Assembly: GCA_949130485.1 (NCBI GenBank)
Contig: OX422185.1
Span: 2,030,304 to 2,094,303 of the forward strand
Direction of reading: 5' to 3'
Source: Agelas oroides
Lineage: Eukaryota > Porifera > Demospongiae > Agelasida > Agelasidae
Length of the DNA stretch: 64,000 nucleotides
Shown: positions 1 through 64,000 of the stretch, in pieces
Numbering within the stretch: position 1 is the first letter of the stretch
How the letters are laid out: the number at the start of each line of letters is the position of its first letter
Notes under the pieces: generated by a model
The model's database searches: none
Seen by the model: the letters and a program-made list of their open reading frames with translations, nothing else
Told to the model about the DNA's origin: nothing
Translations under genes and position numbers: made by a program

Positions 1-78
1 TGGATGTGATGTGTACACAATTTTAGGAACCCTTATGTGAACACTATTAGCTCCATAAAAAAAAAATACTATTCTTCT

Positions 79-455
79 ATAGGGGCTTTCCAAAACCCAC
101 CCACTTTTGGGGAGTACCTCTGATTGTCCTGAATTTTAGATATGACTTAGTACTCATTAGGAAGAGACTAAGTTGAAAATTTGAGCTGGATAGCATGTTT
201 AGTTTCTGAGATCTGCACACTCAAAATTTCAGTTTTCCCATACATTTTAATAGCTAGGACCCAATCTGGCCCCAATCTCCATCTAAATATACAGGAAAGT
301 TTCAAACTTGAAGCCTGCATATCCAACGAATGAAACATGGTATAAAGCTGAAATTTGCAAGTCAGTCTGCAGTCATAGAGTACTAACTATGGTAGGTAGA
401 TCAAGATGCTGGGAGAAAATTTAATGGAGGGGGCGTGGTTTTGGAAAGCCCCTAT
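79..455. mobile_element. MITE-like element with 19-bp perfect terminal inverted repeats
   Basis: The sequence ataggggctttccaaaacc at 79-97 recurs as its exact reverse complement at 437-455. The interior is AT-rich and has no coding signal. This fits a short non-autonomous DNA transposon sitting upstream of, or in an intron of, the following gene. The superfamily is not assignable; a TA target site is possible. Confidence 0.6.
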
Positions 456-525
456 TGAGAGACAGCTATCTGAGGGTGTGCTTTTAATGTTTACACATTG
501 AGATGTAGGTTTATATTGTTCATAG

Positions 526-1567
526 GTGGTGTTAGAAGAGACGGTGAAAAGGAGTGTGGAAAATACTAATATTTCGTCAAGTACACCCATAATGCAGCCC
601 AATACACGAGACAGTATCAGTGAAAATGCCCATCCAGACTATACATGCTACCGCTTAGAGAACTATGATAAGGAATCGATAGCTGATGATTGAAGCAAAG
701 TTGGCATCAAACGCTGCACATGTTGAGGCACAGGTGAGCTGGTAACTTGCTACCATGTACTTGCACTGACATGGCTACTAACTCTTCCAGGCTATTGGAT
801 ACTTCATATCCTTACCAACCACTCATCCTCAAAAGCCACCACTTGTTATCATTGTGACGGAACGATGGACCAGAGTCCTCTTTTTCCCATTTGTAGATGG
901 TAACAAAGGTATGGCTATTAGATAGGCAAGTTTTAGCCTGCCTACGCAGCTCGTCATTTCAATAGGTAATGTACTAACTGCAGTGCTTTGATCATAGCCT
1001 GTTCACACAAACTATTGTTTCACTTGTAGATCTGCTAGTCAATGCCTTTGCATTCAACAAGTTTGAACTGTGGAGACAAAGTACAGGAGAGGGGGATCTT
1101 AATCCAAATGGAGAGATTATGAATCCTGTTGTGCTAGACTTACTACTTGTACTAGCGTGTCCAGATGCGAAGCTATTAATGTGTCAGATGCTGCTTCCTG
1201 TTGAATTTTATCCAGTCAAAAAGCAATTTTTAATAGGGGCATTAAAAAAACCACAATCTGCTGAAGAGGTAAGCTCCCCTTTTTTGTATGGTGTTTGATT
1301 GGTTTTGGCTTTTAAGTGTCTGTTTATATGCCAATCATGCATGCAAAGAAACACCAGGAAGAGATACAGAAAATGAGACAGAAATATGAGGAAACGCTAC
1401 AGATGTTAAGGTCTGAAATAGAAGAGCTGAAACAAGGGAAAAAGCAGCAGGTTGGTTGAGTGTGGCTGGGTCCATTGTTGGAACCTTTTTTATGTTGTTT
1501 TGTATTATTTTTCAAACAGCAAAGTAGTAAGCCAGAGCTTGGGGCAGGAGCTTCAGAGGTGCAGTAG
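526..1567 (+). CDS. Unrecognised multi-exon gene (3' part) with possible EAK nuclease-like motif and coiled-coil tail
   Basis: Five exons fit together: about 526-690, 691-733, 791-908, 1030-1268, 1349-1450 and 1520-1567 (TAG), counting the first two as one exon broken by a frame change. The introns after 733, 908, 1268 and 1450 have GT-AG ends and matching phases. The first stretch reads ENAHPDYTCYRLENYDKES and continues as IEAKLASNAAHVEAQ in another frame, so there is an apparent frameshift near 685-695, or an unrecognised tiny intron. Next come a hydrophobic strand with VIIVTERWTRVLFFPF and LLVNAFAFNKFELW, then a Lys/Glu-rich heptad-like coiled coil (1349-1450), then a short tail. The E-x-K triplet followed by an EAQ motif and beta strands recalls PD-(D/E)XK nuclease folds, but this is only inference. 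Upstream exons probably lie outside the window. No function is assigned. Confidence 0.55.
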
Positions 1568-2391
1568 GTTCGTGTTGGATACATTTTGCTATATACAACT
1601 GATCAGGATATTTTTATGTTTGATTCTTATAGGGAGTAAAGAGACAGAAATCATAATCAGACTCACTTTTCAGGGTTATTTGTGTTATATCCTGCATGCC
1701 TCTTCCTGCTGGATTTTATGCAGTCAGAAAACAATCTTTAAAAATGTTGCATAAGAAAGTTATATAGAGTTAATGTACATAGTAGGTGCGTGAAAGTGCA
1801 CTAGTGTGCAAAAGAGGGAACTTGGATCGTGCATGAGAGTATCCTTGGATCAGGTGAGTGCACTGGATGATTAGAGAGTACGAGGAATGCACCTGGATAA
1901 TGAGAGTGCGCCAGGATCCACAACACAGCAGTAGACATGGTAGTTCCCAAGAGTTTCCCAGGCTTGTGCACTCAACATGTGCAAGTAGTGCACCAGCCTT
2001 GGAAACCCACAATGTCCAAGTCTTGGATATGTACATGTGGGCCAGGCCGGCTGACGCAGCAGCGTAGAGCGGCGCTTGCGGCATGCGCCAAGCTGTTACA
2101 TCATCACGTGATTTTTATTTTGCGAGCTCGATCACATGACATGTCATGTACCTGTACTGTGTTGAAAAAATTATGGAGTACTCACTGTCAACACTAAGCC
2201 ACTCTCCCCCTGTGAGTGATGATTGAGACTTCCTACGAGCGACGAAAACTTGACAGAAGACGACGACAAGCGGCTTCATACGACGCTGTAGCACAGGGCC
2301 GCCGAGAGCTCTTGGAATAGTGCTGAAGAGTTTGAACACATATTTCTGACAAGTTGTGTTGGTGGTGGGGAAATGCGTGTTGAATGCAGAC
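1568..2391 (+). promoter_or_regulatory. Intergenic/promoter region of FNIP with CACGTG (CLEAR-like) and M-box motifs
   Basis: This 0.8-kb stretch separates the upstream gene from the FNIP start codon and has no convincing exon. It contains the palindrome TCACGTGA at 2104-2111 and TCACATGA at 2132-2139. The first matches the core of the CLEAR/E-box element bound by MITF/TFE factors; the second matches the M-box. In mammals FLCN and FNIP genes are TFEB/TFE3 targets, so the placement 250-290 bp before the ATG is suggestive. No TATA box is obvious, and the transcription start is not visible from sequence. Confidence 0.4.
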
Positions 2392-5300
2392 ATGTTCAAC
2401 AACGTAGCTAAGTGGTTCGAGAGCATCTCTGGAAAGAAGCTAGCCGGTCCCAAGGATTTGGCGTAAGTTGGCGAATGAAATACATTGATCAATCCTAGCC
2501 CACTTGTTTTTACACACGCCCACTGTGTGGAGTAGGGCTCCCATTGGGTTCTATGATAGTTTTATGAATTGTCTTTGCGTGAAGAGTGTGCAAGTCACAA
2601 GTTCCTGAATGTCTAGATGATGGTTTGAAAGCTTTTTTTTTTTTGACCATAGCAAAATTCACAGTAAATACTACTGCAAGCGTTTCAATCCATGGACTAT
2701 CATCAGTGCAGTAGTATCATCACACTCATGAAGGTTCAGAAGGTTTATGTGAACTCCCCAACTCCCTTGTGGTACAATGTACTTTCTGCAGAAAGCACAC
2801 TGGAATGTTGCCCATGTTCCCAGGCTTCACACGTAGCATTATGAAATGTGTGCATTTATTAGTGTCAGCACTGAACGCTATGTGAGACCTGGGAACGAAG
2901 CAGTTGTGACCACCCTAGCCTCGTTTCCGGACCTTCGTACGTTTTCCGTTTGCAGTCGGAGTTTCTGTACGAATCTCGTACGGCAAGTGGCGAATGCATG
3001 AAGGCCTGTAAACAAGGCTAGTGTTACGACCCCCAACCAAATTACAGGAAACTTTTACTTCATGATAATTTTTAAGCCTAGCTTGCTCGTTCCACCCCAG
3101 CCTTAGGCCTCCATCCCAACTCCTAGTCTCGTGATACATGTAAACTACCTTCCACATGTGATGGAAGTGATACTACATATGGTATTGAGGGGAATGTTAC
3201 TCTCTGCACAAGAGGAGTGAAATCAGGATGATTACATTCCTTGTGTGCATGTATGTCAGTTTGTGACATGTCATAATCTTGTCATGGGACTTACATTTAT
3301 ACTGTTTATGAGTGCAGGTATTTCCATTGTAAAGAAATTTGCACTTCTTACACAAATTTGGATTCTTTACATGTCCAGATTTTGATCATACAGTCAGTGA
3401 TCAAAAGCTGGACAGTGGGACACCTTGGAATGAGGCTACATTGTACATGAATGGTTTAAAGTGGAGCATGAGAATAGCTCATCTTGTCATGTGATGTTAG
3501 TGCCATTGCTGATGGAAGTATATAAGACAGTTCATTGTAATAGTGGATGATTATGAGATGCTCATCTGACAATAGCTGGTTCCAGCATGTGACTTCCTGT
3601 GTGTGTGCAGCGCAGTGAGCTCATTTGGCACTTTCACTGAATGTCAATAAATATGCTTATTCTGTATAGCTGTACTTTAGATACTTTGCACCTGAACCTA
3701 CTATTGTCTGCCAGTGCATTAACATTGATAGAGCTAGACCCAATAAAATGAATCTGCTAGCATCTGCAAGTGAAGGTAGATATACATGTACCAGAGCATG
3801 TGACTTCCTTTGTGTGCGCGTAACACAGTGACCTCATTCGTCACTGTGTTAACATGCATGCAAAGGAAGGTTGGTCACTTCCACTGGAGGTTGAGGAAGG
3901 AATTCAAAGGAACATAACATGTACTTTAGATTGACATGTGCTTTAAACCCGAACCTACTGTTATCTGCAAGCACATCAACATTTGACCCTAGACCCTATA
4001 AGAAATGGCTGTCATGTTCTGCCTGCAGAGTGACCTAGCTCATTCACCACCTCCACTGGGTATATGCGGTTGGTATCATCATAGTTGTTGTGGTTTGTCT
4101 ACATAATGTGCGGTCGTCATTTGTTTTCATTCTTTTGGTCGTTACTGCATTCCATTCGGCACTGATAAAATTGTCTTTTGTCTATATGTCAATATGATAA
4201 CTGTTGCCATAGCAACACAATTTGTACCCCTAATTTTGTAGCCAACTTGGTGTTCCAAGACACTAATACATTCCCTAACCCTAACCATTGTTCCTAAATC
4301 ATGTAGCCATTGTCTCTAAATTAAGAGCTTTGGTTTCTCTTTCAACACCGAAAGTGAGCCTAATTTCTGAGCCACTAGGAGAGGCTATGAGAGGCTTAGT
4401 AACACAGACACGGGTGGTGGGTATCTTAGCTGTACCATATGGTTTGCACACACACTACTCAAGACTGCTTTGTAATGATAATAGGATACCGTGTACACTG
4501 TCAGAAAAATGTAAGCTGATTGGTCAGTAAGTATAGTATCATGTACATGTATTATCGGCAGTTGTGTCTGTGACGCAGTCACATGACCATGTAATAGGAT
4601 TTCTCTGCTGTTGTACGCTTGCAAAGAGTACATTGCACGGCTTCATGTAAATTAGGAATAGCTTCTGTATTGAGAGGCATGTTGTGTTTGTATAGCCTCG
4701 TTCCCAGGCCTTCCAACCGTCCAGTTTTTGAACTGGGAGCATATGGTATGGACATGGGTCAGTGGTGGATTTACAAGAACTGCATGGTGTGTGCACTGGC
4801 AGGCTGATTTGCTCTGAGCTTGATCATCCTAGTTGGTGCAACCGACCATACCCAACTTTCAGGAGGGAATCAGCTTGCAGTTATAGTTATATACACCTCT
4901 GTGACACTCACCTGCCTACCACAATTGAGGCACACCAATTAAGCTGTGGAAGAAAATTCCTAAACTGGATCAAGGGTTCACAAATTGAGCAAAAGTTAAC
5001 GATATAGGAATATTTTCTGTATTGAGAGGTTAATTATTGTGTCCTAGCTAGCTAACCATTTTGGCTTGTTTCATGAGTCGGTCTACACTTGCAAAGTTTA
5101 GATTGCTTCTTGCAGCTTTTGGGGCTTCCACGAAATTTTATTTTCATAGTAATTTCAACGTACAGTTTTATAATGGTTTATAGTCACCAGTGTCTGTCTG
5201 TGGTACACACAAACCCTACTCTATCATCAGTACTGTAATATAGTAGAACCGCATGACAGTGCCATAAAATCATCTGATTTGTGCTGTGTTACGCTGGCAG

Positions 5301-8300
5301 AGAGTGTTATATGTCTTCATGTAATTTAAGAATATTGACTGATTACCTAGCTATCCCACTATTTGCAGTATCACATTTTGTGTTAGTACTGTATGTTAGC
5401 TACCTCTGTCATGTGATTGGTCAGAACACATGAACATGTGATGTAAACAGTGAATATCTATAAGCTGCTGACATGAATATTTTAATCACTTGCCATGAAT
5501 TTAAACAGGTGACCGTTACTATGGTGATGCCGCCAAATTTGTGACTAGCCAACTCAAGTGTTGAAGCCATTCATAGCCTGCAATGTATACACATACCACA
5601 GTCATTAGTTCTCTTGTACGGCCATGTTTATACAAACACTGGTATTTAGCTGGTGGTCATGTGATGGGCGAAGTGCCTGATTCACAACATGTGATTCCTC
5701 CTAGTAGCAATCATCGCGCACAAAATGTTGTGTGTGCCTCACGAGTTGCATTGTAATGTTATTTATTTCGAAAACTTGTCTCCAACGAAATGATAGCCTC
5801 TGATATGAATAGCTAGCATACGCTGGTCATCATGTGATACATAAAGTGCACTGTGTACGTCATGTAACTTGCACATAGCTGACTGGAATGTAATGACTCG
5901 GCAGACATAACCCAGACAAACGTCTTGTAGCAGCATTTTGCACTACTGTGCGTGAACTCATGTGAATGTATAGAGTCAGTGGGGAAGCCTTGCATACCAT
6001 GCGAGAATCTGTACTACAAGTCATGTGTGCTACACTTGAATGAGCAGTGAAACCCAAGGATCTTATGGTGAAGTTATTATCACCATAGTATCAAGCTATA
6101 ATGGAAAAAATGTCCGTTGTTTGTTGCCGTTGGGATTCCTGTACTCTAACAATACAGACAGCAACCAATTGATGATACTTTCCGGTATATACATATACAG
6201 GAAAGTGTCACCAATTGGTTGCCGTCTGTACTGTTACGTGATGTTGTTATTTACATGTACATATAAGTGCAAATAGGACCTCGTGCTTGTTTGGTGCAAT
6301 GTCATTACAAACCCCCCTGTTTACCTTTTGTAACGTGTGAACAGTAAAATGGAGATGATATATCTTGTTTGTGATATCACAATATTCCAGTTAAGGCAGC
6401 AGTAACAAGTTAATAACAACCAGATAGACACATATGTAGTCAGGTGGTTTGTAATTATGTACAACAGACCAATCAGATTGTGGTTTTTCATTTAGCTACA
6501 ACACTCCCTTAAGCCTTGATGTTCTTCCACTCCCCTTCTCACGGTACATTTCCCCTTCTCACGGTACATTTCCCCCTCTCACGGTACATTTCCCACCAGT
6601 ACCTAGATGGAATGGCATTTTGGCCTAAACTGACATGTACTATAGTGTTAATGTTGTGAAGTGTAGTAATTAGCACTGAAGTGAGTGGGGGGGTTACCAC
6701 ACTGTGATAAATGAACGATATTCATTGCACCATGTGGTGGTGTACAAGCCACTACACCTGTCTAGTTGGTTGTGTGCAATGTCTTTTGCCTGTTTTGTGC
6801 TTGTGAATGCTGACCGGTGAAGAGGGAGGGACTGGGAATGAGATCATATTCTGGGGTACACTAGCACTCACCTGACAGTCACCCTGACTTGTAAACTCGT
6901 TTTATCGTCTTCTGTTTTGAACAAGCTCATGTTCAGGTCAGTCTAGCATGTGACACAACTTGTGTGCATACATGAGTTCTTCAGTGGTTGACTTGTCTTT
7001 TGAACAAACTCATTTGCTCACAATGTCACTGAGGTCACCACAGCACATGACACACTTTGTGTGCACATGGGTTGTTGATAGGCTGTATTCATGCTGTATA
7101 GTCGTTGACTTGTCTTTGAACAAACTCATGCAGCACTCGTGGTAATGCCCTCTCTGCTGCACTTCACCTTCATCCTGTGCGTTGTGCTTGAGATGACTTG
7201 ATTTAGTTCAGCAGTTTATGTCATCTTCTTGCCAGAAATTGTTCATAGAACAGCTGTTCTGGTATAGCCTGTCACCCCTCGATAACAGTATTCATTACAC
7301 CCACCGGAAGCTAATCGTGCACATTTTAATTGAAACTAGTACTTCGATGAGGTGGAAGTTGAACGTAGCGTAGTGTGTCGTGCTACTGCAATTGAATGGG
7401 CCGTGTTTGTCGCGACCGATCTCGAGAAGTATACAAGCTACGAAGATGCGATATATAGCTAAATGAAAGCTCTAACTTCGCTACAGATTTCAAAGGAAGC
7501 AGAACTGTAACATCCAAGTTACAGGCACCAGAACAGACCGAAGGTAGAAACTTCCGATATAAAAAGTTCGGGTTTTTCTCCAAGCTTGTTCAGTCTTTAG
7601 TGGTAAGCTTCAAAACTACAGCGAAGCTAGGCAAAGCCTAAGGCTCTCCAATGTTTTTTACCAGAAGTCTGTAACTGGCGATATAACACGGAGTATACAA
7701 CATGTCGTCTAGGCCGCTTCCGGAATTCCTGTGTGGTCATTCACGTAATATTGCAATAATTTGCTACGGTCGGTAAAGAGTTAATCTTGTGGCAAATGCT
7801 CACCACGTGTTTGATTAACATTGTACAGCAATGGTTTACTGACGACCATGTGACAGACACGCATGTAGATATTAGTATTGTGTTGTGTTAATAACATTTT
7901 CTCTAATGACCATGTGAGGCTACAAGCTGCAGTGTTGTTAACACTGTTAGATGACACACTTACATCCCATGTGTGAAGTAGCTCATGTGACATGCAACTC
8001 GTGTCAGCGTACATTCATAGCACAATTCACACCTACTTAAATCACATGGCTTAATTAACTGTTTTGAAATGTGGAAAGCCGATCTAGTGTCCTGAGCAGT
8101 ATTTCTTGTCACATGGAGCAGTGTGGTGCTGCACATACAGTGTACAGCGTACAAATATGTCCTAATTGCATTTAAAACCTCAGACGCTACAGGGCATATA
8201 TTTTGTCCCAAGCCCGTATAGTTAGTAAATATTTATTTTTACAATTTAAAAACGAACCATTAAGGTGCTGTATCGCTGAACTTTTGTGAAGGCTCACACG

Positions 8301-11300
8301 CTCTTCATGAATGTCCGATATATCTACATGTGTGTGGTGTAAACGAACCCTGCCGGTAATCCAAGCTCAGTGATACGCTGCTAACCTTCAATTTTCACAC
8401 CGGACTGCAAGATGCATGCATAAAAACGTATATTCCTTGTTTTGGTTGTTTGGGCTTTCATAGGTCAGCCATAACAATTTTGTATCACCATGGCAATGTA
8501 AGCAATGTTTACTAATTCTTACCATTCCTTTATGTCAAGGGTTTTCACATGTACACGATCATGTGACAACTTGGCGTGACAAGCTGCTGTAAACATCACA
8601 TGATCATGCAGGGTTGCACAAGAAACTTTATGGGGGAGCCTCCCTCCCTCCCTCCCCTTCTAAAGATTCTTAGTTGATATCCTGTGTTCCCAGTCCTTGG
8701 GTCCCTTCTGTACGGCAACCGATGAAGACTCAAGACTTCCATGTTACGTACATAACCTTTATGCCAAAGGTCTTCACGTGATCATGATCATGTGACAGCT
8801 TGACATGACAAGATACGGTAATTTACTAAACATCATATGTTCGTAAAGGATACAGAAAAACTTGACCATTCACCTCTACATCTAATTCCCTCCTCTCCTC
8901 TCCTAGTGGTTTAGGCTCCCCTGCACAATTGAGACTAATCGACTCATTGTTTCAGGCTGTTGGTGTGTGTGAGTAACCCTGACGTTTGGGGTCACCTGCT
9001 AATCGACTCATTGTTTTAGCCCTGTTGGTGGTGTTGATATGTGTGTGAGTAACCCTGACGTTTGGGGTCACCTGCTAATCGACTCATTGTTTTAGCCCTG
9101 TTGGTGCTGTTGATATGTGTGTAATTAACCCTGACATTTGGGGTCACCTGCTAATCGACTCATTGTTTTAGCCCTGTTGGTGGTGTTGATATGTGTGTGA
9201 GTAACCCTGACGTTTGGGGTCCCCTGCACAAGTAAGATACATGTACAATATAAGTGTTTCTTCCTGTCTAGTCTGCCCTCACACACGTACTGCACGTGCT
9301 AGTGTACTCAGGTGACTGTAAACATTTCACAGCTGTCCACAGTTATCAAGTGTGTGTGTACCCAGATGTCTAGTGTGTACATGTGTTTGTATATCAGTCA
9401 CATGATGCGAGTTGTAGAGCCATTTCACTCACTTCAAAGAATGTTTCTAAACTACGAACCAACGCAGCCAACAACGGTAATCCTCATAGTTGTGAATTAC
9501 ATTTAATTACATTTATACTGAACATTACTAGGAATACACAGGCACCTACCTCACATTGGCGGTCACGAGCAACCGTAGTCACGAGTTGCAGGTTGTCTAA
9601 GTATATGCTAACAACAATGCTAACAACATGAGATTGTGTGGCATGCAACTGATGATGGTCTGGGAACGAGACTATTGGAATGCCGTACATGCATTATAAT
9701 GTTAGTGTTACTTGTATGTGACAGTCCCGTTAAGGGCGGGGCCCACACACACTTTGTAGACTCATTACATATTCATGCATCTACGAAGCACATATGAGTC
9801 CCGCCCTTAATGGAAGTTCAGCGATACGGCACTTTGAACGCAGCGATGCGATCAAAATATGCGATGGTATAACCTTCGGTTTCTACACGGGACTGTCACA
9901 TATATATGCATGCTGGGAGCTTATGAACATTCGTGGTGCTCATAAGCTCCTTGTACTAAGGTGCTTAGCAACAAAACATGTGCATTGATTTTTTGGCTCC
10001 ATAGTGGAGCTGCTCACTCTCTCAACCATCCTGCGTTCATTGCTTGATCATTGGTGAGCCAGTTTGTGCCAGTGTGTGACTGCGCCGCCTGTCTTCACAG
10101 TCTGTCATTGTCTAGTTTGGCTATCTCTATCAGTCTACAGGCACCTGTTAATAGTACAGTCAGTCACATGATGCCTAGCTTTAATTTGCTGAGCCCAGTT
10201 ACAAAGCATCTAAATTAATCACCACTCAACGTTATCACAATGTTTGTACAAGAGCTGACATAGTCATCATGAACTGTACGCACTCGTACATTCACCGCCC
10301 ACTGCTTTCACCACTGTCATAGTTTACATGTCACCACACGTTGTGTCCCAGAGTCTGTCCTTCACAGTCTGTCATTGTCTAGTTTGGCAATCTTGATCAG
10401 TCTACACACACCTGTGTCGGACCTCCTCTGCATGCACCTGTTATTAGTTACAGTGAGTCACATGATAGCTTCACTTACCCCAGTTCAAAGACAACTCACC
10501 TCTCAGGTTATCACAATGTTTGTACAAGAGCTGACATAGTGCCCTTGTCATCATGACCCATACCCACTGGGTACATACATATACCGCCCACTGCTTTCAC
10601 CACTGTCATATATGTGGCAGTCCCGTGTAGAAATCGAAGGTTATTCCGTCGCATATTTCGATCGCATCGCTGCGTTCAAAGCGCCGTATCGCTGAACTTC
10701 CGTTAAGGGCGAGGCTCATACTTGCTTCGTAGATGCATGAATACCTAATGAGTTTACGAAGCGCGTATGAGTGCCGCCCTTCACGGAAGTTCAGCGATAC
10801 GGCGCTTTGAACGCAGTGATGCAATCGAAATACGCGACGGAATAACCTTCGATTTCTACACGGGACTGCCACATATAGTTTACATGTCAGCACTTTGTGT
10901 CCCAGGGTCTGGTCACACTAGTGGTAGCAGCCCTGTGCACATGATCTGTTGTTGAGAATACCTGTTTTAGCGTGCCCTTAGAGGTAGTTTGCACTTATCT
11001 TCAAAACATGGTGGACAAAAGGTGGACACATGGTACGTTCAGAGTGACACAAGTGTGAACACAACTCAGCATGATCCCACCTGAAAGTCATTACAGCTAA
11101 GAAGTGTCGTATAACATGGACTCTACCTATATAAGACACACAGCAGGAAATGAACGGTACCATTTACATGGGGACATTATAAGCAGATATTTAATTTACT
11201 ATTCAGGACTGCCACATATGTCCTACGGTTGTTATGCTAACATACACAGTGTCCATGTACATATAGGCTGTAGCAAAACATGAGATCTTACATACTTAGG

Positions 11301-13978
11301 GCATGTTGCTATGGTAACAAGTTGCTATGAAACATTGTGTACATGGTTACCTATCATGTGAGTACATTCACAAGTCATGTGTTAATTCCTATCAATACCA
11401 TTCCAATGGGGTCATACAGCACCAGTGTCCACATGTGTAGTTGTGTAACATACTGCACACGTGTACTGAGCATGCAGAGTGTTGGCTAAGAGTATTCATG
11501 AGTCATGTGTTGGCAGTGATATTAGTGTCACATGATGGGTGACCTCAACTGCTTTGTGTGTGTGTGTGTGTGTGTGAGGAATACTTATAAAATAGGCAGG
11601 TCAGTTTCCTCTTCCTCTCTCCTACCTCCCCTCCCTCTCTCTTCCTTTTTGCTGCCTAGTAAGTCCTCTCTACCCTAGGAAATCACTCATACCAACCCAA
11701 ATAATAATAATATTTAGCATTCAAGCAAAGTAAGCTGCTTTGCATTCTAAACATTTTCACTAATCCAAACATTTCAGCTATCGAAACACGCCCCAGTGTG
11801 TTTGGATAATTGACTTCCTAATCTACTACAGTAGGAAGTCACTTATCCAAATTCTAGTTATCCAGTCTTCACTATCCGAACACCAAAATTGTGACGTTTG
11901 TAGATATTTTGCTGTGCATTAAATGGAAAATTCTTTGTATACAAATAGTATATGTCCAGTTGTCTGAACACCCTTTGATCGTAGTGAAACCCTCTCCCTC
12001 TCTCCCTCTCTCTCTCTCCCTCTCTCTCCCTCCCTCTCTCTCTCTCCCTCTCTCTCTCTCCCTCTCTCTCTCTCTCCCTCTCTCTACCTCTCTCTCTTTT
12101 CCTCTCTCTCCCTCTCCCTCCCTCTCTCCTCAAGTCAGTATGTTACAATACTACATGTATGTTGGTCAAGGTGACATGCACACATGTACAGTGTGTATGA
12201 CCTCAAACACAGCCGCCCACTCACCAACACTAACAGTATACATGTACTTTGTGGCTTTGTAAAGGTCAGTCATCACACGTGGCGTGTACATGTGTACACA
12301 ACCACAAACTAATTATAACCTGCAACGCTGTTGTGTGTTCTTACATGGCACATGTGTTCATGAACAGTGGCTTCTCAGTTGACTCTTGCATAAATGAAGA
12401 AGGATAAATCTGTTACCAACTTGAGTTCGGAAAAACTTTGCCAATGCTTCGACTGAATGGTCCAGTCTTTTTACCTTGAAACTTTGGCAACATTTTTCCA
12501 AACTCAAGTTGGTAACCTTCCCCTTCATTTGTGTGTACACCTAGGTATGTAGATGACATGGTGTCATTCACGTGATGAAATGGACCAGGCCTTCCTTCTC
12601 TGTTATTACATGTAAACAATCGAAAGGGGCCTGGTTACACTTGCAAACTTTCTCGTATGTGCTGTCTCAGTGGGAAGGCCTGGGTACAAGGGTTACCATA
12701 TACACAGTGTACTACACTGGTACTATGATTTACACACAACTTTGTTGCACGTTCTTATATCATAAGATCTTGTGACTGTGTGTGTGTGTGTACAGTTTAC
12801 ACATCGTTACTATCTTGTGACCGTGTGTGATTGTATACTGCAGTTATCACAAGCGTTGCTACTGTGTGTGTGGTTGTGTACACATAAGGCAAGGTTGACG
12901 CTAGGGTCAGTCACATGGGGTAGGAAGTGACAACTTCTAACATGTGACCAAACTTTAACGTTTGATCGTACGATACCAACTTGTGCTACAAGCAATATAC
13001 ACATTTTACAGCGCAGATTATGCATCTCTAGTTCTGTACACGTGTGTTTGCAGTCTTGGGTAGAAATTGGATATTGTTATTAATATTGTGTTACTGCGAA
13101 GTGCTGTAGCTCAAGGCGGGATGAATGTATATACATGTACATGTACATTGTAAATGCATGCATATAAATACCGGACACTTTTATGCAACACATATCAATC
13201 CCACTTTAGCAGAAGGTTTGTGCTACAGTGCTTTCAATGTGGTAACACGATTGAAATATGTGACCGAATGATCTTTGATTTCCACCTGGACTGTTACACA
13301 CGTGCATGTGTGTAGTAGCTAGTACACTGAGTTTTATCAGTCCTAGTGTACTAGCTACTACAGAACACATGCACGTACATGTACACTGATAAAACTCAGA
13401 GCAATTGTGTGCATCTGTATTAATCTGTTTGCTGTACTGTTCCTCCCTCTCCCTCCTTCTCTTCTTACCCTCCCCTCCACCTCTGTTCTGCCACAGGGCA
13501 CAGGAGCGTCATGCCCATGAGTTGCTTCACCCGGGCAGCCCGACTCTTCCTGACCTACAGCCGTCACGTGTTCGTATGGTTGTGTTCAGAGATGACAGAG
13601 GAGTGAAAGTGCCACTGTTTGACTCACAAGTTCACTGCGATCAGGAGGGAGAGAAGGTAAGCTGAAAGAAGAGGGAGAGAAGGAGGGAGGGAGGGAGGGA
13701 GAGAGAAAAGAAGGAATGTAGGGAAATAGGGGAGAGGGAACTTAAGTTGTAAGCACGATCATAGTTGAAATTTCTCATCTGTATCCCCTTTTCCCTCACC
13801 ACACTCTCACACTGTACCAGGAGCCTACAACGACACGGTCGCTCTGTGACCTACGTAGCAGTGAAAGACTGGAGCAGTCCACCAACAGTTGCGGATGTCC
13901 TGAAACGTGTTCCACTGGCTGGCGACCGGGAAGAAAAAGACCACCACTAACACGAAGACCTGTGAGTGTGTGGTGTGT

Positions 13979-14009
<31 letters not shown>

Positions 14010-17000
14010 GGGGGGGTTAGGGAGGTGGGGGGAGGTACAGGTACATGTATGTGTGGGGTAAGTTTTGTCATTTGCTCCTCCTCCCCTACTATCCCTTCTT
14101 CTCCTCCCTCCCCCCTTCTCCCTCCTCCCTCCTCCCTCCTCCTCCCTCCTCCTCCTCTCTCTCCCTCCCCCCTCCCCCTTATTATCTGCAGTCATCTGAC
14201 ACGGAGCTACTAGGAGAAATGATGTTTGGGTCAATGCCAATCAAAGTAGCTGGCAGTTCCATCAAAGTTCACTACATCAGGTGGGTGGAGTCAGGTCACG
14301 TGACTTAGTAGGTGTTCACTTCAGTATGCATTGTGTGGTCATGTGACTTAGTCAATAATAACGCCAAGTTCTACTACTGTACTTGAGAAAATCCTTATAA
14401 GGTAATGAATGGTAGTTGACACCCACTTAATTATCAACCACTGTGCAGCTGCCAACTCCCACTTGCTAAGTACATGTAAATATGAATCCCTCTCTTTTTG
14501 CGTTTTTGCATACATACATGTACATGTAACTCCACTCTATCCCCCTCCACCCCCCCCCCCCCCCCCCTCCCGCCATCCCATACACACACACACACACCTC
14601 CCACAGATCAACTGACCAACTGATGGTGACCAAAGTGTTCTCCTACCAGCGTCGTTTCATGGGCAGCTGCAGTCTGACTGACTTCTCTGATAGCTGCCCT
14701 CTCCCCGGGGACATGTCCAGCCAGGTCATGGAGCACGCTAGCATCCCACGAAACCACTCATTGTACAATAACCTGGGCATGAGGAGAGAGTCACCTGGTG
14801 AGGGAAGGAGGAGAGGGAGGGGGGAAGGGCAGGGAAGGAAAGGAGGAAGGGGAGGGAAGGAGAAGAGGGAGGCTGGAGAGAGAGGGAGGGGCCGGAGGAA
14901 AGGAAGAGGGAAGGAGAGAGGGGGGCAGAAAAAAGGAAGAGGGGAGTGATGGGAATGAGAGCTATTAGCTACGTTGTACATATACATGTACATGTACTAT
15001 GTATTGTACACCTGTACTAGGTAATTATAATACATGTATGCAAGTGCATGTATGGTATAAAACGATTTTCCCATTATCTGTGAAATACACTAGCTTGAAA
15101 CATGTTTCCCTCTCTTCCTCCCTCACAGAGACCAAGCTTCGTTCCAACAGTTCTCAATGTCCCTCTCCCTCGTCCTGGCAGTGCCCTCTCGACTGCCTCC
15201 CACCGCTCAGCCTCCACCTCACCACACACCTCCCCACACAATCACTCCCCCACTAGTAGTCTCGGGTCACTTAATGTTGGACCAGTGTCCTCCAGCTTCA
15301 CACGCAGGTACGAGGAAGGAGAGGGGGGGAGGGAGGGAGGAGGAGGGAGGGTGGAGGGAGGGAGGGAGGGAGAGTGAGGATGGAGGGAGGGAGGGAGGGA
15401 CGAAATTAGAGGAAGTAGGAGGAGGGAGGAGAGGAGAAGGAAGGGAGGAGGAGGGAGGGAAGGGAGGGAGGAGTGGGGGAGGAAGGGAGAAGTGAGAGAG
15501 GGAAGGAGGAAGGGAGGGGTTTGAAGAAGAATAGGGGAGGAAGGAGGAGGATAAGTAGAGCATGCCAGCGTGTCATTCATGATCAGTTACAAACTGTACA
15601 TTTTTACATATACATATACATGTAAGTCAGTTCAGTTAAGGTTCATGTTTGTTTGTGTTTTTTTGCAAGGATCATCATTTGCGTTTCCCCTCGCTCCCCT
15701 CCTCTCTCAGAATCCAGCGGTCACGCTCCACCAGTCTGGAGAATGCCTAAGAGCTGTACCGGAAAGTTCTCAAACCTTTGGACCAGCAACCTCGCAAGGG
15801 AAGAAAGTTTGCCATTGGAGTCATTGTCTGTCTCAGTGAGCTCAAGGAACTGGAGATAAAGTGAGTTTGAGTCTGACAGGAGAAGGGTGAGAGGGAGAAG
15901 GGAAGAGAGGGAGGGATGGGGTTGAGAGGAGGAGCAGGAGGAGGAGGAAGGAAGGGAGGGGAGGAGAGAGGAGAGAGAGAGAGGAGAGAGAGAGAGGGAG
16001 GGAGGGAGGGGAGGAGAGAGATGAGAGAGGAGGGAGGGAGGGCGAGAGAGAGAGAGAGAGGAGGGAGGGATGAGAGAGAGAGAGGGAGGGAGAGAGGGAG
16101 GGGAGGAGGGANNNNNNNNNNNNNNNNNNNNNNNNNNNNNNNNNNNNNNNNNNNNNNNNNNNNNNNNNNNNNNNNNNNNNNNNNNNNNNNNNNNNNNNNN
16201 NNNNNNNNNNNNNNNNNNNNNNNNNNNNNNNNNNNNNNNNNNNNNNNNNNNNNNNNNNNNNNNNNNNNNNNNNNNNNNNNNNNNNNNNNNNNNNNNNNNN
16301 NNNNNNNNNNNGCCACACCCCTTTGGCTTTAAATCGGGAGGCGATATCACCCATCGAGGCAATCACATCGAAGTTGAGTCGTCAGAAAACCATTCACACA
16401 GATCTTGGAGCGGTTCAGATGGAACGAACGCAAAGTCATTTAAAAAATCCAACTCGATCACAAAGTCCGATCTCGCTAGTCCACATGCTTCGCACTCTTC
16501 AATGAAAAGGGACTCTTCACTGGTGACACAACCAAATCAACCCACCCACATCCCGTGCAGCACAAAGAAACATCCATTTCATGTGTCCTCCAGTGTACCT
16601 TGTCAATCCAGCCCAGTGCCCTGGTGTGTGGATTGCACAGATGACAACAAGCCCTCACGCTGCAATTGTCATTACCGAGACACTAAAGAATCGTGCGCAG
16701 CTCTCGCTACGTGTGAGAGTATGGGGTTCTGTCCACTGTATGACGATGGGTATGTTAGATTTGATGCCAGTCGGAAGTATGGGTCCCAAAGCAGGGTAGA
16801 TTGGGAGTCGGAATCTGACCCTCCTCGAAACCCCTCTTGTGATAGCCTCTCGGAGTGCTCCACCAGCTCAGTATTGCCAAACAACTTCTCACGTAACTTG
16901 AGTTCCAATTCACTCCAATATCAGTTGATGCTCGGCTTGGATCCCTACCCTAGGACAGCAGCCACTTGTCCTCATCAGGTGTGTGGTAGCATTGATAGTG

Positions 17001-20000
17001 GTTACGACCAGTCACTGACAGCTTCTTCGCTAACTGATAGCTCAAAGGATAGTTGTGTGACAGAAGGTTTTGTCGTGGTGAACTACCCACTACCAGAGGT
17101 GTCCGTACCAGTGAAAGGTACGTCTCGAAGTGTTCAAGGGTCGATACCCAGGATGGGTGGTAGTGTTTGCAGTTTGGAGCCGGAAGATGTCGGTAAGACT
17201 TTTCCCACTGTTGAGTCAAGGAGTCGTTCAGGGTCGTCTGTCAGTGATGTGACACCGCAACCTCGGCAAAGATCTTGTGCAATCAGTTTCCCTGATCGCC
17301 AGAGTTGGAAATTAGATGATTGTGAAACTCTAACAAGAGACGTTTGTGCTCTCCCTGATGAAGAAGCACTCTTGAACTCGCTTACTTTCCTCTCGGGAAG
17401 AACATCGCATGAATCATCCCTCTTGAATTTTGAAAGCAATTCTGACTCCGAGGCGGTTCACCATGATATATTCACCCCCACTACCTGCTCCAACACTGCA
17501 ACAACTAATGACTCGTCCAATCAAGGTGGCCTCTTGCTCCCTGATGTTACGCCAACAGCATCACTCAACTTAGTAACAGTGTCTCGATTCCGTGATACAC
17601 AGAGCACCGTTAGCGAGGCTGAGAGCGGACACTGTCCCCAAAGCATTGAAACTAATGGCCATCATTCTGATTGTGAATCGGACACAAGTTCGCAAATTTC
17701 GCTAAACAGCAAGACCAACCAAGAAACACCAGTAGTTGACGTTGAACAGAGTTTGTCTGCGTCTCTTCTGTCCTCGCAACGCATTAAGCAGCGATCGCTT
17801 TCAGAAGAGCATTCCTCACAACGCAAGCAGCGATCGCTTTTGGAGGAGCAACTTTTGGCTCATGACGAGAGGATGAGATGGGGTGCCCCGCCCTCTGCTG
17901 TAGACCAGCTGCAAGATTTCACTGAAGTTGAGCTGCCGAGGTGAGTGAGAGGAGGGAGAGGAGGAGGGAGGGAGAGGAGGAGGGAGAGAAGGAGGAGGGA
18001 GTGAGGGGAAGGAGAGAAAGAGAGGGAGGAAGGGAATTAGGAGGAAGGTAGAGGAGAGGCAGGGAAGTGGGAGGGAAGGAGATGAAGGAGGGAGAGAGAG
18101 GCAGAGCAAGAGGGAAGGAGATAAGGCAGGGAGGAGAATAAGGAAGAGAATAAAGGTTGGGATTTGTGAAAGGAGGAAAGGAGTATAGAGATTAAAAGTG
18201 AGAGGAGCGAGAATTTTGAATCATTTTTGATATGTGTACGCACACACACACACACACACACACCACCCACACCACAGCTTGGATGAATTCCACCTGGACA
18301 CTTCAACAGACAACTTGAACCTTGACCCTGTCCCTCCTTGCCACCCCCCCTCTGTGGAGGACTTTGGACACTCCCTACTAGTGGGGGTAAGTGTACACTC
18401 CCAATGTGACACCATTGGTGGACATAACTGCATGAATTGTGTGTACCTGTAACATTTACTGTAGAAAACAGATCTTTTCAAAATAAAGTTAACGTTTGGC
18501 CAGCATACAACAAACGTGCAACGGTGACAACCTTAGAATGAAACGCTAAAAGAATGTGGGTCTCGTACACAATTTGCAAAGCATGAAGATGTGATGCACT
18601 GTACATTGTATATTTTAAGTTTCTCCCTTCATCTCCTGCCTCCCTTATCTGTTCCACCTCTTTTGCCTCCCCTTTCCTCCCTCCCTTTCCTCTCCCCTCT
18701 TCCTCCTTCCCCTTTCCTCCTTCCCCTCTCCTTCTCTCCCCTCTCCTCCCTCCCCGCTCTGCTCCCTCCCCTCTGCTCCCTCCCCTCTGCTCCCTCCCCT
18801 CTGCTCCCTCCCCTCTCCCCCTACCCCCCCTCTCCCCCTCTCCTCCTCTCCCCCTCTCCCCCTCTCCCCCTCCCCCTCCTCCCCCTCCCCCTCTCCCCCC
18901 TTCCCCCTCTCCCCCTCTCCCCCCTCTTCTCCTCCCCTCTCTTCTCTCCCCCCTCTCCCCTCTCCCCTCTCCCCCGCTCTCTACAGGCATTCCCCTCGCT
19001 ACCTCCCTGACTTTGTCCTCCATGGTACAAGTGATCCTCCAGAAAGCTTCAATGAGAGGATGTCCAAGGACCTCGTTAACGTTGTCAAGGTGAGTGAGAG
19101 AGGTAGTCATGACTGCCCGTCACCCACCCAGCACCTACTCAGCGTCATGATGACACTGCTAGCTTTTCACCTTCCTCTGTTTTTGCCTCATAACAAACTA
19201 TGTCTTGATTTCCAACTGAGGCACAATGTTCAAAGCAATTCACTCCTTCCTTCGTCTTCCTCCCTTTCTCTCTCTCTCTCTCCCTCCCTCCTTCCTTCCT
19301 TCCTCTCCTCCCTCCCTCCCTCCCTCCCTCCCTCCCTCCCTCCCTCCCCTCCCTCCCTCCCTCCCTCCCTCCCTCCCTCCCTCACTACAGCACTCCATCA
19401 TTGATGAGCCAATAGATCATGGAGTAGCCATTGTAGCAGACACCAACACCTGGACATGTCGTGTTGTGGTGGCATCCAAGACTTACCATAACAAGTGAGA
19501 TGGTGGGAGAGGAGGGGAGGGAAGAGGGGAGGGAGGCCGGGAGGAAGGGAGGGTAGGAAGAAAGGGGAGAAGAGTGAGTGAGTGAGTGAGTGAGTGAGTG
19601 AGTGAGTGAGTGAGTGAGTGAGTGAGTGAGTGAGTGAGTGAGTGAGTGAGTGAGTGAGTGGGTGGGTGGGTGGGTGGGTGGGTGGGTGGGTGGGTGGGTG
19701 GGTGGGTGGGTGGGTGGGTGGGTGGGTGGGTGGGTGGGTGGGTGGGTGGGTGGGTGGGTGGGTGGGTGAGTGAGTGAGTGAGTGAGTGAAGAGTGGGAGG
19801 GAGGCCGGGAGGAAAAGGAATAGAGAGAAATGGAGGGCGACGCAAAGGAGAGGGCAGGAGGAGTAAGGGTGGGAGCAAGAAGGAGGTAGTGAGTAGAGTG
19901 GCAGATACGTCTTAACATGGTTGTGTTCAGCTGACTGTTAGACCTCTCGTTATGCTGAAACTTGGAGACTGCCATAATCCCACCTGTTTTTTATTCACAT

Positions 20001-20326
20001 GCCCTTTTTTTATCCCTTTTCTTCACTCTTTCTAGTGACGTGGTACTTGGGTCTGGTGGTGTCCCCCACTCTCGCTATGTGAGGCAGCTACTCAGCTCTG
20101 TCAAGAGCATGTGGGAAATGAAATTACCGCCTGAGTTTGTAAGTCGGTCTGTCTGTCTACATGTACATGTCTACATGTATCGGTCTGTTAATCAGTCTGT
20201 CGCTGCTAGTCCATTCATCCACCTGTCTACAGAATAGCTCTTTCAGTTATGAATTTTTGTACATGTAACTTCCGCCATACACTACACACCATTTAATACT
20301 CTCGCCTTTCCCCCACTGCCTCCTCT

Positions 20327-20398
<72 letters not shown>

Positions 20399-21017
20399 AG
20401 TGTCTATCTCATGTTGAGGACTGTCTCCTGGAGCTCAGCGAGAGAGGAGCTTCGCTTGCCAATACCCTGATGGAGTACGGCAGTGATACAGATCTGAGTG
20501 AAGTGCTACCGAGAACACTGGAGGGACTCAGGTGAGGAAATTAATGTCCCACTGCGTAATTGATGGCTACTTCCTGGATGTATAGGCAGATGAACTGTAG
20601 TGTTCCTCAAAGAAAAGGGCAGTTGTATTTTTGTTCTTCTAAGTGTCATACATGTAGCTACATTGTACATGTGTAATCATATGCTGTTTGGGAGGCGGCT
20701 TATATTTGGGAATTAGAAGTTCACTCATTTTTTCCCCCTCCTTCCCTCCCTCCCTCCCTCCCTCCCTCCCTCCCTTCCTCCCTCCCTTTCCCTCCCTCCC
20801 TCCCTCCCTCCCTCCCTCCCTCCCTCCCTCCCTCCCTCCCTCCCTCCCTCCCTCCCTCCCTCCCTCCCTCCCTCCCTCCCTCCCTCCCCTCAGTATCCAC
20901 AACAGTGATATCTCCCTCCTGCTAGCCCTGGCTGGCATTCACTGCAACAACGCTGACTTGAGCGCAAGACTCAACTATACCTTCATTGAAAGGAGCATAA
21001 GACAAACTCCCGTCTAG
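2392..21017 (+). CDS. FNIP: Folliculin-interacting protein (FNIP) orthologue, with assembly gap and frame problems
   Basis: FNIP proteins bind folliculin and act at the lysosome in amino-acid/mTORC1 and AMPK signalling. Exons: 2392-2462, 13497-13656, 13821-13961, 14192-14280, 14607-14797, 15129-15307, 15711-15860, [gap], ~16312-17940, 18278-18386, 18987-19089, 19391-19494, 20036-20138, 20401-20531, 20894-21017 (TAG). Diagnostic matches to animal FNIP1/2: RVRMVVFRDD plus LFDS (exon 2), ELLGEMMFGSMPIK and IKVHYIR (exon 4), RRIQRSRSTSLEN and RKFAIGVIVCLS (exons 6-7), the CNC cysteine pair in the large exon, EDFGHSLLVG, RYLPDFVLHG, IIDEPIDHGVAIVAD, HVEDCLLEL, and the C-terminal DISLLLALAGIH. Most of the DENN module is absent, presumably lost in the 200-N gap. 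Oddities: an in-frame TAA at 15748-15750, and one-base phase conflicts at the exon 5/6 and 9/10 joins. The second conflict would vanish with one G fewer in the run at 18382-18387. The family call is firm; whether this copy is intact is not. Confidence 0.93.
6154..6229. repeat. Imperfect palindrome (hairpin)
   Basis: The sequence acagacagcaaccaatt at 6154-6170 pairs with aattggttgccgtctgt at 6213-6229 (one mismatch). The inner part also pairs (actttcc with ggaaagt), leaving a small AT-rich loop. It is probably a remnant foldback element. Confidence 0.6.
6531..6593. repeat. Three-copy 20-bp tandem repeat
   Basis: The unit tccccttctcacggtacatt is present three times head to tail; the third copy has one change. 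It lies inside FNIP intron 1. Confidence 0.85.
8260..8400. mobile_element. Decayed member of the gggactg-type MITE family
   Basis: The sequence shares the order gctgtatcgctgaactt ... ccttcaattttcacaccggactg with the better-preserved copy at 10611-10875. Similarity is partial, so the boundaries are approximate. Confidence 0.4.
8935..9223. repeat. Minisatellite, about four copies, 76-bp period
   Basis: Copies start with ctaatcgactcattgttt at 8935, 8999, 9075 and 9151. The last three are spaced by exactly 76 bp and the first is shorter. The copies are nearly identical, so the array is recent. Confidence 0.88.
9715..9906. mobile_element. Partial copy of the gggactg-type MITE
   Basis: The right arm closely matches the right arm of the element at 10611-10875 (aagttcagcgatacggc, tttgaacgcagcgatgcgat, cacgggactg). 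The left arm is internally deleted. Both ends keep the tatgtg(g/a)cagtcccg-type terminus. Confidence 0.65.
10611..10875. mobile_element. MITE with about 100-bp terminal inverted repeats
   Basis: The left end tatgtggcagtcccgtgtag is mirrored by ctacacgggactgccacata at the right end. The arms, about 100 bp each, are almost perfect reverse complements around a short centre with gaagc motifs. No transposase is present, so this is a non-autonomous DNA element. Related fragments lie at 8260-8400, 9715-9906, 13210-13305 and 35935-36017. Confidence 0.8.
11992..12129. repeat. (CT)n / CCCTCT low-complexity tract
   Basis: About 140 bp of uninterrupted pyrimidine CT/CCT repeats in FNIP intron 1. The arginine-glutamate and proline-serine frames across it are artefacts of the repeat. 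Confidence 0.9.
12412..12516. repeat. Hairpin-forming inverted repeat
   Basis: The sequence gttaccaacttgag at the left pairs with ctcaagttggtaac at the right, and the next 20 bp also pair with a few mismatches. It is probably a small foldback element. Confidence 0.65.
13301..13375. repeat. Hairpin-forming inverted repeat, flanked by a further inverted pair
   Basis: The sequence gtagtagctagtacact pairs with agtgtactagctactac around a short loop, and the outer cgtgcatgtg pairs with cacatgcacg. The pair actgagttttatcag (13326-13340) and ctgataaaactcag (13386-13399) adds a second, overlapping inverted repeat. Confidence 0.65.
13657..16111 (+). repeat. Polypurine/polypyrimidine tracts in FNIP introns 2-7
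   Basis: The introns between the small FNIP exons here carry GA-rich or G-rich runs just after the donors (13664-13740, 13990-14020, 14800-14945, 15310-15545, 15876-16111). Before acceptors there are CT- or C-rich runs (14075-14180, 14541-14575). Long open frames over these tracts are composition artefacts. Confidence 0.85.
16112..16311. other. Assembly gap (200 N)
   Basis: A run of exactly 200 N, probably a placeholder of unknown true length, lies in the intron or exons that should encode the central DENN part of FNIP. It follows a 230-bp GA repeat, a likely cause of the assembly break. Confidence 0.99.
17941..20890 (+). repeat. Low-complexity and microsatellite tracts in FNIP 3' introns
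   Basis: Separate tracts: GA-rich 17945-18190; (CA)n 18240-18263; CT-rich 18620-18985; CCTC-rich 19270-19384; tetranucleotide (GTGA)n-(GGTG)n-(GTGA)n 19573-19790; (AC)n 20330-20390; (CCTC)n about 150 bp at 20738-20886. They end within a few bases of splice acceptors in several cases. Confidence 0.9.
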
Positions 21018-21334
21018 GAATCAATCAGTACTTAGGGCTCTTTCTAATTTCATAGATTTTTATCATTCACGGCTTATTTTGATTTGCCACGCTGAGATGT
21101 GATCAGGTCATAATTATATTGTAGTACGCTTATACTCACTGTAGCAAACGATTAACCCTTAACCTCTGACTGTACTTTAACCCCTGACTGTAGTGATAAT
21201 GTATGTATACTTTTGTGTCTGACACATCTGGTTATCTTTATGTTATAATGTTTATTTTGCTTGTGTTTTGTGTTAAACTTTGTTTATCCGATCTCTTCAG
21301 TATACTGTTTGTGTTCAAGTTGCCTTGCTATGAC

Positions 21335-21340
21335 AATAAA
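21335..21340 (+). terminator. Polyadenylation signal AATAAA for FNIP
   Basis: AATAAA lies 318 bp after the FNIP stop codon on the same strand, in AT-rich sequence. It is the nearest canonical signal, so the 3' UTR is probably about 0.34 kb. Confidence 0.6.
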
Positions 21341-23237
21341 ATTTGAATGTCACAGAAGTAGGAACATGGATCTCACACGCTATTAATGGCGTAAAGTTTT
21401 TATATCTTGTATGTGCACTGTTATGTTAGTTTCCATGCAGCCGACCAATACATGTGTGGCGTGCATGCTCAGCTCATGATCAGCACAATCTACATGTTGC
21501 TTGTATATATATAGCATAGTCACTAGCCAGACTGCATGGAGAACAATATATTACCCCAAGCAATTTTGTGATTGTACAAGGTAGTTCCAGTTTGGACCCC
21601 TTGAGCAAAATACAGAAATTGAGATCTGTAGCTATAGATTGTAGAACTGGAAAATGAATTATTGTTGCATGTGGCTTCACATACCAGTAAATGAACTTTG
21701 AGGATCGAGGGAAGCAGTGGTTTACAGAACCTTTTGACACACAGCAAAATGTTTTCCTACATACACTCCCTAAAGAGAGTCCACTCCCTCATCAGAATCT
21801 CTGTTCCCTCAAGAATCTCTTTAGTGTTCAGCAAAAAAAAAAAAAAAAATTTGAGGAGGAGGATATTATAAACACACACACACACACAATGAGTATACTT
21901 CCAGTGAGGCTGAGAAACTTGCTTGTCATTCGATTGTGAGTGTAGACCCTCTTGAAGGAGTGAAGAGACGTTTGACTTGCTAAGCCCTCCCTCACTCCCC
22001 ACCTCCCTCTTTCCGATGCTTAACCATAATATATTATTGTGCTTGGCAATGTGACACAACTTTTATACAATGCGGATGCTAGGGAAACTACACAAGCTGG
22101 AATAGTTAACACTTTCAGAGAAAGTATCATTCACCAAGGTTTCTATCACTGTACAGAGATCATGAACACACAGGACCTGTATGCTACTCAAGAATTGACC
22201 CGGGTCCCCTTTTTCCCAGGAATATGGGGACCCGGGTCTCCGTTTTAGGGGTCCCTATTTTCACATGACTAAACTTGAAAATGCAATATTTTTTGCTGCA
22301 CAATCAAAACCCGGCCTACAGTACTAGCACCTGTGCTTGATACCTTTGCATTCCTTCTGGAGCAGTTGTGGCAATGAGTTTTAAAGCTCTGTAGCTAGCC
22401 ACACAATTATGTGAGAACCTTGGAAGCAAACATTCACCTCCATGACACTGTGTTTTTATTTTTTATCATCCAAGTTTATAGACTAGTTTTGGTCCCTGGC
22501 CTTCATCTGGTTCCCAGTACAAACATAGCAGGAGAGAAGCTGGGTAAGGGCCTACTTACAGAGCCAGGCTACTTACAGAGCACATTGTTCTTGACTTGCA
22601 TCCCAGTAGCTACATAATATTCCAACTGATTCGCAAGCATGTATATTACTAAACTTCAGCCAATACTAGCCATAATGAATATAGCCAGAATTCAACCCCT
22701 TGCTTGGCAAAACACAATGATGAATGTACTCTGAGTATTTGCAGTACATGAATTTCAGTCTCTGGAGGAGGGCAACAACCTAGATGTTAGACTGCTAATG
22801 AAGTCTATTATAGGTAGATGGCTATGGGTTGGAAGCTTTGGTTAATCTATTCATTGGGGTTATGAAGGATTGCTTCCGTTTACTCTATACTTTACACTTC
22901 ATGTTTGTTTTACGGCAATACTTCTCCATATGGTTACAGTCCAGGCTAACTTAGACAAAAGTTTAAAATGTAACACTGCACGTGCTTGTTAGTTAAACTG
23001 CGAGATTGGTTTGACCCAACACTTAAGCTGCCGCTATATAGTACAGTATAAATAGTTACAAAAGATTAGCTGTGTACTTTTACTACATAATCGAAACTTT
23101 CAGTTTTGCTATGTGTTTTGTTTGCAGCAAATTACACCAGTCTTGTAAACTACTTGTAAAAAATTATGTGTTTGCAGTAAAGCATTGCAGCCTCATAACC
23201 TTTCTGAAATTGTAATTGGGTCCATGTCAAATCAGCA

Positions 23238-23513
23238 CAAAAAATCCTTACCCTCACCGATTTGAACAAAACTTGTTTTTTACATAGTGTCTGTTGAGAT
23301 ATTAACCCACAGTGAATTTCAGCACTCAAAGCTATGGTTGATTTAGTAACAATAGGTAAGCTAAAAATTTCTGAAAAATCAATTTTTCGTCTGGTTCTAA
23401 CTCTGTAGCCATACAGTGCAGAATGCTGAAATTTACTGTGGGTTTTTAATATCTCAACAGACACTGTGTAAATACCAAGTTTTGTTCAAATCGGTGAGGG
23501 TAAGGATTTTTTT
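23238..23513. mobile_element. Foldback element, arms about 100 bp
   Basis: The left arm (starting aaaaatccttaccctcaccg) is mirrored by cggtgagggtaaggattttt at the right end. Further pairing (gtctgttgagatattaa with ttaatatctcaacagac) continues toward a short centre near 23365. Non-coding. Confidence 0.75.
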
Positions 23514-24152
23514 TACAAGCAATCAAAAATGTAAATAGCTCACTGGTTTCAACTAGTGCCAATATAAAGTGACTTCAAATACATAATTATTTGAATCATT
23601 TTTTGAATCTAGCTATTCGTTCAAATACCTATATACATCATCTACATTTAAATTTCTGTATTCTGCAAAATTGGAACACCTCCAAACAGTGTTTTTACAT
23701 AATAAATAATTTGTTATGTCCGGACATCAGAAGTAGCAGTAAGCTAATACAAGTCTAATATCCAGTGAACAGTGATACAAAGAACAAAAGAAACACAAAA
23801 TCACTGATGCAACTGTTAAACAGGTAAATTACTATTAGCACAAACAAATAGATACAGCCTGCTTAAGTGACTGAGTGGTACAGATGTTTAAACATGATGT
23901 GTTTCATAGTAGATGGGAAAAGAAATTTTTGAAATAGAGTAGTGTGCATGGGCAGAGAGTTGAGACAGAGTGGCTGGGTTTGTTGACCTAATGCAGTTCA
24001 AGTATGGAGATGCTCGTTTGGCAGTTGGAAGTTTGGCAGTTTGTTAGTTCAGCTCCATTATTTGTAATGCCTATATATAGCAGTGTGGTATTAGGGACTA
24101 GTGTAATGTGATAAACAATTACACAGACTAATTATAACTTCTATATGTTATA

Positions 24153-24500
24153 GATAAACCACAGTAGACGGGGATTTATGGTCCATAAACCACCCAAGCC
24201 CGAGGGCGAGGGTTGTTTATGGCCATAAATCCCTGTTTACTGTGGTTTATCTGTTATATTCTCCACTCTGATTGGTCCTTGTTGTTATTTGTAAATACAC
24301 ATGGTAGTTTTCACTGTAAACAAGGTATGTTATTAGTAAACATGTAAAATAATTTACACTGTAAACAAGGTAGCTTATAGGAAACATCATTTTACAACTT
24401 CCTGTGGTATATGGAACAGAATCTACAGAATCTACAACTTCCTGTCAGTATATGGAAAATAATACCCACCTGTTACCACAGAAACAAGGGTGAAGTGGAG
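24153..24500. repeat. Dispersed repeat with terminal hairpin, copy 1
   Basis: It starts with a hairpin (24153-24251; gataaaccacagtaga pairing with its near complement, separated by ggtccataaaccac-type arms) followed by about 250 bp of AT-rich unique sequence. A second copy in the same orientation lies at 58109-58478 and is nearly identical over its length, so the two moved or were copied recently. Confidence 0.75.
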
Positions 24501-24945
24501 TATATATATATACCATATAGCGGGAAATTTTCGAGGGGTCCAATTTTCGCGGAAGAGCAATCTTCAAAGATTTCGCGGTCTAATTTTCGCGGATGGCCGC
24601 TCACAATACCTGGTTGACTCCCCCTCTTACCGCATGCGCGCGCGGGCTCGAACTGGCCGAAAAACTTGTGAAAGATCGGCTATAGATAGTAGGAGAAATG
24701 GCACGCGAGTCGCTAGGATCGAGGCTATGGTCCGTTCGCTGTATAGCAGTGGTAAGATCGGGAGTAACCGTCGGTCACGTCCCAAGAAAGATATCGTCGG
24801 TATGTTCGATGTTTTTAAGACGAGGTGGGACTATCAGCTGCAGAGTTACCGGCGGCAGACGCTATTCTGAAGATCTTCCTCAAGGGTGATTATAAGTACC
24901 TTGCAAGCTGACACTGAGAGGATCTCACGGCGACGTCGATAAGGT

Positions 24946-25233
24946 CTAGTCTCGCAAGCCACACCCTTCGCAGGAGAGAGGAAGGGTCTGGTCACGCTGC
25001 AACCATCGAGTTGTCGCCACGACAGGAACTTGTCGTGACCAATCAGATCCGCGCTCTTCGTAGATCGCATCCGTTGTCATGGAGTACAATTACGTCACAA
25101 CGTGTTTAGCGGATGTCAGCATCTTATTACCTAACCGCAATGTTCGATAATTGCGTTACTCGGCGACAACTCGGTAGTTGCAGCGTGACCAGACCCTTCC
25201 TCTCTCTGCGAAGGGTATGGCTTGCGAGACTAG
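24946..25233. mobile_element. hAT-like MITE nested in the larger element
   Basis: The ends ctagtctcgcaagccacacc and its near reverse complement at 25214-25233 form TIRs of about 70 bp. The insertion is flanked by a 7-8 bp direct repeat (g)ataaggt at 24938-24945 and 25233-25240. The length of the target duplication favours a hAT-type mechanism. A solo end of the same family lies at 62826-62852. Confidence 0.72.
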
Positions 25234-25442
25234 ATAAGGTCAAGGTGCTACTAAAATTGACCCGCTGATCGATCGAGCAGCATGCAAATCACGATGGCCA
25301 CACCCCCTCTTAATCGCGCGCTAGAACTTGCATATAGGTTTTTATTTCACGGGTTTAATTTTCGTGGTTTGCCAATCAACCGCGAAAACCGCGAAAATTG
25401 GACCCCTCGAAAATTTCCAAATGTCAATTAAGCCGCGGCCCT

Positions 25443-25620
25443 ACTTCCGGAGGGCAAACGCGCGATCGATAGGCAGCTGTACAGCGGACCTTTCACCTTG
25501 AGAGAACCAGCTTCTTTTATCTTTCGGTACTAATGGTAAGGACTCGATGTAGCACTTACTAGCCTGTATTTTGCACGCAGCTACACTAAACCCAGACACC
25601 GACTTTTGCCCTCCGGAAGT
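25443..25620. mobile_element. Short TIR element
   Basis: The sequence acttccggagggcaaa at 25443-25458 is exactly mirrored by tttgccctccggaagt at 25605-25620. Its 178-bp length and lack of coding capacity make it a MITE. No clear target duplication is visible. Confidence 0.7.
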
Positions 25621-25738
25621 GAAGCTACGCCCCATGAAAACCATCTATACGGTATATAATTACAGTAAAAACAGAAATGTTGTTGTGACCAAAAGTATGC
25701 TGTTTCAGTTGAATGTTGGACACTAAGATTCTACTGTT

Positions 25739-25868
25739 GTGAGTTAGTTACAAATGTTGTTTATGATAACTTCTGAGATATACTGGTCCCTGGGAACTAT
25801 ACAGTGCTCTAAGGAATACCAGAAATTCCTTAAGAGCATCTCCATACATTCCAACTGTTCATTCATGC
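25739..25868. repeat. Dispersed repeat, inverted relative to 30519-30648
   Basis: About 130 bp (from gagttagttacaaatgttgt to cattcatgc) recurs in reverse complement at 30519-30648 inside the Reeler gene intron. The similarity is high, with small indels. Confidence 0.65.
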
Positions 25869-26007
25869 AATTATATAGTCCTGCTAGTTCTGTTATAGTG
25901 CCAAGTATGAAAGAGTATCCACTTGTGAAAGTCTTAGAGTGCCCACCCCCAAATTTTGGCTCAATTTTCTACATAAAAGCTTTCACCAATTCTTATAACC
26001 TTGTCAG

Positions 26008-26293
26008 GATAAATTGAAGTTAGACCAGATCGATCGAAGAACTGAACACTGCAAACTAATAGAGTCCTTCATGAGAAGAATCAAGTGATCATGACTATAT
26101 CTTGCTAGATTGGACAGTAAGCACTTAATTGCTTTGGCAGTCTAGTGATGGAGAAACAGATGGTGATCCACCAACTCACAGGCCACCTTTTGCACTGATG
26201 TGTGACGTATCAATTAAGCAGCAAAAAAAGCTGGAGAGACAGAGAGCCTGTGTAAAGGGCGGTTTGCAGAAAGCATCTGTACTGCTTGCTTAG
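26008..26293 (+). other. Exon-like fragments of unknown origin
   Basis: Segment 26008-26084 reads DKLKLDQIDRRTEHCKLIES with a possible acceptor before and a GT after it. Segment 26141-26293 reads CDVSIKQQKKLERQRACVKG up to a TAG and is preceded by ggcag. Both look protein-like, but the splice phases do not match, so this may be a decayed gene end or chance. No family is recognised. Confidence 0.25.
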
Positions 26294-26868
26294 ACAATGC
26301 AGATTTATTTATTTCAACACTTGACCAGCAGATTTTCAAATAGTCACTGTATTTTTATAACTGATGTGGAACTACAAAAATGCATAAACATTTCTATATC
26401 GTACACAATCAAAGTTCGGGGACCCTATACTTCGAATTGGAAGTGGTTGGGGGTGTGTCAGACGGGGTCAAACTGGAACTCAGTGAAGTGAATAACAGCG
26501 CAGCCAGTGCTGAAAACAGCGGCTCTTTGAATCAAGTAAGTTCTAATCTTTTTAAGTACAGGGTAACTATAACGGATGGTGTCCTTTTTGACACACACAG
26601 CTTCCCGCTTATGGCGCACCTAAGCAAGCGCGCCTTCACTGTAATATCCTATCAGACAACAAATCTTTGTTTATTTATATATGTCATGTCAAATAAATAC
26701 TGCCGAACCTACGTATGCTGAAAAGACAACATCACTATAACCAATCACGGTAGCTAACCGGTGCCCGTAATGTGCTTTAGCGTGAATACAGACCGGGGGC
26801 GAGTCTATATAGAAAAAATGACTCAATGCTCATTGCGTGCGCGTGTGCCACTGCTAGAGGCCCAGTCT

Positions 26869-26968
26869 CTGCTCAGTATATATATATATACTGAGCAACG
26901 GATAATAGAGTAATGTAGCATTCGTTGCTCAGTATATATATATACTGAGCAACGGATGCTACATGAGG
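26869..26968. repeat. Two AT-core palindromes
   Basis: Two perfect palindromes with gctcag-(TA)n-ctgagc structure lie within 100 bp, each followed by aacggat. They would extrude as cruciforms easily. They lie about 500 bp upstream of the Reeler gene start. Confidence 0.8.
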
Positions 26969-27484
26969 CATAGCTGATAGCTGAAAATGACACTACAGTC
27001 CTACTGTCTTCTTCTAAATTCGAACCTGTCTAGTTTTCAGTAACCTCGGAAATTCCCCTTATGATCGATTTGGTGTTTACTGTACAGCCAGCTTATTTAT
27101 AGGCTATCAGTTTATTCATTGGCCTTCATGGGTATATTGAAGTTGTAAGTGCCAGTTAAAAATAATGTATACACCTGCTGGGTAATTATCCATCTATGCC
27201 CGAAAATACATACTCATAAGCTACCGAACAAGTGCCAGTGCTAGCTCTTGGCTTCTTGATGAAGCTAGATGAGGGGTCATGGGAGTGACTACTCAAAGCT
27301 GGTACATGCAGAAGTAACACTCACACTAAATATTGTTACCCTGATCGAGTTGCTTGACTATAATTATCAATTTCAAAGAATGTGGTGTTGGTAAGGGGAG
27401 TTGATATTGGAATATATATCAACCTAACACTGTCAGAATACTCTTACAACCACAGCATTTTTGTGACCAAATACTGACACAAAG

Positions 27485-30400
27485 ATGGCTGTCAGCTTGC
27501 TGTTCCTGGCTTCCCTCTCCCTCACCTGCCTCACTGTCTCACTGAGCTACCGGGATGGAGCAAGATCGGAGTCATGCTACAACATGCTGGTGATGCATAC
27601 TGGTTTTGGGGGGCAAATTGTGCCTCCCATGGATTGTGGTAACCCATGTCCCTACCAATTGACTATGTTGGGGAGAGTGGATGCAGAAAACAATTTGTTG
27701 GAAAGTAATTCTACAACCTATCAGTGTGGAGAAGTGTACAACTGTAAGTAGATTATATACCGTATTGTCCCAAGCCAGCGCCCACCCCCCAATTTTGACA
27801 GTTTTGTGGTTTTTGAGTTCCTCCGTGTAACCGTCCACCATGCTAATTCTTGCGTAGTGAATCGAAAGTCCACTGAGCTCACGTACATAGCTGCGATCGC
27901 TCTGATGTGCTTCAAGCGCCATGACATCCGGCATCAAGGTTTCGCACATACCCGTCCATAACCTTGTTCGCAACGTTCTTCGCCTGCAGTACAAAATTCG
28001 CGTACTACAAGCGACGAACGCTTCGGAAGGTTGGCAAGGAGGCTACCAGTCGGTCCGCTTTCTAGCACGGTACAGTTTTCTCCAACGTCGGGCTGGCCTC
28101 GACGAAGCACGGGCGAAGCGACGATTCAGGTCGATTCGGTACACGCTGGCAGCTTACTTCGCATCCGGGATGGGCGCTTGCGCGAGGACATTCAAGCACC
28201 TCCTCCGTGTAACCGCCCACCCCCAATTTTTGGTGCGTGAGCTGCGAGCGCCCACGGACGCTTGCTCGGGACAATACGGTAATCGTCGCTGTTTTGGCTT
28301 TATTCTTAGTTCTCATCCATGCCATACCACTTTTCCACACTACATGCAGTGCAGTTAGCTTCCACTTCAATTGCTGTTACATTTGAGGGTTTCATGGCTG
28401 AGGCCAGAGAGGGCAACAGAGCCTTCAGAGAAGACTTTGAAGAAAGTAGCACAATCTGGGGGACATGGATCGCTGATGAAAGCAGCTCTTACCATGCAAT
28501 TGAATGCAATCGGAGTATAAATTCATCTGAAGGACCCTTTCAAGTAAGATGCTACTTTAATGTACCACATACAAAACATATATGTACACAAATCTACACA
28601 TTTCTGACACACCTATACAGAATGCAGCTACACAGAGTTCACCTGCAGACCTCACCTCTTTAGACCTCTACTGGAGAGCACCACCCAATCCTGATTCACC
28701 AGAGGAGTACCAGCAACTACCACAACAGATTCAGTTTTGGTGAATGCTATTAGCTAAATGTTAGCAAAACACTAGCCAAATTTTAATAGAATACACCAAA
28801 TGTTTCCACCACTATTAGCGGTCATCATCAGTGGTTTGTACGAAACATGCTAGCCGGACCACTTACATACAAACCAGTTCTGGAAGTGTGCGATACTTAG
28901 GGGTATGATTATGGACATACCCCTAATTATTGCACACTTCCAGAACTGATTTGTGTATAAGTGGTCCTTCTAGCATCATGTCTCATACAAGGTTGCATAG
29001 TTGCATTGGTCTACATTGGCTTGTGTCTCATCTTGCAGGTTTGTTACAGTACAAAAACGTCTGACATTTTTCTATCCTGTTGCTGGACCAACACTGGTAT
29101 GTACTATGTGACTTTCTGAATGCTGGTCTGTATGCAGGCATGTTATTCACACACAATTAATCCATGAGTATCAGTAAAAGGGCTGGTTATATCACAATAG
29201 ACAATGAAACTTTAAGTTGAAATTTGTGAACAAGAATCAAACCGCACCAAGTCAAACCATTACGCATTAAGGAACCATTGAAGCCTCCTGAAAGACTAAT
29301 GAAATTTTGCTCGGGTTGGGCCTTTTGAAGGGAGGGAGTGATGTGACAGACTTGAACTTTGTGAACTCTGACTGTTCTTTGCTAGATATTCAGATAGTGT
29401 TCTCTTTATTCTTTATTGAGTCACCTTTTACTGTATATAATGACGTGCAATGTTTAGAGTTGGATAAATGTTGGCCAACCTCTGTTACAGTTGGAGGGTG
29501 TTTTGACTCAGTTTTCTCTACATGTCCTTTGGATACATGGGAGTTTTGCTGCATGCTTTGGGTTTCAAGCAGTAAAGAACTTTAATTAGCAAAATAACAA
29601 ATACTTGAATGCAAGATTACTTACCATCTTTGTTCCAATACAATGAATTCGAAAAGAAGTTTCTGCTTGAGATATAGTAAACTCATTTCTTTAGATAGGA
29701 TAGTTGTTGACACAGTTCTCAGGAAAAGCACTACATTCTCACCGAGGCATTCTCAGCCCAGCATTTGTTACTTTGCAGTACTGAATTATCAGGTGGCTTT
29801 CTACAGTGTGTAGGTGTAGAGTAATGATCATTTCTCTGTCTGTTAGTGACTCATGTTTGGACAAGAACACTTTCTGTCATCTACTATTGTCACTAGAATA
29901 GATTTATACTGTTGTAAAGCAGATTCTGATCTAGGGCTGCCATGACATGGCTAAATTTTATATCATATGTCATGTAAATTTATGTCATGATATGACGATA
30001 TGTCACGACATGAGGTTCATTTCTGAGATTGTGATCTATCATTGCATAAAAAAAGTCATAAGTGATTCATCAACTTAGTATACTAGTGTTTGATAAGTTA
30101 CGAATACATGTGACCTTTCACACAGGAATATTGGTCTGTTGGCTCAAATTTCATACATTCTATGTCAGCTTCTTGTGTGTTCAGGTAAATCCCAGCTAAG
30201 TAATTATGCAAATGCACACAGTTTAATAATATCGATACAGACTTGGCCTATGTCATATCATATCAAGACTACTTTATGTCATGACATAACGACATACGAC
30301 ATATCGTGGCAGCCCTAAGATTCTGATCTTGAAATCGACAACTGTTCATCATTGATTGACACCAAGCATATTATAATACGTAAATTTTATTTGAAGTCAC

Positions 30401-33400
30401 AGAACTCTGCCAGCAAACTTCCAGTTTTGGCTTATAAAGAGTGTTGGTCATCTCTGATCAATATTAATTCACTCCAAGGAGAGGAATGTTGTTGTGACCA
30501 GAGGTTTGTTGTTTTAGTTGCATGAATGAACAGTTGAAATGTAGGAGATGCTCTTAAGGGATTTCTTATATTCCCTAGAGCACTGTGTAGTTCCCAGGGA
30601 CCAGTATATCTTGGAAGTTATCGTAAACAACATTTGTAACTAACTCACTGATATTAATTAATTTGAGATAGCTACAGATATAGCCTAGATATATCTCTGA
30701 TATGATCAATTTAAGACACTGTAAACAAGCTAAGTTTTAGCTTTACCTGTAACTCTACATCAAGAAAAACAGACCAAAGTTTGTCAAAGTTTACATTGCT
30801 TCTTGGAACAGTTTTGTTCCCACGCTACAAATTTGCTTAGTACTGGCAATATCTTATAGCGCTTGTGGTTGTGTAATTGTGACCAAAAGTATGCAATTTC
30901 AGTTATTGGACACAAAGATGGTATATCTAGACTATATATATATCTATAGGCATTATTGTATCCATCTCAAAATAATACTGTGCCTCCAAAGAAAGAGATT
31001 AAATTGTTTAGGGTGACAAATGTGGTGCAAAGTGGCACTTTGATGATACAGGAGGAGATTTATACATGGCTGTGTAAGAGTGTGACCACACTCCAAAAAC
31101 TACTTAGTTAAAATGACCACGAGTGAAGGTTACTGCAGTTTCAGGGTTCATTGAACAGGTGAGTAAAGAAATCAAAAACACAATTAACATCCATCAACCC
31201 GCTCACAATCCATCAAGCTTCAAAGAGCTAGCAGAGACACTTGTCTGCTAGGCAATATATCCGGTTCTGAACTGGAAAATCGCCAGCAGACGGATGCCTA
31301 TGAACTGATATAGGTTGGCTTGCTGACAAGCGTCTATGTAGCTCTTTGAAGCTTGATGGAATTGTGAGGGAGTTGATGGAAGTTAATTGTGTTTTAGAAT
31401 TCCTTTAATCATACTACCCACATGTTCAATGAACCCTGAAACTGTAGTAACCATGCACTTGTGGTCATTTTAACTAAGTATTTTTTGCAGTGCACTTTTG
31501 GGGTGGGGCAACATCAAACACGAATGAGTGTCTAGGCTGCCACTACTTTGATCCACCAACAAAATATGCCACAATAACTCATGTTGTTGCATGCTGTGTG
31601 CATGGATCAAAGTGTTGCTTCACATGTACTAACAGTGCACTTTGGAGGAGTATATCAGAGAGTCGGTAGACTATGTAGGGATGGCGCCGACGCGCAATAT
31701 ATGCAATACTTAAGCAAAAGCCGTATAACTTCACCACAAACACGCAAAAAGTTTATTTAAGCATCCAGGCTTCCTCTTTGAGTGCCTTTGTGATCAGCAA
31801 GACTCATATAAGTGGCCAAAAGCCACGCGGAAGACAGCTAAACGCAAAAGTGTGCGATAGCAAAAGTGCCATTTTTCGTATTCTTCTTTCTTTCTTCGTT
31901 ACGACTTTTGTTCAAACAACAATAACTCAAAAACGGTTCAAGCACTCACCGTAATTTTAGCACGAAACTGATGCTTATCACAGCGCGGAGCTCTACGACT
32001 ACTCAGCGTCTTCATAGCTTCAAGTTCACCCTAGTCAACAAAAGCCATTCACAACACTCTGAGGCTGCTGTGCGTTGCTTAGGACGCCATTTTCTAATTT
32101 TGTACGCATGCGCACACGAAGTCTCGTTCCCAGACCAAAGACCACGGTCATTGGTCTGGAAGCGAGACTAGTACACACGCGAAATCGCCAGCCGGCAGTA
32201 CGCTTCACTGTCACGGTCTTTTCCTCCCGCCGGCATTGGGCAAGGCTTATGAACACTACGTAGGTAAGGCGCTGCATTCAGCTGCCTACTTGTAGCTACA
32301 CTAAAAATAGCCTTTGAACTGTAAAGCTAGGATGGTCAGTTGTCAGTAGGATAGTAGTTTCTGTGCTGCAGCTGGTCAGTCGTCATGTGATTGACAACTG
32401 AGATTGGTTTCACAAAGTTTGGTAGGAAGAGTGGTTGGCCCTTCATCAGGTTCTAGCTGGCTATATTACACATAGGCCTAATTGAGTGGTTGGCCCTTCA
32501 TCAGGTTCTAGCTGGCTATATTACACATAGGCCTAATTATTTAATACATGCCTGGAACCACTACTAAACTGTCAACGCCGTTTCAAGTTCTGGTGTTGTG
32601 ATTACACTTACGTGTAACTGTAACTGAGATTAACATCAAAAAGGTACAGAAACAAGACTTAAAAAACATTAAAAATGTAAAAAGATGTAGGGATGGCATG
32701 CCAAAAAGTATGCAAACAAGGTAGGGATAATGCATGAAAGCAAAGGTCAATATATTGGCAAAGCCCCATCCCTACATCTTTTTCACACTACAGTTGATGC
32801 AATGCTGCTAGATCATATTAGCCTCGTCCCTGAGCCAACATGTGGGAGAAGGAATGTGGCCTGGGGAAGAGGTTAAAACCATGCCATGTACTTTAACGAC
32901 ACTATCATAAGTCTGCAGTCTACTCCAACTCACTGCTTAAGTTGTTGAAGAGGTTCTGTATAACATAATGCTACCAAGAGGGTCATACTAGCCTCATTAC
33001 CAGGCCATGTGGGAGGAGGAGGTGGCCTGAGAACGAGGCTACAGCCATGAACTGCCAGTAATAAAGGTTGTGAACTTGTGGTACGTTTTAGGAAGACCCC
33101 CATGCACTAACTGTAGTGTGAAAAAGATGTAGGGATGGGGCTTTGCCAATATGTTGACCTTTGCTTTCATGCATTATCCCTCCCTTGTTTGCATACTTTT
33201 TGTCATGCCATCCCTACATCTTTTTACATTTTTAATGTTTTTTAAGTCTTTTACATTATATATCTACCACTGAGGCTACAAGTACAAGTTTGTAAATTAT
33301 GTTGCTTCAGCTAGTAATAGAAGTACAAAACTATAGCACTGTAAAAACAATTAGCGGTTATCTCAGTTGCACCAGAGTGGTATCATTATCAGAAGTCCCA

Positions 33401-36196
33401 GCAATTCCATCCAATTAAGAGCTTCTTTAGTTAAATTGGTTTCTTCTTTCAGAAGTCCTATTTGGTTTCATTACTGCAAAAGTGCATTTCTACCACTATG
33501 TAACCAAACTTTTTCCAGAAACGCTAATTGTGTGTGCACCACACATGCAACTGAGGTAACTGAATATGGTTGAAGTAACCGAAATGCTTTTACAGTGTAG
33601 CAATTGCTGTGAATCACACAAACCAAGGATCCCAGCCTTGAGCTGTCAATGCTCTGACAACTGAGCTACAACCACCAGCCCTCATAAATGACAGCTCATG
33701 CAGATGCTCACAGTGTTCTATACATACTTGCAGTTCAAGTCCTTACAATCCTCTCTATTTAATGTCAGCTAGCCTTGATTAATCAAGTGAAGAGCCAGTA
33801 GTCACTATCAGTTCTTAGTGGCTGCTGACCTTTCAGTTCACTTTAAGCTATACCTACATGATGTAATACAATATTAATTATATATATATCACTGCAAAAA
33901 TTACTTGACCACAAGTAAAGGTTACTGCAGTTTCAGGGTTCATTGAACACAGAATCAAAAAACACAATTATCAACCATCACCCCCCTCACAATCCATCAA
34001 GCTTCAAAGAGATGTTAATCTGCTAGCCACGCAATGTATATCAGTTCACATGCATCCATCTGCTGGCTATTATCCGGTTCTGAACCGGATAATAGCCAGC
34101 AGATGGACACATATGAACTGATATAGGTTGGCCTACTGACAAAGGCCTGTGCTAGCTGTTTGAAGCTAATTGGAATTGTGAGGGGGTTGATGGATGATAA
34201 TTATGTTTGGAATTCCTTTGACCATACATAGCTACATGTACTACCCACCTGTTCAATGAACCCTGAAACTGCAGTAACCATGCACTTGTGGTCATTTAAA
34301 CAAACTATCCTTTTGAGTGTTAAATTAAACTATTGAATCATGATTGGTGGTGAAAGAACAATTGTAACTTTGCAAAACCTTCACTGCCAAGCTGTTGTTT
34401 GCTTCCAGAATTAGGGCTAGCCTATGAGGTATTTTTGGGCTATGCATAGATACACTCTTTCTACGTATTGTAAGTCAGGAATAATTATAGTGAGCAGTTG
34501 TGCAGAATTGCATGCGTCCATATGCAGAGCTGGCAGCTATATTTTAGTCTGTGCATTCATGCTACATATACAAAACTTTGTTATTCTACAGGTTCGTAAT
34601 TGTACTGAACCATCAGGTAAATCAACCAAACTAGTCAGTCATTACAAATGTTTTAATAAAAAAGAAGGTTTGTTAACTATATAATATCTTATTGATCAGT
34701 ACTGAAAGTAGACTGAATTCTGTGAATTACATGCCCGGCATAGACAATGATTATGGTGGAATGTATCGATCACCATAGTTGGCAAAATCTATAACAAGCA
34801 CGGTGAGTCTGAGGAAACACTCTGAACTCTGTAAAGTGGAATTGCTTTAGCCTCGTACCCAGGCTGTGTGTCTCCTCCCACGAGGCTACTTCGGTTTCAG
34901 CAACAAGAGCAGCAGGAGGTTGAGATTACTACAAAATAATATAGCCAGAACATTCGAAATCTTTCTTGCAAGCAACTTATGAGTTCTTATAATTTACTGC
35001 AAGGCTGAGCTATAGAGATATTGCAAAGCTGCTAAGAGGAATAGTTCCCATAGGACAGGGTTAACCCAACATAGAAGCTAAACTGATAGGTGTTGTGACT
35101 CATCACAAAGTTAGGAGCAAGATGTCAAAAAGGATGATTCTAAAGTGATTTCATTTCTCTTGGTCCTATTCTGAGTGTGCACTGGCACAAAACCAGACAA
35201 AACTCTCATATTCTAACCACTAGTTGGAGGGGGGCAATAACTTTTCAGACCCATGCATGCAATCATTTCATATTCAAAGCTGAAGCTATTCTTTCTTTTA
35301 TATTTTTGTCAGCCATCCTAATGAAAATTTTATGCTAACTTAGACAAACTACAGTACATGTATCAAAATTTAAAGTAGGAATCCCAATGTGTTAATGTTG
35401 CTTATACTGATGCAACATACATTTTAGAGGCAACAACAAGAGTGCATAGTTACTTATCTAAGAGACAAGGCATTGAACCGACTGTTCACCCGTGTTAATA
35501 ATTGACTGTTGACTTATATCAGCTATCTGCTTCTGTGATACGTCTGTGTACAGGTGTATTCAATGAATGCCAAACAACTCTTAACAACTGTGATGTGAAT
35601 GCCATCTGCACTGACCTGGAAAGGGGCTACACCTGTACCTGTACGGCTGGATACATTGGAGATGGAACAAGATGCACAAAGCCCAGTAAGTTAACTTATA
35701 AAGTGGTTTTCAAAGTGCTAGTGGTGCGGTTCATATCAACAAAGTGCTAGTGTTAATGGGGCTTTATAGAATGACAGGAACAGTTATGTGTACTAATCAA
35801 AGATTATGTGTATTTTGATTGCATTGCCATATTTGTATCAAATTTTGAACTTTGTTAGGGGGGGCCAAGGAGATTCATAGCTTCATACATCCACCAGATA
35901 TTTAGGCACCTAGCATGTGTGAGCCCTCAGATCATTCAGTGATACGGGGCTTCAAATGTGACAAAGTGGTCAAAATTTGTGGTGAAACAATTTTCAATTT
36001 TAACATGGGACTGTCATAATCACATGATCATAATTTCTTTTTAAACACCACAGCATATCCTGCAGTGGTATCCACACCCACTGAAGGTCAAGTCTGTCTC
36101 TCAGATGACCAGCGTCAGAATATCCTGAACGAGATACGCAGCGACATCCGCTCTATTCTTGGAAGATCCAATTCCACTACATTTACCACAGGCTAA
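27485..36196 (+). CDS. Secreted Reeler-domain plus EGF-like protein
   Basis: Seven exons with consistent phases and GT-AG introns: 27485-27743, 28350-28543, 28621-28739, 29039-29096, 34592-34616, 35554-35685, 36054-36196 (TAA). They give a protein of 309 residues. The N-terminus is a signal peptide (MAVSLLFLASLSLTCL). Residues about 22-160 form a Reeler (reelin N-terminal) domain: YRDGARSESCYNM, VTFEGFMAEAREGNRAF, the tryptophan in DLYWRAPP, and a final FVTVQKRLTFFYPV strand. A 25-bp micro-exon leads into one six-cysteine calcium-binding-type EGF domain (NECQTTLNNCDVNAICTD, YTCTCTAGYIGDGTRC). A hydrophilic 47-residue tail follows, without a membrane segment. Reeler domains occur in extracellular-matrix and immune-type secreted proteins, so an extracellular adhesion or binding role is inferred. 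The start is the ATG directly before the signal peptide. Confidence 0.88.
27758..28281. mobile_element. MITE in intron 1 of the Reeler gene
   Basis: The end taccgtattgtccc is exactly mirrored by gggacaatacggta. Subterminal cctccgtgtaaccg(t/c)ccacc repeats occur on both sides as direct copies. A long open frame inside (27921-28358) is interpreted as chance within GC-richer transposon DNA. Confidence 0.75.
28834..28992. mobile_element. Small foldback element in Reeler gene intron 3
   Basis: Arms of about 70 bp pair: tgctagccggaccactta with taagtggtccttctagca, and ccagttctggaagtgtgc with gcacacttccagaactg. The centre is gggtatgattatggacatacccc. Confidence 0.75.
29932..30317. mobile_element. TIR element with perfect target-site duplication
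   Basis: The end tagggctgcca is mirrored by tggcagccct(a). The interior is AT-rich with many atgtcatgacat motifs. Identical flanks agattctgatc at 29921-29931 and 30318-30328 form a direct repeat of up to 11 bp, the clearest insertion signature in the window. The TIR and 8+ bp duplication suggest a hAT-type element. It is non-autonomous. Confidence 0.8.
30519..30648. repeat. Dispersed repeat, inverted copy of 25739-25868
   Basis: The reverse complement of the sequence at 25739-25868, with a few differences. It lies within intron 4 of the Reeler gene. Confidence 0.65.
31089..31492. mobile_element. Foldback MITE, family F, copy 1
   Basis: Arms of roughly 150-180 bp pair, for example ggttactgcagtttcaggg with ccctgaaactgtagtaacc, and tccatcaagcttcaaagagc with gctctttgaagcttgatgga. 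A second copy of the same element is at 33890-34318 in the same intron. Confidence 0.8.
31674..33250. mobile_element. Composite repeat with internal foldback, copy 1
   Basis: The left part (31674-32640) is the reverse complement of 59590-60544, sharing for example aagcaaaagccgtataactt. Its right part (32655-33250) is a foldback whose arms contain aaagatgtagggatggcatg and the inverse. This copy has a longer foldback loop than the one at 59331-60544. No protein is recognised. Confidence 0.7.
32429..32539. repeat. Two-copy 55-bp tandem duplication
   Basis: The segment starting gagtggttggcccttcatca is repeated exactly after 55 bp. It lies inside the composite repeat and is absent from the partner copy near 59.7 kb, so it arose after the copies separated. 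Confidence 0.85.
33338..33598. mobile_element. MITE with cactgtaaaa ends
   Basis: The end cactgtaaaaacaatt is mirrored near 33589-33598 by ttttacagtg, and subterminal ctcagttgca by tgcaactgag. It is the same family as the core of the palindrome at 61627-62318. Confidence 0.65.
33890..34318. mobile_element. Foldback MITE, family F, copy 2
   Basis: The same arms as the element at 31089-31492, including the perfect inner palindrome ttatccggttc/gaaccggataa near 34070-34090. It lies just upstream of the 25-bp micro-exon of the Reeler gene. Confidence 0.8.
35935..36017. mobile_element. Decayed half of the gggactg-type MITE
   Basis: The order tcagtgatacggggcttcaa ... caattttcaattttaacatgggactgtca matches the right arm of the element at 10611-10875 with substitutions. 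It lies directly before the last exon of the Reeler gene. Confidence 0.45.
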
Positions 36197-36458
36197 GCAG
36201 ACGAAAACAACTGAACTCTTCAAACTTGAATTATGTAAATAATTACAGTGCTTTTTAGTTTACGGTTAAATCTAGACTGGCTATGGTATTGCTAGATTTG
36301 TAGTCCCCCAACATTTAGGTCAATGACCAGATAGTATAACTTTTAAGATCTCACACAATTTGCTGACATCAATCATTGACAGTCAGTGTCAGAAATACTA
36401 TTGCACTTTGATTTGAAGTTTGTTGTAGTTTAATTGTTGACTGGATTGCAAAAAAAGT

Positions 36459-36855
36459 GTGTTAATAAATTTTGTAAGGACCATGTGACTGAGAGCAATT
36501 AGAGTAATCAGAAAATGTGTCAGAAAAGGACTGGCCAGTGCCAACAAGATGAATTTACAGCCAACTTGCTGACCTGCCCTAACAGCAACCCCTAGCTACC
36601 ACAAGAGATCCAGAGGTATTTTCCATTACACTCAAACCACAGTCAGAAAACACACATAATTGTAATTGAGACCAGTCTCTGCGTTGGAGTGCAGTTTTGT
36701 AAAATTACACCCCAATTGATACATGTAATTTGAAATTAATTGCACAAGTAACGTTTGTAATTTCACAAGGCTAATAATGTGTTAATAAATTTTGTAAGGA
36801 CCATGTGAGGAGAGCAAAATAGAGTAATTAGAAAGCGTGTCAGAAAAGTACTGAC
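36459..36855 (+). terminator. Poly(A) signal of the Reeler gene and its downstream duplicate
   Basis: AATAAA at 36464-36469 lies 268 bp after the stop codon. The surrounding 80 bp (from gtgttaataaattttgtaag) is repeated with about ten changes at 36779-36855, giving a second AATAAA. Two alternative 3' ends are possible. Confidence 0.55.
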
Positions 36856-37250
36856 CAGATTGCCCCAAGGTATTTTCCAACTAATCTACTACACTCAAGG
36901 TACAGGTTGAATGCCGCATCCAGTAGGTGCATGGAACCATAGGCACGACTTTGTCTTGTGCTGACATGGAATTTGACTTTGTCTCGTGCTGAAGCAGATA
37001 CTGAGTAGCCGGATGCACTCCATTGCATACTGGCCAGAAACACAGTAGCTATTGGCGCAAGCAACTGTGCTGGATGCTGAAGAAAACATTGTGCACTCTA
37101 CTCTGCTGTGCAAGAACAGGCTATACAGATGTAATACAGCATTACAGCCAAGTAGCTAACACTGCACAAAATATACCCAAAATACACAATATCATGCCAC
37201 CGCATTACTAAGTGTTTTTTAATGTGCCCTCTTCACTGTCTTAACACAAT

Positions 37251-37306
37251 GCAAGCAGCGATCACGTTTGGAGGAGCAGCTTTTGGCTCATGACGAGAGG
37301 ATGAGA
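37251..37306 (+). pseudogene. 56-bp duplicated fragment of the FNIP coding exon
   Basis: The segment matches 17823-17878 inside the large FNIP exon at 53 of 56 positions, and encodes the same LEEQLLAHDERMR peptide in one frame. Neither flank resembles FNIP. This is a short templated copy 19 kb away from its source, not a gene. Confidence 0.8.
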
Positions 37307-37520
37307 CGCATGTGGTGCACCACCAACCACCAATTGAGAATAAGTCAACTATATGTGCACTACTGTATGCTGTCTTTTTACTGTACATTTAGCACATCAG
37401 TATAGTTCCACCTCCTTCATTTTTGACAACTGTTTAGTTTACTATTTCACTAATATTCAATGCACCATTGAACATGTCAGCAACTTGTTCATACAGTTGG
37501 ACAAGGACCTTTTACAATCT

Positions 37521-37704
37521 CATTGAGAAACCACAGTACACCAAACTGTAGTAGCCACCGTTCTGATGGCTTGGTGGTGAACGACAACCCTCTCTCTACC
37601 TGGAAGAAGCCGGCAGTCCCACCAGCTCAGTACCAGAGACTTCCCTCGATCCTTCCATTGAGAAACCACAGTACACCAAACTGTAGTAGCCACCGTTTTG
37701 ATTG
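37521..37704. repeat. Direct repeat, 135-bp spacing
   Basis: About 48 bp beginning cattgagaaaccacagtaca occurs at 37521 and 37656 with almost no changes. Confidence 0.85.
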
Positions 37705-38239
37705 GTCACCCACGGCTCTGTGTAATCAGTTCATGACAAGGCCATCCATGCATGTTAGGTGGGGGTGGGGCTTCACAAGCCAGATCCAACTAACTGTAGT
37801 CCTGCTCCCAGCCCAACACCACAGCTATAGTATATCTATTGTCATTTGCAGTACAGAGTATATAGTGCAGGAAAGCAAAATTATACCTTGCAAGCATGTA
37901 CACAGTATAGAGGACTGGTAACAAGCTAGCATGGATTGTTAGCTTTTAGTATACAGTAAAGACTAACACATAGGAGCAAATTGCATACCATTTAGCTGCA
38001 TGGAAGGTGAAAGAAGCCAACAAATACAGTCATATTGATTTTGGTAAGGGTACAAAATTCTTGCGCAGTTAAAGTGTGATCCATGTAAACACATGCTAGC
38101 CAATAGAAGTGGTAACAAGGGTGACTATGAGTGAATTTATAAAGTTCTGTGCAACTACTAACAAATGTATAATCACACTTTGCCATTGAAGCTCAATACC
38201 ACTACATGCCATGCACACCCATAAAAATAGAAAACAACT

Positions 38240-41200
38240 TCAGAAAGCTCCATAGTTAGGTTGTGGGATGTCCTCAAGCAGAGATTCACGAAATCTACTA
38301 AAATCTGCTTCCGCTGCAAGACTGTCTGCAGGTTCATTTGCAACTTGTACGATGTTTGGCCTGTTGAAGTCTAGGTCCTGTTTAGGCACCTTCATCCACA
38401 GCTTGGTGTGCCTCAGTTGCTGAAAGATGTGGTAGGCAAGGATGACAATGAATGTTGCAAGTGCTATGGAGACAGAGGTGTACCCAACTGCAAGCTGATT
38501 TCCTGTTGAGGGATTAACGTAGGAGGTGGCAGCAGCTAAGGTGATCAAGTTCAGAGCAAACGAACCTTCCAGGGCATCTAGACACCAGTTCCTGTAAACC
38601 CCACCACTGACCCAGGCCCACAGTTGAAGAAGCCCAGTTCCCAGTAGAATTACTAGCAGGTTAACACTAGGGTCCTGCTGAGGATTTAAAGCAAACACTA
38701 GAAGAAGAACAAAGCGAAGCACAAGCAGTAGTCCAGGCCAGTAGCGATGTTTTGCTTTGTAGGGAGCGTGGTATGAATCCATGAAAGGTTTCAGCCTGGC
38801 ACTGTTCACCCATGAGAAGAGCCTCAGGTGTGATATGGCCTGCAGCCACTGACCAAAGAGAAGCAAGAGAGTGTATGGAAGAAAGAGAAAAAGGAAGACA
38901 AGCACTGCCACTACAAAGAGTGGAATGTACTTGCCACTGAGATAGTCAATGTTTGCATCATACAGCCACACCATTCTGTTGTACGTTGGGTACTCGAGGT
39001 AGGTGATGTAAAATACACCAATCAACGTGCGAAGAATCTTTGCGTATGAGAGGAGGATGAGTGTTGCCAAGACAGAAACTGGGTTGTTGCCTAGCAGGTT
39101 TGCAAATCTGTGTGAGAAATGGCTAACAAGAACCATAAGTCCGACTAGCAACCAAATATATACAGGGAACACAAACTGCAGCCATGTTTTGCTGTAGGCA
39201 TCCATTCCATCATAGAAACATGTTTCTATACCAAAGTCAAGATTTAGCCATGCAATGAAGACTGAAAAACCATTAGTAGATTCCACTGGTAGAAAGATTG
39301 TACGATTGGCTCCAACAATATTGGCATAAAACACAAGGCCACTGAGTGTTCCTGTTGCCACCGTCAGTTTGCAGATGAGAAGCAAGAAGACCAGTGCCAC
39401 TCCCATCACTGCAAAAGGGATGAGTAAGGCAAGATGACTGTTGGTGCACTGCTTGCAATGAGAAGTGCCTAGTACCAGACTGTAACCTTTCTTGCAAGCT
39501 CCACACAAGAGGTCTGACCTGTATTGCGCACACTGAATGTCTGTGTTGTTTAGGGAAAAGATCACTGTTTGAGAGACACAGTAGTCAAAGGGGCAGAGTG
39601 GGTTGAGAATTAGTCCATGAGATTGATCATCATACCCAACCCAAAACTGCTGGCCTGAGTCGCGTGTTATGTTTCCTACTCCATTTGTTATAGTGCATTT
39701 ATGTTTACCAGTGTATTGTGCAAGTCTTGGCTCACAGACACATGATTTTTCTGACAGAGAGAGGTTAAATCCAGGTGGGCAGGTCTGATTTAAGCTCACT
39801 GAAATATATAGTGTGTTTGTGTCGGCAGCAAAAACAACTGAACACGGGCTATCATCTGGATGCAACTCTATGTCCACATGCTGAGACAGTGAAAGCACAG
39901 TGTAGTTCAGCTTGGTGCACGTGTTGTTTGCTGTTTGGAGGTGTTGAGAATCTGGGAGGTGGCCTGGGTTGGAGCCTTGGTCTATGATACTAACCACTCC
40001 ACTGGGAACTGTTCCATGTCTTTGTCCAACTGCAACCACAGAAACTTGAAATGTTTCACCAGGATATACCTTGCGTGGAAACTCCTCACTGCAGTCTGGA
40101 AGATTATTTTCACACAGGCATATTTGAAGTGGGTCTGAGGAAATGTTTGAAGTTGTGTTGTAATCAGTATCATTGCTGTAGACTATCATGTCAAACACTT
40201 CACCAGAGCTGTGTGACTCCAGGCCATGAGTGAGTTTGCAGTTATCTATTGCACCACCATATAACACACTTCCTGCAGTATCAGCAGAGTTGTCCTTGAA
40301 AACAAGTTGGACATCAACACCATTGGACAGATTCTGGCCAGGGAGTTGAAAGAAGCATTCTTGTTTTGGTCCATATGGACCTGGTAAACTACAGTAACTT
40401 GGAGTAGGGCTAGCATCACAAACATAGATAGCTCCTCCTAAACCTGCATTGTTGTTGTATTAGGCAAAATGGAGAAAGTGGATATTAGTCCCATAAATAC
40501 TCCTCCACCAAAATTTTGTTCATTGATTGAGTTCACTCCTTTCCCATAGTGTCCATTGTTAGTGAAGTAAACAGTTCCATTGATTGTCAGTGTATTGTTT
40601 ATGGTTGTCATGATAGCTCCACCTATAAGTGCTGAGTTATTGATAAAGTGACTGGTTCCATTGAAGCTAAGTACAGTATTGCTAGTAGCAATTGCACCAC
40701 CACCTGCACCTGCTGCTGAGTTGTTGATGAAGTTGTTGGCTCCATTGAAATTAAGTACAATATTGTATTCTGTGTAGATTGCACCACCCTCAATTACAGC
40801 GGAGTTGTTGATGAAGTTGTTGGTCCCGCTGAAGCTAAGTAAAGTATTGTTTGATGTGTAGATTGCACCACCCCAGATTGCTGAGTTGTTGATAAAGTTG
40901 TTGGTCCCGCTGAAGCTAAGTACAATATTTTTTAATGTGACTATTGCACCACCACCAACTGGATAACCACCAAATGGGCATTGTCCAGAGGTTGCACTAT
41001 TATCAAGGAAGGTTGTGTTCCCAGTGAATGTTAGGTTGCTATTGACAGCAATGATAGCACCTCCTAGTAAAATGTTACCACAGGCTCTGTTATGTTTGAA
41101 CTCACTGTTCCCTGTTAGAGTGATGTCAGTGTTATTCACTACAAGTGCAGTGCCAGTGTTGCTATGGAAGGAACAGTTAACTAGTTCAGTATATTGTGTA

Positions 41201-41664
41201 GACTGTAAATCCAGGACTGCGTAGACAGGAGCTGAAGGAAAACCAGGTACAGTAATAGCATATCTCAACAGTCTGCTGCAAGAGGTAAAAGCTAACGAAT
41301 ACATTTTCAACTCCATCATATTTGTGAAGCTGAGGCCAACTGGCCCACTGCAAACAACTGTTGCTCTGTTGCCTGAGGAAAACTCTCCACACATCATCAA
41401 CCTGGTTACATTGGAAACTGTGATACTCATGTTGAGAACATGGTCACCTGGCAAGAACACCATAGTGGTGTTGGAGGTAAAATACAGTCCAGCTTCATGT
41501 GCATACTCAGAGAGTGTGGTGCAGTTGGTTGAATTGTGAGGGCAGGATGAGCATGAAGTGGCAGTGGGTGTGACACAGTACACATTCTCAGCAGAGCAGT
41601 AGGAGAGGGTGCTAATGAGCAGTGCTGCCACAATGGCAATAAATGGTGTTGACTGAGCCATCAT
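38240..41664 (-). CDS. Beta-helix/polytopic membrane protein, copy A (frame-interrupted)
   Basis: Two adjoining frames, 40438-41664 (408 residues, with the start and signal peptide) and 38240-40437 (C-terminal part), line up end to end with the intact 1158-residue paralogue at 52923-56399. A 16-bp deletion relative to that copy, near 40446-40460, shifts the frame and ends the first part after SILPNTT. The N-terminal ectodomain has a signal peptide, paired cysteines and about seven GGAI..N..L.F.G..NFINNSA units typical of right-handed beta-helix or polymorphic-membrane-protein folds. A cysteine-rich linker follows (CPPGFNLS, CVCEPRLAQYTGKHKC, CGACKKGYSL), then about nine membrane segments and a cytoplasmic tail of about 80 residues ending QPNYGAF. 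The tail differs completely from copy B. The role is not known; a cell-surface receptor or adhesion protein is inferred. The break could be real or an assembly error. Confidence 0.8.
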
Positions 41665-43983
41665 ATGTAGGAATTACTGCAGAAAAGCATTTATATCAGC
41701 CCTGATATAAGTATACTAACACTGATTGTTAAAAATGTATATGTCAACATCAAAAGGTGGGTCTTTGGATTCTGATAGCTGCTATTCATGTTACTTGCTG
41801 GTCAAGAGAGAGGGGGGTCACTCCCATATGCCATGTAGTACCACATTCAAGATCTTGACCATCAATTTTCCATTGTTGCACAATTTTGAGTCTTGACCAT
41901 CTACCATGCATGACCTTTGACCCCTTTGTATCTCACATGTTGTGAACACAAACAACTACAATATGGCACTTGACTACAGGGCATATAGAAGTGAACCCCA
42001 CTTGGTCAGAGACAAGATCAGAAGTAAAGTCTCATGTATATAGTCAGACTCTCACTGGAAGAGGCATGAGACACAATATGGATGTGACTGGTACCTTTAC
42101 GATGTATACCTTCCACTAGTGCACAACCATTAAATGTACCTTTCAAGATAGGTGAACACAGCATACAGGAACAGGATCGTTGGAACTCAGAGTAGAGCAA
42201 CAGATTGACTTTAGGTAGCTGCAGTCACACTGCATGCGAAGTTATCCTGGCAGGTGCTATCCTTACTCTAAGAGTCAGCTGACTTCCTGTGGTTCTCAAT
42301 ACTTGTGTAAACATGAGTAAAACACAAACACCACATGATGTGACCTGCAATGAATATGGTTAGTGGGGAAGTGCCCACAGAACTGTAGCCCTTGGAAAGT
42401 CCAAAATGACATCATAATAACTGATGATTACAGCAGCCCCAAGATGCATGGATCTGCAAAGAATATAAAAGTGATGCTTCATCCCTCATGTATTTACTAC
42501 CGTTTCCATGGCAACATGATTTACATGTAGCTATATACCACTGAGCTCCAACTCCATATCTCAGTGTTGAGCTGGTGGCTCATGAGTTCAATTGGCAGCT
42601 ACCTTCTTTTATCTCTACTTTGCCTTGTATCTTTTAATTTCCAGCTGAAGTGTGAAGATTTCCTTAATAATCCTCTGATCAACAGTGGTATATCAAAAAT
42701 CTCCCTGCCTAGTCACATTCACACTAGTCTGGTACGGTTTTCCACATGCCGGGTTCAAGGGACATTCACACAAACCACCTCCTGTCAGCATGCAGTCTAA
42801 CACCAAGTGCCACCAATTCTTCAAGTCAATGTTCACATCAGTTTTGTTTACAACCATGCAATAAACCAAACCTATCCCTATCAGTCTAGTCTGGCAACAA
42901 CACTAAAATAATGCTACACACTATCACCAATTATTCTTCTTATTCTTAAGGTCAAAGTTCAGATATCACAGTCTCCATGCAAAATGGCATGGAAGGAAAT
43001 GCATGACGTAAACTATTGGGGAAGAAGGGGGAGAGGGAGTGAAATCCTTTGGTATGGTATATCCCTTTCCACCTCTACATGATCAACACACAGTCGGTAC
43101 ACTTACCTGGTTGGTGAACATGTATATATCACTGAGCTGGACAGCTGGCTTCTTCTAGGCTTGTCATGAATCTAACGGCTCCTTCTAGGCTTGTCATGAA
43201 TCTAACTGTACATGTGTGAGTGTGTGTAGGAAGAGGGAAGGAGTGAGGGGAAAACATATATATACAGCCAAATAAATGTATAACTGAATACCATAGTAAT
43301 TATCTCAATTGGGTGTCAACTATGACGTACAGACCTGCCTCCTACATTGAGAAACCACTGACAGCTACTGGTTCTCATTCTTTAGTATTTCACCGATGGT
43401 TGTCATTCTCTGAACAACAGTTAGAAACTACCCTTGGCTTAGATACAAGCGCTTCGCTGGAGGAAATGCCCTAGGATAGGCAAAATATAGCTAGGCAAGG
43501 GTTCTTGTACAGGGAGAGCTTTCACCCTGAGGTAGAAGCTTCTGTTCTAGGACAGAGTTTCCATGGGGGGATAACATCCTTAGAACAGAATCTTCCCTGG
43601 AACTACTGTCCAGAGGTAGGCCTTGTCCTGTGACACTGGCATTCATCAGAAGATCCAGCCATACACTGTTTTTCAATAGGTCAACACAATCTACATAACT
43701 TCTACTTACAGTTAACTGTCATTTAGAGTCACCCACTATAACATGAGGTATGGGGGCCCCAATCTCACAAGGGGGGCCTCAAAATGTTAATATATTAGGG
43801 CCCCATGGCGCCCCAAAATGGGGGGAGGGCCCTGGAATCCAGCCCCACCCCCTTAGATCCTCTTGACTTGGGGGCTTAGGAGTGACACTATACTAACTAT
43901 ACTATACTAGATCCATATTCATGTGCATGGTTACCGACTGCACTAGTTAAAATACTGCATTCGAAGGTCTGACGGAGCTATAA
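41665..43983. other. Divergent intergenic region between membrane protein A and the 2A-Death-ankyrin gene
   Basis: This 2.3-kb head-to-head spacer has no convincing exon. It contains a 30-bp tandem duplication (43147-43206, unit ending aggcttgtcatgaatctaac), a GC-rich ggggcccc-type patch (43750-43860), and the TATA-like box next to the downstream gene. Promoters of both flanking genes should lie here. Confidence 0.6.
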
Positions 43984-43985
43984 AT
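43979..43985 (+). promoter_or_regulatory. TATA-like box overlapping the first ATG of the 2A gene
   Basis: TATAAAT at 43979-43985 contains the first base pair of the upstream-most in-frame ATG (43984). If it works as a TATA box, transcription would start near 44010. Translation would then have to begin at ATG 44107 or 44140, both in frame. Confidence 0.35.
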
Positions 43986-46900
43986 GGGGATCGATCTCGC
44001 TACGTGGCGTGGTCGAGTCGGACTCAACTACTGTCGCCAGTCTGGATACGCCTGCGGTTCGTTTCCGATCCGGTGGAGGGCGGCAAGATGGGGGGTGGGA
44101 GAGGTGATGAACAGCACACCTATTCTGCTCCAGGGCTGCATGGCGGTCGTCTCCCTGTCACTGATACTGGGATATCGGTTCCGCAGGCTTCCCACTGGGA
44201 GGTGTGGGTGTGGCAAGGTGTATCGTCCCAAGTTGAGAGGTAGCTCTGTCCCGAGTGCGGAGGTCAGAGAGATCGCGAGTCTGGGCATTGTTGGGGTGTG
44301 CTTATTGCTGGGGGTGTGTGCAGTGGTGCTGACGCTACTGCTGCTGGCAGGAGATGTGGAGAGAAATCCTGGCCCTACAGGAAAAGGTGATAATAACTGC
44401 TATTTTCAAAGAGTAGCTTGTCTCTTGTAGAAACATTTGCAGACAGAATCAAGAGGAGTTATTCAGCTCTTAAAAATATGCTGATCTTGATCCTGCTCAC
44501 AAACATGCTTCTGTGCAAATACTTCTATAGGTGACACATTAGTGCCGCCCCCTTTTATTGGCCCAAGTAACCTGCTAGTTTTAGTGTAGCTTGCTAGTAT
44601 AATTTGAAACTAATATTGATAATTTGATTGTTCTGCTACTTGAGCTGTACTTACTTTAAATGCTGTAAATTTTCTTATGATTGTGAGCAAGTATTGTAAT
44701 GGTTCACGAGGCACATGATGTGCAAGTGAATCTCAAAGTTGGAAAAACAAACCCAAGCAGTTTACATATCACCACTACCATCACTCTTGAAGTTATCGAC
44801 CACCACTGTAAATGCCTCTCTGAAGTTGCATAAGGCAAGCCAAGCAAATCTCACATTACTAGAGTATTTGCAGACGCAAGAGGGGGCGTGAGCAGGAACA
44901 AAAGGCTGTACATGGTGCGTGCAAGAGTAAGGGAACATGGAGTGACTGTACCCAGGACAATCCTGACATTAATGACTTTTTTTGCTCTAATAACAAACAC
45001 CATGATGCTCAAGAATGTAGCTAATTTGTTCTTGTGTATTTGTGATCACCTCACTCAAGCTCCTCATGAGCAGATATTCGCTTTGTGTACTTGTATGCCA
45101 GACAAGGGGTGAAACCAAATACAATATTCATATTGTTAGCCTATTCATGTATAGAGAGTAGTAGTATTTGGCAAGAATATATTCAGGGAATAGGAGCCAT
45201 TCATCGTATGACAAGGCCTGCTGGATCCATTTTTATAGTGAAACCTCTCTAATATAGACACTGTTGCGACCAAAATATTTGTCCTGACTATAATTATACT
45301 ACAAAGTTGTGACTAGTTCAAGTGTCCCAATAAGCAAGCCATCATAGAAGGGTTAGGGTTAGGGTTTAAGAAGGGTTCCAGTAATAATAAACAACTCATA
45401 ATAACTAGAATTGCGAGTGCACTATGTAGTAGTTCTTGTATAACAACAAGGACAATATGCTGGATATCGCCATAGCTATGACGTAAAGCCCTCATGCCAA
45501 TATCTGCCCTTTTCCACTCTTACGATATAAAGATAATTTCTTGCATGAATTCATTACCTATGATGTCATTGCTTAGTCTGATAAGGCTATTGTTGTTGGC
45601 TGGTTTTTGACAACCTAGACAAGTTTTTGAGTGATGATTTTGTTGCTGAAGCAGTGACCCACTTGTGTTTTTGCTTGGCAAAACTGAAGATCATTGTGCC
45701 TGATTCAATGCGTAAGTGAGGTTTGTTGTTTGGAAAGCTGAAAAAAACAACAACAACAACAGGAAAGAGTGAAAAGCCAATGAATTTGAGCTTACTGAGC
45801 CTCTGCATGAATCAGAGGTAAAGTGGCAAGTGAAAAAGATACTCGATAAAGATTGGCTTCTACTGCCACTTAAAGCTAGCTGTGCAGCTTCTGTGCTTGG
45901 AGGTTGTGGTGACTGATAACAATGCCAGGTGACCCAGTGCCTGAAGAGCGTTTCGAGTGATGTGATGCTATTGAGCTGTTAAAAGGCAAGTGCAAGGTGG
46001 CAAGCTTACGTGTATGAGACATGCCGTGAAGACAGGAAGCCATTCCCTTTCTGGTCGATTGCTCACAAGCCTTCAGTACTAATGTAGAGTTTTGCACAAT
46101 AAAAATGCCGGCTCACGAGTGCTTTGCTGTGATTTGCATGACTGTGTAAGTCTTCTCTTGAAGTTTACATCCCACAAAACAAATTGCCGATTAGATACCT
46201 TAGGCTGCATGCATCTGATTATCAATTTGATATAGTCCTGTCAGCTGTGCTGCATATCATATATGGCACTGTCAAATGAACAATATGCTTGATAGCAGCA
46301 TACCCAGGTCCTTTTATCCACCCACACACCATTCAAGGAATGATAATATTATTTCGTGATTTCGACAATATTAGTCATGACTTGTGAATTGCACATTCTT
46401 GAGAGGAGCTGAACTGTAGTGAAGTTCTTATATCACTTCAAGTAGGAGCTAGAGTGGAGTTGGAGGTGTAGGAAACTTCATTCTCTGTAGGCAAGTTCTT
46501 GTAGCTTGCCGCAGTCTCCCTGGTAGGTTTTGTATAGTTACTCTGTGGCTACATTCATAAAGTAGAAATGCAACTTTAACCTGCACAACACAGTTAGCGG
46601 TCTTGTGCTAGGGAAGTAAGGGAACTCATGTTCAGAACTGTAGCAGGGTATACTGTTAATTGTTCTCCATGTAGGATTAGATCAGGTGGATAAGGTGCTC
46701 CCCACTGTGGATGGTTCTCCATTAGGTTAGTCAAAGTAATACCTTTGGTTGAGAAAGATGTGCATATTATCTCCTCTGAGTGACAATGCAATCTTGGCTT
46801 ATTTCATTGTGTCCAACATCACTATATACTTCCTGACAGGAGAAGATGATTACTTTGATATACTGACAGAGATGATGCCAATTGCTGGCTTTTGGAAGGC

Positions 46901-49900
46901 CATTGGTAGAGGCCTCCGAATTGACTCTGGACGTCTGGACCTGATTCAAGAAAGCAATCCTGGGAAACCCAGAGAATGTTTGTCGGAGGTGCTTACGGGC
47001 TGGCTCAAAAGAAACTACAATGTGGGGAGATTTGGTGAACCAACATGGCGAGCTGTGGTGAAAGTAGTAGCACACCCTGCAGCTGGAGACAATTGTGGGC
47101 TTGCCCTGAGCATTGCTCGGAAACATTCAGGTACCAGTGTTTGAATGTGTTTGAATACGTAGAAGTACATTTACCTATATATGGTATGAATAGCATATAC
47201 ACATAATAGCTACAATCTTGGTGACTTCCCACTAATGAATGTTTGAAGCTGAATGGACTGCTAACAGCATTGCTCTGTCTCTTACCTCACCTACCTAGCT
47301 ACAGGGGTTTCAGCAGCAGCTCCTCAAACCACCAGACAAACTCCCGTCCCATCAGATGATGTGTTCACTTCCGAAGGAGCTGTTGTCAGACCCAGGAAGA
47401 GAGAGAGATCTGAAAGGCCATCGTTTGGGTGTGGGTGTGGCAACTGCACATTTCTTAGTTACATTGAAAATGGCTGCCCACATCCCATTCCCAAAACTAC
47501 CTCATTCCCATGTCTCAATGTGAGTAGACTTACCCATGAACAACAGCAAGAACTTAGAAGTAGGCTGCGTGTGGAATCACAAGAAATAATGATTAGATTC
47601 CAGCGACTTTTATCCACTGTCTACGAGTCACTGTGTGAGCAAAAAATTCCTGTGAACAAGCTAGTCACCCACCTCTTGTCCCTGGGTGCATTTGACCCAG
47701 TCTCCAAGGATTCTCAGAAGCCACTACTGAAAACCTTCTTCCAAGAACTTCGGAACACAGAAAGTATTGAAGATGTGTTGTGGGTTATTAGAGACTACTT
47801 TTCTTTCTTCAACTATCACGTGATTGAACACATTGTTAATGGAGTTGGTACAGCCCAGGACAAAGATGAGCTTCAGAACTACAAGAAAGATTTTCATCAA
47901 TATTCAAAACGTAGAATTTTTGAATGTCCCCCAATCTATGGGCCTATGAGTGATGCTGATCATGCCGTTTTAGATTTGAAAGTAGACTCAGCATTTGAAC
48001 AATTCACTGTGGAAGAGCTAGACAATTTTCGATACAGACTTAGTAGAATATTCTGTGTTTCACCACAAAGTGTTTTACGTCTCTGTCGAGTAGAAGAAGG
48101 ATGTTTGCAGCTCACCTTCCAGGTGCCCTCATTTGTGCAGCAGGAGATATTTCCACTGTCAAGTGAGCAGGAGAGGGCCCTGGAAGCAGAGGGTGTGATC
48201 AGGTTGACATGTGGAGACTACCAGTTTCCTACCAAGGTTTGTAGTTACTGTGCAGTCACATGTCATGTATGGGATCTTGTATAGTAAACACTTCTCCACC
48301 AGGAGAGAAGCCTTGCTGAATGTTTCCTCTTCCTCTTGATGAGTGGCTGTTGGGTGTGTGACCAACTTACCTATTATTACAGCTGGTGGTTACCTGGTGG
48401 TTGTAACTCAGTGGTCTGAGCACTGACTGCTCAAGCCAGAGGTTCAATCCTCAGCAACTGCTAGCTATTCAGATCTGTTTTGGCATATATCATCAATAAT
48501 GTTCCTTAATTCCTAGGGACATGAGAATGAATCCGAACTAGAAGACACTGGTAAGTCTGGAATGTTGTACTGACTTTGAATTTTATGCTGTGTTCACTGT
48601 AGACATCTAGTTGCATTCCTTTGGCCACTAGAAGTACAAATAAATGGTTAAATTGTGGGCGGTTCAAGTAAAATTCAAACTTTATGTCCTATGACTCAAG
48701 TTCTATTAAAATTGAGGTTTACAGTAATGGAAAGACTCACATGCAGGCTATTGAAGTTGCTTTTCTTCATCTACAAATGTGCAGGTATATTACTAACTAG
48801 TATATATTACCCAGTGGGTGTTAGCCACACCCTCCTTAATTGGCACGTGATTCTATGAATATTTCACTTCAACCACTCACATTGTGCTACAAAGAAATGC
48901 AATCTATTTACAGTACTTGCATATTGCTTTTCCCTTTAAGATTCTGTTGCAGAACTGAAGGATCCAGTGTTTCAGAAAACACATGACATTGATGCTGACT
49001 CTGCCATGGGGGTCAGTATTGTCACAGATGACACATGGTTTTCGGATAATGAAGAGGTCAGTGAGTGTTTATGTATACCTTATGCATTTGTATCCGCTGC
49101 AGTTTGCAGTGTTATGTGTTCTGGAGCCTGCTTTTTAAAGTCCTTTAGTGTGCTGTCATGAACAACTTTGAACCTGAATCTTTCCATGAGCAGATCTGCG
49201 GGCTCGGCTTTTTCTCATGAATGTACATACAACTCCTTTTGTTTACATGCACACACAGGTATTGATTTCCATGGTATTGAAGCATTATGGTACTTGATTA
49301 CTGAAGAAATGGCCAGTGGCATTTCAAATTAACATGAGTACTTAACCTCCAGGCAAGGTCCTTGTTATTGTGAAGTCTAAGTGCTTTCATTGGGCATCAT
49401 AATTTGCCTTTGTAAGTGATTATAAATTTTATTGATTTGAACTACAATACAGGACATTTTGTTTAATGAGCTAGATGAACTGGATGAGGAATTTGAGGGA
49501 TCACTTCAGATATCTAGTGTACAAAATATACATGTTGCTGCCAGGAGAGGGGATCTGGAGACTGTCAGGTTTCTTGTAGATAAAGAGCGTCAAAATCCAC
49601 TTCAGAAAGACCAATATGGAAATACTGCTCTTCATGCAGCTGCACAGGGAGGAAGCTTAGATGTGCTCAAGTATTTCATCAATCAGAAAGATTGTAACCC
49701 TGCATGTCTAGGTTATCTTGGTGGAACGCCACTTCATGTAGCTACTGAGCATGACTGTTTCGATGTCATCAAGTATCTAGTTATTGAGCAGCAAGTAGAA
49801 CCTCTGTGTCAGGATGAGGGCGGAGTGACTCCATTACACATCAGTTCTGAAAGAGGTTGTCTCAACATTGTCAAATTTTTTACAGAGGAGATTGAAAAGT

Positions 49901-50751
49901 ACGAACCAATGAAGGACCTCATGCTTTCACTGACAACAAAGAAGAAGAGCACTCCATTACACTTCGCTGCACTGAATGGCCACATAGACATACTTCGATT
50001 CTTCATCACTGATCTGAAATGTAGTCCAAACATTTCAGGCATGTTTGGTCATATCCCTCTTCTCTATGCTGCTGAGGGAGGTCATCTGCACGTTATGAAG
50101 TATTTGATTGATGAACAAGGGTGTGACCCATCATGTTTGGATGTAAACAAAAGTACACCACTTCACCTTGCCACATTCAAGGGACATTCAGACATTGTGG
50201 AGTTCCTTACCTTGAAAAAGAACTGTAATCCAACATCTAGAAGCTCTTATGGTAGCACTCCCATGCAATGGTCTGCAATGTATGGCCACTTGGAAATACT
50301 GAAATTTTTCATAACTGATCTAAAGTGTAGTCCAAATTTTCCAGGCCAGTATAGCCGTACCCCTCTACATAGTGCTGCTGAGGGAGGTCATCTGCACATT
50401 ATGAAGTATTTGATTGATGAACAAGGATGTGAACCATCATGTTTTGATAGAAACAAACAAACACCACTTCATCGTGCTGCATACAATGGACATTTAGATA
50501 TTGTGAAATTCCTCACCTTAGAAAAACACTGCAATCCAAATCAAAGAGATATTTGGAAGAACACTTCTCTCCATTTTGCCGCAGTAAATGGCAACCTACA
50601 AGTGGTTCAGTTTCTTGTTGAGAAGCTTAAATGTTCTTTAAACCTAAGGGGGCTGTATAATGAAACTCCTCAACAGTTGGCTGAAAGGAAGGGACATGTC
50701 GATGTGGCTCTCTATTTACAAAGGTTTCAGCATTCAACTGACCTGCAGTAA
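43984..50751 (+). CDS. 2A-leader, Death domain, CGCGNC module, ankyrin-repeat protein
   Basis: Six exons with matching phases and GT-AG introns: 43984-44386, 46840-47130, 47299-48236, 48517-48550, 48941-49056, 49453-50751 (1026 residues from the first ATG). Exon 1 has two hydrophobic stretches, the second running straight into LLLLAGDVERNPGP, a class 2A StopGo motif. Exon 2 is a Death domain (FWKAIGRGLRIDSGRLDLIQ ... LTGWLKRNY ... TWRAVVKVV). Exon 3 begins with CGCGNC...NGCPHPIP and continues as an unnamed alpha-rich module that I recall from other sponge proteins. The two small exons are acidic linkers. Exon 6 carries 12 ankyrin repeats (TPLH motifs), with repeats 5-7 copied as 8-10. Death plus ankyrin domains point to an innate-immune or cell-death adaptor in the cytosol. 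During translation the 2A would separate a leader of about 90-130 residues. The start codon is uncertain: 43984, 44107 or 44140. Confidence 0.85.
44281..44376 (+). other. Hydrophobic segment plus 2A (StopGo) peptide
   Basis: Codons 44281-44352 encode a hydrophobic run (LGIVGVCLLLGVCAVVLTLL, then LLAG). Codons 44353-44376 encode D-V-E-R-N-P-G-P, matching the D(V/I)ExNPGP consensus exactly. The family mechanism releases the chain between G (44371-44373) and P (44374-44376). Placement near the N-terminus, directly after a hydrophobic helix, is as reported for 2A signal sequences in sea urchin NLR-type genes. Confidence 0.88.
44387..46839 (+). other. Intron 1 of the 2A-Death-ankyrin gene
   Basis: This 2.45-kb intron separates the 2A leader exon from the Death-domain exon. 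It contains a Tigger/pogo-like end (tagtgaaacctctctaatat at 45236-45255) and a short (TTAGGG)n-like run at 45350-45367. No additional exon was recognised. A phase-1 join on both sides means the leader exon is a portable unit. Confidence 0.7.
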
Positions 50752-52683
50752 CTGCAGTAAGTTGTTTGTATACCGTTAAAATTGTATAGTTTAATATGTA
50801 CACTGTCATCATGCATATTACACATGTTGTGCATAGGAAAATTGTATTGTTATTTATGCAGTATGCTGTAGTTTTATAGATATGTACATACCCTGTATCT
50901 CATTTGCCTTTCATTATTTTCTGTAAGTCAAAGTATGTGAGGTGGTTACTGCATGACAATATATGGTGTGTCAATTTTTTATTGCCAGCATTATTCTTCC
51001 CCGTAGTTTGACAGCGTGTACGGCAATAATGTTGTGTAGTATGCTGTACCTGCAAAGGTGGAGTTATGGATGATGTTCATATATTAAAATTGATGTATGT
51101 ACCAACTGTCAATATGTACCCAGTCGCCACCAAGGATTGGTGTTGTTAGCAACCATCTTTAAGAGAATAGAAACAGTTGCAATTGCTTTAGACTTATTGC
51201 TTCAAAAGCATAAACATAGCAAATTATTGACAGAAAATTTTCAGCTCCAGTCTTAATCAGCTGCTTATAGTTGGCACAACTGCTGTGCTCCTCAACCTGA
51301 ACAACAGAAGCTTTCTACCATTTTGACTAGATGCTGCATGTACATGGTTTTTAGTCCCCCTGCAACTAATGATTAATAGAACATCAACAATTTGAACATC
51401 TTCTTTTGAAAGTCGAATTAAGTGTTTTGTCATTTTGAATCTGGAGTATATTATATAGGTGTAGGTCGGTAGTCTACAATCACTGGACTGGACTAGTTGA
51501 CTGGACTGGTGAACCGACTTTTTTTGTTTCACTTTGTGCTCTCTAATGAGACCTGACTCTCCTGTAGGTTTAGCCATGATGCATGGACACACAATTCTCT
51601 CTGTGTAGACTTGAAGTGAGTGGGGTACCTTTGCTTTGCTTTGTGCTTAGTGTGCACCATGGTGTGAGGTAGTTTCAGCCTCACACCCAGGTCAGAGTTG
51701 TTTTAAATGCCTGGGAACCATCCTCCATGTTATGGTGTAGACTGCCGTCTGAGTACAACTCTTCAGTGAAGGCTCTAGCCACTAGCTACATATGACACTT
51801 GCAGTTGGATAAATTACTTGTACACTTGAGTATACTACAATGTCCAATCTGTAAGCATTATCAATCTGTAAGTATAATCAAGTAACCAGCAAGACTCATT
51901 CCAAGCAATGTCTCTATTGCTGATAGTAGATGCATCAAGGCTTCCAAGTAAGCTTTATAGGATTGAATGTTCATGCTTCTTGTCTTCTAGTTAGTAAATA
52001 TTTGTGGTAGAGTCTGTGAAGGAAAGTGGCTATGTTTCCAAATGCACCCCTACAGGTGGCTTCTCATTAATAGAGAGCTTAAAAATGATTTTAGTCTGAT
52101 CCACCAGTCCAGTCCAGTGATTGTAGGTCTCCCTTGTGGTCAGTGACAGACATGTTAACCCACTGATCATTACTATGTAGGAATCAACCAGAGAGAAAAT
52201 GCATGGTGAGTAGGATGTAGGTATGTTCCTATTTACCACAGTTCACAATTCACCTCTAACCCTCAGTCCAGCTGTCTAACTGTAATACCTATGGTATTAC
52301 AACGGCCAGGCTGTCTGTTGTCATTCTCTCCAGTTGATCCCTATCTAGTACTAGCAGCGTATTTGTTGAAAAATTCTTGCAATACTAATCACAGTACATT
52401 AACATGAATCACATGACTAAAGGGTTAATTAATGGGGTTGGGGATAAAATTTTACTCTAAGATCTTGCAACCCCAGTCAGTCTCTACCTGGTACCAGGGG
52501 GAAGGATGTGTGTGTGTGTGTGCATGTGTGTGTGTGTATGTGTGTGTGTGCGTATGAGTGTTTGTGTGTGTGTGTGTGTGCATGTGTGTGTACGTGTGTG
52601 CGTGTGCGTGTGTGTGTGTGTGTGTAGTACATGACAGCTGCTCACCCTCCCTCCCTCACATGTTATGAACTCTATACACTGCA

Positions 52684-52721
<38 letters not shown>

Positions 52722-52922
52722 CTACTAGTAAACAATAACAAACAAGCAAACAAACAAAAAAGCTCACAGGGGGATTACCCTGCATGGTTTCAGAAATTAT
52801 AATGCCATATGGAAAGTAATGTACTGTATAGAGCATATACATGTATTGATTTTTGGTGCATCATTTTCTAAGGGTTTATAAAGTTTGATCAAGGCATAAG
52901 TGGTTACAAAGTGGTTACAAAA
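50752..52922. other. Convergent intergenic region with microsatellites
   Basis: This holds the 3' region of the ankyrin gene. Part of it (about 51015-51210) is duplicated at 60963-61175. It also contains a (TG)n tract (52508-52625), a (CAA)n tract (52683-52722), and an inverted pair of ccagtccagt-type motifs (51484-51510 and 52100-52125). No gene is recognised. Confidence 0.65.
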
Positions 52923-55900
52923 CTAGTTAATCGAACCATAAGTATACACAGGTATTAGCCTTCTCAGAGCCCCTTCTGTTGGCTCAGCAGTGGTGTGTCC
53001 TCGTGGAGTGTAGAATGGTGGTTCATACTCTTCTGGGTTTATCAGGCGGTCTGGCAGGGAGCCGGTAAGAGATGTCATGTCTGTTTCAGCTTCATTCCTG
53101 ATTGCTTCTGTCATAGCTGTGCACTTCCTTTTTAGGTCATGAATGATACCCATCACACTCGCCAGCTGAAAGACAAGGATTCCCATGAAAGTTGCAAGTG
53201 CTATGGAGACAGAGATGTACCCAACTGGAAGCTGATTTCCTTGTGAGAGTTTGACAAAGAAAGTAGCTCCAACCAGAATGATCAAGTTGAGAGCAAATGA
53301 GCATTCCAGGCCATTTAGACACCAGCTCCTGTAAACGCCGCCACTGACCCAGGCCCATGCTACAAGAAAAGCAGTTGTCACTACAATTGCTAACAAGTTA
53401 ACACTGGGATCTTGCTGAGGATTTAAAGCTACTACTAAGAGCAGAACAAAGCGAAGCACAAGCAACAGCCCAGGCCAATAGCGATGTTTTGCTTTGTAGG
53501 GAGCATAGTATGCATCCATGAAAGGTTTCAGTCTGGCACTGTTGACCCATGAGAAGAGCCTCAGGTGTGATATGGCCTGTAGCCACTGACCAAAGAGAAG
53601 CAAGAGAGTGTAAGGAAGAAAGAGGAAGAGGAAGACAAGCACTGCCACCAGAAAGAGTGGAATGTGTTTGCCACTGATATAGTCAATGTTTGCATCATAT
53701 AGCCACACTCCTCTGTTGTATGTTGGATATTCAAGGTAGGTGATGTAAAATACAGCAATCAACGTCCGAAGGAACTTTGTATATGAGAGGAGGATGAGAG
53801 TTGCCAAGACTGAAACTGGGTTGTTGCCAAGCAGATTTGCAAATCTGTGTGAGAAATGGCTAACAAGAACCATGAGTCCGACTAGCACCCAAATATATAC
53901 AGGGAACACAAACTGCAGCCATGTTTTGCTGTAGGCATCCATTCCATCATAGAAACATGTTTCAATACCAAAGTCAAGGTTTAGCCATGCGATGAAGACT
54001 GAGAAAGCATCAGTAGATTCCACTGGTAGAAAGATGGTACGATTAGGTCCAACAATATTGGCATAGAACACTAGGCCACTGAGTGTTCCTGTTGCCACTG
54101 TCAGTTTGCAAACAAGGAGCAAGAAGACCAGTGCTACTCCCATCACTGCAAAAAGAATGAGTAAGGCAAGATGGCTGTTGGTGCACTGCTTGCAGTGAGA
54201 AGTGCCTAGTAACAAACTGTAACCTTTCTCACAAGCTCCGCACAAGAGGCCTGACCTGTTGTGTGCACACTGCATGTTCGTGTTGTTGAGGGAAAAGTTC
54301 ACTGCTCTCAAGACACAGTAGTCAAAGGGGCAGAGTGAATTCAGAATTAGCCCATGAGATTGGTCATCATACCCAACCCAAAACTGCTTGCCTGAATCAC
54401 GTGTTATGTTTCCTACTCCATTTGTTATAGTGCATTTATGTTTACCAGTGTATTGTGCAAGTCTTGGCTCACAGACACATGATTTTTCCTTTTCACAGAG
54501 GTTAAATCCAGGTGGGCAAGTCTGATTTAAGCTCACTGAAATATGTAGTGTTTTTGTGTCACTGGCAAAAACAACTGAACACGGGCTATCATCTGCATGC
54601 AAATCTATTTGCACGTACTGAGACAGTGAAAGCACAGTGTAGTTCAGTTTGGTGCACATGTTGTTTGCCTGTTGGAGGTGTTGAGAATCTGGGAGGTGAC
54701 CGGGGTTGAACCCTTGGTTTATGATACTAACCACTCGACTAGGAACTGTTCCATGTCTTTGTCCAACTGCAACCACAGAAACTTGAAATGTTTCACCAGG
54801 ATACACTGTGCGTGGCATTATATATACATTATCACTGCAGTCTGGAAGATTATGTTCACACAGGCATATGTGAAATGGGCCTGAAGAAATGTTCGAAGTT
54901 GTGTTGTAGTCAGTGTCGTTGTTGTGGACTATTATGTCAAACACTTTACCAGAGCTGTATGAGTCCAGGCCAGTGAGTTTGCAGTTATCTATTGCACCAC
55001 CATATAAGACACTACCTGCAGCATCAGCAGAGTTGTTCTTGAAAACAAGTTGGACATCAATACCATTGGACAGATTCTGGCCAGGAAGTTGAAAGAAGCA
55101 TTCTGCTTTTGGTCCATATGGACCAAGTAAAGTACAATAACTTGCAGTAGGGCTAACATCATTAACATAGATAGCTCCTCCTAAAGTTGCATGATTGTTC
55201 TCCCAGTACACAGTTGTGTTAGGCAAAATGGAGAAGGTGCCTTTTAGTCCCATAAATACTCCTCCACCAAAATTATATCCACTCACTCCTTTCCCATAGT
55301 GTCCATTGTTAGTGAAGTAAACAGTTCCATTGAATGTCAATGTGCTGTTTATGTTTGTCATGATAGCTCCACCCATAAGTGCTGAGTTATTGATAAAGTG
55401 ACTGGTTCCATTGAAGCCAAGTACAGTACTGTTAGCGGCAATTGCGCCACCAGTACCTGCTGAGTTGTTGATGAAGTTGTTGGCTCCATTGAAATTAAGT
55501 ACAGTATTGTATTCTGTGTAGATTGCACCACCCTCAATTACAGCGGAGTTGTTGATGAAATTGTTGGTTCCGCTGAGGCTAAGTACTGTATTATCTAATG
55601 TGTAGATTGCACCACCACTATAGTAAGCGGAGTTATTGATGAAGTTGTTGGTTCCGCTTAAGCTAAGTAGAGTATTCTTTAATGTGACTATTGCTCCACC
55701 ACCAAATGCATAACCTTCAAATTGTCCAGAGGTTGCACTATTATCAAGGAAGGTTGTGTTCCCAGTAAATGTTAGGTTGCTATTGGAAGCAACGATAGCA
55801 CCTCCTAGTACAATGATACCACACGCTCTGTTATGTGTGAACTCAGTGTTTCCTGCCAGAGTAATGTCGGTGTTATTCACTACAAGTGCAGTGCCATTGT

Positions 55901-56399
55901 TGCCATGGAAGGAACAGTTAACTAGTTCAGTATGTTGTGTAGATTGTAAATCTAGGACCGCATAGAAAGGAGCTAGAGGAAAATCAGGTACAGTAATAGC
56001 ATATCTCAAAAGTCTGCTGCAAGAGGTGAAAGCCAAAGAATCTATTTTGAACTCCACCATACTTGTAAAGCTGAGGCCAACTGACCCACTGCAAACAACT
56101 GTCACTCTGTTGCCTGAGGAAAACTCTCCACACATCGTCAACCTGGTTACATTGGAAACTGTGATACTCATATTGAGAGCATGGTCACCTGGCAAGAACA
56201 CCATAGTGGTGTTGGAGGTAAAGTACAGTCTAGCTTCTTGTGCATATTCAGAGAGTGTGGTGCAGTTGGCTGAATTGTGAGGGCAGGATGAGCATGAGGT
56301 GGCAGTGGGTGTGACACAGTACACATTCTCAGCAGAACAGTAGGAGAAAGTGTTAATGAGCAGTGCTGCCACAAGAACACATGCAGGCTGAAGCATCAT
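52923..56399 (-). CDS. Beta-helix/polytopic membrane protein, copy B (intact, single exon)
   Basis: An uninterrupted frame of 1158 residues. Residues 1-23 are a signal peptide. Residues 24-195 are a cysteine-paired N-terminal domain with many N-x-S/T sites. Residues 195-410 carry about eight GGAI/GGAIYT repeats with NNFINNSA turns, a right-handed beta-helix pattern like polymorphic membrane proteins. Residues 530-630 look like a beta-sandwich (VYPGETFQVSVVAVGQRHG). Residues 628-740 are cysteine-rich. About nine hydrophobic segments span 743-1087. The tail (1088-1158) is charged and ends VYTYGSIN. The architecture suggests a plasma-membrane receptor or adhesion protein with a large glycosylated ectodomain. 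It matches copy A closely up to the last membrane segment, and then the tails are unrelated. It is divergent from the ankyrin relic to its right. No enzyme motif was recognised. Confidence 0.88.
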   Translation of the reverse strand: MMLQPACVLVAALLINTFSYCSAENVYCVTPTATSCSSCPHNSANCTTLSEYAQEARLYFTSNTTMVFLPGDHALNMSITVSNVTRLTMCGEFSSGNRVTVVCSGSVGLSFTSMVEFKIDSLAFTSCSRLLRYAITVPDFPLAPFYAVLDLQSTQHTELVNCSFHGNNGTALVVNNTDITLAGNTEFTHNRACGIIVLGGAIVASNSNLTFTGNTTFLDNSATSGQFEGYAFGGGAIVTLKNTLLSLSGTNNFINNSAYYSGGAIYTLDNTVLSLSGTNNFINNSAVIEGGAIYTEYNTVLNFNGANNFINNSAGTGGAIAANSTVLGFNGTSHFINNSALMGGAIMTNINSTLTFNGTVYFTNNGHYGKGVSGYNFGGGVFMGLKGTFSILPNTTVYWENNHATLGGAIYVNDVSPTASYCTLLGPYGPKAECFFQLPGQNLSNGIDVQLVFKNNSADAAGSVLYGGAIDNCKLTGLDSYSSGKVFDIIVHNNDTDYNTTSNISSGPFHICLCEHNLPDCSDNVYIMPRTVYPGETFQVSVVAVGQRHGTVPSRVVSIINQGFNPGHLPDSQHLQQANNMCTKLNYTVLSLSQYVQIDLHADDSPCSVVFASDTKTLHISVSLNQTCPPGFNLCEKEKSCVCEPRLAQYTGKHKCTITNGVGNITRDSGKQFWVGYDDQSHGLILNSLCPFDYCVLRAVNFSLNNTNMQCAHNRSGLLCGACEKGYSLLLGTSHCKQCTNSHLALLILFAVMGVALVFLLLVCKLTVATGTLSGLVFYANIVGPNRTIFLPVESTDAFSVFIAWLNLDFGIETCFYDGMDAYSKTWLQFVFPVYIWVLVGLMVLVSHFSHRFANLLGNNPVSVLATLILLSYTKFLRTLIAVFYITYLEYPTYNRGVWLYDANIDYISGKHIPLFLVAVLVFLFLFLPYTLLLLFGQWLQAISHLRLFSWVNSARLKPFMDAYYAPYKAKHRYWPGLLLVLRFVLLLVVALNPQQDPSVNLLAIVVTTAFLVAWAWVSGGVYRSWCLNGLECSFALNLIILVGATFFVKLSQGNQLPVGYISVSIALATFMGILVFQLASVMGIIHDLKRKCTAMTEAIRNEAETDMTSLTGSLPDRLINPEEYEPPFYTPRGHTTAEPTEGALRRLIPVYTYGSIN

Positions 56400-57439
56400 C
56401 TGTTAAAATGACTGCAGAAAAATATTTATTACAATTTTGGTGTGCAAGAGTGTAAAATTATGTGGGAATATACACGTTCCTCATGGCTACTAGATACTCT
56501 CTGGTCTCAGAACGTTAGTCGTTATCTGAGTTTCTAACATAAGGTAATCAGTTAACTGGCAATTTTTAAGATATTTACAAGTAAGACTTATAGCCTGGGT
56601 TCAGACTTTATAAACAGTACTGGATATTGATTTACCTGGCTAAAATATGTGTGCATGTCTTTATTCACCCTGGTTGTCATACCAAACATTGATTGTTAGA
56701 CAAGTGTAGACTCACCTGCTTTTCAAGGCATGTGAGCACAGAAATCATGTGACTCAGCTGGATCAATTTTATTACAGCAAGCAACCAACAGTCAGACAGG
56801 CCACACTCACTGTTCACCAGCACCAATGTGTGAGAACAATGATTCTCTAATACTAATCCTTTTGCTCTTTGAACTCACCAACCGAAGTAGTTTTGTACTC
56901 AAACCTACCAATTGAAATTCAGCTTTACTGGGTATGATCAATACAATTCGTGGCTTCTGTTTAACTATACTGAGAAACTCATCAGATTATCAGCAAAAAT
57001 CCCTCACATCTGCAACTAGGGTGGTGACCACTTGTGGACTAAACAACCATTAAGATGTTGTGCTTCTAAGTTTTCAATTTCCTTGAATGGAGAAGCAGCT
57101 AGTAGTGGCCTGTATCTCAAATGATGATCTTGGGTATTGTGCAATAAAAAATTTTCTATGATGGACCAAGGCTTGAACCTTGATTTGAAAACTGAGACCC
57201 CTCTTACTACATAAAAATTGGGAGAGTTGTCTATTGAGATACAGAAATCAAACCTCAGCCATTTCATTTGCTGGCTAAAGTTCAAGCATGTCCCACCTCC
57301 TAAGGACCTACAACCTGCTGGTTAGGGGTGCGCGGATTATGCCGATATTGAAATGAGCATAGTAAGTATGCAAAAGCATGGATCATAATTCGAGCAGATT
57401 CTCTGAGTGTTAATTAAAGTTTTGTGGACACTTGGCCAC
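56400..57439. other. Spacer between membrane protein B and the ankyrin relic
   Basis: About 1 kb of AT-rich sequence without an exon. Neither a 2A leader nor a Death-domain exon was found here, unlike the equivalent 5-kb interval in the first unit. This suggests the duplicated unit lost them or never had them. Confidence 0.55.
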
Positions 57440-58052
57440 GTGGTGATTCTGTGTGGGGGATCTGGAGACTGTCATGTCTCTTGTAGATAAAGAGCGCCAA
57501 AATCCACTTAAGAAAGACAAATATGGAAATACTGCTCTTCATGCAGCTGCACAAATAGGAAGTTTAGACGTGCTCAAGTATTTCATCAATGAGAAACATT
57601 TTAACCCTGCATGTCTAGGTTATTGTGGGGGAACACCACTTCATGTAGCTACTGAACATGGCTGCTTTGATGTCATCAAGTATCTAATTATTGAGCAGCA
57701 AGCAGAGCCTTAGTCTCGGAGCCAGACCCTCATACGCAGAAGGCAGATGGACTCCACTACACCTTAGTTCTGAAAGAGGTCGTCTCAGCATTGGATACTT
57801 AGGTATTGTGGAATTTCTCACCTTAGTGAAACGCTGCAATTCAAATTAAAGAGATATTTGGAAGAACACTCCTCTCCATTTTGCCAGAGTAAATGGCAAC
57901 CTACAAGTGGTTCAGTTTCTTGCTGAGAAGCTTAAAAGTGTTGTTCTAACCTAAGAGGTGTGTATAATGCAATTCCTCATCAGTTGACTGAAAGCAAGGG
58001 ACATCTCAAAGTAGCTCTCTATTTACAGGAGTTTCAGCACTTCACTGAATAG
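57440..58052 (+). pseudogene. Ankyrin-repeat relic, duplicate of the 49453-50751 exon
   Basis: Starting GDLETVMSLVDKERQNPL, the first 85 or so codons match repeats 1-3 of the intact ankyrin exon almost residue for residue. A TAG then interrupts the frame near 57711. After a remnant of repeat 4 there is a large internal deletion, and matching resumes at repeats 10-12 (FLTLVKRCN, NTPLHFARVNGNLQVVQFL) with further stops. The Death, CGCGNC and 2A exons are absent upstream. This is a host-gene pseudogene from the tandem duplication. Confidence 0.85.
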
Positions 58053-58108
58053 CAATGACTAGCTACATGGAATATGGTAATACCATATATACATGGATAC
58101 ACTATATA

Positions 58109-58478
58109 GATAAACCACAGTAGACAGGGATTTATGGTCCATAAACCACCTGAGCCTGAGGGCGCAGCCAGAGGGCGAGGGTTGTTTATGGACCATAAAT
58201 CCCGTCTACTGCGGTTTATCTGTTATAATCTCCACTCTGATTGGTCCTTGTTGTTATTATGTAAATACACATGGTAGTTTTCACTGTAAACAAGGTATGT
58301 TATTAGTAAACATGTAAAGTAATTTACACTCTAAACAAGGTAGGTTATAGGAAACATCATTTTACAACTTACTGTGGTATATGGAACAGAATCTACAGAA
58401 TCTACAACTTCCTTGTCAGTATATGGAAAATAATACCCACCTGTTACCACAGAAACAAGGGTGAAGTGGAGTGTATAT
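58109..58478. repeat. Dispersed repeat with terminal hairpin, copy 2
   Basis: The same order and orientation as 24153-24500, with a slightly longer hairpin centre (extra gcgcagccagag). It is inserted just after the end of the ankyrin relic. Confidence 0.75.
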
Positions 58479-58558
58479 ATATTTGTCACCTTGCGTGGGC
58501 GGATCAAAGAAGCCGCACGCACTTTAAGGAAGCAAGATCCCGCCTTGCCGTGAGAACC

Positions 58559-58636
58559 GTGCTTTAACCGGGTGTGAAGGTGCTTTAACCAGGTGCGTGC
58601 TTTAACTAGGTGTGAGCGTGCTTTAATTGGGTGTGA
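58559..58636. repeat. Short tandem array, about 21-bp unit
   Basis: Four degenerate copies of gtgctttaaccgggtgtgaag follow each other. Confidence 0.75.
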
Positions 58637-59220
58637 AAAGTACAATTAACCCAGTACATGGACAGTACAGTATATATGAAACATAGCTATATGACACGGA
58701 ATGCATGCACGAAGCAGCAAGACAAAAAGAAAAAAGCAGCTTGCGTACTCCTAGAACAGCGCTCAATCGAGGCATATTCAAATTTGTTGGTAGCGCTACA
58801 CAGCGGACTTTCGAACACTTTTCCGTTTCCACTACTCTTTTCTAAGCCTCGCAGAGAGAGCAGCAACGCTTTAAATACGCTAGAACTGCACACATTATTA
58901 CGCCCGACCTAGCTACTCACGCTTACGTGCGGTGAGCTGCGTAAAAAAAGTGATTTTACCTCGTTTGGGCCATAAAACTGACAGTTCTTTATTCCTGCTT
59001 GCGTTCTTCGATTTACGATGGCAGAATTTGTCATCGCTGAAAGCTGAACGGCCTAGCAGTGAGTAAATAACGCTACAGATTCAGCCATGGCAGCAACGCT
59101 CGATTTGAATTGAGAAGCCAGCTAAACACATTTGCATGATGTCACGCTTGGCAACAACCGTGTTTGACGTCATTTGCTTAGCAACCGGTGACACAAAACA
59201 CTTATACCACGCCTACTCGG

Positions 59221-59295
59221 GATGTATCCGGTTTAAATCGCTCCGCCCTCGGGCGCTACGCGACCTCGGGCGTCGCGATTTAAACCAGATACATC
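59221..59295. repeat. Palindrome of about 75 bp
   Basis: The sequence gatgtatccggtttaaatcg at the left is mirrored by cgatttaaaccagatacatc at the right, with GC-rich cctcgggcg repeats in the loop. It is probably the end structure of an inserted element. Confidence 0.7.
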
Positions 59296-59330
59296 CCTCG
59301 TAGACGTGATATAAGTATTACATATATTAT

Positions 59331-60544
59331 AAAGACTTAAACATTAAAAATGTAAAAAGATGTAGGGATGGCATGCCAAAAAGTATGCAAACAAGGTAGG
59401 GATGATATAATAGTGAAGGTGAATTTATAAAGCCCTATCCCTACATCTTTTTACATTACAGTTGCAAACTAATATGAAAAAGATGCAGGGATGAGGCTTT
59501 GTAAATTTACCTTCACTATTATATCATCCCTACCTTGTTTGCATACTTTTTGGCATGCCATCCCTACATCTTTTTACTTTTTTTAAGTCTTGTTTCTGTC
59601 CTTTTTTGATGTTAATCTCAGTTACAGTTAGACCTAAGCCTAAGAAGAATATTTCTTTCAAGTGTAACCACAACACCAGAACTTGAAACGGCATTGACAA
59701 TTTAGTAGTGGTTCCAAGCATGTAATAACATTGCCAGCTAGAATCTGATGAAGGCCAACCACTCTCCGGAGCTCCGTACCAAACTTTTTGAAAGCAATCT
59801 CCTGATTTTCAATCTCATGACGACTGACCAGCTGCAGCACAGGAATGACAACTGACCATCATAGCGTCACAGTTTACTAAAGCTGTGAGTAGCTACTTTA
59901 TTTAGTGTAGCTATAAGTTGGCAGCTACATGCAGCGCCTTACCTGTATGTGGTGTTCATAAACCTTGCCCACTACTACGGGAAGAGACCGTCCCAGCCGT
60001 GCGCGTGGTCAACTCGTGATTTCGCTTGTGCACTAGTCTCGTTCTCAGACCAATGAGCGTGGTATTTGGCCTGGGAACGAGACTACATGTGCGCATGCGT
60101 ACAAAATTAGCAAATGGCGTCCTTCACAACGGACAGCAACCACAGGGTGTTGTGAATGGCTTTTATTGACCCGGGTGAATTTGAAGCTATGAAGACGCTG
60201 AGTGGTCGTAGAGCTCCGCGCTGTGATAAGCATCAGTTTCGTGCTAAAATGACGGTGAGTACTTAAACCGCTTGCGAGATGTCGTTGTTGAACATAGTGG
60301 TCGTAACAAGAAAGAAAGAAAGAAAGAAAGAAAGAATATGAAAAATGGCACTTTTGCTACCGCACACTTTTGCGTTTAGCTGTCTTCAGCGTGGCTTTTG
60401 GCCACTTATACGAGTCTTGCTGATCACAAAGGCACTCAAAGAGGAAGCCTGGGCGCTTAAATAAGCTTTTAGCGTGTTTGTGGTGAAGTTATACGGCTTT
60501 TGCTTAAGTACTGCATATATTGCGCATCGGCGCCATCCCTACAT
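59331..60544. mobile_element. Composite repeat with internal foldback, copy 2 (inverted)
   Basis: The reverse complement of the element at 31674-33250. The foldback part (59340-59590) has a short loop here, and the far end is gcgccatccctacat at 60530-60544. A (GAAA)n tract sits at 60308-60335. The element separates the ankyrin relic from the displaced ankyrin 3'-region relic at 60963, so it inserted into the duplicated unit. Confidence 0.7.
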
Positions 60545-60962
60545 AGAGAGTCTACTGATTCTCTGATATCCTATACAAACACTATATCCTTGATTTGTTT
60601 ACATTTGCATATTTTTCTCTAATTCCTGAATGTGGTGTTGTTTTAGTCAACAAAGATGCAATTGTACCTGCATGTACCCTAAAATCTAAATGACCATCAA
60701 GTTTGGAAATTTTAGGAATATGTCGACCCATTATACCTTCAGACTCATAATACCAGCATCTACCTTATAGCACTGAACTCTGAAGTGATTGAGCCAAGGT
60801 AAACCTGCAGCACCATCTTGGGGTGCGATTATGCTCGTTAAAACTAAATTTGACACAATACGAAAAAGGGAACCGTTTAACAAACAGTTATTGTGCAATG
60901 ATACTCATGAAGGTGGAGCTAATTAGCTAATTAATTGCTAACCTGTAGTTTGCTTGCATTAT

Positions 60963-61175
60963 TGTCAAAAATGTTGTGTAGTATGTTGTATCTTAGAGAT
61001 TTATGCGTAACTGCAGTAGTTGATCTGACGTATACCAACTGCGTTCATTGCCACATTCATGTATTAGTGATTACCAAGGATTGGTTTTCAGCAACCATGC
61101 AGGATTGGTTCTTAGCAACCATCTTTAAAACAATAGAATCAGTTACTGTAGGCCCATTGCTCTGTGGCAGTATTC
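60963..61175 (+). pseudogene. Relic of the ankyrin gene 3' region
   Basis: The sequences ttgttgtgtagtatg, ccaaggattggt(t/g)tt and agcaaccatctttaa occur in the same order as in 51015-51190, after the stop codon of the intact ankyrin gene. This is non-coding homology and marks a third copy, or the displaced end of the second unit. Confidence 0.65.
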
Positions 61176-61324
61176 AGGATTTGAGCATAGGCATTGAAAT
61201 GCATGTTACATTCAGTGTGAGAGCCTTCATCACCTGTCTATTAAGGTTTCTCTCTGATTTGTTTAAATATTTGGAGTATTGAACATGGCTGAGTCAAAAT
61301 GTCAGAAAGCGTTTACCATTCTGA

Positions 61325-61610
61325 ACTTGTTTACAAGTACACTTTCTGCATTGAGATGCGCCTAGTACTGTTTCTTTCCATGTCTATACAAGAGGTCTGA
61401 TCTCCTTATCACACACTGAACATCTGTACTACTGTTGAGAAGCACACAGATACAAGATTTGACTAACTCAGAAATGTTAAATCCAGATGGGCAGGCTTTA
61501 CATACTAAGAATTAGCAGTGATTATAATTTGAACATGCATGGGCTACCTTCTGCATGCAACTCTATGCTGACAAGCTGAGATAGTGAATGCACAGTGTGC
61601 AAGTTGTTTA
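61325..61610 (-). pseudogene. Relic of a third beta-helix/polytopic membrane protein gene
   Basis: Matches run in order to the cysteine-rich linker region of copies A and B on the minus strand: tgcctagta/acaagaggtctga (61370-61400), gttaaatccagatgggcagg (61476-61495) and tgcatgcaactctatg...gctgagatagtgaa (61552-61590). Intervening segments are deleted and there is no open frame. Confidence 0.7.
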
Positions 61611-61626
61611 TTGGCTGTTCAACACA

Positions 61627-62318
61627 CCAGAATTGTGCAAGTGCATTTTGTTTTTGAATTTTGAGTACCTTGCTTAGTAGTGTTGAAATTGTACTTCACT
61701 AAACAGAAGTTGAAAGAATACAAGTGACTTGATGAATGTAATATGGTACACTGTAAAAATATTTGGGTTACTTCAACCATATTTTGGTCATCTCAGTTGC
61801 ATGCCTGTTGTGTACGTGACACGTTACAAACTTCAAGGGACGCTTCCAATTTGAATCAAAGTGTAGTTGAGAAGCTTCTCCATTTTGTTAAATTAGGATA
61901 TTCGTGCAGAAGGCCTATAAATCACATTTCTGGTGAGGGTTAGATCTTACACATCTGCCCCTGGAGAAGTTCCTTGGTTGCATGGTTATGGCAGAAATGC
62001 CAGAAGTGTAGGCAAGTAACTAGGCTTTCTGCAAGAATACCTATAATTTAACAAAAGGGAGAAGCTTCTCAACTACACTTAAGCTTTGATTCAAATTGGA
62101 AGCGTCCCTTGAAGTTTGTAACGTGTCACGTACACAACAGGCATGCAACTGAGATGACCAAAATATGGTTGAAGTAACCCAAATATTTTTACAGTGTACC
62201 ATATTACATTCATCAAGTCACTTGTATTCTTTCAACTTCTGTTTAGTGAAGTACAATTTCAACACTACTAAGCAAGGTACTCAAAAATTCAAAAACAAAA
62301 TGCACTGCACAATTCTGG
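61627..62318. repeat. Near-perfect long palindrome (about 690 bp)
   Basis: From ccagaattgtgca at 61627 to tgcacaattctgg at 62318 the two halves are reverse complements with very few differences. Arms are about 310 bp and the unpaired centre is near 61935-61995. The core is a MITE of the cactgtaaaa family (tacactgtaaaaat / atttttacagtgta), but the pairing extends about 120 bp beyond its ends on both sides. Confidence 0.88.
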
Positions 62319-62608
62319 ACAAGATAGTAAACATACATGTGGTTTGTATAAAACATCATTGTACAAACTTTTGTGGTATATAACTCGCATGATCTAACTA
62401 CTCTAATTGGTATATACTTGTAAGTACTCCTTGCGGTTTGCAGTACATGTATATAAACTCAGCGCAGTGTCTTTCATCCACCCACACTTACTATAATCAA
62501 ATAGAGAATAATTGCACTTTAGTGATATCCTGGTTGTTACCAAGGATACAAACAAGGTCACATGGGAGGGGGAAAAGTGTACTTATTCTCTACTATATGT
62601 GGCTTAAA

Positions 62609-63116
62609 CAGGGCCGTAGCCACCGGTCCGGTTAGTCCGGTTTCAACCGGACCACTTTTTCCCTCACCCATGGCTTGCTTGGTGTCGCCAAATAGGCCAA
62701 TGCTCGGCAAACGCCCATGGTACGCACACAGCGTGGTGACATGTTGCAACAAAATACGAGATGGCTGCGAACAGTGCGAAAGACCGAGTCTTCCAACAAT
62801 TTTCCATTCTTCCAACCGAACGATCTGCGAAGGGTGTGGCTTGTGAGATTAGCGAACGATCGGAAAGTCGAAACCATGCAGTGCTATATGGCGCAACGGG
62901 CAGAAAGGGTAGATGTTCATGCATGTAAAACTCTGTCGTCTGGCCTCCGAGAAGCATTGTTTTGGCCCAAAAATGGTCTCAGAAGCAACCTCATAGCCTC
63001 TAAATTCCAAAAATTTTCTGGGGGACCTCGAGCATGCCCCCAGACCCCCCTAGCTGTTGCGTGCTTACGCACGCACCACTAACCTGACCACTCCAAATTT
63101 CATGGCTACGGCCCTG
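62609..63116. mobile_element. hAT-like non-autonomous element
   Basis: The end cagggccgtagcca (62609-62622) is mirrored by tggctacggccctg (63103-63116), a terminus typical of hAT elements. Flanking octamers ggcttaaa (62601-62608) and ggcttggg (63117-63124) share their first five bases and look like a decayed 8-bp target duplication. Inside, 62826-62852 matches the end of the element at 24946-25233. No transposase is present. Confidence 0.75.
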
Positions 63117-63202
63117 GGCTTGGGTACAAGGCTTACAGTACACAGGGGGTGGCATGCATGAGCTCCCTGGACATAATGGTATCACAGATGTACACACTGG
63201 AC

Positions 63203-63253
63203 TAGCCTCGTTCCCAGGTGCTCGAAAAATTGGAGGGCCTGGGAATGAGGCTA
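63203..63253. repeat. Mini-hairpin of the tagcctcgttccc family
   Basis: The sequence tagcctcgttcccagg pairs with cctgggaatgaggcta around an 18-19 bp loop. Related mini-hairpins occur at 32121-32170, 32989-33041 and 60034-60085, with single arms elsewhere. Confidence 0.75.
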
Positions 63254-63728
63254 ACACTGGACATGGCAACATTATAGTTTTATTCATCACACTTGACTGA
63301 GGTGAGCACCTCACAGCAGTTTTCTGGGGATTTATGCAAGAGCATCACTGTTCTGAAAACCCCAAGCACAACACCACCACCACAATTATAACCCCCCCCC
63401 CTACAGATATAACATAATCATGTGCAGATGCACTTCCTGGATGAGCAGTATGCACCTCTAGCATGAACATGCAGTTGCAGTGCAGTAGAGAACTATACGT
63501 GCATACTCACTGGACATAGCCTCGTTGCCAAACTGGTCATCTATATATTATGGTGGGACTACAGAGGAATAGCCCATATTTTGAAACAGTATAAGTTAGC
63601 TATGTGTCAGTGCATTCACTGGATGTATCTTTAATAAATTGAATAGCCCATGGGGGGGAGGGGGGAGTACAGAGAAATAGTCCATTTCAAACAGTTGTAT
63701 GTCAGTGCTTGAGATATATAGTTCAATA

Positions 63729-64000
63729 CTATTGACAAATTGTTACTTGACTGTCAATGATCAAGATAGAGCGACTAGTTGTTGGTGAGCCGTTGATAGT
63801 TAAAAGTCGACTAAGGTGAGGTGTCACGATGGCTTTGAGCTTCCTGTTGTTGGGCACCACCGCATCGTCCTCAAGATCGACGTACTCTTCCCACTCTGGA
63901 TCAAAATGCTGAAATGTGATTTGCGCAGATTGCGGTTTCACGTTTTTCTTAGAGTATAACTTCTTCAAAAACTCTTTTTTCAAGTGCTCAACATCTCCTT
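63729..64000 (-). CDS. N-terminal-type exon of an unrecognised gene (truncated by the window end)
   Basis: On the minus strand a frame enters from the window edge (GDVEHLKKEFLKKLYSKKN) and continues with ITFQHFDPEWEEYVDLEDD and NRKLKAIVTP to a stop at 63729-63731. The strand-like and acidic pattern resembles a ubiquitin-like or PB1-type fold, which is inference. The last 25 or so residues look less protein-like, so a splice donor near the ATC-GTGACA at about 63825 may end the exon. The rest of the gene lies to the right, or in further exons to the left that I could not find. Confidence 0.5.
   Translation of the reverse strand, partial: GDVEHLKKEFLKKLYSKKNVKPQSAQITFQHFDPEWEEYVDLEDDAVVPNNRKLKAIVTPHLSRLLTINGSPTTSRSILIIDSQVTICQ

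Follow-up and report, generated by a model that had tools for sequence, protein, structure and literature searches.

A StopGo/2A leader ahead of predicted Death-domain and ankyrin exons in the sponge Agelas oroides

A 64,000-nucleotide stretch of the Agelas oroides genome (hereafter the window) contains an exact StopGo/2A core, DVERNPGP, upstream of exons that encode putative Death and ankyrin domains. 2A peptides are known in viruses and non-LTR retrotransposons (PMC4981915), and the question raised by this locus is whether the core belongs to an inserted element, to a small separate gene or to a host gene of which it forms the beginning. The reading preferred here, to which we assign a probability of roughly 0.78, is that the window holds an intact gene from a large family of host adaptors bearing Death domains, translation of which begins with a StopGo/2A leader; judged from its domains, this family is probably immune.

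Gene model in the window

A six-exon model, in which all borders are GT-AG and the phases fit, yields one open frame of 1024 residues with a single terminal stop. Its features are as follows.

43984..44386, + strand, 403 bases: exon 1, the leader (MGIDL start, WRGRVG motif, two hydrophobic segments and 2A)
44353..44376, + strand: 2A core DVERNPGP, with the predicted skip between G (residue 130) and P (residue 131)
44387, + strand: exon 1 donor, GT, phase 1
46840..47130, + strand: exon 2, predicted Death domain (FADD-like), from the family profile and gene model
47305..48236, + strand: exon 3, GCGCGNC cysteine motif, helical stretch and C-terminal RRM-like (TRADD-N-like) domain
48517..48550, + strand: exon 4, small linker exon, placed solely by its GT-AG borders and fitting phase
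48941..49056, + strand: exon 5, acidic linker exon, from the gene model; partly conserved in paralogs
49453..50751, + strand: exon 6, ankyrin repeats and stop codon, from the domain scan, motif count and gene model

A sequence-only reading of the window had proposed a host gene in which a 2A leader precedes Death and ankyrin exons, and the sequence supports such a gene, with the leader conserved and the exons in frame. Translation of 44281-44386 gives LGIVGVCLLLGVCAVVLTLLLLAGDVERNPGPTGK, confirming that DVERNPGP closes the first exon after a hydrophobic stretch; the start assigned to that exon, 44281, was too late. The ATG at 43984 (A at -3, G at +4) was taken as the start because the initial methionine is kept in 120 of 120 listed leader homologs (120 of 678) and because identity between two paralog groups, 0.83 in the first 45 coding nucleotides, drops to 0.27 in the 45 nucleotides upstream of the ATG. 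An alternative start at 44107 (MNSTP) was rejected, since MGIDL is conserved and homology ends at its ATG. The proposed junction of exon 1 with 46840 is upheld as a prediction, the donor at 44387 and an acceptor ending at 46839 joining the leader to the Death exon in frame within the open model. The leader, Death domain and exon 3 module also co-occur in one predicted protein, P0002, which was rejected as proof of splicing as it seems to read through intron sequence. The core ends at residue 131 of 1024, and the product is predicted to divide into a 130-residue leader and an 894-residue Death / cysteine plus TRADD-N-like / ankyrin protein with proline first.

The domain assignments proposed earlier held in part. 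The Death domain is supported by the family profile: PF00531 was matched at E≤0.1 by 20 of 23 aligned Death exons (best 1.9e-7), and a profile of these exons matched FADD structures at 1.5e-6; the window exon on its own is sub-threshold, with an E-value of 0.027, below Pfam's cut-off (nothing at 0.01 in the domain scan). The ankyrin identity of exon 6 stands, whereas the figure of 12 repeats is not firm, as the motif count comprises 10 clear cores and partial ones. The description of exon 3 as a cysteine module agrees with its GCGCGNC motif and was incomplete, having overlooked the RRM-like domain at the C-terminal end, which is probably TRADD-N on sub-threshold matches. A Foldseek search with the exon 3 module returned nothing at E≤0.001 from a weak query model (mean pLDDT 65.8), and neither NACHT nor LRR was detected at E≤0.01 in the exons scanned (all but exon 4).

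Several further elements were observed in the window. A telomere-like short run, gggttagggttagggttt, lies within intron 1 (45350-45367, + strand). An ankyrin fragment at 57447-57713 (+ strand), which resembles the initial repeats of exon 6 in sequence and has no 2A nearby in the window, is likely a partial duplicate. Chlamydia_PMP-type repeats and sub-threshold DUF7630 matches occur in two long loci, 38243-41673 (- strand) and 52926-56402 (- strand), the latter consisting of one ORF of 1159 residues that is hydrophobic in its C-terminal half.

The 2A core across the genome

The core at 44353-44376 is the one match to D.E.NPG in the six frames of the window. It has the form (D/G/C/N)(V/I)ExNPGP and is preceded by the leucine-rich hexapeptide LLLLAG. 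Leucine-rich motifs ending in (A/S/C)G before D occur in StopGo sequences, and one of them, motif 6, has been tested as active (PMC12846837); LLLLAG fits this motif class and thus counts toward a skipping reading. The genome holds a total of 179 exact 2A sites (58 + 66 + 55), whereas arithmetic with equal bases predicts about 0.2 occurrences of the degenerate 23-mer in 259 Mb; a reversed-pattern control across the genome gave 0 matches. An identical 23-mer was observed at five sites on four contigs (C1:12658760, C2:15755301, C3:14553507, C6:4736377 and C6:6417791), none with a Death partner, and these five are perhaps a transposable element family.

The 2A sites were compared with a list of Death exons composed of the best 150 of 521 and the best 150 of 736 candidates (298 without overlaps), from which true pairs may be missing. 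The Death exon lay downstream on the same strand in 55 pairs within 2 kb, 97 within 6 kb and 111 within 10 kb, as against 1, 2 and 8 upstream, respectively, and 0 on the opposite strand at every distance. Among the Death exons listed, one lies within 10 kb downstream of 107 of the 179 sites and none within 10 kb of the remaining 72. Position alone would account for about 17 of the 107 paired sites (mean 17.5, maximum 29 in 1000 local shifts), and 0 were obtained with strands flipped. For the 25 Death exons most like that of the window, a 2A site was found upstream within 6 kb in 17 and within 10 kb in 19. The window gene is thus one of about a hundred 2A-Death pairs in the genome.

In a profile scan of 34 fetched loci with 2A, 28 showed a Death domain downstream of the 2A and on its strand, the exceptions being L002, L015, L019, L020, L024 and L027; L031, L032 and L034 had been picked with their Death exon known, and the profile derives partly from the same loci. 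The gene model places the window 2A in frame with the downstream coding sequence, and in locus L035 the same holds without any splice: the sequence ..SLLLSGDVEVNPGP-LTSSDLKDIINSVWEAHAKWFHIG.. lies within one 286-residue ORF, in which the Death domain (PF00531, E 0.0027, sub-threshold) stands directly behind the 2A proline with no intron. At L027 5989-9768 (+ strand) and L028 3852-5822 (+ strand), a 2A leader is accompanied a few kb downstream by NACHT and COR-A or by COR-A alone, and 2A may also lead NLR/ROCO-like genes, judged by these domains.

Leader design and retention of the core

The leader of about 131 residues consists, in order, of MGIDL, WRGRVG, a first hydrophobic segment (residues 45-63), a basic/Cys linker, a second hydrophobic segment and AGDVERNPG. 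With hydropathy as the sole signal-sequence measure, the Kyte-Doolittle means of the two segments are 1.81 and 3.02. Leaders of the C3 and C1 types and that of L028 (the 3.37-Mb C3 leader) usually have an MGID start and W-R-x-R-(I/V)-G; in the C8 leader, L040, WRARIG is present but MGID is not. In each of these leaders one hydrophobic segment lies upstream and another leads into AGDVExNPGP (L040 by eye). MGID was not seen in L001-L003, L024-L027 or L035. The pattern TGGMGNGCNMGNATHGG.., too narrow for counting the WRARIG motif, matched 12 times (in part repeatedly at one site) compared with 4 times in the control. The leader frame is shifted in L018 and L030, and the upstream start differs in L011, L012 and L016. 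A second, degenerate VGSNPGPYTEYGKNSC stretch was observed in another ORF 200-300 bases past the 2A in L025 (8076-8327, - strand) and L026 (8076-8312, - strand), and is perhaps a decayed or alternative 2A exon.

Retention of the core was assessed by a core-blind search, in which leader residues 1-98 served as query, the 2A end was omitted and all 86 candidates were scored. This search identified 80 leader copies, 72 of which are followed on their own strand by an exact 2A no more than 300 nt away. The other eight comprise two with a single changed core residue (L032, DVARNPGP; L042, DMETNPGP) and six, L043-L048, with stops, a broken frame or another end. Among the 120 listed homologs, a count favoured by a search profile that includes the core, 115 have a canonical core, 2 have DVERHPGP and three have changed cores; histidine at this position (p16=H) is reported as >95% active in natural contexts, and N16H as modestly active in a foreign context (PMC12846837). 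The x of DVExNPGP varies among R, T, M and L and is the main variable position of the core in 11 leaders compared, most of which were found via the core. Mean pairwise identity in these 11 is 0.66 over residues 1-98, 0.54 in segment 2, 1.00 in AG and 0.91 in the core. The AG, which lies outside the site-search pattern, is thus invariant in the 11, and LL and AG before the core are nearly invariant in the 120 listed homologs.

A codon comparison gave pN/pS of 0.02 for AG and core in 14 C3-type leaders, against 0.47, 0.12, 0.62 and 1.22 elsewhere, and 0.14 in 10 C1-type leaders, against 0.28-0.64 elsewhere; the low core values are largely forced, because L032 is the sole locus in the comparison that was not picked up through the exact core. 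The approach to segment 1 is constrained as well in the C3 group, where its ten-codon windows likewise fall to a pN of 0. Since its loci had been picked by the exact core, the codon test was downgraded and the core-blind search put in its place.

Proposed mechanism and rival explanations

Under the preferred reading, the leader, from MGIDL and WRGRVG through segment 1, the basic/Cys linker and segment 2 to AGDVERNPG, would be translated first. At the G-P step the bond would usually not form, freeing the 130-residue leader, and translation would resume at the proline, leaving the 894-residue Death / TRADD-N-like / ankyrin protein free in the cytosol. Less often, or with the leader already at the ER translocon, the bond would form and the adaptor would be membrane-bound; we judge such a membrane-tethered cytosolic form at least as likely as the secretory fusion suggested earlier. 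Skipping at the window 2A is suggested by its likeness to active motifs and by the precedent of the sea urchin, where N-terminal 2As divide their product between the cytoplasm and the exocytic pathway, the active form leaving it in the cytoplasm and the inactive form sending it to the Golgi (PMC4981915). Splicing in vivo and two product locations are likewise what we infer.

A more speculative proposal, held with low confidence, is that this StopGo senses place. The ribosome tunnel accommodates about 35 residues, and segment 1 ends 68 residues short of the 2A end; it would thus be exposed before the 2A acts, and some ribosomes could be at the translocon when the 2A is reached. Free ribosomes would then skip and produce soluble adaptor, docked ones would read on and produce tethered adaptor, and the balance between the two across the whole Death-domain family would be governed by load or stress in the secretory pathway. 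In artificial polyproteins, the 2A reaction is inhibited when certain nascent chains engage the translocon (PMC2978324).

It is improbable that the leader serves solely as a membrane anchor or signal at the N-terminus, its 2A-like end being a non-skipping relic. The two hydrophobic segments agree with such a role, as does the freedom of segment 2 to vary in the C3 group (pN/pS 1.22), but an anchor has no need of NPGP, and the exact core persists in the 72 of 80 leaders found without it while x, which StopGo leaves free, varies; the constancy of the preceding AG, which the site search did not select, argues in the same direction. That the 2A exon is a retrotransposon- or virus-derived insertion lying near the gene rather than part of it is more improbable again: the known occurrence of 2A in such elements (PMC4981915) and the identical 23-mers on several contigs would suit an insertion, whereas the pairing with Death exons is strongly oriented (97, 2 and 0 within 6 kb), L035 holds 2A and Death in a single ORF, no reverse transcriptase/endonuclease or other retroelement domain was detected at E≤0.01 in the exons scanned (all but exon 4), and no leader relative was found in viral contigs (none of 36 pattern matches was confirmed). 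The exon may still descend ultimately from an element. The slightest chance attaches to exon 1 being read unspliced as a small separate gene ending ...TGKGDNNCYFQRVACLL, for which the frame is open to 44430; the tail beyond exon 1 differs between paralogs, a GT lies just past TGK(E)G in most C3-type loci shown, and L035 needs no splice at all.

Relation to known systems and significance

The gene resembles the sea-urchin NLRs termed SpNLR2A, in which an N-terminal 2A doubles as a hydrophobic signal ahead of multigene Death-bearing immune proteins; their leader has 26 residues (14 entries, Table 1) and is followed by Death-NACHT-LRR (PMC4981915), whereas the present leader, of about 131 residues, contains two hydrophobic segments and WRxR(I/V)G and precedes Death, TRADD-N-like and ankyrin domains. 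Viral StopGo/2A shares the AG-DVExNPGP core and leucine-rich hexapeptide but lies between polyprotein parts (PMC12846837), in contrast to the N-terminal position in a cellular gene. In Amphimedon, an NCOA6-clade TRADD-N expansion of hundreds of copies combines 1-3 Death-like domains, TRADD-N and a variable C-terminus, with ankyrin among the two commonest (PMC8195603); the window gene has the N-terminal Death-like domain and the ankyrin C-terminus, and differs in that its TRADD-N membership rests on sub-threshold matches. The text of that study contains 0 matches to NPGP, skipping or signal peptide (PMC8195603).

The architecture had been described as non-standard. Its parts are published, as Death, TRADD-N and ankyrin in sponges (PMC8195603) and as 2A with Death in sea-urchin NLRs (PMC4981915); the genome-scale union of a two-segment 2A leader with Death-TRADD-N-like-ankyrin is new as far as the literature was searched. 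No paper on 2A in sponges was found among the open-licence matches listed (best 12-25 of up to 4239), and the sponge papers that matched a 2A term were unrelated chance matches. A 2025 study by Rao in Cell Rep reportedly surveyed cellular proteomes for 2A, and genes of this kind may already be listed there. The combination of two known features in this genome is real, retained and genome-scale, and its leader is longer than that of the sea urchin.

Sponge genes with Death and ankyrin domains respond to microbial cues (PMC6208332). If skipping takes place, StopGo would be a routine part of a death-domain repertoire, and death-domain proteins may be made in two places from a single message. The putative membrane-bound NLRs described in sponges (PMC12909245) would become candidates for 2A leaders, and the purpose of cellular 2As would become a directly testable question.
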